Shown in pieces: positions 1 through 64,000 of a DNA stretch of 64,000 nucleotides (positions are counted from its first letter, which is position 1; each line of letters opens with the position of its first letter). The notes beneath the pieces are model-generated. The model was not told the origin of the DNA, ran no database searches, and saw only the letters and a list, made by a program, of their open reading frames with translations. The stretch spans positions 1-64,000 of the forward strand of contig JAGBFH010000020.1 of NCBI GenBank assembly GCA_017936605.1, written 5' to 3'. A program made the position numbers and the translations under genes. Source of the stretch: Tidjanibacter sp. Lineage in GTDB: Bacteria; Bacteroidota; Bacteroidia; Bacteroidales; Rikenellaceae.

Positions 1-237
<237 letters not shown>

Positions 238-290
238 CATTAGCACCATACGGTTAATTAACCGTAAGCCTTTAGGCAAGAATTAATTCG

Positions 291-318
291 CGGGTATTAA
301 AATTAATACCCGTGTTTT
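291..318. terminator. hairpin terminator, CGGGTATTAA stem
   Basis: CGGGTATT and AATACCCG pair around an A/T loop, followed by a short T run. The same stem occurs at 2168-2205 and 7451-7496. It probably ends a gene lying left of the window. The rest of 238-574 holds only the promoter for the next gene. Confidence 0.6.
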
Positions 319-424
319 TGTGGTTGGTGATGTGGTTGGTGGTGTGTTTGTGAGGACACTCAAGCGCCTATTGTTGTGTGTTTATATGTTACTGTGTATC
401 AATGATTTACCTCCCTACAATTCC

Positions 425-457
425 TTTGAAAATTGTTGATTATATCGATTATTTTTG
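425..457 (+). promoter_or_regulatory. Bacteroidetes promoter for the 575 lipoprotein
   Basis: TTTG at 425-428, a 21-base spacer and TATTTTTG at 450-457 match the -33/-7 consensus. A second -7-like box TAACTTTG lies at 460-467. The 5' UTR would be about 110 nt. Confidence 0.6.
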
Positions 458-574
458 CCTAACTTTGTGTAAGTTATGATGCATTTGTGGCGGTTTTTGT
501 TGCGAGGTTCGGACTGCTGCGGTGTTGAATGGAATTATTGGAACCTCCCCACATAGTCTATAAACCAACATTTT

Positions 575-1129
575 ATGAAAAGAGTTTTTGCAACTTTATT
601 TGTGGCTGCGCTCTCTCTCCTGAGTGGCTGCGAGCGGGCCGACGATTACCCCGCCGACAAATATCTTGCGAGCGATCAACTTAAGGAAATAACCCTCGAA
701 AACACCCAAATATACACCACCTCGCTCGACAGTAATAACGCGGGAGTGGTTATTCTCCAAGACTACAATTATCGCTACAATCTGCGAATTTACAAGGGTA
801 GCATCTCTTTGGTTCCCTACTATCGCAGGGGTGGCGCTTACAGCAACGAGGCCTACGCAGAGGAGAAAGAGTTTTTTGCCGGCATTGAGAATAGGGGCGT
901 TTGTGATAATATGGACAACCTGTCGGTTGAAGCGCCTGGCGGTAGCGGATTCAACAAACTAGGCAACAATATGTGTCAATATTTAGTTTCATTCCAGCCC
1001 AACCACGGCTATATGGCTACTATGACACTCGAGAATCAGTCCAAGAGTATTGTTTTCTACGCTAAGGACTACACGCTCGATAGCCAGGGAACGCTCCTTA
1101 CTGCAACATTGGAGTATAAAATACGCTAA
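575..1129 (+). CDS. small hypothetical lipoprotein
   Basis: I do not recognise this 184-residue protein. It starts with a lipoprotein signal peptide, with lipobox LLSGC and Cys19 as the expected lipidated residue, so it should sit in the outer or inner membrane. The mature part is Tyr/Asn rich with alternating short polar and hydrophobic stretches, which suggests a small beta-sandwich, and has two further Cys residues. It precedes another lipoprotein gene by 95 bp on the same strand, and the two may share the promoter at 425-457. No catalytic motif is visible. Existence as a gene is well supported by the signal peptide and promoter; function is unknown. Confidence 0.8.
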   Translation: MKRVFATLFVAALSLLSGCERADDYPADKYLASDQLKEITLENTQIYTTSLDSNNAGVVILQDYNYRYNLRIYKGSISLVPYYRRGGAYSNEAYAEEKEFFAGIENRGVCDNMDNLSVEAPGGSGFNKLGNNMCQYLVSFQPNHGYMATMTLENQSKSIVFYAKDYTLDSQGTLLTATLEYKIR

Positions 1130-1224
1130 AAAAAATCACAACCCGATGCAACATTTTGGGCCCCTTGTGCATCTATACATTAGAAGCCCCAAAATGAACA
1201 CCAATTTTTACTGCAAAAAAGAGT

Positions 1225-2112
1225 ATGAAAAAACTTGCCAAACTCCTATCGGCAACCATCGGCCTATCGCTGATGATGTGGAGCTGTGAGAGCGACCCTG
1301 TCTACGAGTGGGACGAAGAGTCGCGCATAAATGAGTATGTAACCTGGATTGACAACAACATCTGCTGCCAGATGGTCGACCAGCTCGACTTTCTGTTTCA
1401 GGCCTCGGCCTACCGCGACTCGCTCCTTGTGGGCGGCGATACGGATGTGGTCCTCCGTCGACAGTTCTCCAACCCCCACTTCAAGCCCGTAACTTTCAAC
1501 GCGCAGGGCGAAATAGCCACCTATCAGTGTGTTATGGATGAGGTGGAGATTGTCCACAACGGCATATCGCTCGATCAGGATGGTGCCGTGTGGAAGGCCT
1601 ACGGCAGGATGGACCGTTTCTGGACAGAGGTACACCAACAGCCCGCAACGGAGTACTGCCAGTTCACAGTCAGCCGCGAGAATGGCCGCTACACCCTCTC
1701 GGGTGGTATGATTCACAACGGTTCCTTTCAGGAGTTCTTCACGATGAGCAACTTCAATAATCTGCACTTTACCACCTCCATAGCCGAGGTGCAGATATGC
1801 ACCGACTTCGACAACAATATTCACGAGATCAAACAGACACTTCGCTACTGCTTCGATGGCGAGATGATGGCCGTGTGTGCGGGCCGCATAGACTATGACA
1901 GCCAGCCCCGCCCCGATGTGTACCTCGACCTCGATGGCCTCACGGGCCACAACAGCAAGGAGTATATCGATGGGATACCAGTCTTCGGCGCGCCCTACTT
2001 CAATGCGGGCCGCACAGTCGCCACGCTCACCAATGGAGTGAACGACATCATCTGGAAAATCGCCATCGACTACAGCCAGGGCGGCTTCAACTACGAAAAA
2101 ATCGAGGAATAG
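1225..2112 (+). CDS. hypothetical lipoprotein, 295 aa
   Basis: A secreted lipoprotein of unknown function. The signal peptide ends in MMWSC with Cys21; Trp at the -2 position is unusual for a lipobox. The residues after Cys21 (ESDP, then several acidic residues) resemble the acidic lipoprotein export signal of Bacteroidetes surface lipoproteins, so surface exposure is plausible. The body is acidic and aromatic without a family motif that I recognise. The start is preceded by an A-rich stretch ending in GAGT. A strong terminator follows at 2168-2205. Although both proteins are short lipoproteins, this one and the 575 product do not look like obvious paralogues by eye. Confidence 0.8.
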   Translation: MKKLAKLLSATIGLSLMMWSCESDPVYEWDEESRINEYVTWIDNNICCQMVDQLDFLFQASAYRDSLLVGGDTDVVLRRQFSNPHFKPVTFNAQGEIATYQCVMDEVEIVHNGISLDQDGAVWKAYGRMDRFWTEVHQQPATEYCQFTVSRENGRYTLSGGMIHNGSFQEFFTMSNFNNLHFTTSIAEVQICTDFDNNIHEIKQTLRYCFDGEMMAVCAGRIDYDSQPRPDVYLDLDGLTGHNSKEYIDGIPVFGAPYFNAGRTVATLTNGVNDIIWKIAIDYSQGGFNYEKIEE

Positions 2113-2167
2113 AGCCAGAAAATCAGGCCACAAAGGCCTGATGGGCTTATAACATTATTATTGCAAT

Positions 2168-2205
2168 GTTCACGGGTATTAAAATTAATACCCGTGAACT
2201 TTTTT
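2168..2205 (+). terminator. intrinsic terminator, CACGGGTATT stem
   Basis: The 13-bp perfect stem GTTCACGGGTATT (2168-2180) / AATACCCGTGAAC (2187-2199) is followed by TTTTTT. It ends the lipoprotein pair and shares its stem sequence with the hairpins at 291 and 7461. Confidence 0.9.
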
Positions 2206-2286
2206 GTCGGTCGTCTACCGTTTGGAAACCAATCTCTCCTTAACGATAGGATTGGCGTTAAAGCCCTTCACTACCGCCTTGAGGTT

Positions 2287-2329
2287 AAAACAAAGAGCCA
2301 CCGACGCCTAAAGGTGTGTCGGTGGCTCT
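2287..2329 (-). terminator. intrinsic terminator of the alpha/beta hydrolase gene
   Basis: AGAGCCACCGAC (2294-2305) pairs with GTCGGTGGCTCT (2318-2329). Read on the minus strand the stem is followed by a T-rich run. Confidence 0.8.
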
Positions 2330-2355
2330 ATCTCTTCTAAGTTTTGAAAAAAGTT

Positions 2356-3108
2356 CTAATAACCAATCCTCTCGAAGAAATCCAGCAGCAGGTCGCCCAC
2401 GCGGGTGGAGTGATAGATGTAGGAGCCGTGGTCGGCATCGGGCACGATGACAACCTCTCCCCTGGGGATATTGTCGCCGATGAGCCTTGTGTGCTCCTCG
2501 CGTATAAGGTCGCCGTCGCCTGCCATAATGAGCGCAGGGCAGCTGATAGTCTGCATATCGCTGGGCATCATTGTGGGCTCATTCATCATCATAATATTGA
2601 GCGGGTTGGGATTCTCCTGGGCGAAAAACTGGGCCTCAAATTCGGGCACCAAAGCGCCCCCAACGAAGATGTTGGCACCGCCAGTGGCAATTGCACCCAG
2701 CGTGCCCGGGTGGAGCACCTCGAGCTGGAGGGCGATGATTCCGCCGTCGCTAAAGCCAAATATCGCAGGCTTCTTAAGCTCTTTGGCCTCGATGAATTGG
2801 CACACATCCTCGGCCATATCCTTGTAGTGATACTCCTCCAGCGGGGCGTTGGAGCCCTGACCACGCGAGTCGAGCGCATAGACCAGGTAGCCCGCCTGGG
2901 CGAGCTGTCGGGTTGTGGTCTCCAGGTCGTTGTGGCTGCCGCCGTTGCCGTGGAGCAGGATTACTGGTTTGCCCCTGCCCTCGGCCGCATAGAATAGCTC
3001 CACGCCATTGAGGGCGATGGTATCCGTGTAGCTCACATACCTCTGGCAGCCCAGAAGACTGCCCATCATAGCCACCAGTGCGAGGAGGCAAAGGTTTCTC
3101 ATTTTCAT
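2356..3108 (-). CDS. alpha/beta-hydrolase lipoprotein
   Basis: A 250-residue serine hydrolase of the alpha/beta-hydrolase fold, anchored as a lipoprotein (signal peptide with GSLLGC, Cys21). Visible fold landmarks are the oxyanion region HGNGG (53-57), the nucleophile elbow GFSDGG with Ser120, an acid at Asp198 or Asp200, and His227 in the DADHGS segment, so the triad is complete. The family hydrolyses esters, lactones or similar bonds in small molecules; the substrate here cannot be told. It is transcribed alone, with a -7 box TATCTTTG just upstream (3129-3136) and its own terminator. It was probably recruited to the periplasmic or outer-membrane face. Confidence 0.88.
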   Translation of the reverse strand: MKMRNLCLLALVAMMGSLLGCQRYVSYTDTIALNGVELFYAAEGRGKPVILLHGNGGSHNDLETTTRQLAQAGYLVYALDSRGQGSNAPLEEYHYKDMAEDVCQFIEAKELKKPAIFGFSDGGIIALQLEVLHPGTLGAIATGGANIFVGGALVPEFEAQFFAQENPNPLNIMMMNEPTMMPSDMQTISCPALIMAGDGDLIREEHTRLIGDNIPRGEVVIVPDADHGSYIYHSTRVGDLLLDFFERIGY

Positions 3109-3128
3109 AACTTATAGCGCGATTTTCA

Positions 3129-3136
3129 CAAAGATA
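3129..3136 (-). promoter_or_regulatory. -7 box TATCTTTG upstream of the hydrolase gene
   Basis: A perfect TAnnTTTG match lies 20 bp upstream of the start codon. The -33 region is only weakly TTTG-like. Confidence 0.5.
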
Positions 3137-3190
3137 GTGAAAAGAGTTGAAAGTTGAAAATTGACAATGGACAATTAAGGAAGGTGGGCC

Positions 3191-3240
3191 TTAGGGAGTT
3201 TAGGGAGTTTAGGGAGTTTAGGGAGTTTAGGGAGTTTAGG
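3191..3240. repeat. 9-bp tandem repeat, unit TTTAGGGAG
   Basis: Five to six copies of TTTAGGGAG lie between the hydrolase promoter and the tRNA-Asp duplication region. The period is again 9 bp with a new unit sequence. Confidence 0.9.
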
Positions 3241-3299
3241 GACTGCTCGTTAGATTCCCTAATTTCCCTAACTTCACTAATCTTCCATCTCTCCATCAA

Positions 3300-3630
3300 A
3301 ACCTCCCCTTGAGAGGGGGGCTTCGGAGGTCGCGAGTTCGACCTCATAGCCTACAACAAAAAAAGAACAGAAACCAAAAGGTTTCTGTTCTTTTTTGCGG
3401 TATGGACGAGACTCGAGCCCGCCTTGCGGCGGGCCGCAAATATAGACAACCCCTCCAAACCTCCCCTTGAGAGGGGAGGCTTCGGAGGTCGCGAGGTCGA
3501 TGGCCGCTGTATAATATAATAGGTATGGTATGGACGAGACTCGAGCCCGCGCTACGCGCGGACATTTTCTCGCGTACTTTTTTTACATTCCTCCCCAAAC
3601 CCCTCCTTTGGAAAAGGAGGGGCTTAGTCG
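3300..3630. repeat. tRNA-Asp fragment and terminator duplication region
   Basis: An 89-bp perfect direct repeat occurs at 3328-3416 and 3630-3718. Each copy contains a tRNA T-arm-like segment in plus orientation, the tRNA terminator hairpin, and the last 18 bases of tRNA-Asp in minus orientation. A third copy of the tRNA 3' end lies at 3527-3544. Short palindromes built on CCTCCCCTT / GAGGGGAGG lie between them (3300, 3458 and 3595). No protein gene is supported anywhere in 3137-3699. Confidence 0.85.
3361..3396 (-). terminator. duplicated copy of the tRNA-Asp terminator
   Basis: AGAACAGAAACC and GGTTTCTGTTCT pair, flanked by A and T runs. This is identical to the functional copy at 3658-3697 but lies 300 bp further downstream of the tRNA. 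Confidence 0.75.
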
Positions 3631-3657
3631 GTCGCGAGTTCGACCTCATAGCCTACA

Positions 3658-3697
3658 ACAAAAAAAGAACAGAAACCAAAAGGTTTCTGTTCTTTTT
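3658..3697 (-). terminator. tRNA-Asp terminator
   Basis: A 17-bp A/T-flanked stem (AGAACAGAAACC / GGTTTCTGTTCT) lies immediately 3' of the tRNA on the minus strand and is followed by T residues. Confidence 0.85.
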
Positions 3698-3699
3698 TG

Positions 3700-3773
3700 C
3701 GGTATGGACGAGACTCGAACTCGCGACCTCCTGCGTGACAGGCAGGCATTCTAACCAGCTGAACTACCACACC
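3700..3773 (-). tRNA. tRNA-Asp (GTC)
   Basis: The minus strand folds as a full cloverleaf. The acceptor is GGTGTGG/CCATACC with one G-T pair, the anticodon stem is CCTGC/GCAGG with loop CTGTCAC giving anticodon GTC, the T arm contains GTTCGAGT, and the discriminator is G73, which is the identity base expected for Asp. The CCA is not encoded. It has its own promoter (3792-3822) and terminator. Copies of its 3' end lie downstream. Confidence 0.95.
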
Positions 3774-3791
3774 GTGTTTCTGATTGCGGTA

Positions 3792-3822
3792 CAAAAGTAG
3801 TACAAATTTTTGTTTCTGCAAA
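3792..3822 (-). promoter_or_regulatory. promoter of tRNA-Asp
   Basis: On the minus strand TTTG (3822-3819), 19 bases, then TACTTTTG (3799-3792) match the -33/-7 consensus. The tRNA begins 19 bases further downstream. Confidence 0.8.
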
Positions 3823-3849
3823 CTTCTGGACCACTTTTTTTGAATTTTT

Positions 3850-4386
3850 TTATGCTTTTTTGAAGAACGAAAACTGCACGCTCCCGTAACTTCTTGATTG
3901 CCAAAAATTAGGGTGTTCGTCGAACTTTTTGTCTTTGGAGTGCTCGAAGATTAAAATTCCATCCTCTCGCAACAAATCGCGCTCCAAGACCAGAGAGATG
4001 ACCTCCTCGCTGCCCTCCAAATCGTAGGGAGCGTCGGAGAAAATCACATCAAACTGTTTGCCGCAGCTCTTCAGGTAGAGGAAAACATTAGCGTGGGTGG
4101 CGTAGAGCGTTGTAAAGCCGAGCTCCTTGGCGGTCTTGCGGATGAAGGCGTTGTGCACCGCATTGACCTCCACGCTTGTCACACTCTTGGCACTCCTCGA
4201 GGCGAACTCGTAGCTGATGGAGCCGGTGCCCGAGAAGAGGTCCAGGACATCCACATCCTCGAAATCCACAAGGTTGCCGAGCACATTGAAGAGGTTTTCC
4301 TTGGCAAAGTCCGTCGTGGGGCGGGCCCTGAGATTGCGGGGTGGTGTGATGGTCCTTCCGCGATATTTTCCACTAATGATTCTCAT
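3850..4386 (-). CDS. rsmD: 16S rRNA (guanine966-N2)-methyltransferase RsmD
   Basis: At 178 residues this has RsmD size and shape. The enzyme uses S-adenosylmethionine to methylate G966 of 16S rRNA. The N-terminal MRIISGKYRGR and RPTTDFAKENLFNVL segments are typical of the family. The SAM-binding loop LFSGTGS is at 50-56. The catalytic motif IV is SDAPY (117-121) where most family members have DPPY, a substitution at its second position. It lies 15 bp after a DUF3822 gene, an arrangement that I recall as common in Bacteroidales, and the set probably forms one transcript from 5665 leftward. Identity is firm; the effect of the motif change is not known. Confidence 0.93.
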   Translation of the reverse strand: MRIISGKYRGRTITPPRNLRARPTTDFAKENLFNVLGNLVDFEDVDVLDLFSGTGSISYEFASRSAKSVTSVEVNAVHNAFIRKTAKELGFTTLYATHANVFLYLKSCGKQFDVIFSDAPYDLEGSEEVISLVLERDLLREDGILIFEHSKDKKFDEHPNFWQSRSYGSVQFSFFKKA

Positions 4387-4401
4387 CTTCTGGATGGGTG
4401 T

Positions 4402-5037
4402 TTATTTTGCGATTTCCACTCGGCTGAAATAGCTCTTGAGGGTCTTGTGATACTTTTGCGCCTCGCTGCCAGAGAGCGTGAACTGAGCCTTTTTCAGTTC
4501 GAAGTCCCTATTGAGCAGCGCGAGCAGATTGACCAACTCCTTGGCATTCTGGGTGGGCACTGCCTCTGCAAACCTTAGGCGCATATCCTCTGCCACAGCC
4601 ACATAGCACATCTCTTCCTCGAGGTGAAGGACCACATTTTTGCTCCTACGGTTGGCAACGATAGCCTTGCCCACGCACATCTCGAGGGGCGAGGTGACGG
4701 TCACCTCCTTGCCCTTTGCTCTCTCGGCGTTGATGCGGTCGGCCACAGAGCGGCTCACTCGTGCGGCGTAGCCCACGCTACGACCACTGCCAAAGTGCAC
4801 AATCGCTGAGTCCTCTCCCACGGGGATGCCGTGGGTGGTGAGCATAGCCTCGAAATCGAGCTCCTCGGCCAGTTCCTTGGGGTAGGTGGCTACCACAGGG
4901 CCACAGAGAGTTAGCTCAACACGCTTGGCAGTAGCCATCTGGTCGAGTTCTTCACTATGCAAAGATTGTCCACTCGGGATGCGAATGGACAATCTTGAAG
5001 TGCTTGTTGTGCTATTTTTACTCCCAGTTACCTGCAT
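4402..5037 (-). CDS. DUF3822 family protein
   Basis: This protein of about 211 residues resembles the DUF3822 family found next to rsmD in Bacteroidetes. That family has an actin-like ATPase-type pattern but no assigned function. Visible elements are an early SIRIPSGQSL segment, a central VHFGSGRSVGY segment and a C-terminal ELVNLLALLNRDFELKKAQF region. The start at 5037 overlaps the end of the upstream gene by 20 bp, which suggests translational coupling. The N-terminal Ser/Thr-rich stretch lacks homology and the true start could be internal. Without a search the family call rests on context plus recalled motifs. Confidence 0.7.
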   Translation of the reverse strand: MQVTGSKNSTTSTSRLSIRIPSGQSLHSEELDQMATAKRVELTLCGPVVATYPKELAEELDFEAMLTTHGIPVGEDSAIVHFGSGRSVGYAARVSRSVADRINAERAKGKEVTVTSPLEMCVGKAIVANRRSKNVVLHLEEEMCYVAVAEDMRLRFAEAVPTQNAKELVNLLALLNRDFELKKAQFTLSGSEAQKYHKTLKSYFSRVEIAK

Positions 5038-5665
5038 CGTTGGTTGCCTGATTCAGATCACCACACTTGATGCCGGGGAACCTATGAAGAGTGTTCTCCT
5101 GCTCGTCAACGAGGTTTACGAGAAGCTGAATATTCTGGTCGGCGAGGAAGGTGTTGTAGTGAGCCTTAGCCTCAAATACGGGAACATTCACATTACCAAC
5201 CTCTACCTTGTTTGCGCCCATCGAGAACTCAACTTTCTGGCCGTTCTCAGCTTTGTCCGAGAAGGGGATGTAGCGGAGCTCCTGAACCTGTGCGGGGGTG
5301 AGTTTCTTTGCACCAAAGAGGGTATCGATAGCCTTAACGGTGAATTTCTCAACATTTTTCTTCTTTGCTTTCTTGAGCTGTGCAAGACCTACCGAGTCAT
5401 CAGACGAAACGAGCTGACGCTCAAACTGCATCTCAGCGGTGAGAATGAAGTTGATGAGGGTGTCGAACGAGCCGGTGTACTCACCGTGTACCTGTTTGTA
5501 GCCACGCTGAGCTGCACGGATGTCGATAACGCGCTCGATAACGGCTTTCTCGCGAGCCATACGAGTGTCGTCAAAGCGTACGGGGGCCATAATGCTGTCG
5601 TAGAGATAGTAAGCAGCACCAACCATTACAATTGCGAGAACGATTTTGATAATAGTGTTTTTCAT
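5018..5665 (-). CDS. conserved single-pass membrane protein, pilin-like N terminus
   Basis: From Met at 5665 the product is 215 residues. A longer frame begins at 5710, but the start at 5665 puts the hydrophobic helix (about residues 4-21) at the N terminus and has an A-rich upstream region. After the helix comes a charged alpha-helical stretch with AREKAVIERVIDIRAAQRGYKQVHGEYTGSF, whose layout (helix, then A/Q-rich helix, then Y..-G-Y) resembles type II pseudopilins. No other secretion genes are present and no prepilin peptidase site is clear, so this is only a structural analogy. It heads the group containing DUF3822 and rsmD and diverges from a helicase gene. Function is unknown. Confidence 0.75.
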   Translation of the reverse strand: MKNTIIKIVLAIVMVGAAYYLYDSIMAPVRFDDTRMAREKAVIERVIDIRAAQRGYKQVHGEYTGSFDTLINFILTAEMQFERQLVSSDDSVGLAQLKKAKKKNVEKFTVKAIDTLFGAKKLTPAQVQELRYIPFSDKAENGQKVEFSMGANKVEVGNVNVPVFEAKAHYNTFLADQNIQLLVNLVDEQENTLHRFPGIKCGDLNQATNDAGNWE

Positions 5666-5688
5666 TTCTATTTTTAATATTAAGTTTG
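5658..5688 (+). promoter_or_regulatory. promoter of the RecD-like helicase gene
   Basis: TTTT at 5658-5661, 19 bases, then TAAGTTTG at 5681-5688 match the -33/-7 spacing. It overlaps the start of the divergent gene, so the two units may interfere. Confidence 0.5.
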
Positions 5689-5712
5689 TAGCGTAAAAAA
5701 TGATATACAAAA

Positions 5713-7155
5713 ATGCTTAAGGAGCACATTGCGACCCAAATTTACGCCAAATTTGCGTTTACTCCAACTTTTGGGCAAAAAAAAATTATAGAATCTTTGT
5801 CGGAGTGGATTTCCGACGAGGATTATGAGCGTATTTTCATCCTCAATGGCTACGCCGGAACGGGCAAAACGACGCTCATAGCCGCCTTTGTGGAGGTGCT
5901 CAAGGATATGCGCCTTAGGCCCATACTGCTCGCCCCCACTGGGCGTGCTGCCAAGGTTATGACGCAGTTGGCCAACGACTCCTCGGCTCACACTATCCAC
6001 AAGCGCATCTATCGTGAGCGCACCTCGGGGGGCTTCGACTCCAAGTTTGACATCAATTTCAACCGCGAGAAAGATGCGGTATTCATCATTGATGAGGCCT
6101 CAATGATTGCCGACTTCTCGGACGAGGGGTCACTCTTCGGCTCGGGCTCGCTGCTCGACGACCTGTTTGAGTATGTGCGCTCGGGTCAGCGTTGCAGGAT
6201 TATGTTTGTGGGCGACTCGGCGCAGTTGCCGCCCGTGGGCCACGAACTCTCGCCCGCACTCGACCCGCGCAAGATGTCGTTCTATGGCTCGGTGAGTTAC
6301 AACACCCTCGATGAGGTTGTGCGTCAGGAGGAGGAGAGCGGCATTCTCTACAATGCCACGATGATAAGGTGTATGATTGAGAATCGCATCTACGAAACAC
6401 CCCTCTTGGATATGAGTTTCCCCGACTTTAGGGCCATCAGTGGTGCCGACTTTCTGGAGAAGGTGGAGGAGTGCTACTCGCGCTACGGCAAGGACGATGT
6501 GATTGTCATCACGCGCAGCAACAAGCGAGCCGTACATTTCAACCAAGGCATACGCACGCGTGTGCTCTACGCCGAGGATGAGATTGACTCGGGCGATATG
6601 CTGATGGTGGTCAAGAACAACTACCACTACACCGAGCGTGACGAGGAGGCCAAGGCGAGCTTCATTGCCAATGGCGATGTGGCCCAGCTGCGCAGGATTC
6701 GCCGCTTCAAGGAGCTCTACGGCTTCCGTTTTGCCGAGGCGACACTCCGCTTCCCCGACTACGACGACTACGAGATTGAGTGCAACATCCTGCTCGATGC
6801 TCTCAATTCATTCTCTCCCTCGCTCACGCGCGAGCAGATGAAGGAGCTCTTCTATGCTGTGGAGGCCGACTACCCCGAGATTACCTGCAAGGCCAAGAGA
6901 ATGAAGGAGGTGAGGGAGAACGAGTACTACAACGCTATGCAGGTGAAGTTTGCCTATGCCGTCACCTGCCATAAGGCCCAGGGCGGCCAGTGGAGTGCGG
7001 TCTTCATTGATAGGCTGCTCTTTGGCGAGGAGCGTATGACCAAGGAGTTCCTAAGGTGGCTCTATACGGCCATCTCGCGTGCCACCCGCGAGGTCTATCT
7101 GGTCAATTTCGACGAGAGTTTCTTCGACCCGACTACATACGAGAAGGAGGAGTAA
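5713..7155 (+). CDS. RecD-like superfamily 1 DNA helicase
   Basis: A 480-residue ATP-dependent helicase of the RecD/Pif1 type. Walker A GYAGTGKT is at 46-53, Walker B with DEAS at 127-130, and GDSAQLPPV (motif III) at 167-175. Near the C terminus are VTCHKAQGGQW (motif V) and YTAISRATREV (motif VI), giving the split AAA_30 plus UvrD_C_2-like layout. It is shorter than RecD of RecBCD, has no RecB/RecC neighbours, and lacks the long N-terminal domain of RecD2. It therefore fits the stand-alone helicases annotated as exodeoxyribonuclease V alpha-like in Bacteroidetes. A role in DNA repair or end processing is inferred only. A long-hairpin repeat begins within 2 bp of its stop codon. Confidence 0.88.
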   Translation: MLKEHIATQIYAKFAFTPTFGQKKIIESLSEWISDEDYERIFILNGYAGTGKTTLIAAFVEVLKDMRLRPILLAPTGRAAKVMTQLANDSSAHTIHKRIYRERTSGGFDSKFDINFNREKDAVFIIDEASMIADFSDEGSLFGSGSLLDDLFEYVRSGQRCRIMFVGDSAQLPPVGHELSPALDPRKMSFYGSVSYNTLDEVVRQEEESGILYNATMIRCMIENRIYETPLLDMSFPDFRAISGADFLEKVEECYSRYGKDDVIVITRSNKRAVHFNQGIRTRVLYAEDEIDSGDMLMVVKNNYHYTERDEEAKASFIANGDVAQLRRIRRFKELYGFRFAEATLRFPDYDDYEIECNILLDALNSFSPSLTREQMKELFYAVEADYPEITCKAKRMKEVRENEYYNAMQVKFAYAVTCHKAQGGQWSAVFIDRLLFGEERMTKEFLRWLYTAISRATREVYLVNFDESFFDPTTYEKEE

Positions 7156-7156
7156 C

Positions 7157-7279
7157 ACCCGAGCGCATCTCGCGGGTGAATTTTGCACCAAATTTCAAAG
7201 GTGGCTTCCTCATTGGCGCCAAGCAAACTGCGGAGCCACCTTCTTATTTCGCACAAAATTCCCCTCGCGATATGCACTC
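7157..7279. repeat. long-hairpin element, copy 1
   Basis: Outer arms GAGCGCATCTCGCG... (from 7161) and ...CGCGATATGCACTC (to 7279) pair imperfectly. The inner arms GGTGGCT (7200-7206) and AGCCACC (7234-7240) are perfect. The apical part contains TTCCTCATT and AAACTGCGGAG, conserved in all five copies. It starts right after the helicase stop codon. Confidence 0.85.
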
Positions 7280-7394
7280 AGGTGCAACGGTACTAATGAA
7301 TTATGGTGGGTATCAATAGAACCACCCTCACTTGTTGTGCTCGTTAGCGCCGCGATATGCACTCGGGTGCAACGGTACCAGCGAATTATGGTGG
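7266..7394. repeat. 44-bp direct repeat next to hairpin element copy 1
   Basis: The stretches at 7266-7309 and 7351-7394 are near-identical over 44 bp with an 85-bp offset and about five mismatches. The unit begins with the end of the hairpin element (CGCGATATGCACTC) and includes flanking DNA. Nothing else is seen in 7280-7450. Confidence 0.8.
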
Positions 7395-7450
7395 TTCTCA
7401 CGAACGCTTTGCCGTCTACCGACTACCGTTTAACGACAACCAATAACCAA

Positions 7451-7496
7451 GAAAAAACCTCACGGGTATTAATTTTAATACCCGTGAGGTTTTTGG
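7451..7496. terminator. bidirectional terminator between helicase and repeat lipoprotein
   Basis: AAAAAACCTCACGGGTATT pairs with AATACCCGTGAGGTTTTT between convergent genes, giving T runs on both strands. It is the third use of the ACGGGTATT stem in the window. Confidence 0.9.
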
Positions 7497-7546
7497 TAGG
7501 CTGAAAGCTAATGGCTAACGGCTAAAAGCAAAAAGCGAATGGTTTT

Positions 7547-8095
7547 CTAAGGTACCACTACCACTTTGTGGGAGCCGTCGGGGCCGATGACAATCTTATG
7601 CGTCCCGTGGTCTGCAACCACAGCCGAAGTGCCATCAGAGCGGTGTATCACTTTGTGCGCTCCGTGGTCTACAATCGTCGAGGTATTTCCCTCGGAGCCC
7701 ATCACAATCTTATGTGCCCCGTGGTCTACAACCACAGCCGAGGTGCCATCGGAGCTATGTAGAACTTTGTGCGCCCCGTGGTCTACAACCGTCGAGGTGT
7801 TTCCCTCGGAGTCCATCACAATCTTATGCGCCCCGTGGTCTGCTATTGTTGTGATATTGCCCTCCGAGTCGGTAATAACTTTGTGCGAGCCGTTGTCGTT
7901 CACCACAACGGTTCTCCCCTCGGGGGTTACTATCACCTGCTCAGGAGTTGTGTCTGCTTCCTCGGCATTACTTATAATATAGTAGGCACTACCCACGGCT
8001 GCGGCACTTACCAAAGCAGTCGGAAGGATAACTTCGCAAGAAGCTGCCCCAACGGATAAACAAATGATTAGCAGTATTTTGGCAAGTCGCCTCAT
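7547..8095 (-). CDS. lipoprotein with six 19-residue HGAHK repeats
   Basis: A 182-residue lipoprotein with a signal peptide ending GAASC (Cys20), a short hydrophobic/Ala segment (24-42), and then six repeats of 19 residues from about 68 to 182. Units begin HGAHK at 87, 106, 125 and 144, HGTHK at 163, and a degenerate NGSHK at 69. Units alternate in two flavours (IVMxSEGNTSTxVD and VxHxSDGTSAVVxD), so the DNA is a 114-bp higher-order repeat. Each unit looks like a beta-hairpin with a Ser/Asp-Gly turn, and the two His per unit could bind metal, but this is inference. I recognise no family. It lies between a terminator and galE and is transcribed leftward. Confidence 0.85.
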   Translation of the reverse strand: MRRLAKILLIICLSVGAASCEVILPTALVSAAAVGSAYYIISNAEEADTTPEQVIVTPEGRTVVVNDNGSHKVITDSEGNITTIADHGAHKIVMDSEGNTSTVVDHGAHKVLHSSDGTSAVVVDHGAHKIVMGSEGNTSTIVDHGAHKVIHRSDGTSAVVADHGTHKIVIGPDGSHKVVVVP

Positions 8096-8097
8096 AA

Positions 8098-8138
8098 ATT
8101 TTCAATTGTCAATTTTCAATTGTCAATTTTCAATTCCT
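8098..8138. repeat. TTTTCAATTGTCAA repeats at the galE 3' end
   Basis: Alternating TTTTCAATT and GTCAATT units. The galE stop codon (8123-8125) lies inside this repeat, so the repeat overlaps coding sequence. Confidence 0.8.
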
Positions 8139-9154
8139 CTCACATTCTTCTCCCAGGCCCAAGCGGCGGCGAGGGTTTCGTCGAGGGTGCGGGTGGCCTT
8201 CCAGCCGAGCTCCTCGTTGGCGAGGGTGGTGTTGGCCCACACCTCTATGGTGTCGCCCTCCCTACGGCCCGCGATGCGGTAGTTGAGCTTGAGGTTATTG
8301 ACCCTCTCGAAGGCCCTGACAAGCTCCATAACCGACACACCACGACCTGTGCCCACATTGAAAATCTCATACTTAGCCTTGTTCTTGCCCTCAATCAGGC
8401 GGCCAATAGCAGCTACGTGTGCGCCCGCAAGGTCCACAACATCAATGTAGTCGCGGATGCAGGTGCCGTCGGGGGTGGGGTAGTCGTCGCCGAAGATGGA
8501 GAGGCACTCCCTAACGCCCGCAGCGGTCTGGGTGATGAAGGGCACAAGATTGTTGGGCACGCCGCGGGGCAGCTCGCCGATGAGTGCCGAGGGGTGTGCG
8601 CCCATAGGGTTGAAGTACCTCAGAGCTATACCCTTGAGGCCCTCGTAAGCCGAGGTAGCGTCCCTCAGTATATCCTCACACATCTGCTTGGTGTTGCCGT
8701 AGGGCGAGGTCGAGGGTTTGCGGGGCGAGGACTCCGTAACGGGGAGCGAGTCGGGCTCGCCATAGACGGTGGCCGACGATGAGAAGAGGATGTTCTCACG
8801 GCCCTCCTCCTTCATAAGCTCCAGAATGTTGATGAACGAGGTGAGGTTGTTGGAGTAGTATTTCAGGGGCTCCGAAACACTCTCACCCACAGCCTTATAG
8901 GCGGCAAAGTGAATGGCCGAACGGAACGGATACTTCTTGAAAATAGCCCTCAGGGCCTCTTTGTCGCAGCAGTCTACCTTCTCGAAGGGCACATCTACGC
9001 CCGTAATCTTTCTCACACCCTCCACGGCTCCCATATCGGAGTTGGAGAGGTTGTCGATAATCACCACATCGTAACCTGCCTCGATGAGTGCAACGGCGGT
9101 ATGTGAGCCAATGTAGCCCGCGCCACCCGAAACCAAAACCTGTTCTTTTGCCAT
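8123..9154 (-). CDS. galE: UDP-glucose 4-epimerase GalE
   Basis: A 343-residue extended short-chain dehydrogenase that interconverts UDP-glucose and UDP-galactose with bound NAD. The Rossmann motif GGAGYIG is at 10-16, the Ser cluster at 125-127 precedes the catalytic Tyr152-x-x-x-Lys156, and YFNPMGAHPSALIGE is the usual substrate-loop region. Length matches the family (about 340). The last codons run into an AATTTTC/AATTGTC repeat and the protein ends in a short Gly-Ile-Glu-Asn tail encoded at its edge. It supplies UDP-galactose for surface polysaccharide and allows galactose use. There is no clear partner gene in the same transcript. Confidence 0.96.
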   Translation of the reverse strand: MAKEQVLVSGGAGYIGSHTAVALIEAGYDVVIIDNLSNSDMGAVEGVRKITGVDVPFEKVDCCDKEALRAIFKKYPFRSAIHFAAYKAVGESVSEPLKYYSNNLTSFINILELMKEEGRENILFSSSATVYGEPDSLPVTESSPRKPSTSPYGNTKQMCEDILRDATSAYEGLKGIALRYFNPMGAHPSALIGELPRGVPNNLVPFITQTAAGVRECLSIFGDDYPTPDGTCIRDYIDVVDLAGAHVAAIGRLIEGKNKAKYEIFNVGTGRGVSVMELVRAFERVNNLKLNYRIAGRREGDTIEVWANTTLANEELGWKATRTLDETLAAAWAWEKNVRGIEN

Positions 9155-9248
9155 ACCTTTATATTATTGTTATCTACTTGCTTTTTTCAAGCATACGGCA
9201 CACCCTCCTCGGGTATGCCGTATGCCACTATCGGATTAAATGTTTGTC

Positions 9249-11366
9249 CTATTCAACGATGAACATTGCCTGACCCTCCTGGAGAGTGTCGCCCTCGGCA
9301 ACGAGAATCTGACGAACAACACCGCTATATTCGCTGGGGATGTCGTTCTCCATCTTCATAGCCTCGAGTACGGCAACTTTCTGGCCCGATTTAACCTCGT
9401 CACCTACCTTCACGCAGATTTCGAGCACTTTGCCGGGCAGGGGAGCAGCCACCTTCTTGCCTGCTACGGGAGCGGCAGCAGCGGCGGGAGCCTCCACCTT
9501 GGCATCCTCAATCACGAGGATAGCCTGACCCTCCTGCAGGGTGTCACCCTCGGCAACGAGAATCTGTTTTACTACGCCGGTGTGCTCCGAAGGGATGTCG
9601 TTCTCCATCTTCATAGCCTCCAGCACAGCCACCTTCTGACCTGCCTTCACCGAGTCGCCAACCTTCACGCAGAGCTCTACAACCTTACCGGGCAGGGGAG
9701 CAGCCACAACTTTACCGCTCACCTTCTCGGCGGGTTTAGCAGCCTCCTCTACCTTCTTCTCCTCGGCTTTGGGAGCAGCCTCCTCGGCAGGTTTGGTAGC
9801 TGCCCAGCGCTCCTTCTTAACCTTGGTGAGGTACTCTTTGGCTACTGCGGGGAAGAGCTCGAGCAGGAGTTCCTCTTTCTCATTCTCTGCCAGACGAACA
9901 CCACCTGCATCCTCCAGTACGGGGTTGGGCTGGTGCTGGTTCTTCGAGGTGTCATAGGGGATGGGCTCTCGGGTGCCGGCAATCTTCAGACGGAACTCGG
10001 GATTAATCTCCACGGGAGTGCGACCATACTCGCCCTTGACGAGGTTCACGAACTGGGTCGAGGTGGTAGCATATTTATCTTTGCCCTTCTCCAGAGCGAT
10101 AGCGCAGCTAACAGCCTGCGAACCAACAATCTGGCTGGTGGGGGTTACAAGGGGAGGAAGACCTGCATCCAGACGAACCGAGGGGATGAGCTTCATTGCG
10201 GGCTCCAGGAGGTGCTCACTCTTGAGCGCCTTGAGCTGTGCAACCATATTGGTGTACATACCGCCGGGAATCTCGGCCTTCTGTACGAGCTCGTTGGGTT
10301 TGGGGAATCCGAAGTAGTCCTCAATCTTGTGGCAAGCGTCGATGAGGGTCTCCTCATCAACAGCGTATGCAGCCTTCACTGCGCGGTCGAACTGAGCCTC
10401 AATCTCTGCGGGGATGGTGTCGGTGAGGGGGTTGAAGGGTTTGGGGAACTGCTTAACAGCGTCGTAAGCCTCGAGCTCCTTGCGGATGCCCAGAAGCTCG
10501 GCGTTGATTTTTGCCACAGCCTCCATATTCACATTCAGCTTCACATCCATCTTGCCTGCGAAGATGTAGACGAGCTCCAGAGCGGGAGCTGCGGGACCAC
10601 CTGCGAAGTTCCAGATGTTGGTATCTACGATATCCACGCCTGCGGCGATAGCTGCCACAACCGATGCCAGACCGTAGCCGGGGGTGCAGTGGGTGTGGAA
10701 ATCTACGGGAATCGACACATTAGCCTTGATGGCTTTGATGAGGTTGTAGACCCTCTTGGGAGGAATCAGACCACTCATATCCTTGATGGTGATCATATCT
10801 GCACCCAGAGCGGCCAACTCTTTGGCCTTGCCCACGAAGTAGTCGTCAGTGAAGACGGGCGCGGGATTCTTTTTGCCTTTGAGCTTGTCGATGAAGGAGA
10901 GTTTGGGGTACTTGGGGTCTACGGTGTAGCACACAGCGCAGTCTGCAATACCGCCATACTTCTTGATGTATTTGATGGTCGATTTAACATTGTCCACATC
11001 ATTCAGAGCGTCGAAGATACGCATAATACCCAGACCGCTCTCGATAGCGTTGCGCGAGAAGCCCTCGATTACATCGTCGCCATAGGGGGCATAACCAAAG
11101 AGGTTACGACCACGCGAGAGTGCGGTGAGGTAGGAAACATCGCCCACAGCTTTCTTGATGCTCTCAAGACGGTTCCAGGGGTTCTCACCCAAAAAGCGCA
11201 TTACCGAGTCGGGCACTGCACCGCCCCACACCTCCATTGCATAGAAGCCTGCGTCTTTGTAGAAGGGGAGTACGCGCTCTACTTGGTTCTGATTCAGACG
11301 GGTTGCGAATGCCGACTGCTGGCCGTCGCGAAGAGTCAAATCTCTAATTTTAAGTTCTCTTGCCAT
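9249..11366 (-). CDS. pyruvate/oxaloacetate carboxyltransferase subunit with two biotin domains
   Basis: A 705-residue biotin-dependent carboxyltransferase (pyruvate carboxylase subunit B / oxaloacetate decarboxylase alpha type). The N-terminal DLTLRDGQQS (9-18) and HTHCTPGYG are metal/substrate motifs of the HMGL-like TIM barrel, followed by the PYC_OADA domain. After an Ala/Glu/Lys linker come two tandem biotinyl domains, each with EAMKMEN; the biotin lysines are about Lys586 and Lys671. Normal family members have one. It moves CO2 between biotin and pyruvate or oxaloacetate. No biotin carboxylase or membrane beta subunit lies nearby, so which enzyme complex it joins cannot be decided. A -7 box TATATTTG lies at 11433-11440. 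Confidence 0.93.
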   Translation of the reverse strand: MARELKIRDLTLRDGQQSAFATRLNQNQVERVLPFYKDAGFYAMEVWGGAVPDSVMRFLGENPWNRLESIKKAVGDVSYLTALSRGRNLFGYAPYGDDVIEGFSRNAIESGLGIMRIFDALNDVDNVKSTIKYIKKYGGIADCAVCYTVDPKYPKLSFIDKLKGKKNPAPVFTDDYFVGKAKELAALGADMITIKDMSGLIPPKRVYNLIKAIKANVSIPVDFHTHCTPGYGLASVVAAIAAGVDIVDTNIWNFAGGPAAPALELVYIFAGKMDVKLNVNMEAVAKINAELLGIRKELEAYDAVKQFPKPFNPLTDTIPAEIEAQFDRAVKAAYAVDEETLIDACHKIEDYFGFPKPNELVQKAEIPGGMYTNMVAQLKALKSEHLLEPAMKLIPSVRLDAGLPPLVTPTSQIVGSQAVSCAIALEKGKDKYATTSTQFVNLVKGEYGRTPVEINPEFRLKIAGTREPIPYDTSKNQHQPNPVLEDAGGVRLAENEKEELLLELFPAVAKEYLTKVKKERWAATKPAEEAAPKAEEKKVEEAAKPAEKVSGKVVAAPLPGKVVELCVKVGDSVKAGQKVAVLEAMKMENDIPSEHTGVVKQILVAEGDTLQEGQAILVIEDAKVEAPAAAAAPVAGKKVAAPLPGKVLEICVKVGDEVKSGQKVAVLEAMKMENDIPSEYSGVVRQILVAEGDTLQEGQAMFIVE

Positions 11367-11432
11367 AGTTTTTGTAGTGTTTTAAGGTAGTTTTATATTT
11401 TTTGTTTAAGCCTTCTATTGTTATTTGATTCA

Positions 11433-11440
11433 CAAATATA
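11433..11440 (-). promoter_or_regulatory. -7 box TATATTTG upstream of the biotin carboxyltransferase gene
   Basis: A TAnnTTTG match 67 bp upstream of the start codon. A -33 TTTG at the right spacing is not evident. Confidence 0.4.
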
Positions 11441-11528
11441 ACATTTTTTTCTTACATTATATCACTTTTTGCCCTCAAAGTTGCCTCCCGACTCACCTTT
11501 TTCGCATTTTATACCTATAAATTAAAAG

Positions 11529-11565
11529 AAAAAGGGTAGCCTCCATCGTTGGTACTACCCTTTTT
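11529..11565 (-). terminator. terminator of the tamB-exbBD-tonB operon
   Basis: AAAAAGGGTAG (11529-11539) pairs with CTACCCTTTTT (11555-11565). It lies just downstream of the last gene of the operon. Confidence 0.85.
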
Positions 11566-11577
11566 GTAAGTTGTTTT

Positions 11578-11970
11578 CTATTTGACCTCTCCCGTGACAA
11601 GCAGCGTTATGCGTCTGCCCGCGATGTTGGCATAGACCTCTATCGCCTTGTTGAAGACCCCTTTGTCTTTGGGGTCAAAGGTAACGGTTATCACCCCCGA
11701 GCCCCCTGGCTTGATGGGCCTTTTGGGTGCAGTGACGCTTATGCAGCGGCAGGAGTTCTCGGTGCGGGTGATGATTAGCGGTCCCTCTCCATCATTCGTG
11801 AAATAGAACTCATAACTCACCTTTGCTGACCCCTGCTCCATAGTGCCGAAGTTGTGGCTCAGCTCCTGGAAGGCTATGGCCGTCAGTCCCGAGCCCTTGT
11901 TGCTCTGGGCCCTAAGGCTCTGGGGCAGCAGGAGTAGCATCAGAGTGGCTATGGTAAGGAGGTGTTTCAT
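11578..11970 (-). CDS. DUF1573 secreted protein
   Basis: A 130-residue exported protein with a signal peptide (about 1-21, ending RAQS) and one DUF1573 domain. The hallmark HNFGTMEQG near residue 40, then YEFYFTNDGEGPLIIT and SCRC, identifies this immunoglobulin-like beta-sandwich, which is very common in Bacteroidetes. The family is periplasmic or surface and often acts as a structural or chaperone-like module; its role is not established. It is the last gene of the operon with tonB, exbD, exbB and tamB (11 bp after tonB), so it may serve the same envelope machine. A terminator follows directly. Confidence 0.88.
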   Translation of the reverse strand: MKHLLTIATLMLLLLPQSLRAQSNKGSGLTAIAFQELSHNFGTMEQGSAKVSYEFYFTNDGEGPLIITRTENSCRCISVTAPKRPIKPGGSGVITVTFDPKDKGVFNKAIEVYANIAGRRITLLVTGEVK

Positions 11971-11981
11971 TCGGGGTGTTT

Positions 11982-12770
11982 TTAGTGTTTGAGAACATAC
12001 TTGAAAGTGATGGTGCCGTAGGCGAAGTCATCCTCCGAGGTGTTGAATCGAGCCGTTCGGGCCGACTTTTTGGCCTCGGTGACAAGTGGCGACGAGGGAC
12101 CTACGGTTGAGCCCTTGGCCCTGAACTCGGCGCTGGTCACAAAGCCCTCGGCATTGACGCAGATGTCAATCACCACAATGCCGCTCTCCTTGCCCTTATA
12201 GGTGGGGCGCTTGAGTTTGTTGATGAGCTTGCGGCCATCGAGGCTCCAGTCGGGCACATAGCCATCCACATTTCCTGTGCCGAGGTGCATAGAGGACTCC
12301 GCACCGCCCTCATAGCCCTGATTACCAACCGTTTCTTCCACCTCACCCTCGCCAGTGCTCTCGCTATCAACGCTACCTCCCGGGAAGAGTGCGAGCTGAT
12401 TGACCGTAGGTTTCTCCTGCTCCTCGGCAGGCTCCTTCTCCACGGGTTTCTGCTCCTTCTGGAGGGCGGTGATGTCGCTCTCAGTGTTGGCCTCCTCCTG
12501 TTCGGGGGCCTCCTCGAAGTCCTGGGTTTGGGCGGGTTGATTCTCGGGTGTCTGGTTGGGCTCGGGGTAGGTGACATTGTCGGCCACCTGGGGGTCCTGC
12601 TCGCCAAAACCGCTCTCCTCGCTCACTCCAAAGTCGACAATCATACCCTGCAAAACATCGCTCCTCTGGATGGTGAAGCTACCCCAAACGATTAACGCAA
12701 TGATCACAAGGGCGTAGATGGCAACGCCAACTACACCGCCGACTTGTCCTTTTGTGTTCTCTCTCTGCAT
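11982..12770 (-). CDS. TonB-like energy transducer
   Basis: A 262-residue protein with one N-terminal transmembrane helix (about 10-33) and a long Glu/Pro/Gln-rich linker (about 50-150) suited to spanning the periplasm. The C-terminal TonB-like domain (about 175-262) includes RPTYKGKESGIVVIDICVN and the closing GTITFKYVLKH. It would couple the ExbB-ExbD proton channel encoded just upstream to an outer-membrane partner. The linker is acidic rather than the Lys/Pro-rich linker of classical TonB. Placement 43 bp after exbD and in the tamB operon suggests that it may energise an envelope-assembly function rather than nutrient uptake; that is inference. Confidence 0.85.
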   Translation of the reverse strand: MQRENTKGQVGGVVGVAIYALVIIALIVWGSFTIQRSDVLQGMIVDFGVSEESGFGEQDPQVADNVTYPEPNQTPENQPAQTQDFEEAPEQEEANTESDITALQKEQKPVEKEPAEEQEKPTVNQLALFPGGSVDSESTGEGEVEETVGNQGYEGGAESSMHLGTGNVDGYVPDWSLDGRKLINKLKRPTYKGKESGIVVIDICVNAEGFVTSAEFRAKGSTVGPSSPLVTEAKKSARTARFNTSEDDFAYGTITFKYVLKH

Positions 12771-12813
12771 TACTCTGTTGTGGGTTTAGTATAACGAAAC
12801 GAAGTTTCTCCTG

Positions 12814-13206
12814 CTACTCGGGTTGAGTTGCAAGAATCAGTCTATACTGGTTGCGGTTTGCAATGTTCATCACTTTCACCACCTCGCCGATGGGCACGCC
12901 CTCGTCGGAGTGGAGCGAGATGACCTTGTCCTCCCTCTCGGCAAGAGTTGTGGTGATGGCACCCTCGAGCTGGTCGAAGGGGATGGCCACGCCGTCAATG
13001 TAGTACTGAAGGTGGGCGTCGATGCTCACAGTAGTGTAGGGCCTCTCCTTGAGCTGGTTGGAGCTCTTGGGGAGGGTGAGTTTCAGAGCGTTGGGGTTGA
13101 TGAGCGTCGTAGCCATCAGCATAAACATCAGCAGCAGGAACATAAGGTCCGTCTGTGCCGATGAGCCAACCTCTTTTATCAGTTTCGATTTGCGTCTGAT
13201 AGCCAT
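12814..13206 (-). CDS. exbD: ExbD/TolR family proton-channel subunit
   Basis: A 130-residue ExbD/TolR protein. A short basic cytoplasmic N terminus is followed by a single transmembrane helix (about 19-37) that carries the essential acidic residue Asp20 in the QTDLMFLLL motif. A periplasmic domain follows with VSIDAHLQYYIDG and a closing RLILATQPE. With the MotA/TolQ/ExbB protein 5 bp upstream it forms the proton-driven motor for the TonB-like protein downstream. Length and order are typical for the family. ExbD and TolR cannot be told apart by sequence alone; the neighbouring TonB-like gene favours ExbD. Confidence 0.92.
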   Translation of the reverse strand: MAIRRKSKLIKEVGSSAQTDLMFLLLMFMLMATTLINPNALKLTLPKSSNQLKERPYTTVSIDAHLQYYIDGVAIPFDQLEGAITTTLAEREDKVISLHSDEGVPIGEVVKVMNIANRNQYRLILATQPE

Positions 13207-13211
13207 AGCTG

Positions 13212-13904
13212 TTACTCTTTATTTGCGTCTGCGGGTTTGTTGAGGATGTCCATAAAGGCAATCGAGTTGGCCTCCATCTTGAAGATGAGCCTCTCGATGC
13301 GTGCCACCAGATAGTTGTAGCCGAAGTGTGCGGGGATACCCACGATAAGACCTGCAACGGTGGTAATCATTGCCACATACATACCGCCCGACAGAGCGCT
13401 CATATCCACAACGCCACCTGCCAAGCTCATCTGCATAAAGGCCTTCACCATACCGAGTACGGTACCCAAGAAACCGAGCATAGGAGCGCCGCTGGCGATG
13501 GTCGAGAGGATGGGAAGACCGTTCTCGAGTTTGGCAACCTCGAGGTTGGCCTCATTCTCGATGGTGGTCTGGATGTCACCCATAGGACGGCCCAGGCGCG
13601 AGATACCCTTCTCCATCATTCGTGCGATGGGGGTGTTGCTATTCTTGCAGAGCTTCATTGCCACATCGATTCTGCCGTCACAGATGCAGTCGCGGAGTTT
13701 GTTCATAAAGTTGGGGTCGATTCGGCTTGCCTTGTTGATGGCGATGAGCCTCTCGATGAAGATGAAGATTACGACTCCGCCGAGCAGCAGCAGAGGCCAC
13801 ATAAGCCAACCACCGGCCATAAAGAGTTCACCAAATCCCATTGTTTTGTCTGCGGTCTGTGCAGCGCCCTCGAGTGCGACGCCTGCCTGAAGTAGTTTAA
13901 TCAT
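13212..13904 (-). CDS. exbB: MotA/TolQ/ExbB proton-channel protein
   Basis: A 230-residue inner-membrane protein with three predicted transmembrane segments. The first is near residues 30-52. The long MotA_ExbB segment, including STIASGAPMLGFLGTVLGMV and YVAMITTVAGLIVGIPA, forms helices two and three. It is the stator-like channel that, with ExbD, uses the proton gradient. It follows tamB by 25 bp and precedes exbD by 5 bp, so the three are surely co-transcribed. Conserved Gly/Thr residues of the pore helices are present. The assignment is firm; the partner pathway is inferred from operon context. Confidence 0.93.
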   Translation of the reverse strand: MIKLLQAGVALEGAAQTADKTMGFGELFMAGGWLMWPLLLLGGVVIFIFIERLIAINKASRIDPNFMNKLRDCICDGRIDVAMKLCKNSNTPIARMMEKGISRLGRPMGDIQTTIENEANLEVAKLENGLPILSTIASGAPMLGFLGTVLGMVKAFMQMSLAGGVVDMSALSGGMYVAMITTVAGLIVGIPAHFGYNYLVARIERLIFKMEANSIAFMDILNKPADANKE

Positions 13905-13929
13905 AGCTATTTAAGGTTTTTTTGTATTA

Positions 13930-16900
13930 TTATTTTTCTCTCTTCATTTCTGTTTCCTCTTCCGAGATGTTCTCTTCTGGGACAAAAGTACCACTTTTTT
14001 CACTCTCCTCCTCGCCATTTTTCTGCTTTTTTTTGCTCCAAAGTTCATTAATCGCGTTGAAGCTACGCTGGAAGTAGAGTCCCAGACCCGTCTCTTGCAG
14101 ACCTTGGTTCTCATCGAAGCGGTCAATGGTGCGCGAGAATCCCTTGAGGTAGACGGAGCCCGAGGGGTCGAGTCGTACGGTCACCGAACCGCCGGCTGAT
14201 ATCTGGTTGTTGTTGCCAAGAGCCTGATAGTAGTCACCTGTGTCGATGTTGGCCTCCAGCTCGAGAGTGAGTCGGTCGTCTATGATTTCGGTTTGGAAAT
14301 CAACACTATAGCTCGACGAGGTGTCGTCAATGGCCTTATACTTGAGGTTCAGTTTGTAGGCATCGTTAGACACCAGACGGCTCACCTGGTTGGCAAGGAA
14401 GTCCAGACCGATGGCTGTGCCTGCCGTACCTGCCGTAGTGGTCTGGCCCGACGAGGAGTCGGAGTAGAAGTTGCCCAGCGCCAGGAGGTAGACGAACTGT
14501 GTGGCCATCATCTCCTGCGAGGAGAAGTAGCTCGAAAGAATAGTCTGGTACTCGGTGTTGGCGGTGGGGACATTAATATCGAAGCTCACATCCACCTTGG
14601 CCAGACTGCCCGTCAGCTTCACTATACACTCCACGGGTGTCGAGGCCCTCGAGGCAGTACTCTCGGTGCCGAGCAGGGGTGCGAGTGAGGTCTTGAGTTT
14701 GTAGGTGGCGGCCACATCAATGTTCGCATCGAGCGGGCTGCCGTTCCAACGGATGTAGCTGCCGGGGTTGATGTCGAAGGTCTTGGTGATGATGTTCTGG
14801 AAGTTGAAGTCGTAGACTCCCTCGGCGATTTGGTAGTCACCGCGGATGGCAAAGTCGTTCTTGCGCGCATCGAGCGTGATGCCCAGATTGGCGTTGCCTC
14901 GTGCCTCGATAATATTGTCAGTTTCGGGGTCGATGATAAGTCGCAGCAGGGTGTTGGTGTCCACGCCGAGCATCATATCCACCGTAAGGTTCGAAACTCT
15001 CTTCTCGTCACTCTGTTTCTGCGCAGAGGAGCCCTGAGTGCCGGCGGCCTCCTCCTCGGCGATATTGCTGCTATCCACAAAGGTCACAAAGTCGGCACCC
15101 GCAAAGTCGCTATTACCCTTCAGGGGGATGCTGAAAACCGAACCGCTACCGGTGTTGATAGCGCCACTGATGATGGTCGAGTTAGACTTGTTGGAGAGCC
15201 TTATGCCACCGTCGGCCACATAGACCTTGCCGTAGAAGGCGTTGCCACTATCCTCGGGCAGGTTGATGGCCACAAGGTTGTGGGGCTCCACGGAGGCCTC
15301 ATAGGTGATGGCCCCGAGGTCCTTAAGACCTATGGTCGCCTCGGCACTGGCCCAGCCGCCCTCGCCATCTTCGATGCGGATGGGGGCAAGTCTTCCCTTC
15401 TTGTCGCGGAAGGCGAGTCGCAGCGAGGGTATGGTGTAGTGGGCACCCGTAAAGTCAATGGTCGCACCCAGCTCCGAGGCTGTCACCTCGCCGTCAATGT
15501 CAAGGCCCGCATTGCCTCCGCCCATAAGCGAGAGGTGGATGTTGCCGAGGCCGTCGATGTCGTGGGCGGCACCCTTCAGGAGTGGCTCCAGAAGTGAGAA
15601 TTGGAACTCGTTTATGGTGAGCTTGGCGTCGTAGGTGTTGCGCGAGTAGTCATACTTGCCTCGTGCGAGGGTGTTGTTGCTTATGGTGTTCTGCAACGAA
15701 ACGATTGCTGTGGTGCTCTTGCGGGGAATTGCCACGCTGAGAAGCATAGGGTCTACCTCCATTTCGCCCATTGCGAGTGATGCAAGGCGGAGCTCTCCCT
15801 GACCGTAGGGTTGCTTGAGGGCCGAGTGGAGTTCCACCTCGCCGCTCAGGTTGCCGTGCACCTCCTCGAGGGGAGTGAGCAGTGCCACCCACTCACCGAT
15901 GTCCACATTTCGGAGTGAGAGCTCCAGGGGGCGTTCCTCGCGCGTGCTGATGGCGCCGTTGATGGCAAGGGCACTTGCGCCCGATTGGGCCGAGAAGTTG
16001 TTGATAGTAACCCCCTCCGAAGAGTAGTCTATGCCGTCGGATAGGATTGTCCAGCGCTGCTCGGGCGAGATGATGTAGGAGTCGTGGAGATTGGCCGAGG
16101 CCGTAAGGTCGCCTTTGGCATCGTGGCCGAAGGTGGCATAGAAGCCCAGCTGACCGCTCACGGCCGTATCGGTGCTGCTGAAATAGAGGTTTGCATCCAC
16201 CTCGTGATTCTCGTTGGAGTTCACCTGAAGCGTGAGGTCGGGCACAAGAATGTTTGCCACCTCGAGCGACGAGCTCTCGGCCCTGAGGTTCATACTCTGA
16301 CCGTGGCCCGAAACATCCACATTGACATCCGAGATGACCACACCCGAGGTCTCGATGCGGCTGCTCTCAACCTCCATTGTAAACTCTTGTGCTGCGGGCG
16401 AGAGCTCCAGAGTGACGGAGCTACCCGAGGAGATATTGCCACCCGGCAGGAGCACCGAGGCCAAATTCTCGCCATCGAAGAGTTTGATGTTTATGCTCGT
16501 GTAGTCCTCAGCCATATAGAGGCGGTCCGAAAGTGGTGCGATGGCCTTTGTCTGCTCCTCCTCGGCTCTGGTCTTGGCCCAGGGCAACGAGGCGGGCAGG
16601 GTCTTGGTTATGTAGTCGATGACCGCACCATAGGAGGCGGTGCTGCGGTACTCCACATCGGCGATGTTGGAGCGCAGGGAGAAACTCTTGTCGTTCTCGT
16701 CGCCCCTCAGTGAGATGTTCATAAGCTCTGTAGAGAGGGTGTCGGCGGCTGTGGCGTAGGTGAGGTTGTTAATCATTGCCCTGCCGACCATATCGTCGAG
16801 CCTACGGCCCGAAAGCGTCGCCTCCATATTGCAGGTGAGCCACGCGCGACTCTCGCTGTCGGCTAGTCCGAGGGCACTGAAGTCGGCCCTGTCCAGGGAG

Positions 16901-18492
16901 AGTATCATATTGTACTCGGGGCGGCTCTTGGCAAGCGAGCCGTCGCCTTCGAGCCAGAAGAGTATGTTGGGGTCTGTAGAGGTGGCCGTTGTTCGGAAGT
17001 TGCCATCCTGCAGGGTGCCCTGAAGCGAGATGTTGTTGTAGTCGTAGCCGCCGTAGCCAATGCGCGAAACCTCGGCTTTGAGGTCGCCACAGGGGGTGCC
17101 GTCTATCAGCTGTGCCACACCACTGACAGTGAGGTCTGCCTTGCCGAGCTGCTCCACCTTGAGAATCTTGCCCGCCTCGAGTCCGTCGCCCGCGATGGCG
17201 CCCTCAAAGAGGGTGTTCGAGGGGGAGTAGTGGAGAGTGCCGTCAATATCCACATTTCCGAGATTGGTGGCAACAACCGCGTCGGCCACAATCTTATTGG
17301 GGCTGAGGGCTGTGGTGCCCTCCACCTCGAGAGTGGTGAAACGGCCGAGCCAATCGCCCACTTCGGCGGGGAGCTCCTTGCCCACAATGTGGCCATATAT
17401 CTCGCTGACTGTCTGGCTGGTAGTGCCGAGGTCTACTTCGGCCGAGAGTGTGAGCGAGTCGAAACGGGTGATGTTCTCCACCTCGCCTTTGACCATCACC
17501 TCGGAGTCATAGAGGTTGGCCGAAATATCTGCACTAAAGTCGTTTACGGTGCCATCAAAGGTGCCGGTAATCTGCTCGCCACGAATCTCGATGTCGCCCA
17601 GAACGGGCACAAAACGACCTGCCGAGGTGGGCTCCAGTGAGGACTCTGTGGTCTGGAGTGTGAGCGTCACTTTGTCGCAGAACTCCTTGTAGTCTTCCCA
17701 GTAGTCGCTGTGGATGATAAGGTAGGGGAGAGAGAGGTGGGTGCCATAGGAGGTGAAATCTACACCCTTGAAGTCGAGCGTGCCCTCCGAAATCTTCAGC
17801 CACCCAAACGAACTATTCTGCAACGAGGCCCCCGACTTATCCACCGTGTTGAGCCTCTTTGCACCATAGAGTGCCACGGTGCTGCCCTCAATGGCGAGCC
17901 CCTCGAGGTCCAAAGAGCCGATAGCAAGGTCCATATCGGAGTAGTCAATGGAGGTGTCGGGCACCCTGCCGGCAATGTCTTGGTCGTAGAGTCGGAATCT
18001 GAAATCCCTCACCTTTATGCCGTCAATGGAGAAACTGCTCTCACCCTTGGGCTCCTTTGCGGGGAACTTCGAGGCTATGTGGTCGATGAGCAGCGTGAGG
18101 TTGTCTTTCTCGCCTGCTTGTGAGCGGAGGTTCATAACGCCCCTCTGGGCCTCCACATCGGAGGGCATAAATTTTCCCTCGCCAAAGAGCATATCGCGGT
18201 CAATGGTGCCGCGTACCTTGCTGAAATAGAGTAGGGTATCGCCCCTGAGGTCCTCGATGTAGAGCCCCTCGACGCAGAGTTTCGAGAGGTTTTCGATGGA
18301 TATGGCGTCAATGGAGAACTTGGCGTCGGTCTTATCGGAGAGAATCCCCACCGCTTTGGAGGCCACAAGGCTCTGCACGCGAGGCAGCGAGAGCGCGATG
18401 GCTACACCCAAAATGAGCAAAATAGCCACTAAAACCACACCCGAAAGAGAGTGGAGTAGTATCTTTCCTATTTTTTTTATAACTTTGCTCAT
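13930..18492 (-). CDS. tamB: TamB-family translocation/assembly protein
   Basis: A very long protein (1520 residues) with an N-terminal transmembrane helix (about 11-34) and then more than a thousand residues of repeating beta-strand pattern as in TamB/AsmA-like bridge proteins. The C-terminal DUF490 region has TANTEYQTILSSYFS, the Gly/Ser-rich strands and LTLELEANIDTGDY near the end. Such proteins form a hydrophobic groove linking inner and outer membranes for lipid transport or outer-membrane protein insertion. It is the first gene of an operon continuing into exbB, exbD, tonB and a DUF1573 gene, and it diverges from tsaD. A Lys/Glu-rich tail follows the conserved domain. No tamA-like gene lies in the window. 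Confidence 0.9.
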   Translation of the reverse strand: MSKVIKKIGKILLHSLSGVVLVAILLILGVAIALSLPRVQSLVASKAVGILSDKTDAKFSIDAISIENLSKLCVEGLYIEDLRGDTLLYFSKVRGTIDRDMLFGEGKFMPSDVEAQRGVMNLRSQAGEKDNLTLLIDHIASKFPAKEPKGESSFSIDGIKVRDFRFRLYDQDIAGRVPDTSIDYSDMDLAIGSLDLEGLAIEGSTVALYGAKRLNTVDKSGASLQNSSFGWLKISEGTLDFKGVDFTSYGTHLSLPYLIIHSDYWEDYKEFCDKVTLTLQTTESSLEPTSAGRFVPVLGDIEIRGEQITGTFDGTVNDFSADISANLYDSEVMVKGEVENITRFDSLTLSAEVDLGTTSQTVSEIYGHIVGKELPAEVGDWLGRFTTLEVEGTTALSPNKIVADAVVATNLGNVDIDGTLHYSPSNTLFEGAIAGDGLEAGKILKVEQLGKADLTVSGVAQLIDGTPCGDLKAEVSRIGYGGYDYNNISLQGTLQDGNFRTTATSTDPNILFWLEGDGSLAKSRPEYNMILSLDRADFSALGLADSESRAWLTCNMEATLSGRRLDDMVGRAMINNLTYATAADTLSTELMNISLRGDENDKSFSLRSNIADVEYRSTASYGAVIDYITKTLPASLPWAKTRAEEEQTKAIAPLSDRLYMAEDYTSINIKLFDGENLASVLLPGGNISSGSSVTLELSPAAQEFTMEVESSRIETSGVVISDVNVDVSGHGQSMNLRAESSSLEVANILVPDLTLQVNSNENHEVDANLYFSSTDTAVSGQLGFYATFGHDAKGDLTASANLHDSYIISPEQRWTILSDGIDYSSEGVTINNFSAQSGASALAINGAISTREERPLELSLRNVDIGEWVALLTPLEEVHGNLSGEVELHSALKQPYGQGELRLASLAMGEMEVDPMLLSVAIPRKSTTAIVSLQNTISNNTLARGKYDYSRNTYDAKLTINEFQFSLLEPLLKGAAHDIDGLGNIHLSLMGGGNAGLDIDGEVTASELGATIDFTGAHYTIPSLRLAFRDKKGRLAPIRIEDGEGGWASAEATIGLKDLGAITYEASVEPHNLVAINLPEDSGNAFYGKVYVADGGIRLSNKSNSTIISGAINTGSGSVFSIPLKGNSDFAGADFVTFVDSSNIAEEEAAGTQGSSAQKQSDEKRVSNLTVDMMLGVDTNTLLRLIIDPETDNIIEARGNANLGITLDARKNDFAIRGDYQIAEGVYDFNFQNIITKTFDINPGSYIRWNGSPLDANIDVAATYKLKTSLAPLLGTESTASRASTPVECIVKLTGSLAKVDVSFDINVPTANTEYQTILSSYFSSQEMMATQFVYLLALGNFYSDSSSGQTTTAGTAGTAIGLDFLANQVSRLVSNDAYKLNLKYKAIDDTSSSYSVDFQTEIIDDRLTLELEANIDTGDYYQALGNNNQISAGGSVTVRLDPSGSVYLKGFSRTIDRFDENQGLQETGLGLYFQRSFNAINELWSKKKQKNGEEESEKSGTFVPEENISEEETEMKREK

Positions 18493-18544
18493 TATTAGTG
18501 TAATTAACCTACAATTTTACGAAAATAATCATCGAAAAACAAAT

Positions 18545-19567
18545 ATGGAAGCAATTATTTTAGGTATTGAGTCTTCGTGCGACGACACCTCGGCGGCAGT
18601 CTTGCGCGGCACAACGATGCTGTCCAATGTGATTGCCTCGCAGGCAGTGCATATGAAGTATGGTGGTGTCATCCCCGAACTCGCCTCTCGTGCCCATCAG
18701 CAAAATATTGTGCCTGTGATAGATACGGCTCTCAAGGAGGCTGGCGTTACGGCCGACCAGTTGGATGCCATAGCCTTCACTCGTGGCCCTGGTTTGCTCG
18801 GCTCGCTGCTCGTTGGCGTGTCGTTTACTAAAGGTCTTTCGCTTGCAAAAAATATACCTATGGTGGAGGTCAATCACCTTCAAGGACACATTCTCTCCCA
18901 CCTTATTGACCTGCCCGACCAGAGGCTTCCTCACCCCAAATTTCCCTTCCTCTGTCTGCTCGTTTCGGGTGGCCACACACAACTCGTGAAGGTGACCTCA
19001 CCGCTTGAGTTTGAGATAGTTGGCACCACCATTGACGATGCCGCAGGCGAGGCTTTCGACAAGTGCGCTAAGGTTATGGGCCTGCCCTATCCGGGTGGCC
19101 CCGTCATTGACCGCCTGGCCCACGAGGGTGACCCCGAGAAGTTTCGTTTTGCCAAGCCTCAGGTGGATGACTTCGACTATAGTTTCAGCGGTCTGAAGAC
19201 CTCGTTCCTCTACTTCCTCAGGGACCGCGTAGAGGAGAATCCCAACTTCATTGAGGAAAACAAAGCGGACCTCTGTGCTTCGCTCCAGAAGACCATCATC
19301 GACATACTTCTGAAGAAACTCATAAAGGCTGCTAAAGCGTTGGATATTAAGGAGATTGCCATAGCTGGCGGTGTGTCTGCCAACTCTGGCCTGAGGGAGG
19401 CGATTGAGGCCGAGGGTCGTCGTCGCCATTGGAACACCTATCTTCCTCCTCTGAAGTTCACGACCGACAATGCGGCGATGATTGCCGTTGCGGGCTACTA
19501 TCGCTACCTCAATGGAGAGGAGAGCACGCTGGATGTGGCCCCCGTAGCTCGCCTCGAAGACCTTTAA
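18545..19567 (+). CDS. tsaD: tRNA N6-adenosine threonylcarbamoyltransferase TsaD
   Basis: A 340-residue TsaD, the catalytic subunit for t6A37 in ANN-decoding tRNAs. The start at 18545 gives the canonical MEAIILGIESSCDDT; an upstream in-frame extension is rejected because it runs antisense into tamB. The metal-binding His111 and His115 lie in NHLQGH, and the C-terminal AGGVSANSGLR and ATP-binding segments are intact. Length matches the bacterial family. It diverges from tamB with a short shared intergenic region. A hairpin repeat (copy 2) starts at the very next base after the stop codon. Confidence 0.97.
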   Translation: MEAIILGIESSCDDTSAAVLRGTTMLSNVIASQAVHMKYGGVIPELASRAHQQNIVPVIDTALKEAGVTADQLDAIAFTRGPGLLGSLLVGVSFTKGLSLAKNIPMVEVNHLQGHILSHLIDLPDQRLPHPKFPFLCLLVSGGHTQLVKVTSPLEFEIVGTTIDDAAGEAFDKCAKVMGLPYPGGPVIDRLAHEGDPEKFRFAKPQVDDFDYSFSGLKTSFLYFLRDRVEENPNFIEENKADLCASLQKTIIDILLKKLIKAAKALDIKEIAIAGGVSANSGLREAIEAEGRRRHWNTYLPPLKFTTDNAAMIAVAGYYRYLNGEESTLDVAPVARLEDL

Positions 19568-19690
19568 CGAGCACATCTCGCGGGTGAATTTTGCACCAAC
19601 CTTCTGATAGCGGACTTCCTCATTTGCACTTGGCAAACTGCGGAGTCCGCTACTTTGTTTGGCAAAAAATTCCCTCCGCGATATGCGCTC
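19568..19690. repeat. long-hairpin element, copy 2
   Basis: Same layout as copy 1. Outer arms begin GAGCACATCTCGCG and end CGCGATATGCGCTC. Inner arms AGCGGACT (19609-19616) and AGTCCGCT (19644-19651) form a perfect 8-bp stem whose sequence differs from copy 1 on both sides. The apical TTTGC/GCAAA stem is also paired. Confidence 0.88.
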
Positions 19691-19699
19691 TTGTGTCTA

Positions 19700-19774
19700 T
19701 GGGTCTTATAGGGCTTATAGGGCTTATAGGTCCCATTCCTCCCATTTCTCCCATTTCTCCCATCTCTCCCATTG
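19700..19774. repeat. 9-bp tandem repeats (GGGCTTATA and CCCATTTCT units)
   Basis: About three GGGCTTATA units run directly into about five CCCATTTCT-like units, the latter being the complement of the unit at position 1. No coding support. Confidence 0.9.
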
Positions 19775-19804
19775 TCGCCAGTCGGCCACCGCTCGCCCCC
19801 CCCC

Positions 19805-19842
19805 AAAAAAAAAGAGAGGCTCCCAAACGGAAACCTCTCTTT
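19805..19842 (-). terminator. tsf operon terminator
   Basis: AAAGAGAGG (19811-19819) pairs with CCTCTCTTT (19834-19842). A nine-base A run on the plus strand gives the T tract on the minus strand. Confidence 0.85.
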
Positions 19843-19863
19843 CTTATATATCCTAAAATCGGA

Positions 19864-20856
19864 TTAGTCGCAAAGCGATACGCGGTGGAAAGCGACAACT
19901 TTAGCCTCAGCGTCAGCGGCTTTGAGGACATCCTTAACGGAAGTCTTGCCATCGCCCATCTGGTAAGCCTGCTCCTCAAGGGTCTGCTCCTTGAAGAATT
20001 TCTGCAAGCGGCCTTTAGCGATGTTCTCAACCATCTGTGCGGGGAGGTTTGCAGCCTTCTCAGCCGATACGGTCTTGATGATCTCGCGAGCCTGCTCTGC
20101 CTGCTCAGCGGTGATCCAACCTTTGGCCTGATTGGACTCGATGTGGTCCTCGCTATCAACGTGTGCGGGGTTGATACCTGCTTTCGAAAGAGCAGCATCA
20201 ACAGCCTTCTGTACCAACTCGTCTTTGGTCTTCTGGGTAGCTGCTTTGAGCTCATCGTCAACAACATCCTGGGGAACGAGGTCAGCCGAGATAGCAACGG
20301 GGTTCATCGATACAACCTGCATTGCGATACCCTTAGCAACCTGCTCATCTACCTCTTTGTTGAAGCCTACGATAGCACCAAGTTTCTTGTTGAAGTGAAC
20401 ATACTGGGTGCAGAAGGGAGCCTCTACGCGGTTGTAGAAGGGAACCTCCACCTTCTCACCAGTCTGACCGGTCTTCTCGGTAACGAGGTCAGCTACGGTG
20501 CGGCCATCGGCGGTAGCGCAAGCGAGCAGCGACTCGAGGTCGGCAGCGTCGTTGGCAACAGCGATGTCAAGGATGGTCTGTGCGGTAGCACCGAAGGTGT
20601 CTACCTGAGCCACGAAGTCGGTCTCGCAGGCGAGGCACACGATGTATGCTTTGCCGTTAGCTGTAGCAGCAACTACGATACCCTCCGAAGCGGTACGGTC
20701 CGAGCGCTTTGCAGCTACGAGTTTACCTTTCTCGCGAATGATCTCGATTGCGCGCTGCATATCGCCACCGGCCTCCTCAAGCGCTTTTTTGCAATCCATC
20801 ATACCCGCCTGGGTTTTGTCGCGGAGTTTTTTGATGTCTGTAAGTGTAACAGCCAT
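19864..20856 (-). CDS. tsf: elongation factor Ts
   Basis: A 330-residue EF-Ts, the nucleotide exchange factor of EF-Tu. The N-terminal UBA-like segment with LRDKTQAGMMDCKKALEEAGG and the core VHFNKKLGAIVGF are diagnostic. It is longer than the Escherichia coli protein (about 283), because of extra sequence in the core domain, which is usual in Bacteroidetes. It follows rpsB by 46 bp, the classical rpsB-tsf pair, and ends at a strong terminator. High codon regularity fits a highly expressed gene. Confidence 0.97.
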   Translation of the reverse strand: MAVTLTDIKKLRDKTQAGMMDCKKALEEAGGDMQRAIEIIREKGKLVAAKRSDRTASEGIVVAATANGKAYIVCLACETDFVAQVDTFGATAQTILDIAVANDAADLESLLACATADGRTVADLVTEKTGQTGEKVEVPFYNRVEAPFCTQYVHFNKKLGAIVGFNKEVDEQVAKGIAMQVVSMNPVAISADLVPQDVVDDELKAATQKTKDELVQKAVDAALSKAGINPAHVDSEDHIESNQAKGWITAEQAEQAREIIKTVSAEKAANLPAQMVENIAKGRLQKFFKEQTLEEQAYQMGDGKTSVKDVLKAADAEAKVVAFHRVSLCD

Positions 20857-20902
20857 AGTCTTTTTCTCTTATTAGAAGGTTTGACTTTGTGTTCTTTTGT
20901 GC

Positions 20903-21736
20903 CTACTCAGCGGCAGCCTCCTGGGCGGGAGCCTCAGTAGCCTCCTCGGCAGCCTCAACCTCAACCTTTACGGTCTTGCGGGTGCGGGTTTTCTTCTCAG
21001 CTACTGCCTCTTTAGCTGCCATCTCCTCAGCCTCTTTCTCTTTCTCGATGCGGCGCTCCTCGAGACCCTCGTTGATTGCACCACACATTGCGTCGAGAAT
21101 GACTGCGATACTCTGTGCGCGGTCGTCGTTTGCAGGAATTACATAGTCGATGTCGGTGGGGTCACAGCAAGTATCAACCATTGCAAAGACGGGGATGTTG
21201 AGGCGGCGAGCCTCGCGCACTGCGTTCACCTCTTTCTGCACATCAACAACGAAGAGTGCAGCGGGGAGGCGAGTAAGGTCGGCGATAGAGCCAAGGTTTT
21301 TCTCCAGTTTAGCCCTCTGACGAGCGATCTGGAGTTTCTCGCGTTTGGAGAATTTGTCGTAAGTGCCGTCGGCGTTCATCTTGTCGATGGTAGCCATCTT
21401 CTTAACGGCCTTGCGTATAGTGGGGAAGTTGGTAAGCATACCACCGGGCCAGCGCTCGGTAACATAGGGCATGCCTACTGCTTGCACCTTCTCGGCAACA
21501 ATCTCTTTAGCCTGTTTCTTGGTTGCAACGAAGAGGATCCTGCGACCGCTCTTTGCAATCTGTTTCATAGCTGCTGCCGCCTCATCGATTTTTACCACAG
21601 TTTTGTGGAGGTCGATGATATGAATCCCGCCTTTCTCCATAAAGATATAGGGAGCCATTTTGGGATTCCATTTTCTTTTGAGGTGGCCAAAGTGTACGCC
21701 AGCCTCCAATAATTGATTAAAATCTGTACGTGGCAT
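20903..21736 (-). CDS. rpsB: 30S ribosomal protein S2
   Basis: A 277-residue S2. I place the start at 21736 (MPRTDFNQLLEAGVHFGHL) because it begins the conserved S2 sequence; the frame is open for 37 more codons upstream but those codons have no S2 similarity. Conserved blocks include KMAPYIFMEKGGIHIIDL, RWPGGMLTNF and NIPVFAMVDTCCDP. The C terminus carries an Ala/Glu-rich extension. It sits between rpsI and tsf, with a 258-bp leader separating it from rpsI that may be regulatory. Confidence 0.96.
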   Translation of the reverse strand: MPRTDFNQLLEAGVHFGHLKRKWNPKMAPYIFMEKGGIHIIDLHKTVVKIDEAAAAMKQIAKSGRRILFVATKKQAKEIVAEKVQAVGMPYVTERWPGGMLTNFPTIRKAVKKMATIDKMNADGTYDKFSKREKLQIARQRAKLEKNLGSIADLTRLPAALFVVDVQKEVNAVREARRLNIPVFAMVDTCCDPTDIDYVIPANDDRAQSIAVILDAMCGAINEGLEERRIEKEKEAEEMAAKEAVAEKKTRTRKTVKVEVEAAEEATEAPAQEAAAE

Positions 21737-21994
21737 TTCTAATCGTGTATTTTTCTTTTTAATCTCTCTTTTTTTCAACCGAGCGGGTAGCATCACCTTG
21801 TGATGGTCCCTTCGGTTTTCCGCGAAAGGGCAACTTCTCAGTAGCACTCCCTATGCTGCCATAGGACTCTCTACACTCCACTTCATCATATCTATGCGGC
21901 CGACAGTTCTGTTGTTAGGCGGCAGGGTGGGTGGTCTGTGAAGTTTGTGAACCTCTTTCGTGCAGTTTCTTTGGTGCGAACGCTTCTTGAAGGA
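21737..21994 (-). promoter_or_regulatory. possible structured rpsB leader
   Basis: A 258-bp gap separates rpsI and rpsB although neighbouring genes in this operon are 11-46 bp apart. On the transcribed strand it can form CATCAC/GTGATG (21791-21805), CCTATG/CATAGG (about 21849-21864) and CCCTT/AAGGG (about 21810-21830) hairpins. This is compatible with S2 autoregulation or with an internal promoter. No known leader motif could be confirmed by eye. Confidence 0.4.
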
Positions 21995-22381
21995 TTAACG
22001 CTTGCTGAACTGGAATTTACGGCGAGCACCGGGCTGACCGGGTTTCTTACGCTCAACCTCGCGTGCGTCACGAGTGAGGAAACCGTTCTTCTTCAGAATC
22101 GAACGATTCTCAGCGTCGATCTCGCAGAGTGCGCGAGCGATACCCATACGGGCTGCTTCTGCCTGGCCGTGAATGCCACCACCATCGAGGTTGATGTTGA
22201 TGTCATAGCTCTCCATCTGGTTGAGAACCAGCAGGGGCTGTTTCACAACGAACTGGAAAATGTCCAAGGGGAAGTAAACCTCCAGGGGTTTCTTGTTGAT
22301 GGTAATAGTACCGTTACCGGGCTTAACGTAAACGCGAGCAACAGCTGCTTTCCTGCGTCCTACGGTGTTTACAACTTCCAT
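21995..22381 (-). CDS. rpsI: 30S ribosomal protein S9
   Basis: A 128-residue S9 with the conserved VGRRKAAVARVYVKPG near the N terminus, the central GGGIHGQAEAARMGIARAL, and the invariant C-terminal SKR tail that reaches the P-site tRNA. It follows rplM by 11 bp in the standard rplM-rpsI order. Length is normal for the family. Nothing odd is seen. Confidence 0.98.
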   Translation of the reverse strand: MEVVNTVGRRKAAVARVYVKPGNGTITINKKPLEVYFPLDIFQFVVKQPLLVLNQMESYDININLDGGGIHGQAEAARMGIARALCEIDAENRSILKKNGFLTRDAREVERKKPGQPGARRKFQFSKR

Positions 22382-22392
22382 AGTTTTCGTGT

Positions 22393-22848
22393 TTACTTAA
22401 TCTCGTTGAGTTTGATTGCTTTAGGGTTCTGTGCAACATGGGGATGCTCCGCACCTGCATAGACCTTCAGATTTTTAAGAATAGCAACGCCGAGGCGAGT
22501 TTTGGGCAACATACCTTTAACAGCGTTCTGAACAAGGAATTCAGGCTTGTTGGTCAGGCGCTCAGCAGGGGTGTTGAAACGCTGACCACCGGGGTAGCCT
22601 GTGTGGTGTACATAGACCTTATCGGTCATCTTCTTACCCGTCAGTTTCACCTTGTCTGCGTTGATAACGATAACATAGTCACCGCAATCTACATGAGGAG
22701 TGAAATCGGGTTTGTTTTTGCCTCGTAAGATTTTCGCAACCTGTGAGGCAAGTCGTCCGAGTACCTCGCCCTCTGCGTCGATAACATACCACTGTTTTTT
22801 AACAGTAGCAGCATTGGCCGAGATAGTTTTGTAACTCAAAGAATCCAC
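22393..22848 (-). CDS. rplM: 50S ribosomal protein L13
   Basis: A 151-residue L13, an early-binding large-subunit protein. Recognised by KQWYVIDAEGEVLGRLAS, VDCGDYVIVINADKV, HTGYPGG and GMLPKTRLG. It is the first gene of the rplM-rpsI-rpsB-tsf unit. A consensus promoter lies about 75 bp upstream at 22923-22953. Confidence 0.98.
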   Translation of the reverse strand: MDSLSYKTISANAATVKKQWYVIDAEGEVLGRLASQVAKILRGKNKPDFTPHVDCGDYVIVINADKVKLTGKKMTDKVYVHHTGYPGGQRFNTPAERLTNKPEFLVQNAVKGMLPKTRLGVAILKNLKVYAGAEHPHVAQNPKAIKLNEIK

Positions 22849-22922
22849 TTCTTCTGACTTTTAATTGGTTAATACTTTGTGTGTTAATTATGTAATTCCA
22901 TTACCCGTATATTTCGGGCGTG

Positions 22923-22953
22923 CAAAGATAAGGAAAAAAATCAAAACTACAAA
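22923..22953 (-). promoter_or_regulatory. promoter of the rplM ribosomal operon
   Basis: On the minus strand TTTG (22953-22950), 19 bases, TATCTTTG (22930-22923) fit the consensus spacing exactly. The 5' UTR would be about 65 nt. Confidence 0.8.
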
Positions 22954-23021
22954 CTCTTTGCAATTTTTGACTCTTTTCTTTTGGTTTGTGACTTGGTTGT
23001 GTGGTGGGGGTATCGGGGCGG

Positions 23022-24608
23022 TTATCGCTTCTGCCCGAGGATGGATTTGTACTTTGTGGGGTTGAGCAGCAGGTTCAGGGCGGCCTCAAACTCCTGGTCG
23101 CCGTGGGTGTTGACCACGCGGAAGAAGGCGGTCGTGCCCCAGAGTTTGCGTGCAATGGAGGCCTTGATGTTGGTGCCAAGTAGCTCTCGGCTCTCCTCCA
23201 TACCCTTCTCGGTGGGCTCTATGCCCTTGCTGCGCATCTGCTCAATAAGCGCGTCTATCACCTCGGGGGCTACGGAGTAGTCGCTGTTGAACTGCTCGAA
23301 GGTGGGGTAGAGGGTGAGCCAACCCTCCAAGTTGTCTATGAAGATGGTGTTCACAAAGTCGCTATAGGCCATCGACTGGATGACCTTGTTGGCGTAGGTG
23401 TAGTCTTTCTCCAGGTCGTAGTCGATGTAGATGTCGGGGGTGATGCCGCCGCCACCCGTCACTGTGCGACCATTGACGAGGGTTTTGTACTTGGGGGCCA
23501 CAGCCAGCAGCGAGTCGCGGTACTCGGCCTTGAGCATACGCTCGGCGTGGTCGAAGTAGTACTCGGTGCTTTTGCCCTTCTCGAAGGGGCGCTGTATGCA
23601 ACGGCCGCTGGGGGTGTAGTAGTGGCTTGTGGTGATTCTCACAGCCGACCCGTCATCCAGGAATATCTGCTTCTGCACCAGCCCTTTGCCAAAGGTCTGA
23701 CGGCCCACGATGACGGCACGGTCGTAGTCCTGAAGTGCGCCCGAGACGAGCTCACTTGCCGAGGCAGAGGAGCCATCGACGAGTATGACCAGGGGCCCCG
23801 AGGTGTAGGTGCCCTTCCCCTTGGAGTAGTGGTTGTAGGGTGCTTCGGTGCGGCCCGAGGTGGTGGTTATGAGTGATTTCTTGGGCAGGAAGAAGCCCGC
23901 CATTTCGATAGCCTCCGTCAGCAGGCCGCCGCCATTGCCGCGCAAATCGAGGATGAGTCCATTTATGGGCCCGAGACTCTCATAGCCCTTGCGGAGCTCG
24001 TCCATAGTGTGCTCGGCAAAACGGTTTACCTTCAGGTAGCCTATATTATAAAAGGTATAGGCCGCGTCGAGTGTCTCGATGGGGATGGCCGCACGCTTGA
24101 GGGTAACCTCCTCCACACTCTTCGCCCCGCGCCTCAAGATACCGAGTCGGAGGCGTGAGCCAACCTCGCCCCTTACCAGTTCGCTCACCCGTTCGTGGGT
24201 GATGCCCACCACGCTCTCGCCCTCGATGCTCACTATGCGGTCGCCCGCCTTGAGCGAGGCCTTTTGTGCGGGGGAGTCTTTGTAGGTGGAGATGACGGTG
24301 ACGGTATCTCTGACGATACCGAACTCCACACCGATGCCTCCAAAGGAGCCTTCGGTCATCTCCATCTCGGCCTTTATCTGCTCGGCGGTCACATAGGTGG
24401 AGTGGGGGTCGAGGCTCGCCAGAACGGCCTTTATGGCCTCCTCGACGGCTGCGTCGCCATCAATCTCGTCGACATAGAGCGAGCGCAGATAGTAGTAGAA
24501 CGAGGAGAACTTGCCGAGGTCTTTCGCGGGGTCTTGGGCACGCAGTGGAGCAGTGATGGCCCCAATTGCCAACACCACCATCACCACTATTTTCCCAATC
24601 CGCGTCAT
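23022..24608 (-). CDS. S41 family C-terminal processing protease
   Basis: A 528-residue periplasmic protease of the Ctp/Prc class. It has a signal peptide (about 1-24), a PDZ domain (about 85-165) with GSFGGIGVEF, and the S41 catalytic core. Ser283 in DGSSASASE and Lys308 in FGKGLVQ are 25 residues apart, as in other Ser/Lys Ctp enzymes. DLRGNGGG at 221-228 is the oxyanion-side motif. It cleaves proteins at their C termini during envelope maintenance. It lies 63 bp beyond the hisS stop, with AATTGTC repeats in between, so co-transcription with hisS is possible but unproven. Confidence 0.94.
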   Translation of the reverse strand: MTRIGKIVVMVVLAIGAITAPLRAQDPAKDLGKFSSFYYYLRSLYVDEIDGDAAVEEAIKAVLASLDPHSTYVTAEQIKAEMEMTEGSFGGIGVEFGIVRDTVTVISTYKDSPAQKASLKAGDRIVSIEGESVVGITHERVSELVRGEVGSRLRLGILRRGAKSVEEVTLKRAAIPIETLDAAYTFYNIGYLKVNRFAEHTMDELRKGYESLGPINGLILDLRGNGGGLLTEAIEMAGFFLPKKSLITTTSGRTEAPYNHYSKGKGTYTSGPLVILVDGSSASASELVSGALQDYDRAVIVGRQTFGKGLVQKQIFLDDGSAVRITTSHYYTPSGRCIQRPFEKGKSTEYYFDHAERMLKAEYRDSLLAVAPKYKTLVNGRTVTGGGGITPDIYIDYDLEKDYTYANKVIQSMAYSDFVNTIFIDNLEGWLTLYPTFEQFNSDYSVAPEVIDALIEQMRSKGIEPTEKGMEESRELLGTNIKASIARKLWGTTAFFRVVNTHGDQEFEAALNLLLNPTKYKSILGQKR

Positions 24609-24629
24609 TTTTAAGCCGTTAGCCGTTTG

Positions 24630-24671
24630 ATATTAATTGTCAATTGTCAATTTTCAATTTTCAATTGTCAA
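24630..24671. repeat. AATTGTCAATTTTC repeats between hisS and the S41 protease gene
   Basis: Alternating AATTGTC and AATTTTC units fill most of the short gap. The same unit family recurs at 3150, 8098, 28096, 49050 and 49200. Confidence 0.8.
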
Positions 24672-26030
24672 TTAACTGAAGTAATTTGCCAGCTGGTCAA
24701 ATGCGACCTTCTCCTGTGTGCCCTCGAGCATATTCTTGACGGTGGCAACGCCCTCTGCGGCTTCGCTCTCGCCCACGATAATAACGAAAGGAATGGCCCT
24801 TTTATTGGCATACTCCATCTGTTTTTTCATCTTGGCGCTGTCGGGGTAGATTTCGCTTGCCACACCCGCCTTGCGCAGAGCCTTCAGCAGCGCGAGCGAC
24901 ACCTTGCGCTCCTGGCCTCCGAAGTTGATGAAGATAACCTTGGTGGTGAGCTGAGCCTCCTCGGGGAAGAGGCCGAGGCCCAACATTACATCGTAGATGC
25001 GGTCGGCGCCAAAGGAGATACCCACACCGCTGGTGTCGGGCAGACCGAAGATGCCGGTCAGGTCGTCATACCTACCGCCACCGCAGATGCTGCCAATCTG
25101 GAAATCTTTGGCTTTCACCTCGAAGATGGCGCCAGTGTAGTAGTTCAAACCGCGTGCCAACGAGAGGTCGAGTTCCACCTCGAGCGAGGTGCCCTGGTCG
25201 GCGATGAGGCCGAAGAGTTCCTCCATCTCCTCCACGCCCTTGAGGCCTGTGGGGCTCTCGGCGAGGATTGTGCGGAGGGTTGCGAGCTTCTCGAGAGTGG
25301 TGCCCTCGAGCACGAGGATGGGCTTCAGACGCTCTATGGCCTCCTGCTCGATGCCCCTTTCGAGGAGCTCTTTCTCGACATTCTCAAGACCTATCTTGTC
25401 CAGCTTGTCGATAGCTACGGTGATGTCTATCATCTTGTCGGCGTGACCGATAGCCTCGGCAATGCCGAAGAGGATTTTTCGGTTGTTGAGTTTCAGTACC
25501 ACATTGATGCCGAGCTTGGAGAATACCGCCTCGACAATCTCCACCAACTCGGCCTCATAGAGCAACGAGCGGCTGCCGATAGCGTCTACATCACACTGGT
25601 AGAACTCTCTGTAGCGGCCCTTTTGTGGACGGTCGGCCCTCCATACGGGCTGCACCTGGTAGCGCTTGAAGGGGAAGGCAATCTCGCTCTGGTGCTGCAC
25701 CACAAACCTTGCGAAGGGGACCGTCAGGTCATAACGAAGACCCTTCTCGCAAATCTTGGTGGCGAGTGCTGCCGATGAACCCTCGAGCTGCTCGGGGGTT
25801 ACTTTGTCCATAAAGTCGCCCGAGTTGAGAATCTTGAAGAGGAGTTTGTCGCCCTCCTCGCCATACTTACCCATCAGCGTCGAGAGGTTCTCCATTGCGG
25901 GGGTCTCGAGTGGTGCGTAGCCGTAGGTGCGGAATACGCTCTTGATGGTGTCGAACATATAGTTACGCCTTGTCATCTCCACGGGGGAGAAATCGCGTGT
26001 TCCCTTTGGAATAGATGGTTTCTGTGCCAT
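24672..26030 (-). CDS. hisS: histidyl-tRNA synthetase
   Basis: A 452-residue class II synthetase that charges tRNA-His. The N terminus [11 protein letters not shown] is the usual HisRS start. Motif 2 is seen as [13 protein letters not shown], the His-specific loop as [14 protein letters not shown], and motif 3 as [14 protein letters not shown]. The C-terminal anticodon-binding domain begins near residue 345 ([12 protein letters not shown]). Length is normal. Upstream lies a tandem pair of hairpin elements (26073-26323), so any promoter must sit close to 26031-26072, where no clean TAnnTTTG is seen. Confidence 0.97.
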
Positions 26031-26072
26031 TATTATTATTCTATTGTTTTTTGTACTTCTATAACAGTTTCG

Positions 26073-26197
26073 GCTGTGCCTTGTGGGTGTTTTTTTTGTT
26101 ACGATTTAGTTTCGGTTTCCTCATTTACAGCGAGTAAACTGCGGAGCCAAAACAAAACCAAGCCTTGAAAACCCCTCACAAATCACACCCGAATTTC
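26073..26197. repeat. long-hairpin element, copy 3
   Basis: Type-B copy. TTGTGGGTG... and ...CCCCTCACAA form the outer arms, GTTT-CGG and GCC-AAAAC the middle, and TTTAC/GTAAA the apical stem. Its last 63 bp (26135-26197) are identical to those of copy 4. Confidence 0.85.
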
Positions 26198-26198
26198 T

Positions 26199-26323
26199 TT
26201 ATCTGTGCCTTGTGTTTTTTTTTGTTACGCTTTTGTTTTGTCTTCCTCATTTACCTCAAGTAAACTGCGGAGCCAAAACAAAACCAAGCCTTGAAAACCC
26301 CTCACAAATCACACCCGAATTTC
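26199..26323. repeat. long-hairpin element, copy 4
   Basis: A tandem neighbour of copy 3 at a 126-bp offset. TTTTGTTTTG and CAAAACAAAA form the mid stem and TTTAC/GTAAA the apex. The remainder of 26031-26360 holds only AATTTTGAATTTTGC repeats (26318-26355). Confidence 0.85.
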
Positions 26324-26360
26324 AATTTTGAATTTTGAATTTTGCATTTTGCATTGAAGA

Positions 26361-28037
26361 TTAGTTCTCGACTAATTTTCTGTATTTCACGCGGTGGGGA
26401 GTGGTGTCGATGCCCTGAGCCTTCTTGTGCTCCTCGTACTCCGAGTAGGTGCCCTCGAAGAAGACAACCTTGCCCTCGTCCTCAAACGAGAGAATGTGGG
26501 TGGCCACACGGTCGAGGAACCACCTATCGTGGGAGATGACCACCGCACAGCCCGCGAAGTTCTCCAGACCCTCCTCGAGCGCACGCAGGGTGTTCACATC
26601 AATATCGTTGGTGGGCTCATCCAGCAGCAGTACATTGCCCTCCTCCTTGAGTGCGAGTGCCAGGTGGAGGCGGTTGCGCTCACCACCCGAGAGGATGCCG
26701 CACTTCTTCTCCTGGTCGGCACCGCTGAAGTTGAAGCGGCCCACATAGGCGCGAGCGTTAATCTGACGGTTGCCGAGGGTTATGAGCTCACTATTCTGCG
26801 AGATGACCTCAAAGACGGTCTTCTCGGGGTCGATGCTCTTGTGCTGCTGGTCCACATAGGCGAGCTTCACCGTCTCGCCAATCTTGAACGAGCCGCTTGT
26901 GGGCTCCTCGAGGCCCATAATCATACGGAATAGAGTGGTCTTACCCGTACCGTTGGGGCCGATGACACCCACGATGCCCGCAGGGGGCAGGATGAAGTTG
27001 AGGCCCTCATAGAGCACTCTGTCGCCAAAGGCCTTCGAAACATCGTGGGCCTCGATGACCACATTGCCCAGACGGGGACCGTTGGGGATGTATATCTCGA
27101 GCTTCTCCTCCTTCTGCTTGGCGTCCTCGTTGAGCATCTTGTCGTAGGCACCCAGACGGGCTTTGCTCTTGGCGTGACGGGCCTTGGGGCTCATCCTCAC
27201 CCACTCGAGCTCCCTCTCGAGAGCCTTGCGACGCTTGCTCTCCTGCTTCTCCTCCATAGCCAGTCGGGTGGTCTTCTGGTCGAGCCAGCTGGAGTAGTTG
27301 CCCTTCCAGGGGATACCCTCACCGCGGTCGAGCTCGAGAATCCAGCCTGCCACATTATCGAGGAAGTAACGGTCGTGGGTTACGGCAATGACCGTACCCT
27401 TGTACTGGTTCAGGTGCTGCTCGAGCCAGTCGATACTCTCGGCGTCGAGGTGGTTGGTGGGCTCATCCAGCAGAAGCACATCGGGCTCCTGAAGCAGCAG
27501 ACGGCACAGAGCCACACGCCTGCGCTCACCACCCGAGAGGGTGCCCACAAGCCTATCCTGCTCGGGGCAGCGCAGCGCGTCCATAGCCCTTTCGAGCATA
27601 CTGTCAATCTCCCAGCCGTTCACCTGGTCGATGGCCTCGGTGAGCTCGCCCTGACGCTCGATGAGCTTTGCCATCTCGTCGTCGCCCATAGGCTCGCAGA
27701 ACTTCAGATTTATCTCCTCATACTCCTTCAGAAGAGCCACGGTGTGGGCGCAACCCTCCTCCACGATTTCGCGTACGGTCTTGGTGTCGTCGAGCTGGGG
27801 CTCCTGCTCCAGATAGCCCACCGAGTAGCCGGGTGAGAATACCACCTCGCCCTGGAAACTCTTGTCGATGCCTGCAATAATCTTCATAAGGGTCGATTTA
27901 CCCGAGCCGTTCAGACCCACGATACCAATCTTTGCACCGTAGAAGAACGAGAGGTAGATGTTGTTGAGAATCTTGCGGTTGTTGGTGAGCACCTTGCTCA
28001 CACCCACCATTGAGAAAATAATCTTTTCGTCTGCCAT
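26361..28037 (-). CDS. ettA: energy-dependent translational throttle protein EttA (ABC-F)
   Basis: A 558-residue ABC-F ATPase with two nucleotide-binding domains and no membrane segment. The first Walker A is GLNGSGKST at 41-49, the second GPNGTGKTT near 355-363, with signatures LSGGERRRVAL and LSGGERNRLHLAL. The linker between the domains is Lys/Arg rich, as in EttA, which binds the ribosomal E site and couples initiation to ATP/ADP ratio. Length and the early MADEKIIFSMVGVSK match EttA rather than resistance ABC-F proteins. A -7 box TATCTTTG lies at 28074-28081. Confidence 0.95.
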   Translation of the reverse strand: MADEKIIFSMVGVSKVLTNNRKILNNIYLSFFYGAKIGIVGLNGSGKSTLMKIIAGIDKSFQGEVVFSPGYSVGYLEQEPQLDDTKTVREIVEEGCAHTVALLKEYEEINLKFCEPMGDDEMAKLIERQGELTEAIDQVNGWEIDSMLERAMDALRCPEQDRLVGTLSGGERRRVALCRLLLQEPDVLLLDEPTNHLDAESIDWLEQHLNQYKGTVIAVTHDRYFLDNVAGWILELDRGEGIPWKGNYSSWLDQKTTRLAMEEKQESKRRKALERELEWVRMSPKARHAKSKARLGAYDKMLNEDAKQKEEKLEIYIPNGPRLGNVVIEAHDVSKAFGDRVLYEGLNFILPPAGIVGVIGPNGTGKTTLFRMIMGLEEPTSGSFKIGETVKLAYVDQQHKSIDPEKTVFEVISQNSELITLGNRQINARAYVGRFNFSGADQEKKCGILSGGERNRLHLALALKEEGNVLLLDEPTNDIDVNTLRALEEGLENFAGCAVVISHDRWFLDRVATHILSFEDEGKVVFFEGTYSEYEEHKKAQGIDTTPHRVKYRKLVEN

Positions 28038-28073
28038 AGTATATTAGTCGTTTTCGTTTATTCGCATTTGGTG

Positions 28074-28104
28074 CAAAGATACCTATTAAAATGGAGAATT
28101 GAAA
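28074..28104 (-). promoter_or_regulatory. promoter of ettA
   Basis: TATCTTTG on the minus strand (28081-28074) with TTTC 19 bases upstream. The start codon follows about 35 bp later. Confidence 0.65.
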
Positions 28105-28124
28105 ATTGACAATGGGCAATTATG

Positions 28125-28174
28125 CCCTCCCCTAAGTTAGGGGAGGGTGCCCGTAGGGCGGGAGAGGTCTGTTG
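28125..28174. repeat. 23-bp palindrome plus second hairpin
   Basis: Arms CCCTCCCCTAA and TTAGGGGAGGG around one base (28125-28147), then the hairpin GCCC-GTA-GGGC (28149-28159) and the shared tail GGGAGAGGTCTGTTG. A near copy is at 28314. Confidence 0.9.
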
Positions 28175-28201
28175 TTGCGGTCGACCGCCGACCGACCTAA
28201 T

Positions 28202-28310
28202 GCCAAAAGGACCAAAGGGGCCAAAAGGGCTAAAGGGGCAAAAAGGGCAAAAAGGGCAAAAAAGGTCTTATAGGGCTTATAAGTCTTATAGGTCTTATAG
28301 GTCCCATAAA
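28202..28310. repeat. 9-bp tandem repeats (GGCCAAAAG and GGTCTTATA units)
   Basis: Eight or so units of the GGGCAAAAA/GGCCAAAAG type change abruptly to GTCTTATAG-type units. Period is 9 bp throughout. Confidence 0.9.
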
Positions 28311-28313
28311 AAT

Positions 28314-28365
28314 CCCTCCCCTAAGTTAGGGGAGGGTCCGCGAAGCGGGGGAGAGGTCTGTTGTA
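28314..28365. repeat. 23-bp palindrome plus second hairpin
   Basis: The same 23-bp palindrome (28314-28336), followed by CCGC-GAA-GCGG, a second stem that differs from the 28149 copy on both sides, and the tail GGGAGAGGTCTGTTG. Confidence 0.9.
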
Positions 28366-28396
28366 TCGGTCGACCGATGACCGACTGCCGACAAAA

Positions 28397-28501
28397 GGAG
28401 AGATGGGAGGAATGGGAGGAATGGGGTTTCCCTCTAATTTCACAAAAGGTCCTTAAGGTCTTTAAGGTCCTTAATGACCCTTTTGGCCCTTTTGGCCCTT
28501 T
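28397..28501. repeat. 9-bp tandem repeats (GATGGGAGG, TTAAGGTCC, TTTTGGCCC units)
   Basis: Three successive 9-bp unit types occur in one stretch. They lie in the 800-bp gap between ettA and rubrerythrin; no protein gene is supported in this gap. Confidence 0.85.
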
Positions 28502-28529
28502 GTGGATTAACTGTCAACTGTCAACTCAC

Positions 28530-28564
28530 AAAAAACTCCCGCCTCTAAAAGGCGAGAGTTTTTT
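28530..28564. terminator. hairpin terminator
   Basis: AAAAAACTC-CGCC and GGCGAGAGTTTTTT pair with one mismatch and have T runs on both strands. It lies downstream of the rubrerythrin/fabG side. Confidence 0.7.
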
Positions 28565-28579
28565 GTGATTAAAAGTACT

Positions 28580-28880
28580 GCGCAGCAGCCACAGTCGTAT
28601 TGGCCTTTGGCGGCAAAACAAAACGACAGCCCCGAAATGGGCTGTCGTTTGTCTGCTTTGCGACCTTAAGAACTAAAAGTTGTCCTTCAAAGGCTCGAAG
28701 TACGACCCTCTTGGACTGAAGGTCCAAGTAAGCCCTCCTTCTCAAAGGAGGGTTTGGGAGGATTGTATATACTCTGCGTAGCAGCCACAGTCGTACAGGT
28801 ATTTAGCTCCACGACTGCGCGTTACGCAAGACGGCCCTATTAGAAGTTGTCCTTCAAAGGCTCGAAATACGACTGTGGAT
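28580..28880. repeat. duplicated rubrerythrin 3'-end module
   Basis: The last ten codons of the rubrerythrin gene are repeated at 28676-28705 (offset 167), and GCAGCCACAGTCGTA is repeated at 28585 and 28781 (offset 196). A palindrome built on CCCTCCTT/AAGGAGGG (28734-28752) lies between the two modules. Confidence 0.8.
28621..28650 (-). terminator. hairpin in the outer rubrerythrin tail copy
   Basis: AAACGACAGCCC and GGGCTGTCGTTT pair perfectly over 12 bp. Read on the minus strand it is followed by TTTTG, so it may be the original rubrerythrin terminator. Confidence 0.7.
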
Positions 28881-29415
28881 GCAGGCACGCGGGGCAGGCT
28901 TTGGGGGCCTCTTTGCCCACATAGATGAAGCCACAGTTGCGGCACTGCCAGGTGATTTCGTCTTTGCGGAGGAAGACCTCGCCGTCGGCTACGCGGGCGT
29001 AGAGTGCGCGGTAGCGTTTCTCGTGATAGGCCTCCACTTTGGCGACATTGCGGAAGGCGGCAGCCACTGCGGGGAAGCCCTCCTCGTCGGCCACAGCTGC
29101 GAACTCGGGGTAGAGGTCTGCCCACTCCTCGTGCTCGCCGTTGGCGGCAGCCTCGAGGTTGGCGGCGGTGTCACCAATCACGCCTGCGGGATAGCTGGCG
29201 GTAATCTCCACCATACCACCCTCCAGGAATTTGAAGAATCGTTTTGCGTGCTCTTTCTCCTGCTCGGCGGTCTCCATAAAGATTGCTGCGATTTGTTCGA
29301 AGCCCTCTTTTTTTGCCTGCGAAGCGAAGAAGGTGTAACGACTGCGAGCTTGACTTTCGCCCGCAAATGCTTTGAGCAGATTCTGCTCGGTAAGAGTACC
29401 TTTGATACTTGCCAT
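28840..29415 (-). CDS. rbr: rubrerythrin
   Basis: A 191-residue rubrerythrin, a cytosolic peroxide reductase of anaerobes. The N-terminal four-helix ferritin-like domain contains the diiron ligands in [15 protein letters not shown] and [11 protein letters not shown]-type motifs. The C-terminal rubredoxin-like domain has Cys158-x-x-Cys161 and Cys174-x-x-Cys177. It uses NAD(P)H-derived electrons to reduce H2O2. The gene follows fabG by 66 bp, separated by ATTATGAA repeats, and may be transcribed alone. Its final codons ([10 protein letters not shown] and stop) are duplicated 167 bp downstream. Confidence 0.96.
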
Positions 29416-29429
29416 ATTTCTATTCTTAA

Positions 29430-29476
29430 TTAGTGAATTATGAATTATGAATTATGAATTTTGCATTTTGAATTTC
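29430..29476. repeat. AATTATGAATT / GAATTTTGC short repeats
   Basis: Three GAATTATGAATTAT-type units and two TTTTGCA/TTTTGAA units lie between rubrerythrin and fabG, resembling 26318-26355. Confidence 0.75.
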
Positions 29477-29481
29477 CCCCT

Positions 29482-30228
29482 CTACCCGCGCATGCCGCCG
29501 CAGCAGGGGATGGTCTGACCGGTGACATAGGCCGAGAGTGAGCTACCCAAAAAGAGTGCCACACCTGCCACATCCTCGGGGGTTCCTGCCCTGCGCAGGG
29601 CGATATTCTCCACGAAGGAGGCGCGAATCTCCTCGGAGAGTACGGCGGTCATATCGGTCTGGATGAAACCCGGGGCGATGCAGTTGGCCCTCACTCCACG
29701 CGCGCCAAACTCCTTGGCCACGGATTTGGAGAGTGCTATGAGGCCCGCCTTGGAGGCTGCATAGTTGGCCTGTCCGGCGTTGCCACCGATGCCCACTACG
29801 GAGCTCATATAGACAATCGAGCCGCCACGCTGACGAGCCATAATGGGTGCTACGGCGTGGGTGATGTTGAATGCCGACTTGAGGTTGGTGTTGATGACCG
29901 TGTCCCACATCTCCTCGGTCATACGCATAAGGAGCGTATCGCGTGTGATGCCGGCGTTGTGTACGAGTATATCTATGCGGCCGAAGCTCTTTTGAACCTC
30001 GGTGGCCAGCGAGTGAGCCTCCTCATAAGAGCCCGCATCGGAGCGGTAGCCTGCGGCCCTGACGCCAAGGGCCTCAAGCTCTTTGACGAGCTCGTCGGCT
30101 GCCGAGGCCGAGGAGAGATAGGTGAAGGCCACATCTGCCCCCTCGGAGGCATATTTGAGTGCTATGGCGCGACCGATGCCGCGTGTTGCTCCGGTTATGA
30201 GCGCTACTTTACCTGCTAAAAGTCCCAT
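29482..30228 (-). CDS. fabG: 3-oxoacyl-[acyl-carrier-protein] reductase FabG
   Basis: A 248-residue classical short-chain dehydrogenase. The cofactor loop is TGATRGIGR (12-20), NAG is at 91-93, and the catalytic Ser143, Tyr156 and Lys160 have the normal 13 and 4 residue spacing. FabG reduces 3-oxoacyl-ACP with NADPH in fatty acid elongation, and the length and the C-terminal YVTGQTIPCCGGMRG agree (a Cys-Cys pair where a Val-Asp-Gly-Gly is more common). There is no other fab gene nearby, so a related SDR role cannot be excluded. A -7 box TATCTTTG lies at 30260-30267. Confidence 0.9.
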   Translation of the reverse strand: MGLLAGKVALITGATRGIGRAIALKYASEGADVAFTYLSSASAADELVKELEALGVRAAGYRSDAGSYEEAHSLATEVQKSFGRIDILVHNAGITRDTLLMRMTEEMWDTVINTNLKSAFNITHAVAPIMARQRGGSIVYMSSVVGIGGNAGQANYAASKAGLIALSKSVAKEFGARGVRANCIAPGFIQTDMTAVLSEEIRASFVENIALRRAGTPEDVAGVALFLGSSLSAYVTGQTIPCCGGMRG

Positions 30229-30259
30229 AATAGTAGAATGGTTTAGGATTAAAATTTCC

Positions 30260-30267
30260 CAAAGATA
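30260..30267 (-). promoter_or_regulatory. -7 box TATCTTTG of fabG
   Basis: A perfect TAnnTTTG match 32 bp upstream of the fabG start. It lies back to back with the glyA promoter. Confidence 0.55.
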
Positions 30268-30311
30268 TGAAAATTATTTGGTCAAAAGAGAGCGAGAACG
30301 AAAAAAATCGT

Positions 30312-30319
30312 TAATTTTG
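30312..30319 (+). promoter_or_regulatory. -7 box TAATTTTG of glyA
   Basis: A TAnnTTTG match 57 bp upstream of the glyA start codon; the -33 is not clear. Confidence 0.5.
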
Positions 30320-30375
30320 TGGAATCCGTCACGAATATATTGACTTAAAACTATACCAAAAACTAAAGCTAAACA

Positions 30376-31656
30376 ATGAAACACGACAACGAAATCTTTG
30401 AACTGATTGCCGAGGAGCGTGCACGCCAGACCAATGGTCTTGAGCTCATCGCATCGGAGAACTATGTGAGCGACCAGGTTATGCAGGCTATGGGCTCCAT
30501 TCTCACCAATAAGTATGCCGAGGGTTATCCCGCAGCTCGTTACTATGGTGGTTGCGAGGTTGTGGACAAAGTGGAGCTTCTGGCTCAGGAGCGCCTGAAA
30601 AAACTCTACGGTGCCGAGTATGCCAATGTTCAGCCCCACAGCGGCGCACAGGCCAATATGGCTGTCTTCTTCGCTTGCCTGAAGGTGGGCGACACCTTTA
30701 TGGGTCTTGACCTTGCACACGGTGGCCACCTCTCGCACGGTTCGCCCGTGAATATGTCGGGTGTTAATTACAAGGCAGTAGGCTACCAGCTCAACCCCGA
30801 GACCGGTACTGTTGACTACGACCAGATGGAGGCTCTGGCTCTCGAGCACCGCCCCAAACTCATCATCGGTGGCGCTTCGGCCTACTCGCGTGAGTGGGAC
30901 TACAAGCGTATGAGGGAGATTGCCGACAAGGTAGGCGCAATCCTCTTGGTGGATATGGCCCACACCGCAGGTCTTATCGCGGCAGGTCTTCTGGATAATC
31001 CCGTGAAGTATGCCCACATCGTGACCTCTACCACCCACAAGACCCTCCGCGGTCCTCGTGGCGGTATCATCCTTATGGGTCAGGACTTCGATAACCCCTG
31101 GGGTCTGACTACCCCCAAAGGCGTTGTCAAGAAGATGTCGGCTGTGCTCAACTCGGCCGTCTTCCCCGGCATCCAGGGTGGTCCTCTGGAGCATGTGATT
31201 GCTGCCAAGGCTGTGGCCTTTGGTGAGGCTCTTGACCCCTCCTACATCGAGTACCAGAAACAGGTGCAGAAGAATGCTGCCGCTATGGCCGAGGCGTTCT
31301 CCAAGAGGGGCTACAAGGTTGTTTCGGGCAAGACCGAGAACCACCTGATGCTCATCGACTTGCGCACCAAGTTCCCCGAGCTCACCGGTAAGGTTGCCGA
31401 GAAGGTGCTGGTTGCTGCCGACATCACCACCAACAAGAATATGGTGCCCTTCGATAGCCGCTCGCCCTTCCAGACTTCGGGCTTGCGCTTCGGTACTCCC
31501 GCCATCACCACCCGTGGTCTTAAGGAGGACAAGATGGACTACATCGTGGAGCTTATCGACCGCGTACTTTCCGACCACGAGAACGAGGAGAACATTGCAG
31601 CCGTACGCCGCGATGTGAACGCCCTGATGGCAGACTACCCCCTGTTCGCTTGGTAG
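30376..31656 (+). CDS. glyA: serine hydroxymethyltransferase
   Basis: A 426-residue PLP enzyme converting serine and tetrahydrofolate to glycine and methylene-tetrahydrofolate. Family blocks [20 protein letters not shown] and HGGHLSHG are present. The PLP lysine is Lys222 in [14 protein letters not shown]. Length is normal. It has its own promoter and is followed by a stable hairpin at 31693-31735 before the next gene. It is the main one-carbon source and is linked in metabolism to the methionine genes at 43-47 kb, though not adjacent to them. Confidence 0.97.
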
Positions 31657-31692
31657 ACGAGAGATAGATTATACAGTCTTTAATAATAATTA

Positions 31693-31735
31693 ATAGGTGG
31701 GGATGTCTTACGAGCAGTAGACAATCCCCACCTAT
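31693..31735 (+). terminator. hairpin downstream of glyA
   Basis: ATAGGTGGGGAT-GTC and GAC-AATCCCCACCTAT form a long stem. The T run after it is weak (GTTTC), so attenuation or leaky termination is possible. Confidence 0.6.
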
Positions 31736-31758
31736 GTTTCAATATGGAGTTGCCGCCT

Positions 31759-32778
31759 ATGAAAAAGTTGGCAAAAGAGTTGGCATTATTGGCCCTTGTG
31801 GTCGCTTGCTCGTGTGCCCCGAGTGGGGGAGAGGAGAGTGTGGCGGCCGAGGAGGTCGTGGCCACAGAGCCGAGGGAGGCCCACCTGCTGTTTGTGGGCG
31901 ATGTGATGGCCCACTATCCACAGGTGGAGTCGGCACAGCTCGGTTATGAGAAGTACGATTTTGCGCCACAGTTCGATGGCGTGAGGGGGCTCTTTGCCGA
32001 GGCCGACTATGTGGTGGGCAATCTGGAGACGACCCTTTCGCCCCGCCCGCCCTATAGTGGCTACCCCGCATTTTGCACCCCCGAGAGCTTGGCTAAGGAT
32101 ATGCGCGAGGCGGGCTTCGATGCGGTGACGATGACCAATAACCACACGACCGACAAGGGAGTGGGTGGCGTGCTTGCCACTATCGCGGGGCTCGATAATT
32201 CCGGCATCAGACACCTTGGCGCTCGCGTGCCGAGGTACAATCAGGGCCGTACGGAGCCTCTCGTTGTTGAGGTTGAGGGCTACCGCTTGGCGCTACTGGC
32301 CTACACCTATGGGGCTAATGGGCCTGTGCCTAAGGGTGTGGAGCTGAGCGTGATAGATACTGCTGTGATGCGCCGACATATCGACTTGGTGCGCGATAAG
32401 GTGGACTATGTTTTTGCCCTGGTCCACTGGGGCGTGGAGTATCAGCGAAGGCCCAATGCCGCGCAACGACGACTCGCCGAGTGGATGCGCCAGGCGGGTG
32501 TGGACTTTGTTATGGGCAGTCACCCCCATGTTGTGCAACCCTACGAGGAGTGGCGCGATTCGGAGGGCAGGGTAGAGGGCGGAGTCTTCTACTCGATGGG
32601 TAACTTCATCTCCAATCAGAACTACAAGTTCACCGACTTTGGCCTTGTGGCCCACATCCACCTCAAGGAGGTGGCTCCCGAGCAAGACGAGATTACCATC
32701 TGGGCCGATACGGTCCACCGCTTGCGCTACGCGGAGCGAGGCCGCACCGTCTATCGTACAAAACTCGGCAATAAGTAG
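31759..32778 (+). CDS. CapA-like (PGA_cap) metallophosphatase-fold lipoprotein
   Basis: About 339 residues from the Met at 31759; an in-frame Met five codons earlier (31744) is less likely because GGAG lies 8 nt before 31759. The N terminus is a lipoprotein signal (ALVVAC). The rest is a PGA_cap domain: LLFVGDVMAHY, NLETTLS, TNNHTTDKG, VHWGVEY and GSHPHVVQPYE are the metal-site motifs shared with CapA of poly-gamma-glutamate synthesis. Bacteroidetes usually lack polyglutamate capsules, so a cell-envelope hydrolase role is more likely than capsule synthesis. The gene converges with fba on a shared terminator. Confidence 0.88.
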   Translation: MKKLAKELALLALVVACSCAPSGGEESVAAEEVVATEPREAHLLFVGDVMAHYPQVESAQLGYEKYDFAPQFDGVRGLFAEADYVVGNLETTLSPRPPYSGYPAFCTPESLAKDMREAGFDAVTMTNNHTTDKGVGGVLATIAGLDNSGIRHLGARVPRYNQGRTEPLVVEVEGYRLALLAYTYGANGPVPKGVELSVIDTAVMRRHIDLVRDKVDYVFALVHWGVEYQRRPNAAQRRLAEWMRQAGVDFVMGSHPHVVQPYEEWRDSEGRVEGGVFYSMGNFISNQNYKFTDFGLVAHIHLKEVAPEQDEITIWADTVHRLRYAERGRTVYRTKLGNK

Positions 32779-32782
32779 AGAG

Positions 32783-32830
32783 AAAAAAAGTTAGCCCCGA
32801 CCACTTTGAAGCGGTCGGGGCTATTTTTTT
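32783..32830. terminator. bidirectional terminator between CapA-like gene and fba
   Basis: AGCCCCGACC (32793-32802) pairs with GGTCGGGGCT (32813-32822), flanked by A7 and T7. Confidence 0.95.
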
Positions 32831-32855
32831 GTGCTCTTGAGCGAGCTGGGGGAGA

Positions 32856-33851
32856 TTACTCTACCTTACCTGCGCTACCGAGAACATTGATGTTCTTGTT
32901 CATATAGAGCTCCTTGAGAGCGTCGCGAGCGGGACCCAGGTACTTGCGGGGGTCGAACTCTGCGGGGTTCTTTGCGAAGACCTCACGAACAGCAGCGGTC
33001 ATAGCCAGACGACCGTCGGAGTCGATGTTGATTTTGCAAACTGCGCTCTTGGCAGCCTCACGAAGCTGCTCCTCGGGAATACCTACTGCATCCTTGAGTG
33101 CGCCACCATAGGTGTTGATGATAGCAACCTTGTCCTGGGGAACGCTGCTCGAGCCGTGGAGAACGATGGGGAAGCCGGGGATGCGAGCCTCAATCTCTTT
33201 GAGGATGTCGAAGCGCAAGGGAGGAGGCAGAAGGATGCCCTGCTCGTTGCGCACGCACTGCTCGGGTTTGAACTTGTTGGCGCCGTGCGAGGTACCAATC
33301 GAGATAGCGAGCGAGTCAACGCCGGTCTTCTGTACGAAGTCAACAACATCGTTGGGGTCGGTGTAGGTGTGGTGCTCAGCAACAACCTCATCCTCGATAC
33401 CTGCCAACACGCCGAGCTCACCCTCTACGGTTACATCGAACTGGTGTGCATAGTCAACAACCTTCTTGGTGAGGGCTACATTCTCCTCATAGGGGAGGTG
33501 GCTACCGTCGATCATAACGCTCGAGAAGCCCATATCGATACACGATTTGCAGATTTCGAAGCTGCTGCCGTGGTCGAGGTGGAGAGCGATAGGAATGTTT
33601 TTGCCGAGCTCTTTTGCATACTCAACAGCACCCTGTGCCATATAGCGCAGAAGGGTCTGGTTGGCATATTTGCGAGCACCTGCCGAAACCTGAAGGATTA
33701 CGGGCGAGGAGGTCTCAACGCAAGCTGCGATGATGGCCTGGAGCTGCTCCATATTGTTGAAGTTGTAGGCGGGGATTGCGTAGCCGCCCTCGATTGCCTT
33801 GGCAAACATCTCGCGGGTGTTCACAAGGCCCAAGTCTTTGTAAGATACCAT
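32856..33851 (-). CDS. fba: class II fructose-1,6-bisphosphate aldolase
   Basis: A 331-residue zinc-dependent aldolase of glycolysis and gluconeogenesis. LHLDHGSSFE at about 90-99 holds the catalytic Asp93 and Zn ligand His94. VEGELGVLAGIEDEV contains the conserved glycine-rich loop, and later blocks include GTSHGANKF and VLHGSSSVP. Length fits the class IIB group. The gene stands alone with a -7 box TATATTTG about 110 bp upstream (33960-33967) and a strong shared terminator. Confidence 0.96.
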   Translation of the reverse strand: MVSYKDLGLVNTREMFAKAIEGGYAIPAYNFNNMEQLQAIIAACVETSSPVILQVSAGARKYANQTLLRYMAQGAVEYAKELGKNIPIALHLDHGSSFEICKSCIDMGFSSVMIDGSHLPYEENVALTKKVVDYAHQFDVTVEGELGVLAGIEDEVVAEHHTYTDPNDVVDFVQKTGVDSLAISIGTSHGANKFKPEQCVRNEQGILLPPPLRFDILKEIEARIPGFPIVLHGSSSVPQDKVAIINTYGGALKDAVGIPEEQLREAAKSAVCKINIDSDGRLAMTAAVREVFAKNPAEFDPRKYLGPARDALKELYMNKNINVLGSAGKVE

Positions 33852-33959
33852 TTTACTCTTGTTTTTTATTTGTGTTTGTAAACCTGTTTTCCTAACCTTT
33901 TATCTGCTTTTGGGCTCCGCCAGGGGAGCGGTCGAGCAAATAATTATTAAAATTTTTTA

Positions 33960-33967
33960 CAAATATA
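33960..33967 (-). promoter_or_regulatory. -7 box TATATTTG of fba
   Basis: A TAnnTTTG match on the minus strand, 109 bp upstream of the start codon. No clear -33. Confidence 0.45.
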
Positions 33968-34038
33968 AGGGCTTTTTTTGGAATAAGAGGTATGTTTTAT
34001 GTTAATTTTTTCTAAAACAATGCCACATTTGGAAAAAA

Positions 34039-34081
34039 CAATGCCTCGCAACACTCGAGCAGGAGTTGTTGCGAGGCATTG
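34039..34081 (-). terminator. terminator of the 34.1-kb lipoprotein gene
   Basis: CAATGCCTCGCAACA pairs perfectly with TGTTGCGAGGCATTG. On the minus strand the stem is followed by TTTTTTCC. Confidence 0.9.
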
Positions 34082-34094
34082 ATAATGCTCTGTT

Positions 34095-34814
34095 TTATTT
34101 GTTGTTCTCTTGTTCTTGCCATTCGGCAAATTTCATCAGTTTGACTTTTCCACCCATTGCAGGTAAGTTGTCATCCATTGCGTCAGGCTCGGATATTAGT
34201 ATATAATCTTCTGTTCTATACCATTTGCACTCCCTGAAATTATAGAAACAAACACTTACCGGTATGTGGCTGACTGGAGTGTATGGCGTATCTATTCGAC
34301 TATCGAATGGATGGATGACAGGTAGCTCAAAGGCGTACTTGTATCCTGCACTATTTGTGGAGTCGTCGTGGTTCACTATCGGACGATGCAGCATCTGAAC
34401 ACCCATACCAGGCCAAGTATCGTTAGAATATTCTGGAGCAAGCCTCGGACTCGAACTCACTATATGATAATCGTAAATAAAATTAGGGTGAGTGTCCTCA
34501 TTTACGGGGAGCAGAAGGTTTACCAGCATATATGTTTGTGTCTCGAAACGAGGTGACTCGGTGTAGTTGTTGTTCTCTTTCGTGTAGTTGTAATACTGCC
34601 AACAAACTTCTCCGTTATCGTTAGCGACAAGGGGGTTGAGTGTGAGTGGGAGATCAAGGATTTCGTCATCCTCTTGATTGTGTTGAGAAACAATGTCAAA
34701 AATTTCGTAGTAATCCCAAGTGGGTTGCTGAAATTCAAATTCTTCTTCTTGGGGTGAACACGATATTCCCCACAATGCAGTACTGCATACTATCAATGTG
34801 ATGAATCTTTTCAT
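34095..34814 (-). CDS. orphan hypothetical lipoprotein, AT-richer than its neighbours
   Basis: A 239-residue lipoprotein (signal peptide ending GISC, Cys19) that I do not recognise. The mature sequence is acidic and rich in Asn, Tyr, Pro and Asp. Its codon use is visibly more A/T rich than that of neighbouring genes (many AAT, GAT, TAT and third-position A/T), a sign of recent acquisition or weak expression. The residues following the lipid Cys (SPQEEEFEF) are acidic and fit surface export. It has a perfect terminator but no clear promoter. It lies next to a BspA-type lipoprotein gene with a 194-bp gap in which nothing else is seen. Confidence 0.75.
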   Translation of the reverse strand: MKRFITLIVCSTALWGISCSPQEEEFEFQQPTWDYYEIFDIVSQHNQEDDEILDLPLTLNPLVANDNGEVCWQYYNYTKENNNYTESPRFETQTYMLVNLLLPVNEDTHPNFIYDYHIVSSSPRLAPEYSNDTWPGMGVQMLHRPIVNHDDSTNSAGYKYAFELPVIHPFDSRIDTPYTPVSHIPVSVCFYNFRECKWYRTEDYILISEPDAMDDNLPAMGGKVKLMKFAEWQEQENNK

Positions 34815-35008
34815 AAAATTTGTTTTATGCTAAACAAAACCGTATATCTGTCGTTGTGTGTATTGTTTGAGTCGCCACATTCAATGTCTAATCCGCAATT
34901 GTCTATGTCATCCCAAGCATATATGCCAGACTCAATAAGTACATTGCAGGATTTTCCGAGTTTGGAGTCTATTTTTTATAATATAACTTATGTTTTTGGA
35001 GTGTGAGT

Positions 35009-35851
35009 TTAGAAGTTGTGGCCCACGATGCTCTCTGCGTACTCTTTCCAGCCGTCGGCCTCTTTGTAGCGCTCTGTGCTGCTGTTGGGTACATAAATTT
35101 TGCGCCCTGCGCTGTTGTTGCCAAAGGCCAAGAATGGGTCGCTCTCGTTGATTCTCATTACCGAGGGTGGAGTGGTGGGGCGGCAATATACGCTCGAGAG
35201 CGAGGAGCAGTCGTAGAAAGCCGATTCGCCTATGCGGGTCACTGACGAGGGGATAGTGACGCTCGAGAGCGAGGAGCAGTATGCGAAAGCCTGTATGCCG
35301 ATACTAACGACGCTGTTGGGGATGGTCACCTTCTGCAAAGATTTGCTCTCCACAAAGGCTGCCATCGCAATGGCGGTGATGTTGGAGGGAATTGTATATT
35401 CGGTAACCCCCGAGGCAGGAGCGAAGGCAATCAATACATCCCCTGCAATCAGACTGAGGCCATCTTTCGAGGCGAATTTGCCGTCGAAACTGGAGAGGTT
35501 TGTGCAGTAGGGGAAGCAACCTGCCGCCAGAGTTGTGATGCTCTCGGGCAGGGTGACAGAGGCGAGAGTTCTGCATCCCAAGAAGGCATTTTTGCCGATG
35601 GTGGTAATATCCTTGTCAAATACCATACGGCCCTTGCCGTCCTCGTAGGTGTTCGATACGAGCGTTGCGTCGATTGCCTCGAGCGAGTGGGGAGTGACAA
35701 TCTCGCCATCGGTGGAGGTGTAGAAGATTGTATAGTTGTTCACAACCGAGCCTTGGGGTCTGTTGTGGTCGTCATCGAGGCCGCCCTTCTTCTGGCAACC
35801 GACCAATGCGAGAGAGAGTAGCAGGGTCAGAAATTTGAGAGTGTTTTTCAT
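35009..35851 (-). CDS. BspA-type leucine-rich-repeat lipoprotein
   Basis: A 280-residue surface lipoprotein (LVGC, Cys19). After a linker with Asp/His/Asn come LRR_5 (BspA-like) repeats of about 23 residues, recognisable as ITTIGKNAFLGCRTLASVTLP, AFVESKSLQKVTIPNSV, SIGIQAFAYCSSLSSVTIP and RIGESAFYDCSSLSSVY. A closing KIYVPNSSTERYKEADGWKEYA cap is typical. Such proteins bind host or bacterial surfaces. It is transcribed from a clear promoter (35885-35916) and diverges from the fumarase gene. Repeat recognition is firm; the ligand is unknown. Confidence 0.92.
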   Translation of the reverse strand: MKNTLKFLTLLLSLALVGCQKKGGLDDDHNRPQGSVVNNYTIFYTSTDGEIVTPHSLEAIDATLVSNTYEDGKGRMVFDKDITTIGKNAFLGCRTLASVTLPESITTLAAGCFPYCTNLSSFDGKFASKDGLSLIAGDVLIAFAPASGVTEYTIPSNITAIAMAAFVESKSLQKVTIPNSVVSIGIQAFAYCSSLSSVTIPSSVTRIGESAFYDCSSLSSVYCRPTTPPSVMRINESDPFLAFGNNSAGRKIYVPNSSTERYKEADGWKEYAESIVGHNF

Positions 35852-35884
35852 AGTAATAAAAGGTTAAAAAATTATGTCTTTGTG

Positions 35885-35916
35885 CAAAAGTATGATTCTG
35901 CCGTCAATAATCCAAA
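35885..35916 (-). promoter_or_regulatory. promoter of the BspA-like gene
   Basis: TTTG (35916-35913), 20 bases, TACTTTTG (35892-35885) on the minus strand. Confidence 0.75.
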
Positions 35917-35965
35917 TTTTTGCTTTAGAGGCTTGATTTTTAGGCGTAATCTCGAAAAAAAGCCT

Positions 35966-35973
35966 TATCTTTG
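35966..35973 (+). promoter_or_regulatory. -7 box TATCTTTG of the fumarase gene
   Basis: A perfect TAnnTTTG 55 bp upstream of the start codon, divergent from the BspA promoter. Confidence 0.6.
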
Positions 35974-36027
35974 CGTAATTAAGCGAAGACAAAATTTAAG
36001 TATTACAATAAAACATCTTTTTGACTT

Positions 36028-37638
36028 ATGAGCGAATTTAAGTATCAGCCTATGTTCGAGCACGGTGTGGATAACACCGAGTATGAGCTCGTTTCGAAAG
36101 ATTATGTGAAGACCATCGAGTGCGACGGCAGAAAGATTCTCAAGGTAGACCCCGAGGGTCTGGCAGTGCTGGCCAAGAGGGCCTATGAGGATGTGTCGTT
36201 CTATCTGCGCGCTTCCCATCTCGAGAAACTCGCCAACATCCTCGCCGACCCCGAGGCAACCGACAACGACAAGTTTGTGGCTCACACTATGCTTGCCAAC
36301 CAGGTAGTTGCAGCCGAGGGTCAGCTTCCCACCTGTCAGGATACCGGTACGGCTATTGCCATCGGTAAGAAGGGCGAGAATGTTTGGACCGGCGTGGACG
36401 ATGCAGAGTACATCTCGCGTGGTGTGTACGAAACATACGCCGAGCGCAACCTTCGCTACTCGCAGGTGGTGCCCATCACTATGACCGATGAGCACAACAG
36501 CGGCAACAACCTCCCCGCACAGATTGACATCTACGCCGAGCCCGGCAACGAGTATAAGTTCCTATTCATCACCAAGGGTGGCGGCTCGGCCAATAAGACC
36601 TTCCTCTATCAGCAGACCAAGGCACTTCTCAACGAGAAGTCGCTCACCGCTTTTGTGACCGAGCATATTAAGGACCTCGGCACCTCGGCTTGTCCTCCCT
36701 ACCACCTGGCATTTGTGGTTGGTGGTACCTCGGCAGAGGCCAACCTTACGGCCGTGAAGAAGGCTTCGGCCGGCTACTTCGACAACCTGCCCACCAGCGG
36801 CAACGATGGCGGTCGTGCTTTCCGCGATTTGGAGTGGGAGGAGAAGGTCCTCAAAATATGCCGCGAGAGTGGCATTGGCGCACAGTTTGGTGGCAAGTAT
36901 TTCGTTCACGATGTGAGGGTTATCCGTATGCCTCGCCACGCCGCTTCGTGCCCCGTGGGTATCGGTGTGAGCTGCTCGGCAGACCGCAACATCAAGGCCA
37001 AAATCAACGAGGAGGGCCTCTGGATTGAGAAACTCGAGAAGAACCCCGCACGCTTTATGCCCGCAACGGCTCCCTCGATGGCTCCCGCCGTTGAGATCGA
37101 CCTCGACGAGGGTATGGACAAGGTGCGCGAGACCCTCTCGAAATACCCCGTTAAGACCCGTCTGAATCTGAAGGGTACTCTCATTGTGGCTCGTGATATC
37201 GCCCACGCCCGCATCAAACAGATGCTCGACGAGGGTAAACCTATGCCCGAGTACTTCAAGAATCACCCCGTCTACTACGCAGGTCCCGCCAAGACCCCCA
37301 CAGGTATGGCTTCAGGTAGCTTCGGCCCCACCACCGCAGGTCGTATGGACTCCTATGTAGACCTCTTCCAGAGTGTGGGTGGCTCGATGGTTATGGTGGC
37401 CAAGGGCAACCGCTCACAGGAGGTGACCGACGCTTGCCAGAAGCACGGCGGCTTCTACCTCGGCTCCATTGGTGGCCCTGCTGCAATCCTTGCAAAGCAG
37501 AGCATCAAGAGCGTTGAGGTCGTAGACTTCCCCGAGCTGGGTATGGAGGCTGTGAGGAAGATCTATGTTGAGAACTTCCCCGCGTTCATCATCGTTGACG
37601 ACAAGGGCAACGACTTTTTCGCAGAGTTTAAGCACTAA
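36028..37638 (+). CDS. class I fumarate hydratase
   Basis: A 536-residue iron-sulfur fumarase (FumA/FumB type) that hydrates fumarate to malate in the cytosol. The N-terminal domain has [15 protein letters not shown] (Cys103 as a likely cluster ligand), with further Cys in SACPPYH and [10 protein letters not shown] segments. The C-terminal beta domain begins near residue 360 ([23 protein letters not shown]). Length is that of the homodimeric enzymes, not the split two-subunit form. It has its own promoter and is separated from batD by 136 bp. It probably works in the reductive branch to succinate used by gut Bacteroidales. Confidence 0.95.
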
Positions 37639-37774
37639 AACTACTTTGTAGTTCGTTCTTGTAGCGTGGCTGCCCCTTTGGTAGAAGCAGTTGGGGCAGC
37701 CTTGCTATGGTATAATTGGGGGTGTGCGACGGCACGCGCCTCGATTTTTTGTGGAAGAAAGATTTTTCGTGGTA

Positions 37775-39652
37775 ATGAGACGATTACTTCTCTTTTTTGT
37801 GCTGATTGTTTCGACCTCTCTGGCGCTACTGGCCGAGGAGGTCAGCTTTGTGGTACACTATCCGAGGGTGGTGGCTGCCAAGCAGGTTTTCCAAATCGAA
37901 TTTGAACTCAACGCCAAGAGCGATAGGGGGAGCTTCGTGGAGCCCTCTATGGGTGGTATGACGGTGGTGGCAGGCCCTGCAACCTCGACGAGTACCAATA
38001 TGCAGATTCTGAACGGCAAGATGCAGAACCAGACCTCGCAGGGGTGGACCTATAACCTCTACTGCGAGAAGGAGGGCGAATTTGAGATTGGCGCCGCTAC
38101 GGTGAAGGTCGATGGCAAGGAGTATAAGACCGAGCCTGTGAAGATTAAGGCTATTGTTGAGGCCACTTCGGGCGAGGGCTCATCGCAGGGTGGAGGCACC
38201 CAGACGCCAGGCACAAAACCCGGCACAAAACCCTCACAAGGGGGCTCGGAGGAGGTGAGTCTTAAGGACGACGACCTGCTGCTGGTGACCACGGTGGACC
38301 GCTCGGAGGTCTATGTGGGCCAACCCGTTGTGGTGAGGTATAAGATTTATGCCCGTGTGGACTTCTCGACCGAGAGTACCAAGATGCCCTCCTTCGCGGG
38401 CTTCTGGTCCCACCGCCTCAATACGGGTGCCAACCGCTGGGTCAATGATGAGTATAAGGGCAAGATTTACAGCTCGTGCGTGGTGGCCGAGTATCTGCTC
38501 TTCCCCCAGCAGGCGGGCCAGATAAAGATTGAGCCTATGGAGATTGCAGCCATCGCCAGCCTGCCTATTAATGACGGCTCGCGTCGCCGCGGCAACATTA
38601 TGGACGAGTTCTTCCTCGGTCAGCAGACCAAGCAGGTGGCCCGCACGCTCCGCTCCAACACCCCGACGCTCACCGTCAAGGCTCTGCCCGAGGGCGCTCC
38701 CGCGGGCTATTCGGGTGCTGTGGGTGACTTCCAGATGAGCGTGACCCCTCCCGCCGACCAGATTGAGGCCAATAGTGCAATGAACTATACGGTGAAGATT
38801 TCGGGCTCGGGTAACTTCTCAATGATTCGCACTCCCGAACTGAAACTGCCCGGCACCTTTGAGCAGTACACTGCCAAGGTGTCGGAGAGCATACAGACCA
38901 CCTCGCGTGGTGTGAGCGGCTACCGCCAGTTTGAGTACCCGATTATTGCGCGTGCCGAGGGCGACTATGTGATTCCCGCAATGGAGTTCTCCTACTTTAG
39001 CCCCAAGCTCTCCAAGTATGTTACCCTCACTTCGCAGGAATACTCTGTGAGCGTCACACCCGACTCGACGGCTATGACCAGCTCTGGCGCGGGTGTTCTT
39101 GTGGGCGGTATGGGCCGTGAGGACTTGCGCATTTTGGGCAAGGACATAAGGTTCATCTCGCTCGAGGGACCGGATGTGCGCCCCAAGGGTAAACTTTTCC
39201 TCTTCAGTGGCGGCTACTTCGCCATACTCGTTGTGGAATTGCTGCTCTTTGTGGTATTGGTAGTGTGGCTCTCGCGCTATCTGAGGCAGATGCGCAATCA
39301 GGCTACGCTCAAGGGCAAGAGGGCCAATAAGGTTGCTCTGGCTCGCTTCCGCGCTGCCGAGGCTTACCTCAAGCAGAGCAATGTGAGGGGATTTTATGAG
39401 GAGATGTTGCGTGGCCTGTGGGGCTATCTGAGCGACAAACTCAACATCCCCGCCGCCGACCTCACGAAGGAGAATGTGCGCGAGCGCTTGGCCAACAAGG
39501 GTGTGCCTGCGGAGGATGTCGATAGGTATATTGCCATCATCACCGACTGCGAGTATGCCCAGTATGCACCCTCGGGTAGCGGCTCGATGGAGGAGACCTA
39601 CATAGCGGGTGTGGCTATCATCTCGCGCCTCGAGGCGGTGATTAATAAGTAG
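37775..39652 (+). CDS. batD: BatD family protein
   Basis: A 625-residue BatD-like membrane protein. I start at 37775 because the Met there opens a normal signal peptide (MRRLLLFFVLIVSTSLALLAEE); the frame extends 28 codons upstream with no signal sequence. The exported part has repeated beta-rich oxygen-tolerance (BatD) domains with FQIEFELNAKSD, YVGQPVVVRYKIYARV and a Gly/Ser/Thr-rich hinge. A transmembrane helix near residues 485-510 is followed by a cytosolic helical tail. BatD belongs to the Bat aerotolerance/stress complex; batA, batB and batC are not adjacent here. It is followed by batE at 27 bp and recR. Confidence 0.9.
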   Translation: MRRLLLFFVLIVSTSLALLAEEVSFVVHYPRVVAAKQVFQIEFELNAKSDRGSFVEPSMGGMTVVAGPATSTSTNMQILNGKMQNQTSQGWTYNLYCEKEGEFEIGAATVKVDGKEYKTEPVKIKAIVEATSGEGSSQGGGTQTPGTKPGTKPSQGGSEEVSLKDDDLLLVTTVDRSEVYVGQPVVVRYKIYARVDFSTESTKMPSFAGFWSHRLNTGANRWVNDEYKGKIYSSCVVAEYLLFPQQAGQIKIEPMEIAAIASLPINDGSRRRGNIMDEFFLGQQTKQVARTLRSNTPTLTVKALPEGAPAGYSGAVGDFQMSVTPPADQIEANSAMNYTVKISGSGNFSMIRTPELKLPGTFEQYTAKVSESIQTTSRGVSGYRQFEYPIIARAEGDYVIPAMEFSYFSPKLSKYVTLTSQEYSVSVTPDSTAMTSSGAGVLVGGMGREDLRILGKDIRFISLEGPDVRPKGKLFLFSGGYFAILVVELLLFVVLVVWLSRYLRQMRNQATLKGKRANKVALARFRAAEAYLKQSNVRGFYEEMLRGLWGYLSDKLNIPAADLTKENVRERLANKGVPAEDVDRYIAIITDCEYAQYAPSGSGSMEETYIAGVAIISRLEAVINK

Positions 39653-39679
39653 TGACACCGGCGGAAAAAAGAAGAAGTT

Positions 39680-40441
39680 ATGAAAAAGACGATTATACTT
39701 TTGATGGTGGCGCTTTGGATGCCCCAGATAGTGGGCGCAAGCGTGGATGTGGAAGCAGTGTGGGAGAGGGGCAATAGACTCTACTCGGCAGGCGACTACA
39801 ACGGCGCGATTATGGCCTACGACTCGATTGCAAGCGAGGGTCTCCAGAGTGCGGCACTCTACTACAACCTGGGCGGTGCCTGCTTCAAGGCGGGCCGCAA
39901 CGGTTTGGCAATTCTGAACTACCATAGGGCCCTGCGCTTGGACCCCTCGAATGAGGATGCGGCCCACAATTTGGCCTATGCCGAGAGCTTCGTGAGGGAT
40001 AATATAGATGTCATCCCCACAGGCTTTGTGGAGCGCTCGATGACCTCGCTGCGAAGGGGTATGAGTGTGGACGCTTGGGGCGTGTGGTCGCTTGTGACCT
40101 TTGGTGTGATGCTCCTCTCGCTCGGATTCTACATCCTCTCCCAGAGCCGCCAGCTGCGCAAGACGGGCTTCGTCGTGGCGGCCGTTATGCTGGTGGGCTT
40201 TGTTGTGACCCTTAGCTTTGGTGCCTCGGCCCGTAGTGAGGTCCTCTCGGAGGATGAGGCTGTGGTGCTGGTGTCGGCCTCGAGTGTGAAGGCCTCTCCC
40301 GAGGCCAGCAGCAAAGACCTCTTTGTGCTCCACGAGGGCACAAAGGTGGAGGTGCTCGATAGCTACGGCCAGTGGAGCGAAATCCGCATTGCCGACGGCA
40401 ACGAGGGGTGGATTCTCTCCTCGGCCATTGAGATTATTTGA
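39680..40441 (+). CDS. batE: BatE-like TPR and SH3-domain membrane protein
   Basis: A 253-residue protein with an N-terminal signal peptide, two or so tetratricopeptide repeats (about 28-100: GNRLYSAGDYNGAIMAYDS and YYNLGGACFKAGRNGLAILNYHRAL), two transmembrane helices near 130-150 and 160-180, and a C-terminal bacterial SH3-like domain (about 190-253) ending in GNEGWILSSAIEII. This order is that of BatE, the small partner of BatD. It is placed 27 bp after batD and 32 bp before recR, so all three are likely co-transcribed. Confidence 0.88.
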   Translation: MKKTIILLMVALWMPQIVGASVDVEAVWERGNRLYSAGDYNGAIMAYDSIASEGLQSAALYYNLGGACFKAGRNGLAILNYHRALRLDPSNEDAAHNLAYAESFVRDNIDVIPTGFVERSMTSLRRGMSVDAWGVWSLVTFGVMLLSLGFYILSQSRQLRKTGFVVAAVMLVGFVVTLSFGASARSEVLSEDEAVVLVSASSVKASPEASSKDLFVLHEGTKVEVLDSYGQWSEIRIADGNEGWILSSAIEII

Positions 40442-40473
40442 GTCAGGCGTATAAAGTTATTTAATAAAGAGGT

Positions 40474-41073
40474 ATGTCGAAACTACTATCGGATGCTGTT
40501 GGCGAGCTCTCCAAACTCCCCTCCGTGGGTCGCCGTACGGCCCTGAGGCTCGCGCTCCATCTGCTGCACGAGGAGCAGGAGGAGGTCGAGGCGTTGGCCG
40601 AGGCGCTCGTAAGGTTCCGCCGCGATGTGAGGTTCTGTGCACGCTGCAACAACCTCACCGACGATGAGATATGCCCCATCTGTGCCGACCCCACAAGGGA
40701 CCGCACGACTGTCTGCGTGGTGGAGCAGGTGGGCGATGTGATGTCCATCGAGAACACGCGCCAGTATCGCGGCCTCTACCACGTCTTGGGCGGCATCATC
40801 TCGCCTATGCAGGGCATTGGCCCGAGCGACCTGAAGATTGACCTTCTGGTGGAGAACATCGCTCGGGGGGAGATTAAGGAGGTGATCCTGGCCATTGGTG
40901 CCACTGTTGAGGGCGAAACCACACTCTTCTATATTATGCGTCGCCTGTCGCAGTTCGAGGGACTGAAGATAACCAAGATTGCACGCGGCATTGGCGTTGG
41001 CGACGAGATTGAGTACGCCAACGAACTCACCATTGCCCACGCCCTCCATAACCGAATAGAGGTCAAGCAGTAA
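40474..41073 (+). CDS. recR: recombination protein RecR
   Basis: A 199-residue RecR of the RecFOR pathway, which loads RecA on gapped DNA. The N-terminal helix-hairpin-helix has LSKLPSVGRRTALRLALHLL. The zinc finger uses Cys55, Cys58, Cys67 and Cys70, and the Toprim domain carries VVEQVGDVMSIE and later YHVLGGIISP. Length is standard. It ends the batD-batE-recR run. Its last five codons together with its terminator are duplicated 230 bp downstream. Confidence 0.97.
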   Translation: MSKLLSDAVGELSKLPSVGRRTALRLALHLLHEEQEEVEALAEALVRFRRDVRFCARCNNLTDDEICPICADPTRDRTTVCVVEQVGDVMSIENTRQYRGLYHVLGGIISPMQGIGPSDLKIDLLVENIARGEIKEVILAIGATVEGETTLFYIMRRLSQFEGLKITKIARGIGVGDEIEYANELTIAHALHNRIEVKQ

Positions 41074-41074
41074 T

Positions 41075-41115
41075 AAAACGAGCAGCGAGCGCATCGGCGC
41101 TCGCTGCTCGTTTTT
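41075..41115 (+). terminator. recR terminator
   Basis: ACGAGCAGCGAGCGC and GCGCTCGCTGCTCGT pair perfectly, followed by TTTTT. Confidence 0.95.
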
Positions 41116-41143
41116 GTCTATCGTCTACCATCTACCATCGGCA

Positions 41144-41219
41144 GACCTCTCCCGCCCTAAAGGGCACCCTCCCCTAACTTAGGGGAGGGAAAGGGCCAAA
41201 AGGGCCGAAAGGGCCGAAA
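41144..41219. repeat. 23-bp palindrome cassette (inverted) plus 9-bp GGCCAAAAG repeats
   Basis: AGACCTCTCCC, the small hairpin GCCCTAAAGGGC, then CCCTCCCCTAA/TTAGGGGAGGG (41167-41189), then GGCCAAAAG/GGCCGAAAG units. The order is the reverse of the copies at 28 kb. Confidence 0.9.
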
Positions 41220-41304
41220 TGTTTTTTCCTCAATTCTACCTCCCCACTAAGTTAGAGGGAAGCCATATATGGCAGGGCCGGTGAGATAGAGGTTAAGCAG
41301 TAAT

Positions 41305-41345
41305 AAAACGAGCAGCGAGCCCATCGGCGCTCGCTGCTCGTTTGA
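41305..41345 (+). terminator. second copy of the recR terminator
   Basis: The same stem with one G-to-C change next to the loop and a shorter T run (TTT). It is part of the 58-bp duplication. Confidence 0.85.
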
Positions 41346-41412
41346 TGTCTAAAGTCTATAGACCTAAGTCCTTTTGGCCCTTTTGGCCCTTTTAGCCCTT
41401 TCGACTTTCAAC

Positions 41413-42852
41413 TTACTCCTCTCCGGTCATATTCTTCCAGTACTTCACGGAGTTGTGGATGGTCTTTTCGGTGGCCTCGTTGCCGTAGTTGTCCACATCG
41501 GCGACATTCCTGGGGCCGTGGTTGATACACAGAGGACCATTCAGACAGCCGCCCTCGCAAATCATACCCTCGAAGAAGTTGAAGTCGCTCTTGCCCACCT
41601 TCAGCTTGGCAAGGTTGAGCCTACACTCGTCGATGCCGCTCATATAGACGGGCTTGAGGCCCTCATAGCCGCTCTCGAGCGCCAAATCCAGAAGGCCCTG
41701 AACGATACCGCCGGCCTTGGCGAAGATGCGACCATAGAACGAGGCGTTGTTCAGAGGGGTATCCTCCTGCTCGGTGGTCTCGATGTCGCGTGCGTCGAGG
41801 AAGGCCTGAAGCTCCTCAAACGACATCACCGAGTCGATGGCACCACCGGTCTTCTCCAGCGTGTACTCCATCTTCTTGGCGGCGCAGGGGCCGATGAAGA
41901 CAACCTTCGCATTGGGCTCGCTCTTCTTGATAAGGCGTGCAATCTCAATCATAGGCGAGGGGGTGTGGGAGATGTGCTGCTTGAGGGTGGGGAAGTTAAT
42001 CTCAATGAAGCGCACAAACGAGGGGCAGCACGAGGTGGTCAGGAGTTTCTTCTCGTTCCACTCGCGGGCCTCCTTGTAGAGGGTGATGTCGGCACCCATA
42101 GCCACCTCCACAACATCGTGGAAGCCGAGCTTCTTGATGGCTGTCACAACCTGCTCAATGCGGCCATAGCGACACTGGCTGATGATTGCGGGAGCCAATA
42201 CTGCATATACTTTGTAGTTCTCCTTCTCGGCATTCTGGAGCATCTTGATGATGTCCAGCAGCAGCGACTTGTCGGTCATTGCACCGAAGGGGCAGGCGAT
42301 GACGCACTGACCACACATAATACACTTGTCGTTGTCGATTTTGGCCTTCTGACCATCGTCGATGCTGATGGCCTTCACCTTGCACGACTGCATACAGGGG
42401 CGCGAGAGTTTGATGATTGCGCCATAGGGGCAGGCCTGAGTACACTTGCCACACTCGATACACTTGTCGTGGTCGATGACCGAACGCTTGCCAACGATGC
42501 TGATGGCATCCTTGGGGCATACATCCTTACAAGCGTGACTGATACAGCCACGGCAGGCGGGTGTTACGAGAATACCCTTGGCGGGGCACTCGTCGCAGGC
42601 GATGTCGATAACCTCCACAACATTGGGGTTGCTCTTGTCGCCACCGCAAGCCATACGCACCCTCTCCTGGAGGATTGCTCGCTCTTTGTAGATGCAGCAG
42701 CGGAGTTCGGCTTTGGGTCCGGGTGAGATTTTCTTGGGGATGTCGATGTAGGCTCTGTCGAGCGTGCCTTCGTAGGCGCTTCGTACCACCTCTTTGAGTA
42801 CATTGTACTTGAGGAGCTGTACGCTGGTATCGAATACTTTGTCTTGCTTCAT
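41413..42852 (-). CDS. [FeFe]-hydrogenase-like iron-sulfur protein, group B type
   Basis: A 479-residue protein from Met at 42852 (MKQDKVFDTS); the frame is open 20 codons further but the promoter at 42910-42939 and the A-rich context favour this start. Ferredoxin-type clusters are visible at Cys131-x2-C-x2-C-x3-C141 and Cys177-x2-C-x2-C-x3-C187, plus extra Cys at 86-112 and 153/157. H-cluster motifs are L1 TSCCPSF (273-279), L2 GPCAAKK (321-327) and L3 FEGMICEGGCLNGP (Cys432, Cys436). L3 lacks the Gly-Gly-Gly-Gln of classic group A enzymes but fits the monomeric group B enzymes of gut Bacteroidetes. It would evolve H2 from reduced ferredoxin. Maturases are not in the window. Confidence 0.88.
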   Translation of the reverse strand: MKQDKVFDTSVQLLKYNVLKEVVRSAYEGTLDRAYIDIPKKISPGPKAELRCCIYKERAILQERVRMACGGDKSNPNVVEVIDIACDECPAKGILVTPACRGCISHACKDVCPKDAISIVGKRSVIDHDKCIECGKCTQACPYGAIIKLSRPCMQSCKVKAISIDDGQKAKIDNDKCIMCGQCVIACPFGAMTDKSLLLDIIKMLQNAEKENYKVYAVLAPAIISQCRYGRIEQVVTAIKKLGFHDVVEVAMGADITLYKEAREWNEKKLLTTSCCPSFVRFIEINFPTLKQHISHTPSPMIEIARLIKKSEPNAKVVFIGPCAAKKMEYTLEKTGGAIDSVMSFEELQAFLDARDIETTEQEDTPLNNASFYGRIFAKAGGIVQGLLDLALESGYEGLKPVYMSGIDECRLNLAKLKVGKSDFNFFEGMICEGGCLNGPLCINHGPRNVADVDNYGNEATEKTIHNSVKYWKNMTGEE

Positions 42853-42909
42853 AATTCTTATGGAGTTGTGCAAAGATGTGAATGGGTTTCTTCTTGATGA
42901 AATATGCCA

Positions 42910-42939
42910 CAAAGGTAATCTTTTTTCCCGTTACGCAAA
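42910..42939 (-). promoter_or_regulatory. promoter of the hydrogenase gene
   Basis: TTTG (42939-42936), 18 bases, TACCTTTG (42917-42910) on the minus strand, about 57 bp before the start codon. Confidence 0.75.
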
Positions 42940-43010
42940 AAAACAACTCCCGAAAAGTGTTTTATTTGGGATGAGAGTTGCGATTTCGGTGAAGAATTAC
43001 TATTTTTGTC

Positions 43011-43018
43011 TTGAAAAC
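43011..43018 (+). promoter_or_regulatory. -7 box TATTTTTG for the leader peptide and metY
   Basis: A TAnnTTTG match 19 bp before the short Met-rich open frame at 43037. The predicted transcript would start about 12 nt before its ATG, as expected for a leader peptide mRNA. Confidence 0.5.
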
Positions 43019-43036
43019 ATAACCACTCGAGCAAAA

Positions 43037-43126
43037 ATGAACATCTTGACCGATAACTCCTTTGTTTTTGCCGCCGCTTTTAGTGGTGGTATGCGTGTGG
43101 TTATGGATATGCGAATGTGCCGTTAG
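43037..43126 (+). CDS. possible Met-rich leader peptide upstream of metY
   Basis: A 29-codon open frame starting ATG after an A-rich stretch (GCAAAAATG). Four of the last eleven codons are Met (residues 19, 23, 25 and 27, in GMRVVMDMRMCR). The stop codon lies in the loop of the perfect hairpin ATGTGCC-GTTA-GGCACAT (43115-43132), and two further GC-rich hairpins follow (43144-43160 and 43165-43179). It stands 200 bp before metY with no other gene between. This is the classical design of an amino-acid attenuator, here for methionine. The evidence is positional and compositional only; chance occurrence of a short open frame is the main alternative. Confidence 0.5.
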   Translation: MNILTDNSFVFAAAFSGGMRVVMDMRMCR

Positions 43127-43190
43127 GCACATCTTCTACCTCTGTGGGCTACGCGCCCACCTCAGCCACGCCCTGTGGCCCTGACCTAAA
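43115..43190 (+). promoter_or_regulatory. hairpin cluster of the putative metY attenuator
   Basis: Hairpins ATGTGCC/GGCACAT (43115-43132), GTGGGC/GCCCAC (43144-43160) and GCCAC/GTGGC (43165-43179) are close enough to compete for pairing. A clear U-run terminator directly after them is not seen. I see no SAM riboswitch core in 42990-43326. The rest of 43190-43326 holds nothing that I recognise. Confidence 0.45.
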
Positions 43191-43326
43191 CCAAATACCT
43201 AAACGAGTTTTTAAGAATTTTTAATAATTCGCACCCTCTCGGCTCGCGTGTCCCTTTTTGTGTGGCGCTGGGTGAGGGGTGTGGGTTGAATTATGAATGG
43301 TTAAACGAAAAGAAAACAATACTACT

Positions 43327-44610
43327 ATGGAGAAGAAATTGCAGTTTGAGACCCTACAGATTCACGCCGGTCGCCACCGCGACGCCACCTGCTCGCGTGG
43401 TGCAGCCATATACCCAACGGCGGCATACGAGTTCCCCACTTGTGACTACGCAGCCGACCTTTTCAACCTCAAGGAGATAGGCAACATCTACACCCGCCTT
43501 CAGAATCCCACCTCAAATGCCTACGAGGAGCGCGTGGCGGCACTCGAGGGTGGTGTGGGCGCACTGGCCGTCTCGTCGGGTATGTCGGCCCAGCTGGTCG
43601 TTGTGACCTCGCTTTGCAAGGCGGGTGACAACATCGTGGCGGCTCCGCTGCTCTATGGTGGCACCTTCAATCAGTTCAAGATTACCTTCCGCAAGATGGG
43701 TATCGACTGCCGTCGTGCCGAGAACGACTCGGTGGAGGCTTTCGAGAAGCTCATCGATGAGAATACCAAGGCCATCTATGTGGAGTCGATGAGTAACCCT
43801 GCCTGCTCGGTGCCCGACCTGGAGGCTCTGGCCGCATTGGCCCACAAGTGGGATATCCCCTTTGTGGTGGACAATACCTTTGGTGCGTGCGGCTACCTCT
43901 GCCGCCCCATTGACCACGGTGCTGACATCGTTGTGGAGAGCGCCACAAAGTGGATTAACGGCCACGGTACAGCTATGGGCGGTGTGATTGTCGACGCAGG
44001 CACCTACAACTGGAAAAACGGCAAGTTCCCCGAACTCTCGGGCCCCTCGGAGGGCTACCACGGACTGGTGCTGGCCGAGGCGTTTGGACCTATGGCCTTC
44101 ATCGTAAAGTGCCGCGTGGATGCCTTGAGGGACTTGGGCTGCTCGCCCTCGTCATTCGATAGCTACCTGATGCAGCTCGGACTCCAGACCCTCTCTCTGC
44201 GCACCCGCCACGAGGTGGAGAGCACCGCACGCCTTGCGGAGTATTTCCGCGCCCACCCCAGAGTCAGGGAGGTGCAGTGGGTAGGCTTCAGCGAGCACCC
44301 CTCCTACGCCAACGCCCAGAAGTATTTTCGCTTTGGCTCGTCGGGCGTGCTGTCGGTAGTGCTTGAGGGCGACCTCCAGACTACTGTGAAGTTCGTTGAG
44401 GCGCTCAAACTCGTGACTCATATGACTATGATAGGCGACTCCATAAGCGTGGTTACACACCCCGCCTCGACCACCCACAAGCAGCTCTCCGAGGAGGAGC
44501 AGCGTTCGGCAGGCGTTACGCCCACTCTGTTGCGCATCTCGGCAGGTCTGGAGGCTGTGGAGGATATTATCGATGATTTTGAGCAGGCGTTTGAAGTAGC
44601 GTTCCAGTAG
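43327..44610 (+). CDS. metY: O-acetylhomoserine sulfhydrylase (MetY)
   Basis: A 427-residue Cys/Met-metabolism PLP enzyme. I start at 43327 ([17 protein letters not shown]), the usual MetY beginning; an in-frame Met ten codons upstream is less likely. Diagnostic blocks are [37 protein letters not shown] and the PLP lysine Lys208 in [11 protein letters not shown]. It makes homocysteine from O-acetylhomoserine and sulfide. metX and hom follow, so the cluster supplies and consumes O-acetylhomoserine. A hairpin repeat starts directly after the stop codon, which separates metY from metX by 322 bp. Confidence 0.95.
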
Positions 44611-44775
44611 CGAGCGTGCCTTGTGGGCGATTTTTGCACCAAATTCCAGATAGCGAGTGTGCCTTGTGGGCGATTTCCGCGTTACGCTTTTGATTTTGCT
44701 TCCTCATTTACCTCTCGTAAACTCCGGAGCAAAATCAAAACCAAGCCTTGAAATCGCCTCACAAAACCCACTCGC
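44611..44775. repeat. long-hairpin element, copy 5 with partial leading copy
   Basis: The full hairpin spans 44653-44775. GCGAGTG/CACTCGC closes it, then TTGTGGGCGATTTC pairs with GAAATCGCCTCACAA (one bulge), TTTTGATTTTGCT (44688-44700) pairs perfectly with AGCAAAATCAAAA (44728-44740), and TTTAC/GTAAA forms the apex. A truncated left part (44611-44652) precedes it, starting right after the metY stop codon. Confidence 0.9.
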
Positions 44776-44866
44776 AGGGGACAGGAAAATTAAACCCACT
44801 CACGAGAAAACCCACTCGCGGGAAAACCCGCTTGCGAGGGTGAGGCGCACAAAACCCACTCGCGAG
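44763..44866. repeat. five copies of the AAACCCACTCGCG element tail
   Basis: The end of the hairpin element recurs at about 44765, 44797, 44811, 44824 and 44853 with small changes and irregular spacing. The rest of the gap to metX (to 44932) shows a short TTAGAC repeat and an A/G-rich ribosome-binding region. Confidence 0.75.
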
Positions 44867-44932
44867 GATATTATAAGGATAGAAAAACAGTCGTTAGACC
44901 TTAGACTTTAGTCGTTAGACAAAAAGAAAGAG

Positions 44933-45937
44933 ATGAAAGAGTATTTCAAAGAGCCGTTCAGGCTTGAGTGTGGCGCGGTGCTGCCCGAGCTGGAGATTGA
45001 GTATACCACCTATGGTACGCTCTCGCCCGCGAGGGATAATGTCATCTGGGTATGCCACGCGCTGACGGCCGACAGTAGGGTCGCCGAGTGGTGGCCCCAT
45101 ACGGTGGAGAAGGGGCGCTTCCTGGACCCCGAGAGGTGGTTTGTGGTATGTGCCAACTTCCTCTCCTCGCCCTATGGCACAACTTCGCCCGTGAGCCATA
45201 ACCCCTTGACGGGCAGGCGCTATGGCGCCGACTTCCCGATGATTACCGTGAGGGATATGGTGGCGGCCCATAGGCTGCTGGCTGGGCGCCTGGGCATCGA
45301 GAGGGTGGAGCTCTTGATTGGTAGTTCCATAGGTGGTTTTCAGGCTATGGAGTGGGCCGTCATCGACCCCGACTTTGCGCGTCGTGTGGCACTCATCGCC
45401 ACCTGCACCCGCTCATCGGCGTGGGCCATTGCCTTCAATGAGTCACAGAGGATGGCCATCGAGGCCGACCCCACATTCTACTCTGCGGCCGAGGATGGCG
45501 GTGCGGCAGGTATGGCCGCAGCCCGAAGCATTGCCCTGCTGAGCTACCGCGGCCCCGAGGCCTACAATGCCACCCAGACCGACCCCGACGGCGAGAGGCT
45601 CGAGGGCTTCCGTGCGACCACCTATCAGCAACACCAGGGCGAGAAGTTGCGCCGCAGGTTCGATGCCCACTGCTACTATCGTCTCACGGAGGCTGTGGAC
45701 TCCCACAACCTTGCGCGCGGCAGGGGCAGCGTGGCAGAGGTCTTGCAGGGCATAAAGGCCAAGGCTCTGGTGGTGGCCATCACGAGCGACATACTTTTTC
45801 CCCCCTCGGACCACGATGTGATGGTCGAGAACATCCCCTCGGTGGAGTATAGGCTCATCGACTCGCCCTTTGGCCACGACGGCTTCCTGGTGGAGTACGA
45901 GCAGTTGGATAGGATTATCAAAGAGTTCGTTTCGTAA
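44933..45937 (+). CDS. metX: homoserine O-acetyltransferase MetX
   Basis: A 334-residue alpha/beta-hydrolase-fold acyltransferase that transfers acetyl from acetyl-CoA to homoserine. The N-terminal LECGAVLPELEIEYTTYGTLS and CHALTAD are family hallmarks. The nucleophile Ser132 is in IGSSIGGFQAMEW, and the C-terminal acid and base are expected in SDHDVM and at His315 in PFGHDGFL. Length is slightly below the common 350-380. It lies between metY and hom, making the whole set for homocysteine synthesis from aspartate semialdehyde. Confidence 0.95.
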   Translation: MKEYFKEPFRLECGAVLPELEIEYTTYGTLSPARDNVIWVCHALTADSRVAEWWPHTVEKGRFLDPERWFVVCANFLSSPYGTTSPVSHNPLTGRRYGADFPMITVRDMVAAHRLLAGRLGIERVELLIGSSIGGFQAMEWAVIDPDFARRVALIATCTRSSAWAIAFNESQRMAIEADPTFYSAAEDGGAAGMAAARSIALLSYRGPEAYNATQTDPDGERLEGFRATTYQQHQGEKLRRRFDAHCYYRLTEAVDSHNLARGRGSVAEVLQGIKAKALVVAITSDILFPPSDHDVMVENIPSVEYRLIDSPFGHDGFLVEYEQLDRIIKEFVS

Positions 45938-45996
45938 ACCAGCGGCAACGGCCGCAGCGAGTGCTGGTGGCTCCGAAATAGGGTAGAGCAAATACA

Positions 45997-46050
45997 ACGA
46001 TACGAAGTATCGTCTAAAAATTTTTGGGGCGCCTTTTTATAAAAAGGCGC
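45997..46050 (+). other. two hairpins between metX and hom
   Basis: ACGATAC/GTATCGT (45997-46013) is followed by a perfect 20-bp stem region GCGCCTTTTT/AAAAAGGCGC (46029-46050) just before the hom ribosome-binding region. They could be a terminator or processing site; the second lacks a T run beyond its own stem. Confidence 0.5.
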
Positions 46051-46073
46051 GGAAAAAGAAAAACATATAAAAT

Positions 46074-47261
46074 ATGAAAAAAGAGATAAACATAGGATTG
46101 TTTGGATTTGGTAGTGTGGGCCGAGGGCTCTACGATGTGCTTGGTGCTGTGGAGAGCAAGGACATCAGAATCAAGCGTATATGCGTCAGGGACAAGTCGA
46201 AAGATAGGGGAGTGGTGGCCGACTTCACCGACTCGGCCGATGACATCTTCTCGGACCCAGAAATTAATATGATTGTGGAGCTCATTGACGATGCCGAGGC
46301 TGCATACGGCATTGTGCGCCGCTCGTTGGAGTTGGGCCTGCCGGTGGTGAGTGGCAATAAGAAGATGCTCGCCTACCACCTGCCCGAACTTATCGAGCTC
46401 GGTCGTAATACTGGCACTCCGTTCCTCTACGATGCTTCGGCGTGTGGCAGTATCCCCGTTATCCGCAACCTCGAGGAGTACTACGACAACGACCTGCTGG
46501 TGTCGGTGAAGGGTATTCTGAATGGCTCCTCCAACTTCGTGCTCTCCAAGATTTTCAACGAGAATATGGACTACGGCTCGGCCCTGAGGCTGGCGCAGGA
46601 GTTGGGCTTTGCCGAGAGCGACCCCTCGCTCGACTTCGACGGCTGGGACTCGCTCTTCAAACTGGTGATTCTCACCATCCACGCCTTTGGCCTCTATGTT
46701 GCGCCCGAGCAAATATTCCGCTATGGTATCTCCACGATGAACGAGGCCGACATACGCTTTGCGGCCGAGAAGCAGCGCCGCATTAAGCTCGTGGGCCACG
46801 TGGAGAAACTCGAGGGTGGCGGTGTCTACCTGTGGGTTGTGCCCCAGCTTATCTCGCGCAATAAGTACATCTATAGTGTTGAGGATGAGTTTAATGGCGT
46901 GGTTATCAAGGGCCGCTACTACTACAAGCAGTTTATGTTTGGCCGCGGTGCGGGTGGTCACCCTACGGGGGCGGCTGTGCTGAGCGACATCACCGCTTGC
47001 CGCTATGACTACCGCTATGAGTATAAGCGTATGCAGAGCTCCTCGCCGGTGCACTATACCGACGATGTGACCCACCGCATATACTACCGCTACCGCACCG
47101 AGGAGGACTCCACGCTCATACACTTCTCGAAGGTTAGGGAGCGCTACACCTCGCCCGAGTGGAGCTACATTGTGGGCGATGTGAAACTCTCGGACCTTGT
47201 GAGGGTTAAGGACAAACTCGAGGGCCGCGAGATATTCCTCGCCGCCTACCCGTGGGATTAG
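46074..47261 (+). CDS. hom: homoserine dehydrogenase
   Basis: A 395-residue NAD(P)-dependent homoserine dehydrogenase, without aspartokinase or ACT domain at its ends. The Rossmann motif GFGSVGRG has glycines 11, 13 and 16. Lys96/Lys97 follow the conserved Gly-Asn, and NGSSNFVLSKIF, AQELGFAESDPSLDFDGWD and SLFKLVIL give the catalytic core. It reduces aspartate semialdehyde to homoserine, the substrate of MetX. A monofunctional enzyme in a met cluster suggests dedicated supply to methionine rather than threonine. The long C-terminal part with many Tyr and Arg is less conserved. Confidence 0.92.
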   Translation: MKKEINIGLFGFGSVGRGLYDVLGAVESKDIRIKRICVRDKSKDRGVVADFTDSADDIFSDPEINMIVELIDDAEAAYGIVRRSLELGLPVVSGNKKMLAYHLPELIELGRNTGTPFLYDASACGSIPVIRNLEEYYDNDLLVSVKGILNGSSNFVLSKIFNENMDYGSALRLAQELGFAESDPSLDFDGWDSLFKLVILTIHAFGLYVAPEQIFRYGISTMNEADIRFAAEKQRRIKLVGHVEKLEGGGVYLWVVPQLISRNKYIYSVEDEFNGVVIKGRYYYKQFMFGRGAGGHPTGAAVLSDITACRYDYRYEYKRMQSSSPVHYTDDVTHRIYYRYRTEEDSTLIHFSKVRERYTSPEWSYIVGDVKLSDLVRVKDKLEGREIFLAAYPWD

Positions 47262-47299
47262 ATGTTTTTGGGTCGACCGTCAACTGAAAACTAAGAACA

Positions 47300-47395
47300 G
47301 ACCTCTCCCGCCCTACGGGCACCCTCCCCTAACTTAGGGGAGGGAAAGGGCCAAAAGGGCTTTAAGGACCTTAAAGACCTTAGGGACCTTAAGGA
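47300..47395. repeat. 23-bp palindrome cassette and 9-bp repeats downstream of hom
   Basis: AGACCTCTCCC, the hairpin GCCC-TAC-GGGC, CCCTCCCCTAA/TTAGGGGAGGG (47322-47344), then GGCCAAAAG and TTAAGGACC units. Confidence 0.9.
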
Positions 47396-47414
47396 AACTC
47401 TCAACTCTCAACTC

Positions 47415-47453
47415 AAAAAAATGCTGACCTCCGAAAAGGTCAGCATTTTTTTT
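47415..47453 (-). terminator. terminator of the GH43 gene
   Basis: AATGCTGACCT pairs with AGGTCAGCATT and has A/T runs on both sides, so it may also stop rightward transcripts from hom. Confidence 0.9.
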
Positions 47454-47459
47454 GTTGTG

Positions 47460-49061
47460 TTACTTTGTGACTCTCACCCAGTCGACATCCATCCAGCCGC
47501 CGTCGTTGGTCCTGCCGCTTGTGACGGCAAAGAGCCCGAACTTGGCGCCTATCCATTTGCCCTCCTTGGCCTTGAATGGCTTGCCTATGGGCTGGAAATT
47601 GCGGCCATACTCGGCCCAGTAGAACTGACACATAGCACCCTCGCTGACCACAACGCGCAGCAGCAACTGCTTCTCCTCGTTCCAGATGAGCTCCTCGTTC
47701 ACGACCTCCTCGGCACCCTTTTCGGCCTTGTAGCACTCGGTCTGGCGGAGCACAACGGAGCCGTTCTCCAGAGCCTCAAACGAGAGTGTCGCCAGGTCGC
47801 GGCCGTGGATTACTATGCCCGCACGGTCGCCTGCCACACCCGCGCGGAAGTCCACCTTTGCTGTGAATGTTTCAGCGGGGGCTGTGAGCTTCTGCGAGAG
47901 TATATTTTTGGCCTCCCAGAGGTTGTCGTAGGGCTGACAGTAGAGCCTCAGGTAGCCCTCGGGGGAGTGCATAGCCCAATCTCTTGAGGGGTTGCCGAAC
48001 CACTGCCACCACGCGCCAAGCGTGGAGCGGTTGAACTCGTCGCCCTCGGTGGGGGTTGTGATGGCCATAGGCTTGGAGGTGTGGGGCTTACGGTAGCTCG
48101 CCACAGGCTCGCCTATGCCGTCGCCGTTGCTATCCACACCCATCGTACACCAGCCATCCTCGGTCCAAGTCATAGGCTGAAGGTGTACGACCCTGCCGTA
48201 GGCGTAGCGGTCCTCGAAGTGTAGGAACCAACTATCGCCCGCTGTGTCGGTCACCCAGCCGCCCTGATGGGGGCCGTGGATCTCTGTGTCACCCTGATGG
48301 AGCACCTTGCGCCACTCATACTCTCCCAGAGGCTCACGCGAGCGCATAACCAGCTGCCAACCCTCCTTCACGCCTCCTGCGGGCGCGAAGATGTAGTACC
48401 ACCCGTCGCGCTTGTAGAACTTGGGTCCCTCGATGGTGGGGTTCTCGGCGTGGCCGTCGTGGATGAGCACCTCGGGGCCTATGAGCCTTTTGCCATCGGG
48501 CGACATCTCGCTTGCCGAGAGTATGCTCTTGAAGCCGGCCCTCGAGCCCGCCCAGGAGTGTACGAGGTAGGCCCTGCCGTCGTCGTCCCAGAGCGGACAG
48601 GGGTCAATCATACCCACTCCTGCCTCCACTAAATGGGGCTCACTCCAAGGGCCGCGAGGGTCCTTGCTCTCGACCATAAAGATGCCCACATCGGGGTCGC
48701 CCCAGTAGATGTAGTAGGTGTCGTTGTGGTGACGAATGGAGGGTGCCCACACGCCGTTGCCGTGCTGCTCCTGTATCCCCTCGGGGCGGTAGGAGTCCAC
48801 CGCACCCACAATCTCCCAGTTCACAAGGTCTGTGGAGTGGAGGATTTGCAGTGCGGGCAGACAGTCAAACGACGAGGAGGTCATCCAGTAGTCCTCGCCC
48901 ACGCGAATCACATCGGGGTCGGAGTAGTCGGCGTGGAGTATGGGGTTGCGGTAGGTGCCGTCCCCCTGGTCTGCCACCCACACAAGGCTCCTGCCCTGCG
49001 CCATAATCGTCACGGCGCAGAGCATCGCAAACATATTAGTTATAAGTAATTTAATTTTCAA
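47460..49061 (-). CDS. glycoside hydrolase family 43 protein
   Basis: A 533-residue secreted enzyme with a signal peptide (about 1-21) and a five-bladed beta-propeller GH43 domain. The predicted base is Asp48 in YSDPDV, the pKa modulator Asp153 in MIDPCPLWDDDG, and the acid Glu211 in TIEGPKFYKRDG. A C-terminal beta-sandwich (from about residue 330: GDEFNRSTLGAWWQW) is of the type found in GH43 xylosidase/arabinofuranosidase members. Likely substrates are arabinose, xylose or galactose side chains of pectin or xylan; the exact subfamily cannot be fixed. It lies 170 bp after uxaA on the same strand, separated by repeats, and probably ends the uronate unit. Confidence 0.92.
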   Translation of the reverse strand: MKIKLLITNMFAMLCAVTIMAQGRSLVWVADQGDGTYRNPILHADYSDPDVIRVGEDYWMTSSSFDCLPALQILHSTDLVNWEIVGAVDSYRPEGIQEQHGNGVWAPSIRHHNDTYYIYWGDPDVGIFMVESKDPRGPWSEPHLVEAGVGMIDPCPLWDDDGRAYLVHSWAGSRAGFKSILSASEMSPDGKRLIGPEVLIHDGHAENPTIEGPKFYKRDGWYYIFAPAGGVKEGWQLVMRSREPLGEYEWRKVLHQGDTEIHGPHQGGWVTDTAGDSWFLHFEDRYAYGRVVHLQPMTWTEDGWCTMGVDSNGDGIGEPVASYRKPHTSKPMAITTPTEGDEFNRSTLGAWWQWFGNPSRDWAMHSPEGYLRLYCQPYDNLWEAKNILSQKLTAPAETFTAKVDFRAGVAGDRAGIVIHGRDLATLSFEALENGSVVLRQTECYKAEKGAEEVVNEELIWNEEKQLLLRVVVSEGAMCQFYWAEYGRNFQPIGKPFKAKEGKWIGAKFGLFAVTSGRTNDGGWMDVDWVRVTK

Positions 49062-49230
49062 TTTTCAATTTTAATTTTCAACTCCCAACAGACCTCTCCC
49101 CCGCTTTGCGGACCCTCCCCTAACTTAGGGGAGGGAAAGGGCCAAAAGGGCCAAAAGGGCCTATAATCCCTTAAGGACTTTAAGGACCTTAAGGACCTTA
49201 ATTTTCAATTTTCAATTTTCAATTGTCAAT
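49050..49230. repeat. repeat mosaic between uxaA and GH43
   Basis: TTTTCAATT repeats (49050-49080), the palindrome cassette with the second hairpin CCGC-TTT-GCGG and the 23-bp palindrome (49113-49135), GGCCAAAAG and TTAAGGACC 9-bp units (49136-49200), then TTTTCAATT/GTCAATT units up to the uxaA stop. No promoter is apparent. Confidence 0.9.
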
Positions 49231-49231
49231 T

Positions 49232-50719
49232 TTATAAGGTTACTCCCGTCTTGAAGATAGCAACCTCCTTGAAGCCCGTCTGCTCGTGTTTGAGCAGCTG
49301 GCCATTTGCGGTGGCGAGAATCTTATCCACAAACCTCTTCAGGAGTGCTTCGGGCTCCTCGTCCTCCACGAGAGTGCCGGCATTGAAGTCTATCCAGCCA
49401 TTCTTGAACTCATAGAGGCGCGTGTTGGTCGAAATCTTCATTGTGGGCACAAAACTGCCAAAGGGGGTGCCACGACCAGTGGTGAAGAGCACCATCTGAC
49501 AGCCGCTCAGAGCCAGTGCCGACGAGGCAACAAGGTCATTGCCGGGGGCTTGCAGCAGATTGAGGCCGCGCTTAACTACGGGGTCGGTGTAGGAGAGCAC
49601 ATCCACAACCGTGCCTGCGCCGCCCTTCTGCACACAACCGAGCGATTTCTCCTCGAGGGTGGTGATGCCGCCCTTCTTGTTGCCGGGCGAGGGATTCTCG
49701 TATATGGGCTGGTTGTAACTCTTGAAGTAGCCCTTGAAGTCGTTTATGAGGCATACGGTCTGGTCGAAAACATCCCTGCTCTCGGCCCTGTCCATAAGTA
49801 TTGTCTCGGCACCGAACATCTCGGGCACCTCGGTGAGGATGGTAGTGCCGCCCTGCGAGATGAGCCAGTCGGATAAGAGGCCCACCAGAGGGTTGGCCGT
49901 AATGCCCGAAAAGCCGTCGCTGCCGCCACACTTAAGACCTATTTTGAGCTTCGACAGAGGCTGTGGGGTGCGCTTGTCGCTGCGGGTGAGCTCCACAAGC
50001 TCGCCACACACCTTCACGCCCTCCTCAATCTCGTCGTCGACCTCCTGTGCCACGATGAATCTTACCCTCTCGTGGTCCCAGGAGCCAATCTCCTTCTGGA
50101 ACTCGCTCACCTGGTTGTTCTCACAACCCAGACCCAACACGAGGATGGCACCTGCGTTGGGGTGGTGGACCATAGCGGCCAGTGCGCGGCGCGTATTGCG
50201 GTGGTCGTCACCCAGTTGCGAGCAACCGTAGGGGTGGCTGTAGACCCTCACATCGTCCAGATGGGAGCAGTCCATCTCCTCCCTCACGCGTCTGGCAATG
50301 GCCTCGGCCTGACCGTTCACGCAGCCCACCGTGGGGATAATCCACAACTCGTTGCGGATGCCCATATCGCCATTTTTCCTCTCGTAGCCCATCACCATAC
50401 GGCTGTCGGCGGGGTACTCTTTGGGGGCAATCTTGGGTGTGTAGGTATACTCAATCTCGTCCGAGAGGTTGGTCTTGATGTTGTGGGAGTGTATCCACTC
50501 GCCCTTATGAATTGGGCGTGTGGCGTGACCTATGGGGTAGCCATACTTGATGACATCCTCGCCCTCGGCAATATCCCTGAGAGCCACCTTGTGACCCTTG
50601 GCGATGGGCTCCGCGAGGGTGACCTTTTGGCCTCCTACCTCAATCACTTCGCCCTCGGCAAGGTCGTCCAGAGCGATAGCAACATCGTCGGCCTCGTTAA
50701 TCTTTAGGTATCGTTTCAT
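49232..50719 (-). CDS. uxaA: altronate dehydratase UxaA
   Basis: A 495-residue altronate dehydratase that makes 2-keto-3-deoxygluconate from altronate in galacturonate catabolism. The N-terminal SAF domain (about 1-75) is followed by the large UxaA/GarD catalytic part with VHPYGCSQLGDDHRNTRRAL (as SHPYGCSQLGD here), GLGCENNQ and KCGGSDGFSGITANP. Conserved Cys residues support the metal site. It is the third gene of uxaC-uxaB-uxaA, 19 bp after uxaB. The intergenic repeats after it suggest that some transcription continues into GH43. Confidence 0.95.
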   Translation of the reverse strand: MKRYLKINEADDVAIALDDLAEGEVIEVGGQKVTLAEPIAKGHKVALRDIAEGEDVIKYGYPIGHATRPIHKGEWIHSHNIKTNLSDEIEYTYTPKIAPKEYPADSRMVMGYERKNGDMGIRNELWIIPTVGCVNGQAEAIARRVREEMDCSHLDDVRVYSHPYGCSQLGDDHRNTRRALAAMVHHPNAGAILVLGLGCENNQVSEFQKEIGSWDHERVRFIVAQEVDDEIEEGVKVCGELVELTRSDKRTPQPLSKLKIGLKCGGSDGFSGITANPLVGLLSDWLISQGGTTILTEVPEMFGAETILMDRAESRDVFDQTVCLINDFKGYFKSYNQPIYENPSPGNKKGGITTLEEKSLGCVQKGGAGTVVDVLSYTDPVVKRGLNLLQAPGNDLVASSALALSGCQMVLFTTGRGTPFGSFVPTMKISTNTRLYEFKNGWIDFNAGTLVEDEEPEALLKRFVDKILATANGQLLKHEQTGFKEVAIFKTGVTL

Positions 50720-50738
50720 AGACGAAAGGGGCTTTTGA

Positions 50739-52175
50739 TTACAACATTTTCTTCAGTGCCGCAGCCATACCCTCCGCGAGGATGCTCTTCACATAGCCGG
50801 CAGCCTTCTCAACAAAGGGGGTAACCTCGGTGAAATCCACAGTCCAGATGTCGCGGTTCTCAACGATGGCCGCTACGGTAGCGTCAATATCGTCGTTGTT
50901 CCACACCTTGCGGATGAAGGCGATGTGCTCGGGGGTGTCGTCGGGCTCAAATGCCACGGTGCCGCTATAGAGGGTAAGAAGGGCAGCGAAGGTGAACATC
51001 TCCTTCTCGGCCACCTTGCCCGCCTTCTTCCAGTTGTCCAGAACGGTGGGGAAGTTGCGGGTCTCCCATTTGGAGAGCGAGTTGAGCGAGATGGTCTTGA
51101 GCATATGGCGGATGTAGGGGTTGTAGAAACGCTCCAGAATACCTGCCGCAAACTCCTTCAGCTCGGCCTGATCCTCCTCAATCATAGGGATAACCTCCTC
51201 CTCGACCATTGTGTTGATGAACTTCTCCAGGTCGGGGGTGTTGAATGCGTCCATAACGGTCTCGCAACCCATCTGCAAACCGATGGGCACCATACCTGTG
51301 TGGGAGCCGTTGAGGATGCGTACTTTCTTGTCGCGGAACTGCTTGATGGTGGGCATAAAGATTACGTGGAGGCCGGCCTTGTCGAGGGGCAGACGGCGCT
51401 GCACCTCCTTGTAGCCGGGGCCGCCGATAGCCCAGAGGTGGTAGAACTCGGCCTTCACCACGAGGTTGTCGTTGAAGCCAATCTCCTCCTTAATCTCGTT
51501 GATATTTTCGCGGGGGAAGCCGGGAACGATGCGGTCTACGAGGGTGTCGCAGAAGTGGCAGTGATTCTCCACCCAGTGGATGAAATCCTCGCCCAGCTTG
51601 TTGTACTCGGCGTGACGGAGCACATACTCCCTCAGGGTCGAGCCGTTGTTCTCGATGAGCTCACAGCAGATGATGCAGAGGCCCTTTGTGGGGTCGCCCT
51701 CGAAGTGTTTGAAACGCTTGTACAGCAGGGCGGTCATCTTTGCGGGATAGCTCTTTGGGGGGAGTGCCCAGAGGTCGTCGCCCTCCTCGTAGCGGATACC
51801 CGCCTCGGTGGTGTTGGAAACGGTAGCCTCCAACTCGGGCGAGAGGAAGATGCGCTCGTAGGCCGCGTAGTCGGTATAGGGGTTGATGGCGCACTGCACG
51901 CTCCTGACGAGGCGGATGTCCTTGACGGGCTGTTTCTCCTTCACACCCTCGAGATAGACATGGTAGAGGCAATCCTGACCCTCCAACATCTCGGCCATAC
52001 CTTTGTCAATAGGCTGCACGATAGCCACGCCGTGGTTCATAACGCCTGCCTCGTTGGCCTTGTCGATTTGCCAATCCACAAAGGCGCGTAAGAAGTTACC
52101 CTCGCCAAACTGAAGAATCTTAATGGGAAGTGCGGGTTTCTCTACATTCTGTTTATTTAGTTCTTTGATAGCCAT
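50739..52175 (-). CDS. uxaB: tagaturonate reductase (altronate oxidoreductase) UxaB
   Basis: A 478-residue long-chain mannitol-dehydrogenase-family enzyme reducing tagaturonate to altronate with NADH. The N-terminal nucleotide motif LQFGEGNFLRAFVDWQID and the central substrate block RILNGSHTGMVPIGL are typical of UxaB and separate it from mannonate enzymes. Length is as expected. It lies 21 bp after uxaC and 19 bp before uxaA. Together the three convert galacturonate to 2-keto-3-deoxygluconate; the kinase and aldolase for the last steps are not in the window. Confidence 0.95.
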   Translation of the reverse strand: MAIKELNKQNVEKPALPIKILQFGEGNFLRAFVDWQIDKANEAGVMNHGVAIVQPIDKGMAEMLEGQDCLYHVYLEGVKEKQPVKDIRLVRSVQCAINPYTDYAAYERIFLSPELEATVSNTTEAGIRYEEGDDLWALPPKSYPAKMTALLYKRFKHFEGDPTKGLCIICCELIENNGSTLREYVLRHAEYNKLGEDFIHWVENHCHFCDTLVDRIVPGFPRENINEIKEEIGFNDNLVVKAEFYHLWAIGGPGYKEVQRRLPLDKAGLHVIFMPTIKQFRDKKVRILNGSHTGMVPIGLQMGCETVMDAFNTPDLEKFINTMVEEEVIPMIEEDQAELKEFAAGILERFYNPYIRHMLKTISLNSLSKWETRNFPTVLDNWKKAGKVAEKEMFTFAALLTLYSGTVAFEPDDTPEHIAFIRKVWNNDDIDATVAAIVENRDIWTVDFTEVTPFVEKAAGYVKSILAEGMAAALKKML

Positions 52176-52196
52176 AGTATTTGTAGTATTTAGGGG

Positions 52197-53606
52197 TTAA
52201 AACTTAAAGAAATTCTTTGCATTGTTGTAGCTGATATCCTCGACCATCTTGCCGATGAAGTCGAGTTCGCTTGCGGGCAGCAGCCCCTGCTCCACATCGT
52301 TGCCCAGCAGGTTGCAGAGCGTGCGACGGAAGTACTCGTGACGGGGGTAGGAGAGGAAGCTGCGGCTGTCGGTGAGCATACCCACAAAGCGGCTCAGCAG
52401 GCCCAGCAGCGAGAGGGCGTTCATCTGCTTCTCCATACCGTCTTTCTGGTCGAGGAACCACCAGCCGCTGCCGAACTGAATCTTGCCGGGGCCGTAGCGA
52501 CCGTCCTGGAAGTTGCCGAGCATTGTGGCAATCATCTCGTTGTCGCGGGGGTTGAGGTTGTAGATGATGGTCTTGGTGAGCTTGTCCTCGCGGTCCAGCA
52601 GGTCGAAGAACTTGGACATATTCTTTGCCACGGTGAAGTCACCAATGGAGTCGAAACCGGTGTCGGGGCCGAGCTGACGGAACATACGGCTGTTGTTGTC
52701 GCGGATTGCGCCATAGTGGAACTGCTGTGTCCAGCCGCTCTTGTGGTCCATAATCGCTTCCTCCACCATCATTGCGGTCTTGTACTTGCGAATCTCCTCG
52801 GGCGAGAGCTGCTCGCCGCCATATACCCTCTGGAAGAGGCGCTCAATCTCGGCGTGGGTGTAGTCCTCGGCATAGAACTCCTCGATGCCGTGGTCCGACA
52901 GACGGCAACCTACGCTCTCGAAGAAGTCGTGGCGCACCTGAAGGGCCTGGAGTACATCGTCAAACGACTTGATTTCCACACCGCTCACCTCCGCCAGGCG
53001 GTCGATGTAGGCGCGGAAGCCCGCGGGGTTGTCCACAGCCATAGCCTTGTCGGGGCGCCAGGTGGGGAGCATCTTCACGCCAAAGTTGTCCTTGGCGGTC
53101 TTGATGTGGTGCTCGAGCGAATCTACGGGGTCGTCGGTGGTGCAGACGGTCTCCACATTGTAGTGGAGCATCAGACCGCGTGCGGTCCTCTCGGGGGTCT
53201 GCAACATTGCGGTGCAGTGGTCATAAATCTCACGCGCTGTGGAGGGGTTCAGGAGCTTGTCCACACCAAAGGCGGTCTTGAGCTCCAGGTGGGTCCAGTG
53301 GTAGAGGGGGTTGCGCATAGTGTAGGGCACCGTCTCTGCCCACTTCTCGAACTTCTCCCAGTCGGAGGTCTCTTTGCCTGTACAGTAGCGCTCATCGACA
53401 CCATTGGTGCGCATTGCACGCCACTTGTAGTGGTCGCCCTCGAGCCAGATGCGCGAGAGGTTTTCGAACTTGTGGTCGGAGGCCACATACTCGGGGATGA
53501 GGTGGCAGTGGTAGTCGATGATGGGCATCTTTGCTGCGTGCTCGTGGTAGAGCCTCTGGGCCGTTTCGGTCTGCAACAGGAAGTTTTCGTCGTTAAACTG
53601 TTTCAT
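52197..53606 (-). CDS. uxaC: glucuronate/galacturonate isomerase UxaC
   Basis: A 469-residue uronate isomerase of the amidohydrolase superfamily, converting galacturonate to tagaturonate or glucuronate to fructuronate. MPIIDYHCHLIPE carries the metal-like His pair, and DDPVDSLEHH, HYGAIRDNNSRMF and FGSGWWFLDQKDGM are conserved. Because uxaB and not uxuB follows, galacturonate from pectin is the likely substrate. It is the promoter-proximal gene, with a candidate -7 box at 53658-53665 and an operator at 53694-53727 that is shared with the SusC promoter. Confidence 0.96.
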   Translation of the reverse strand: MKQFNDENFLLQTETAQRLYHEHAAKMPIIDYHCHLIPEYVASDHKFENLSRIWLEGDHYKWRAMRTNGVDERYCTGKETSDWEKFEKWAETVPYTMRNPLYHWTHLELKTAFGVDKLLNPSTAREIYDHCTAMLQTPERTARGLMLHYNVETVCTTDDPVDSLEHHIKTAKDNFGVKMLPTWRPDKAMAVDNPAGFRAYIDRLAEVSGVEIKSFDDVLQALQVRHDFFESVGCRLSDHGIEEFYAEDYTHAEIERLFQRVYGGEQLSPEEIRKYKTAMMVEEAIMDHKSGWTQQFHYGAIRDNNSRMFRQLGPDTGFDSIGDFTVAKNMSKFFDLLDREDKLTKTIIYNLNPRDNEMIATMLGNFQDGRYGPGKIQFGSGWWFLDQKDGMEKQMNALSLLGLLSRFVGMLTDSRSFLSYPRHEYFRRTLCNLLGNDVEQGLLPASELDFIGKMVEDISYNNAKNFFKF

Positions 53607-53657
53607 AGTTTTTGGCTTTTTATGTTGTTAGTTTTTGTTGTCCAAACTTTCGCACCA

Positions 53658-53665
53658 TAAAAATA
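53658..53665 (-). promoter_or_regulatory. candidate -7 box TATTTTTA of the uxaCBA operon
   Basis: It differs from TAnnTTTG by the last base, as expected for an activator-dependent promoter. It lies 52 bp before the start codon and exactly 34 bp from the operator, as at the SusC promoter. Confidence 0.5.
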
Positions 53666-53693
53666 CAAAACTTTCCACTATCCGCAATGTGAA

Positions 53694-53727
53694 TTTTCGC
53701 CAGTTTGGTAGGAATTTTTGCCACCCC
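53694..53727 (-). promoter_or_regulatory. direct-repeat operator upstream of uxaC
   Basis: GCCA at 53699 and GCCACCC at 53720 are 21 bp apart, each preceded by TTTTC or TTTTT. The same arrangement is found at 63713/63734 upstream of the SusC gene. Confidence 0.7.
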
Positions 53728-53789
53728 CAGTCTGGAGCGACAAAAAACCTACTGATGAGCGTAGACCGTAGACCGACTACCGTCGACCG

Positions 53790-54060
53790 ACAATAAGGTC
53801 TTTAAGGTCACTAAGGTCTTTAAGGTCCTTAATGCCCTTTTGCCCTCACCCTCCCCTAAGTTAGGGGAGGGTCCGCGGAGCGGGGGAGAGGTCTGTTGGG
53901 AGTAGAGAAAGGGCCAAAAGGGCTAAAAGGGCCAAAAGGGCCAAAAGGGCCAAAAGGGCTTATTGGGCCTATAAGTCCTATAAGTCCCATAAGTCCCATA
54001 AGTCCCATAGGCCCCATAAGTCTTATAAGCCCCATAAGCCCTATAGGCCCCATTTTATCT
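53790..54060. repeat. 9-bp repeats and 23-bp palindrome cassette upstream of uxaC
   Basis: TTAAGGTCC-type units (53790-53840), the palindrome with second hairpin CCGC-GGA-GCGG and tail GGGAGAGGTCTGTTG (53849-53896), GGCCAAAAG units (53910-53960) and CCCATAAGT/CTTATAAGC units (53960-54055). The frames read as Gly-Pro-Lys or Gly-Leu-Met collagen-like repeats but show no start signals. No gene is supported in 53728-54157. Confidence 0.9.
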
Positions 54061-54110
54061 TTAGGGCTGCCCCCCCATTCCTCCCAACTCTCTCATCACA
54101 CTCCCTCCCC

Positions 54111-54152
54111 AAAAACAACCAGAGGGCTGCTCCGAAGAGCGGCCCTCTGGTT
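54111..54152 (-). terminator. terminator after the 54.2-kb gene (copy 1 of a pair)
   Basis: AACCAGAGGGC-GCTC and GAGC-GCCCTCTGGTT pair around CGAA, then a T run on the minus strand (GTTTTTGGGG). It is nearly identical to 54862-54906. Confidence 0.9.
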
Positions 54153-54157
54153 GTATA

Positions 54158-54793
54158 TTAAGGAATCTCGATAGATAGCGAGTTGTCGTCTGGGCGTGGA
54201 AGAGGGGTGCCAATGGGTATCTGATCTTCGGCGGTATGTTCTTCTACTTCAAAAGCACAACCCAAGAAAATATAGTCCAACGCTGCGCCAATCGCGGTGG
54301 GCTCAAATGCCAACTCTCTTTTTATCCTTAGCTCTATTGCCCTGAATTGTTCTATAGGTATTTTAGCAATGGGGTTGTCTGGACTTGGCAGGTAGCTAAA
54401 GTAAACATCTGTTATAATTCCACTTTGGGAAGATATGTTGAGGGTGATATAGATGGTTTCGCCTTGCAACATATTTACATACTCCCCAAGCTCGTTAGTG
54501 ATAATTTCATCGAGCAGTAATTTTTTGCTGTAGGAATTATACACAACACTCCTGTTTTCAATGTCGGCAACGGCCCCGTCGTTCGCCCAGACTGGAAAAT
54601 CGCGTCCAGGATGATTGTCGACATTGTAAATATTGACTTGAAAATCGAGTAGTCTATCCACTATGTAGGTGCAGTCGCTGAGCTGAACGGTGTCAGCTGT
54701 AAAGTCCTCGGTATTCTCAAATGGATAGCGTTGAGCCTCAAGCAATGTTGTTGAACACAAAATACAACAAATGGTAAGTAGCGCTTTTCTCAT
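54158..54793 (-). CDS. hypothetical secreted protein between duplicated terminators
   Basis: About 211 residues from Met at 54793 (MRKALLTICC); Met at 54799 is an alternative and the frame is open to 54853. A signal peptide is present (about 1-20, with CCILCSTTLLEAQ), with Cys residues inside the hydrophobic stretch but no clear lipobox. The mature part is acidic with several LRIKRE-like strands and one late Cys. I do not recognise it. Its codons are richer in A/T than those of the flanking PUL genes. Copies of one terminator flank it at 54111-54152 and 54862-54906, so it looks like an insertion into the tail of the PUL transcript. Confidence 0.7.
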   Translation of the reverse strand: MRKALLTICCILCSTTLLEAQRYPFENTEDFTADTVQLSDCTYIVDRLLDFQVNIYNVDNHPGRDFPVWANDGAVADIENRSVVYNSYSKKLLLDEIITNELGEYVNMLQGETIYITLNISSQSGIITDVYFSYLPSPDNPIAKIPIEQFRAIELRIKRELAFEPTAIGAALDYIFLGCAFEVEEHTAEDQIPIGTPLPRPDDNSLSIEIP

Positions 54794-54861
54794 ACCCATA
54801 TATAGAGTTTTATTCTCCGTAAAGTTAGTAAAAAAACCTACATCCCGTATCATTGCTCCCC

Positions 54862-54906
54862 AAAAACAACCAGAGGGCCGCTCCGAAGAGCAGCCCTCTG
54901 GGGTTT
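54862..54906 (-). terminator. PUL terminator (copy 2 of a pair)
   Basis: CAGAGGGCCGCTC and GAGCAGCCCTCTG pair around CGAA with GTTTTTGGGG following on the minus strand. It lies right after the stop codon of the surface lipoprotein gene. Confidence 0.9.
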
Positions 54907-54930
54907 GGGAATCTCAAATTAGTCGGTGGC

Positions 54931-57900
54931 CTACTTGGTGTAGGTGTAGCTAATCGAGAAGAGGTTGATACCGCTATTGCCACTATAGATGTAGATCTTC
55001 GAGCCTGCAACTGCGGTGGTGCAGTCTACCTCGAATACCTCGGGAGTTGCGGTCTTATCGGGGGTGGGGATGGATGCAATCTCGGTGCCATCAACAGCTA
55101 CGCAGATGGGGCGAGCCTTCGTGGTGGTGTCACCCGAAGCGATAACATCCAACTTGAGGGTACCTGCTGCGGGAGCCTCGAAGATGAGAACTGCCTTGCC
55201 GGTGTTACCCGTGCCACCAAACTGTACGCGGGTCTGAAGTTCACCTGCCGAGTTGTTGTTCTGGCCGAATTTGAACTTACCACCACCAAGCACGAACTGC
55301 AAGCCGTCGTAGGTGAAGCCGTCGGCATCAACCGAGAGTTTGCCACCTGCGGTCATCTTGGTAGTAACGAAAGTAGCGTCGATATTGCCGGTGTCGCTTG
55401 CGCAACCGTTCACCCAGATATCGTCGAAGGCTGCGTGGCCCCACTCGATAGTCTGCTCCTGGGGAGCGGAGATGTAGGTGTACTCGATTGCGTAGAAGCG
55501 CAGACCACCCGAAGGATAGATGTAGACGGTCTGGTTGTTGGCCTCGATGTCATACTCAACCCAAGTGGGAGTTGCGTGGCCACCGGGCTGCTCCTGAACG
55601 GCGCCCTCCTCGCCAACCTGAACTTTCACCATACGGGTGAGGTCCTCCGAACCGGTAGCACCAACCTTAACCCTCAGAGTACCATTAGCAGGTGCGGTGA
55701 AGGAGAAGCAACGCTGGCTGATAGAACCACCACCATTGGGCTGGAGGTAGTTACCAACGTCCTCATTGAGGTAGCCACGGATGTTCTTGCCACCTGCAAC
55801 AACCCTCAGGCCATCAACGGTCACATCCATATCGGTCGAACCGGTGCTACCCAGAGGTGCGAGCCAATCGAATACCTCGGTCTCCCAGATGGTGTCCGAG
55901 AAGTTCCACGAGAGGGTCACCTCGCCACCAACTACCACCTTGTTGATCTGGAGGGTAGCAACGCCAGCCTCCGAGGGGAGCCACTTGCTGGAGGTAGCTA
56001 CGGGGATAGCCACAACCTTCAGGTCGTACTCGCCAATGTAGAGAGCTGCAACCTCCTCTGCGGGGATGGTGAACGAAAGCTCGGTCTGCTCGGTGGTTGC
56101 GCCACGCCACGAAACCTCATAGTGGTCGGCGTTCTCAACGGCTTCCCACGAAGCGGTAACTGCCATTGCGGTACCCTCGTCAACCTTGCGGTTGTCGAAC
56201 GATACGGCGGGAGCCTTCAGAGCTACGGCTACAGCGTCGGGAGTGAGGTCCTGAGTCCACTCGATGGACTTGAGGGTCACGCCACCTGCGGCCATAACAT
56301 AGATATTATTCTCACCCTTGAGGTCGCCCAGCAGAACCTTGTGGGGCTCGCCGTCGGCCAGCAGGGTGTAGCGGTCGCCACCTGCCAATACCTGTACGCC
56401 CTCAACACCGTTGGCACCCTCGGCAGTAACAACTACTGCACCGTAGCCACTGGTGAGCACGCCTACAGCACCATAGAGAGGCTCGCCTGCTGCATCAACC
56501 ATACCTGCCTCAGCGAAGTAGATACCCTCGCCAAGAACAACCTCCGAGGGAGCCTCGGCCGAAGCGTAGATGCGTGCGTTGCCAATGATGGTGTTGGCCG
56601 TGAGAACCTCGCCGTCATAGATAGCCTTGGCGGTGAAATCCCAGGTGTAGGGCTCTGCCACAACCTCGAGCTCGGTAGCCCTCACGGGAGGCTCGGGAAT
56701 AGCAGCGTTCCACCAACGGGGGTCACCTGCCTGTTTTGCGGAGATGTCGCTGGTCTCGTTGAGGTAGAGTTTGCCTGCGCCGGAGCTCTGGCAAGGATCA
56801 ACCTCCAGGAGTACGCCACCCTCTGCCAATGCTGCAGCCTCATCGAAAGCAGCACCTGCAATGGTCTGAGCGGCCGATACGAACCAACCAGCACCTACAT
56901 TGTAGAAGTAGTTGCCCGAGCATACGGGAGCGTTGGTGTCGGAGGAGTTGCGCACAAGGCGTACGAACTCGGCACCGGGAGCCTCACCGTCGCTATACTC
57001 GTTGAGGAATACATTCTTGGTACAGAGAATCGACTCGGGAGTGGTCTTGGTCCTCACACCGAAGATACCAGCGTTGTTGGAGCTGGTCTTGGTGGTGGTC
57101 ACAAAGTTGAAGGTACAATTCTTCACCTCCACGAGGCCTGCATCTGCGCTATCGCTAACCCTCAGGAAGGTACGAGCAGCAGCGTAGAAGGTAGAGTTCT
57201 TCACCACAATCGAGGGGTGAACACCATTACGAACATCGATGAAGTCGCCACCAACAGTACCGTCGGCGTTCACATCGTGTACATAGCAACCGTCAATGAG
57301 GATGCTACCGCAATCGGCACCTGCTACATTGTTGTAGTAGAGGCCCTTGGTGTAGCCGTAAACCTCGCAATTGATGAGCTCGAAGGCCTCCATAGCAGCC
57401 TTTGCGGTGAGGATGTGGCCCTTGGTCTCGGCACCAGCAACAGCGTATACTGCGCCGTCGAGAACCAGGTCCTCAAGGTGGATGGTGGTAACAGCGCCGC
57501 TGGGCTGGATATCCAGACCGGTCACGATGGGTTTCTTGCCATCGGTAGTGGTCTCACCAACCAACCAGAGGTTACAACCGATAGTTGCGGTGCTGGGAAG
57601 GTCGTATGCTACGCCATCGTTGTACTCGAGTTTGAGCTTAACATCGCCAACGGTGCCGGTGATAGCGTTCACGATAGCCTCAACGGTGTTTACGGTGTTG
57701 AAGCCCGAGTCGCTGGGGCGGGTGAAGGCGGTGATGCTACCGCGGTTGCAAGCCTTACCGTAGATGAGGGTGAGCTTGTAGTCGGTGCAAGCCTCCAGAC
57801 CGCTGGCGGTAGCGGTGCGAGCTGCAATCATCTCTGCCGAAAGGGCAACATCCACGCTCTTCTTGGAGCTGTCCGACACGGGAGTAGCGCGGAGGGTGGT

Positions 57901-58437
57901 GAGGTCTGCTGCGTCCTCGCCCTCGTTCCAGGTTACGGTGATGCTATTAACGGTGCGCTCCGAAACGGTCAGCTTGAACGACGAGCGAACAGCCGAAGTT
58001 GCGAAAGCCTCCTCGAGGTAGGTCCATTTGGAGTCCTCGACATTCTCGGCGTGACCTTTAACGCGCACGAAGTAGCTCTTGTCTACCTCGAGGCCGCTTA
58101 CGATGTGGGGAATCTCGGTGATGTTGGTCTCCACCTTTGCGGGCTCCACAGCGTCGTAGTTGGGTGCCAAAGCAACCTCTTCGCCGGTCTCCTGGTCGAT
58201 GCCGGTCTCGGTTGATTCGAATACCTCAACTGTGTAGTACTCAGTACCCTGCATTGCATCCCAAGTGAGCTCAACATCGGTACCCACGGATGCAACGATT
58301 TCTGCTTCGAGATTGGTAGGTGCAAGGCAACGATTCAGGGTGATGCCATCAACAACCTCTGCGGGGTCGTTGGCACAGCCCACCATCGCCATAGCCATCG
58401 AAGCAAACAGTGCTATATTCTTAATAAACTTTTTCAT
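54931..58437 (-). CDS. pectin-PUL surface lipoprotein with Fn3, DUF4957/DUF5123-like and repeated C-terminal modules
   Basis: A 1168-residue lipoprotein (signal ending MVGC, Cys21). Two fibronectin-III-like domains (about 38-235) precede a region (about 245-545) with DUF4957/DUF5123-like beta-helix features: TGLDIQPSGAVTTIHLEDLVLDG, VVKNSTFYAAARTFLRV and NVFLNEY. Such proteins lie beside SusD in pectin loci and bind glycan at the cell surface. Then come a module with YTWDF...IEWTQD, another Fn3-like domain (about 745-860) and two further modules of about 150 residues with LSWNFSDTIW...IEYTY and IEWGHAAFDDIW...ISYTY, which look like tandem relatives. It is the third PUL gene after SusC and SusD. 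Domain limits are by eye. Confidence 0.85.
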   Translation of the reverse strand: MKKFIKNIALFASMAMAMVGCANDPAEVVDGITLNRCLAPTNLEAEIVASVGTDVELTWDAMQGTEYYTVEVFESTETGIDQETGEEVALAPNYDAVEPAKVETNITEIPHIVSGLEVDKSYFVRVKGHAENVEDSKWTYLEEAFATSAVRSSFKLTVSERTVNSITVTWNEGEDAADLTTLRATPVSDSSKKSVDVALSAEMIAARTATASGLEACTDYKLTLIYGKACNRGSITAFTRPSDSGFNTVNTVEAIVNAITGTVGDVKLKLEYNDGVAYDLPSTATIGCNLWLVGETTTDGKKPIVTGLDIQPSGAVTTIHLEDLVLDGAVYAVAGAETKGHILTAKAAMEAFELINCEVYGYTKGLYYNNVAGADCGSILIDGCYVHDVNADGTVGGDFIDVRNGVHPSIVVKNSTFYAAARTFLRVSDSADAGLVEVKNCTFNFVTTTKTSSNNAGIFGVRTKTTPESILCTKNVFLNEYSDGEAPGAEFVRLVRNSSDTNAPVCSGNYFYNVGAGWFVSAAQTIAGAAFDEAAALAEGGVLLEVDPCQSSGAGKLYLNETSDISAKQAGDPRWWNAAIPEPPVRATELEVVAEPYTWDFTAKAIYDGEVLTANTIIGNARIYASAEAPSEVVLGEGIYFAEAGMVDAAGEPLYGAVGVLTSGYGAVVVTAEGANGVEGVQVLAGGDRYTLLADGEPHKVLLGDLKGENNIYVMAAGGVTLKSIEWTQDLTPDAVAVALKAPAVSFDNRKVDEGTAMAVTASWEAVENADHYEVSWRGATTEQTELSFTIPAEEVAALYIGEYDLKVVAIPVATSSKWLPSEAGVATLQINKVVVGGEVTLSWNFSDTIWETEVFDWLAPLGSTGSTDMDVTVDGLRVVAGGKNIRGYLNEDVGNYLQPNGGGSISQRCFSFTAPANGTLRVKVGATGSEDLTRMVKVQVGEEGAVQEQPGGHATPTWVEYDIEANNQTVYIYPSGGLRFYAIEYTYISAPQEQTIEWGHAAFDDIWVNGCASDTGNIDATFVTTKMTAGGKLSVDADGFTYDGLQFVLGGGKFKFGQNNNSAGELQTRVQFGGTGNTGKAVLIFEAPAAGTLKLDVIASGDTTTKARPICVAVDGTEIASIPTPDKTATPEVFEVDCTTAVAGSKIYIYSGNSGINLFSISYTYTK

Positions 58438-58489
58438 ATCTTTCCTTTTACTTATTAGTTATAATAGGTAAGTCTTTGGTCTGCTTCTA

Positions 58490-60274
58490 TTAGTAACCAA
58501 AATCGTTCACCAGCGAACCCTGCGAGTTGATAATGGTTGCCTGGAAGATGGGCCAGTACATATGCTGGTTGGGATCGGCGGTGTAGACGGTCGAAGCCCT
58601 CTCCTCGGTCTGACCATCGGTATCCTTGGTGAGATAACCACCCTTCTTGTTCCACTCCTCGCCCTCGGGAGCTACGCGCTCGCCATTAAGGCCGTAGAAC
58701 TCGATACCCTCGGCAGTCTCGCGGTACCATACATCACCCTCGGGGTTGAGGAATGCGTAGTCGCCGCTGAGGCTCTTAAGGTCGCGGTAGTCGGCAATCG
58801 ACTCGTCGAGTTTGTCCTTGAGCATATTCCAACGGATGAGGTCACCCTTGCGGAGAAACTCGCCCACGAACTCGAGCTTGCGCTCCTCAACGATGGCGTT
58901 GAACATAGCCTCTTTATTGCCAAGAGCTGCCACATAAGCCGCTGCGCTGCTGCCGGTAGCCCTCTCGCGCACCTCAAGGAGGTAATCTTTGGCCTTGTCG
59001 AGCTGACCGAGCTCATTGGCAACCTCGGCTGCCATCAGCAGAATGTCCGAATAGCGCATAACGATGGGTTTGATACCGTCGTCGTTGCCGCCGGTGTAGG
59101 GCTGTTTCTCCATCCACTGGAAACGATACTTGCCAAAGTACCAGTTCTCGATGCCCGAAGGCTCAATTACATCGTCTTTCTCATACTTGAAGTTCACGCA
59201 CGAGAGGTCACGACGCTGGTCATCCTTGGTGTAGTCGAAATAGAGGGTGGGGGTGGGGCCTACAGAGCCACCACGGTTCGAACCGTTGATGTTGGTGCGG
59301 ATGGCGAAGGTGTAGTTCCAACGGCCACGAGCGTCACCAAAGGGAATCACAAACAGAGTCTCCTTGCCTGCGGTGAGGTCGAAGTTGTTGAAATCTCTCC
59401 AGTACTGCTCGTAGTCCTCATAGAGGCTTGCCGAGCCACTCTGGATAACCTCCTCGAGTTTCTCGAGAACCTTGGGATAGAGCACCTCTTTGCTGAGCTC
59501 AGCATCGCTCGAGAGGCGGATGCTACCGGCGTCACCGGTACCTACCATACCATCCTCGGGACGGAGTGCATAGCCCGAAGCAGCCAGAGCGATACGAGCA
59601 TACAGACCGTTGGCAAAGTTTTTGTTCACGCGGTCGGTGGTCATCGTAGCGGCGGTGGTGCCGGCCCAGGGCAGATAGCCTGCTGCCTCGTCCAAGTCGG
59701 CCAGAATCTGTTTGTAGATTACATCGCGGTCGCTCTTGGGCAGATAGATGGTCTCCGACGAGATGGGCTCAAAACGAGCGGGAACATCGCCAAAGGCCTT
59801 CAGCAGCTCATAGTAGAGGAAAGCACGCAGGGTGAGCGACTCGCCCAGAAGGTAGGCCATATCGGCTTTGTTCTCGATGTCGCCATATTTCCTCAGGCCA
59901 CTGATACAGATATTTGCGCGCTCGATACCTGCGTAAATCTCATTGTAGGGACCGTTGTCGAGGTTGAGCTGTGCATTGTTTACGGTAATGGCATAGGTTG
60001 CAATCTCCGATTTGTTGTCGATAGTGGTCGCAACATACCACTCAGCATCGGTATTGAAGCCATACCAGGGAAGGAAACGACCTCGGTAGTTGTTGGTGTG
60101 ACCGAAGGTCTCCGAGATTGAGAATACATTATACTCTGCCAAAGTATAGTTCGAGAAGACAACCGACTCGTCGAATGCCGACTTGGTCTCGCTCTCGAGA
60201 ATGTCGCTACACGAGAAGAGTGTAGTCGAGAGGGCAATCAAAAGTATGTATGCAAATTTTTTCATTTCTTTCAT
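58490..60274 (-). CDS. RagB/SusD family nutrient-binding outer-membrane lipoprotein
   Basis: A 594-residue SusD-like lipoprotein (or 591 from the Met three codons later). The signal peptide ends in LFSC with Cys25 of the longer form. SusD hallmarks include the N-terminal DILESETKSAFDESVVFSN, the TPR region with LLGESLTLRAFLYYELLKAFGDVP, and the C-terminal MRYSDILLMAAEVANELGQ and VEERKLEFVGEFLRKGDLIRW. It caps the SusC transporter encoded 14 bp upstream and binds oligosaccharides at the surface. The following surface lipoprotein suggests a pectic ligand. Confidence 0.96.
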   Translation of the reverse strand: MKEMKKFAYILLIALSTTLFSCSDILESETKSAFDESVVFSNYTLAEYNVFSISETFGHTNNYRGRFLPWYGFNTDAEWYVATTIDNKSEIATYAITVNNAQLNLDNGPYNEIYAGIERANICISGLRKYGDIENKADMAYLLGESLTLRAFLYYELLKAFGDVPARFEPISSETIYLPKSDRDVIYKQILADLDEAAGYLPWAGTTAATMTTDRVNKNFANGLYARIALAASGYALRPEDGMVGTGDAGSIRLSSDAELSKEVLYPKVLEKLEEVIQSGSASLYEDYEQYWRDFNNFDLTAGKETLFVIPFGDARGRWNYTFAIRTNINGSNRGGSVGPTPTLYFDYTKDDQRRDLSCVNFKYEKDDVIEPSGIENWYFGKYRFQWMEKQPYTGGNDDGIKPIVMRYSDILLMAAEVANELGQLDKAKDYLLEVRERATGSSAAAYVAALGNKEAMFNAIVEERKLEFVGEFLRKGDLIRWNMLKDKLDESIADYRDLKSLSGDYAFLNPEGDVWYRETAEGIEFYGLNGERVAPEGEEWNKKGGYLTKDTDGQTEERASTVYTADPNQHMYWPIFQATIINSQGSLVNDFGY

Positions 60275-60288
60275 CGTTTTTTAGAGGT

Positions 60289-63200
60289 TTAGAAAGTCAG
60301 ATTCACACCTACTACAACGCCTCTGCTCTTGGGGTATGCCGAGTAGTCAACACCGGGAGTAAGAGGAGTAGCACGACGAGTATCTACCTCGGGGTCGAAG
60401 CCCGAATAGCTGGTCAGCAGGAAGAGGTTGGTGCCCGAAACATAAAGACGGAGGTTCTCAACACCAATCTTCTGGGTGAGCTCTTTGGGAATGGTGTAGC
60501 CCAAAGTTGCACTCGTCAGACGCAAGAACGAACCGTTCTCAACGGCTGCGTCGCTGAATACGGCGTTGCCGATGAAGGGCGAGCCTGCCTTACCCTCGTT
60601 GAGAGCTGCAAGAGCCTCGGGGTCGGTGATGAACTCACCGGTGTTCCAGTCGATGTTGGTCCAACGCTGGTCGGTGGACATCGACGAGAGCAGGTTGCGG
60701 TTCTGATACTTACGAGTCGAGGTGAACTCAATAAGGTTTGCATTATAAATCTGGTTGCCAATGACAGCATTGAAGTTGGCCGAGAAGTCGAAGTTACCCC
60801 AGTAACCCGAGATGATAAGACCACCGGTCCAGTCTGCCAGAGCGTTACCGATGACGGTCTTGTCGGCAACGGTCAGTTTGCCGTCACCCTCCATACCGAT
60901 AACATTACCCTCCTCGTCGAGAACCTCAACGGTGGGCTGGTCTTTGTACTTGCGAGCACCAGGCATCAGGTAGGTCGAGCCGATGATGTCGGAGCAATCT
61001 ACAACGCCCTCTTTCAGTACCCAAGCGCCATCTACATAGTTGAAATCGTCAACGGTGTAGTAGCCGTCGCTGATGTAGCCATACATATTGCCCAGAGGCT
61101 GGCCTACCTCAACAACATAGTCGGTACCAATCTCGGTCGAAGCCCACATACTCTGCGACTCGATGCGATCCAGACCACCGAGGGTCACAACTTTATTCTT
61201 GTTGTAGGATGCGTTGGCCGAGATGGTCAGACCTGCGTTCTTGGTCTGGAATACGGTGTAGTTGATGGTAGCCTCGAAACCGCTGTTCTGGGTCTCACCC
61301 ATATTGCGGTACTGGTTTGCATAACCACTACCCGAGGTGGGGAACTGAATCAGCAGGTCCTTGGTGTTGTTCTTGTAGTACTCAACCGAACCGCTCAGCT
61401 TGCCACCAAACAGGGCGAAGTCCAAACCGAGGTTGTGCGAAATGGTGGTCTCCCATTTCAAATCGGGGTTGGGCATAGTGTTACCTGCCGACCAGTAGGT
61501 CACGCCCTGCGAAATCCAGGTAGTAGCGTTGGCCTTGAAGGTCTGGAGGGTCTGGCCCGAGGGGATGTTGTTGTTACCTGCGGTACCGTAGCTATAGCGC
61601 AGTTTCAGGTTGTCGAGAATGTCGATATCCTGGAGTACGGGGAGCTCCGAAAGACGCAGTGCCACTGCTGCCGAGGGGAAGTAGCCCCAACGGTTGGCGC
61701 CGAGGAACTTCGACGAACCGTCGGCACGCATAGTAGCCGAAGCCGAAACGATGCCTTTCCAGTCGTAGTTTACGCGACCGAAGAACGAAAGGAGTTTGTC
61801 GTCGGGATTGTAGTACTGGTTGGTCGAAACGGCGGTACCCGAAGCCATAAAGTTCCAAGCCATATCTGCATCGAAGAAGGTGGGAAGACCCTCAACCCAA
61901 GCAGTGAGCTTATTGGAGTTGGTGTAGAGGTACTCCTGACCGACAAGAACATCGAGTTTGCTATCCTCCCAATCCAGAGCCTCACCGATGTTGTAGTGCA
62001 GGGTGTTGGTATTGCGGAGTTTGGTGCGGTCGTAGTCGGTGTACTGTGTTGCGGGCTGACCCTTGAGGGTAGCGTTGTTGTTCACATAGTAGGTGGTAAG
62101 ACCATAGAACCTGTTGTCGCCCTGCGAGTAGCTGTCCAAGCCACCGTCAATCTTCAGATTGAGGCCTTTGGCGAGTTTGAGGTTGATTGCACCGTTGATG
62201 TTCCAGTTCTGACGGTTACGCTTCGAGTCGTTGTCGGCTACCGACAGCATAGGGGGAGCGTTGTCGCCATAGTCCTCCTCGAGGTCGCTGTTCTCTACGG
62301 AGCTCTCCAGGGGGATGGGGGTGTAACCGATGGCGTGTTTCAGACGACCGTTACCCGAGGTCGAACCGCTATCGTTCACCGAGTTGGCGCCGCTACCACG
62401 AACATTGGTGTCCGAGAAACGAACCGAGAAGTCAAACGAAACCTTGTTGCTGGGTTTGAATTTGGTCTTCAGGTTGAGGTTGTCACGAGTGTAGCTCGAG
62501 CCCTTCATAATGGCGTTGTCGCCCATATGGGAGTAGCTTGCGGTCCAGCTGAACTCTTTGCTACCACCCGAGAGGGAGATGTTGTGGTTGTTGGTAGTGC
62601 CCTGATTGCCAAATACCTGTGCTACATAGTCATTCTTGGGCTGACCGGTATAGAGGTCGATGTCGCAGAACTGACCGAAGTAGGGCTCATAGGCGCTCTC
62701 CACATTGTTGCGAATCATTGCGAGCTCATACTGCAACTTCACGAACTCATCTGTATCGAGAGTGGTGAGGGCATCTTTGTTGGCGATGCTCTTCCAACCG
62801 GTGTAGCCGTTGTAGGTTACCGACAGGCGGCCTTCGCCACCGCTCTTGGTGGTAACGATGATTACACCATTTGCACCACGCGAACCGTAGATAGCGGTCG
62901 AGAAGGCGTCTTTGAGGACATCGATGCTCTGGATATCGCTCGAGGGGATGTCGTTGATGCTCTCAACGGGGAATCCGTCGACGATGTACAGAGGCGAGGA
63001 GTCCTGGGTAATCGAACCGCCACCACGAACGCGGATTTTGATGTCTGCGTCGGGGTCACCCTCGGTGGTGGTAACCTGCACACCTGCCATCTTACCGGAG
63101 AGGGCCTCCGATACGCTGGTCACGGGCTGTGAGGCAATAGTCTCGGCACCAACCGAGGCTACCGAACCGATAAGGTCTTTCCTCTGAACGGTAGCATAAC

Positions 63201-63528
63201 CCACAACAACCACATCCTCCATAACCTCTGCGTCACTCTCGAGAGTGATTTCGAAGTAGGTGCGGTTGCCGATGGCTACCGTCTGGTCCTTCATACCGAG
63301 GTAGGAGAAGACCAGTTTCTGCTGCGGAGCGTTGGGGACATTGAGGCTCCAGTCGCCCGATACGCCGGTTGTCGTACCGTTGCTGGTGCCGTCAACAACA
63401 ACAGACGCGCCAATGATTGGCTGGCCTGCTGTGTCCTTAACAATACCGCTAACCTTCTGAGCTTCGGCTGCGAGAGTCAAGCTCAAACCCAAAATAAGTA
63501 GGGTAAACTTTCGTGTAAAGTTTCTCAT
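60289..63528 (-). CDS. SusC/RagA family TonB-dependent transporter
   Basis: A 1079-residue outer-membrane transporter. It has a signal peptide (about 1-23), a carboxypeptidase-regulatory-like domain (about 25-100: GIVKDTAGQPIIGASVVVDG), a TonB-box region near MEDVVVVGYATVQRKD, the plug domain with the SusC hallmark YIVDGFPVESINDIP and SIDVLKDAFSTAIYGSRGANGVIIVTTK, then a 22-strand barrel ending in Phe. It imports oligosaccharides in partnership with SusD using energy from a TonB-ExbBD system such as that at 12-14 kb. It is first in the PUL transcript and has a promoter with an operator shared with uxaC. Confidence 0.97.
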   Translation of the reverse strand: MRNFTRKFTLLILGLSLTLAAEAQKVSGIVKDTAGQPIIGASVVVDGTSNGTTTGVSGDWSLNVPNAPQQKLVFSYLGMKDQTVAIGNRTYFEITLESDAEVMEDVVVVGYATVQRKDLIGSVASVGAETIASQPVTSVSEALSGKMAGVQVTTTEGDPDADIKIRVRGGGSITQDSSPLYIVDGFPVESINDIPSSDIQSIDVLKDAFSTAIYGSRGANGVIIVTTKSGGEGRLSVTYNGYTGWKSIANKDALTTLDTDEFVKLQYELAMIRNNVESAYEPYFGQFCDIDLYTGQPKNDYVAQVFGNQGTTNNHNISLSGGSKEFSWTASYSHMGDNAIMKGSSYTRDNLNLKTKFKPSNKVSFDFSVRFSDTNVRGSGANSVNDSGSTSGNGRLKHAIGYTPIPLESSVENSDLEEDYGDNAPPMLSVADNDSKRNRQNWNINGAINLKLAKGLNLKIDGGLDSYSQGDNRFYGLTTYYVNNNATLKGQPATQYTDYDRTKLRNTNTLHYNIGEALDWEDSKLDVLVGQEYLYTNSNKLTAWVEGLPTFFDADMAWNFMASGTAVSTNQYYNPDDKLLSFFGRVNYDWKGIVSASATMRADGSSKFLGANRWGYFPSAAVALRLSELPVLQDIDILDNLKLRYSYGTAGNNNIPSGQTLQTFKANATTWISQGVTYWSAGNTMPNPDLKWETTISHNLGLDFALFGGKLSGSVEYYKNNTKDLLIQFPTSGSGYANQYRNMGETQNSGFEATINYTVFQTKNAGLTISANASYNKNKVVTLGGLDRIESQSMWASTEIGTDYVVEVGQPLGNMYGYISDGYYTVDDFNYVDGAWVLKEGVVDCSDIIGSTYLMPGARKYKDQPTVEVLDEEGNVIGMEGDGKLTVADKTVIGNALADWTGGLIISGYWGNFDFSANFNAVIGNQIYNANLIEFTSTRKYQNRNLLSSMSTDQRWTNIDWNTGEFITDPEALAALNEGKAGSPFIGNAVFSDAAVENGSFLRLTSATLGYTIPKELTQKIGVENLRLYVSGTNLFLLTSYSGFDPEVDTRRATPLTPGVDYSAYPKSRGVVVGVNLTF

Positions 63529-63671
63529 GGTTTTTTTGGTTAATTGTTAATGAAATTATTGGTTAATTGATGTGAATTTTCACGCTTTAGCACTCCTGGG
63601 GGTGCCTCTATCTAAGGTTAAAGAAATGAGTTTTGGTTGTTCGTTCGGTTATTCTGATGTAATCAGTATTG

Positions 63672-63679
63672 CAAATTTA
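63672..63679 (-). promoter_or_regulatory. -7 box TAAATTTG of the PUL
   Basis: A TAnnTTTG match 143 bp before the SusC start. It lies 34 bp downstream of the direct-repeat operator. The long 5' UTR (about 135 nt) may carry additional control. Confidence 0.6.
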
Positions 63680-63707
63680 CAATAAATACTTCGTATTTCA
63701 ATGGTAA

Positions 63708-63740
63708 AAATTGCCACTTTATGTGGATTTTTTGCCACCC
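63708..63740 (-). promoter_or_regulatory. direct-repeat operator upstream of SusC
   Basis: GCCA at 63713 and GCCACCC at 63734, 21 bp apart, with GGATTTTTTGCCACC matching the uxaC site almost base for base. Confidence 0.7.
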
Positions 63741-63828
63741 TCAAAGGGGGTGTATTGGTCGCTTTACGGTGGCGCGGGGTGCGCTATTGTGCTAATCCTA
63801 CACTATTTATCCCGCGGTGGGGTGTAAT

Positions 63829-64000
63829 TTAGTGGTTGATTTGCGTGAGGTTTTCGTACTCCAATGAGGCCCAGATGAAGGGGCCTACGCCTTTGCAGTC
63901 GTTTTCGATGATGGGCTCGGAGAGGTAGTATTCAAAGTCGCCCATACGGTTCTGTTTGCCGCCCAGACCGCCCACAGCACAGCAGTCAGTCATTGAGATG
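63829..64000 (-). CDS. GH105 unsaturated glucuronyl/rhamnogalacturonyl hydrolase, 3' end only
   Basis: The last 56 codons of a gene that continues past the window edge; the stop codon TAA is at 63829-63831. The translated tail reads CCAVGGLGGK, then FEYYLSEPIIENDCKGVGPF and IWASLEYE, which are C-terminal signatures of GH105. These enzymes remove the 4,5-unsaturated uronic acid from oligosaccharides made by pectin lyases, yielding material that enters UxaC-UxaB-UxaA. The start and active-site Asp residues are outside the window. Placed upstream of SusC, it supports a pectin role for the PUL. Confidence 0.8.
   Translation of the reverse strand, partial: ISMTDCCAVGGLGGKQNRMGDFEYYLSEPIIENDCKGVGPFIWASLEYENLTQINH

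Follow-up and report, generated by a model that had tools for sequence, protein, structure and literature searches.

Does a single regulator control both the import of pectin and the breakdown of galacturonate in this gut-dwelling Tidjanibacter? The window (the whole stretch of 64,000 nucleotides that we analyzed) contains these genes:

47460..49061, minus strand: GH43 glycosidase (PF04616 and PF17851), the last gene of the presumed uxaCBA operon
49232..50719, minus strand: uxaA, altronate dehydratase (GD_AH_C, GD_AH_second and SAF domains)
50739..52175, minus strand: uxaB, tagaturonate reductase (NF002969, above its cut-off)
52197..53606, minus strand: uxaC, glucuronate/galacturonate isomerase (PF02614, E = 3.7e-201; NCBIfam equivalog NF002794, above its cut-off)
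54158..54853, minus strand: DUF5043 protein, the last gene before the uxaC promoter
54931..58437, minus strand: large fn3 / DUF4957 / DUF5123 protein, the presumed surface protein of the pectin locus
58490..60274, minus strand: susD-like surface glycan-binding protein (PF07980)
60289..63528, minus strand: susC-like TonB-dependent transporter of the pectin locus (TIGR04056, above its cut-off)

Beyond the window, 5' of susC on the same contig and strand, are genes for a GH28 enzyme, a PelZ-like pectate lyase with fn3 domains, a GDSL-pectinesterase, a hybrid two-component regulator (HTCS), and a GH88 enzyme. This is a pectin utilization locus of the homogalacturonan type, with a uronate operon attached. 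Judging from the sequence, one membrane sensor-regulator very probably switches on both the pectin-import genes and the galacturonate-breakdown genes, by means of the same 21-bp repeated site.

That site is a direct repeat, TGGCAAAAAWTCC-N8-TGGCRA..., on the coding (minus) strand before both uxaC and susC. The promoter features are:

53658..53665, minus strand: -7 box of the uxaC promoter, TATTTTTA, whose position is conserved in relatives
53685..53687, minus strand: TTG, presumed from its position only to be the -33 element of the uxaC promoter; 22 bp 5' of the -7 box and abutting the operator
53690..53723, minus strand: operator 5' of uxaC, TGGCAAAAATTCC-TACCAAAC-TGGCGAAAATTCA; half-sites at 53723-53711 and 53702-53690, with a 21-bp period
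63672..63679, minus strand: -7 box of the susC promoter, TAAATTTG
63699..63701, minus strand: TTG, presumed from its position only to be the -33 element of the susC promoter; 22 bp 5' of the -7 box
63704..63737, minus strand: operator 5' of susC, TGGCAAAAAATCC-ACATAAAG-TGGCAATTTTTAC; half-sites at 63737-63725 and 63716-63704, with a 21-bp period

An earlier, sequence-only reading of this DNA had described the repeat as GCCA at 53699 and GCCACCC at 53720 (before uxaC) and as GCCA at 63713 and GCCACCC at 63734 (before susC). These positions are exactly right, and so is the distance of 34 bp from the start of GCCA to the near edge of the -7 box at both promoters (53699-53665 and 63713-63679). The repeat is real, but its flanking CCC is not kept in relatives, and the repeating unit is an A-rich TGKCAAAAAATCC half-site instead of GCCACCC. 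Along the direction of transcription, what is conserved is TGKCAAAAAWTCC-N8-TGKCRAWWWTTMM, and this unit ends 24 bp before the -7 box at both uxaC and susC. Both promoters resemble those of the primary sigma factor of Bacteroidetes: they have a -7 box of the TAnnTTTG type, fixed spacing, and a TTG near -33.

Could two A-rich promoter regions resemble each other by chance? The bare pattern GCCA-N17-GCCACCC, by itself, is not significant: it has 4 matches in the genome (2 of them unrelated), compared to 5 for a reversed control. As patterns for scanning the genome, both it and TTTTTGCCACC were rejected, as their matches are mostly intragenic and due to chance. The full 34-bp site, on the other hand, is highly specific. 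A mismatch-tolerant pattern search of the 1.88 Mb genome with the full dyad (up to 3 mismatches) found susC, uxaC, and one stray with 3 mismatches, while the control had 0 matches. Scored by a weight matrix, the two sites reach 36.2 and 32.8, compared to a maximum of 16.8 among about 4 million positions from a Markov model and of 22.6 among 2.18 million real positions from other Bacteroidales. The promoters of the genome's six other susC genes that are above the cut-off lack the operator. Random occurrence of the motif across the genome, which would have spoken against the sequence-only reading, is thus not what the full dyad shows. Given this specificity, the background scores, and the conservation of the site at fixed spacing across two genera (described below), we rejected chance similarity, which seems extremely improbable. 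(Further dyad matches in relatives were intragenic or lacked a conserved context, and we took those to be chance.)

The likely regulator is the HTCS, whose gene lies just beyond the window (C9:65086-69441, 1451 residues), in the operon GH28-pectate lyase-pectinesterase-HTCS-GH88 upstream of susC and inside a polysaccharide utilization locus that contains susCD. It has Reg_prop (propeller), Y_Y_Y, HisKA, HATPase_c, Response_reg, and HTH_18 (AraC) domains, which is the domain content of an HTCS, and both the phospho-His and the phospho-Asp motifs are present. A search for Y_Y_Y domains and a homology search detected just this one HTCS in the genome. Its location in the adjacent pectin operon favors the earlier proposal of a dimeric activator of the HTCS or AraC type. 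Predicted HTCS operators are direct repeats, on average 21 bp apart (Ravcheev et al. 2013, PMC3878776), and here we found two conserved sites about 21 bp apart as a direct repeat. Among relatives, the DNA-binding AraC domain is 73-86% conserved while the sensor is only 38-57% conserved (ranges that leave out the row for G035, a wrong-frame ORF), as expected if the DNA site is held constant. Overall, we think it highly likely that the two repeats are HTCS operators and that the HTCS directly activates pectin import, depolymerization, and cytoplasmic uronate catabolism.

A different regulator might instead control the pectin locus and the uronate operon independently, such as a Crp-like global regulator or a LacI-family repressor of the UxaR or KdgR type. 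The LacI-family regulators KdgR, UxaR, and UxuR are assigned to uronate catabolism in B. thetaiotaomicron, where some of the uronate genes also come under a Crp-like motif (PMC3878776). However, LacI and Crp sites are inverted repeats, and instead of the palindrome expected of a KdgR, UxaR, or UxuR operator, the conserved unit here repeats directly, with a period of two turns, which is the published architecture for HTCS. Also, the genes annotated in the pectin cluster include none of LacI type, and the site tracks the presence of the HTCS, both within the genus and in the one HTCS-less Alistipes that we checked (see below). We consider control by a different regulator to be very unlikely.

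Among the other genomes of the genus, 12 have uxaC and 11 have a relative of susC; several of the genomes compared are incomplete MAGs. The pectin locus is syntenic across the genus, but just six of these genomes have the HTCS (G000, G004, G007, G008, G009, and G018). In G006, G011, G012, and G014, the gene for GH88 directly follows the pectinesterase and the HTCS gene is missing from an otherwise syntenic locus. In G013, which is the sister of the window genome (tree support of 1.0), only the last codons of the pectinesterase are on the contig, at its start; GH88 comes next, and again the HTCS gene is missing. Judging from the tree, the HTCS was lost on at least three separate occasions (in G013, in G011, and in the group of G006, G012, and G014), with weak support for the placement of G006, G012, G014, and G011. 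The losses are few, and another regulator might have been lost at the same time.

The operator is significant at both uxaC and susC in 6/6 genomes with the HTCS, while 0/5 congeners without it (G006, G011, G012, G013, and G014) have a significant full operator (P = 0.0022, Fisher exact test, with no phylogenetic correction). The values for G013 are borderline: P = 0.03 for susC, where one half-site remains, and P = 0.045 for the uxaC promoter. Genomes with and without the HTCS differ most clearly at uxaC. In G013, 52/60 positions (87%) of the uxaC leader from the -7 box to the ATG are kept, but just 11/34 positions (32%) of the operator; in G009, which is more distant and has the HTCS, the operator keeps 29/34 positions and the leader 46/64. 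Comparing promoters in relatives, which had been proposed as a check, thus bears out the repeat: within the genus, the operator and its fixed spacing from the -7 box accompany the HTCS orthologue, and they are missing from the five congeners without it.

Orthologues of the HTCS (44-49% identity) are also found in a second genus. We identified this genus as Alistipes, since the match is identical for the locus of Alistipes sp. An66 and for G024. We trained a weight matrix with the other clade left out, using no sites but those at uxaC and susC in the first genus, and compared the scores in Alistipes to 200 shuffles. The site scored above all 200 shuffles for uxaC in 9/10 genomes scored, for susC in 7/8 (in the eighth, P ≤ 0.010), and for GH28 in 9/9. 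The period is always 21 bp, and the distance to the -7 box is almost always 23-24 bp. In Alistipes, uxaC is far from the pectin locus and its HTCS, and unlinked to them, yet it has the operator. In G272, the one HTCS-less Alistipes that we checked, the uxaC site is lacking. This recurrence supports, at the level of sequence, the link between pectin import and galacturonate breakdown that the sequence-only reading had drawn.

Another possibility is that the HTCS binds the susC and GH28 promoters, while the similar site at uxaC is a functionless relic or serves mainly another protein of the AraC type. The typical targets of an HTCS are genes within its locus only, the uxaC sites of Alistipes are slightly different (YGGCAAATATTNT...), and Alistipes G036 and the more distant G225 have the HTCS without a detectable uxaC site. 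(Where an HTCS orthologue is present, the site is otherwise conserved before the genes of the locus; these two are exceptions at uxaC only.) Against a separate role for the uxaC site, it is kept in every congener that carries the HTCS and in none of the five that lack it. Furthermore, in G009, the counterpart of the DUF5043 gene has its own copy of the operator, duplicated intact from the uxaC site, and in Alistipes the site persists despite the location of uxaC elsewhere in the genome. A separate fate for the uxaC site therefore seems improbable, and direct control of uxaC by the HTCS remains our preferred explanation. Outside these genera, we scanned the surroundings of the closest HTCS genes in three Bacteroides genomes and saw no convincing copy of the operator, and the regions upstream of uxaC in Bacteroides and other distant loci had no TTGGC/GTGGC-N16/17-TGGC repeat.

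How would the HTCS act? SusC and SusD would import pectin fragments, and the periplasmic propeller of the HTCS would sense an oligogalacturonide in the periplasm, if its ligand is as expected for the family. As in other members of the family, the HTCS would autophosphorylate and pass the phosphate to its own receiver domain. The AraC-type domain, presumably as a dimer, would then bind the two half-sites, which at 21 bp (two helical turns) apart would lie on the same face of the DNA. Bound immediately upstream of -33, the HTCS would recruit RNA polymerase to the TAnnTTTG-type promoter; that it activates instead of represses is our interpretation. An AraC-type dimer that activates beside RNA polymerase would suit this layout, in which direct repeats are two turns apart and the proximal half-site adjoins -33. 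The targets, which would be induced together, would be susCD-DUF4957, the GH28-pectate lyase-pectinesterase-HTCS-GH88 operon, and uxaCBA-GH43.

The most similar known system is HTCS_Rgu-1 of Bacteroides (BT4111/BT4124), which is also an AraC-type HTCS in a pectin locus, with a direct-repeat operator of 21-bp period and with susCD and pectinases as targets (PMC3878776). Its motif consists of two sites of 12 bp separated by 9 bp (PMC3878776), and it is in this spacing that we compared it to our site. According to a 2024 report in mBio, a response-regulator fragment of the BT4124 HTCS binds the susCD promoter of its own pectin locus in a gel shift, and the order of domains is the same as in our HTCS (PMC11253607). 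The HTCS_Hep and HTCS_Fru regulons (BT4663 and BT1754) differ, as they involve other sugars and include no operon for uronate isomerase, reductase, and dehydratase. The reported regulon of HTCS_Rgu-1 comprises extracellular and periplasmic enzymes, with uronate catabolism under LacI-family regulators, while here the cytoplasmic uxaCBA has a putative HTCS operator. In Segatella copri, uronate isomerase and tagaturonate reductase are reported to rise on homogalacturonan (PMC11784079), so co-induction of the two sets of genes is known elsewhere.

HTCS regulons are usually described as ending at the periplasm, with the released monosaccharides under separate regulators. The kind of system that we describe is known; what appears to be new is the inclusion of uxaCBA in an HTCS regulon and the correlated decay of that regulon. 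Here, a protein that senses pectin fragments appears to act as a direct, feed-forward driver of cytoplasmic uronate catabolism. Sister species with and without the HTCS gene also make it possible to follow, as a natural experiment, the decay or rewiring of a regulon after the loss of its sole regulator. Our literature search found no published HTCS binding site for Alistipes and relatives, for which this operator is a defined candidate.

The GH28-pectate lyase-pectinesterase-HTCS-GH88 operon is probably part of the regulon as well. In the window genome, the GH28 promoter has a perfect second half-site (TGTCAAAAAATCC) 23 bp before TAAATTTG. The first (distal) half-site is weak, and the whole site is not significant (P ~ 0.10); unlike uxaC and susC, the promoter has no TTG 22 bp before its -7 box. 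The dyad at GH28 is complete in G004 and in all nine Alistipes scored, which suggests that the HTCS regulates its own operon. As the HTCS gene is inside that operon, this would be autoregulation.

Another potential target is kdgK-kdgA-kduI-kduD, which is not linked to the pectin locus. It is possible, though less likely than not, that one HTCS of the Rikenellaceae directly controls the whole route from extracellular pectin to the KDG step, including these genes, in place of the LacI-type uronate regulators of Bacteroides; where the HTCS was lost, the operators would decay at all of the targets and the pathway would be rewired. A forward-oriented site at kdgK was absent from 11/11 genomes scored. 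The other genomes with the HTCS do not conserve the reverse-oriented dyad described next, and the outgroup match that scored 22.6 indicates that scores like this one can occur elsewhere, so we view it as a lead. It lies about 100 bp upstream of the start of the kdgK operon (L095 6801-6834) and scores 22.9, and kdgK of G009 has a weaker dyad (12.7) in the matching place and orientation.

G009, a congener that also carries HTCS (the hybrid two-component sensor-regulator of the pectin locus), has a second copy of the uxaC operator together with its core promoter. This copy lies upstream of the DUF5043 gene.

L207 1501-1532 and 2429-2460 (G009:C38:39187 and 40115): duplicate uxaC operator/core promoters

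Judging from the sequence, the duplication apparently recruits the DUF5043 gene into the regulon as a separate unit.

HTCS itself was compared with its orthologues.

L091 2087-6442: HTCS gene

The protein is 64% identical to its G009 orthologue (versus 88-96% for SusC and UxaC), with the divergence mostly in the sensor. By protein identity, HTCS is evolving much faster than its neighbours.

Elsewhere in the genome, the unlinked kdgK-kdgA-kduI-kduD operon is preceded by a dyad that resembles the operator. An 11-bp match within this operon was put down to chance.

L095 6801-6834, reverse orientation: operator-like dyad, score 22.9
L095 8161-8171: GGTGGCAAAAA, within the kdgA coding sequence

The palindrome CCTCCCCTAASTTAGGGGAGG has 6 exact copies in the window, versus 0 expected from shuffling.

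Window 28126, 28315, 41168, 47323, 49114, 53850: CCTCCCCTAASTTAGGGGAGG, exact matches

Arrays with a 9-bp period (AAAGGGCCA, TATAAGTCC) adjoin the copy at 53850, and similar arrays, with a palindrome similar to CCTCCCCTAASTTAGGGGAGG, lie upstream of kdgK. Together, these palindromes and arrays look like a dispersed intergenic repeat family.
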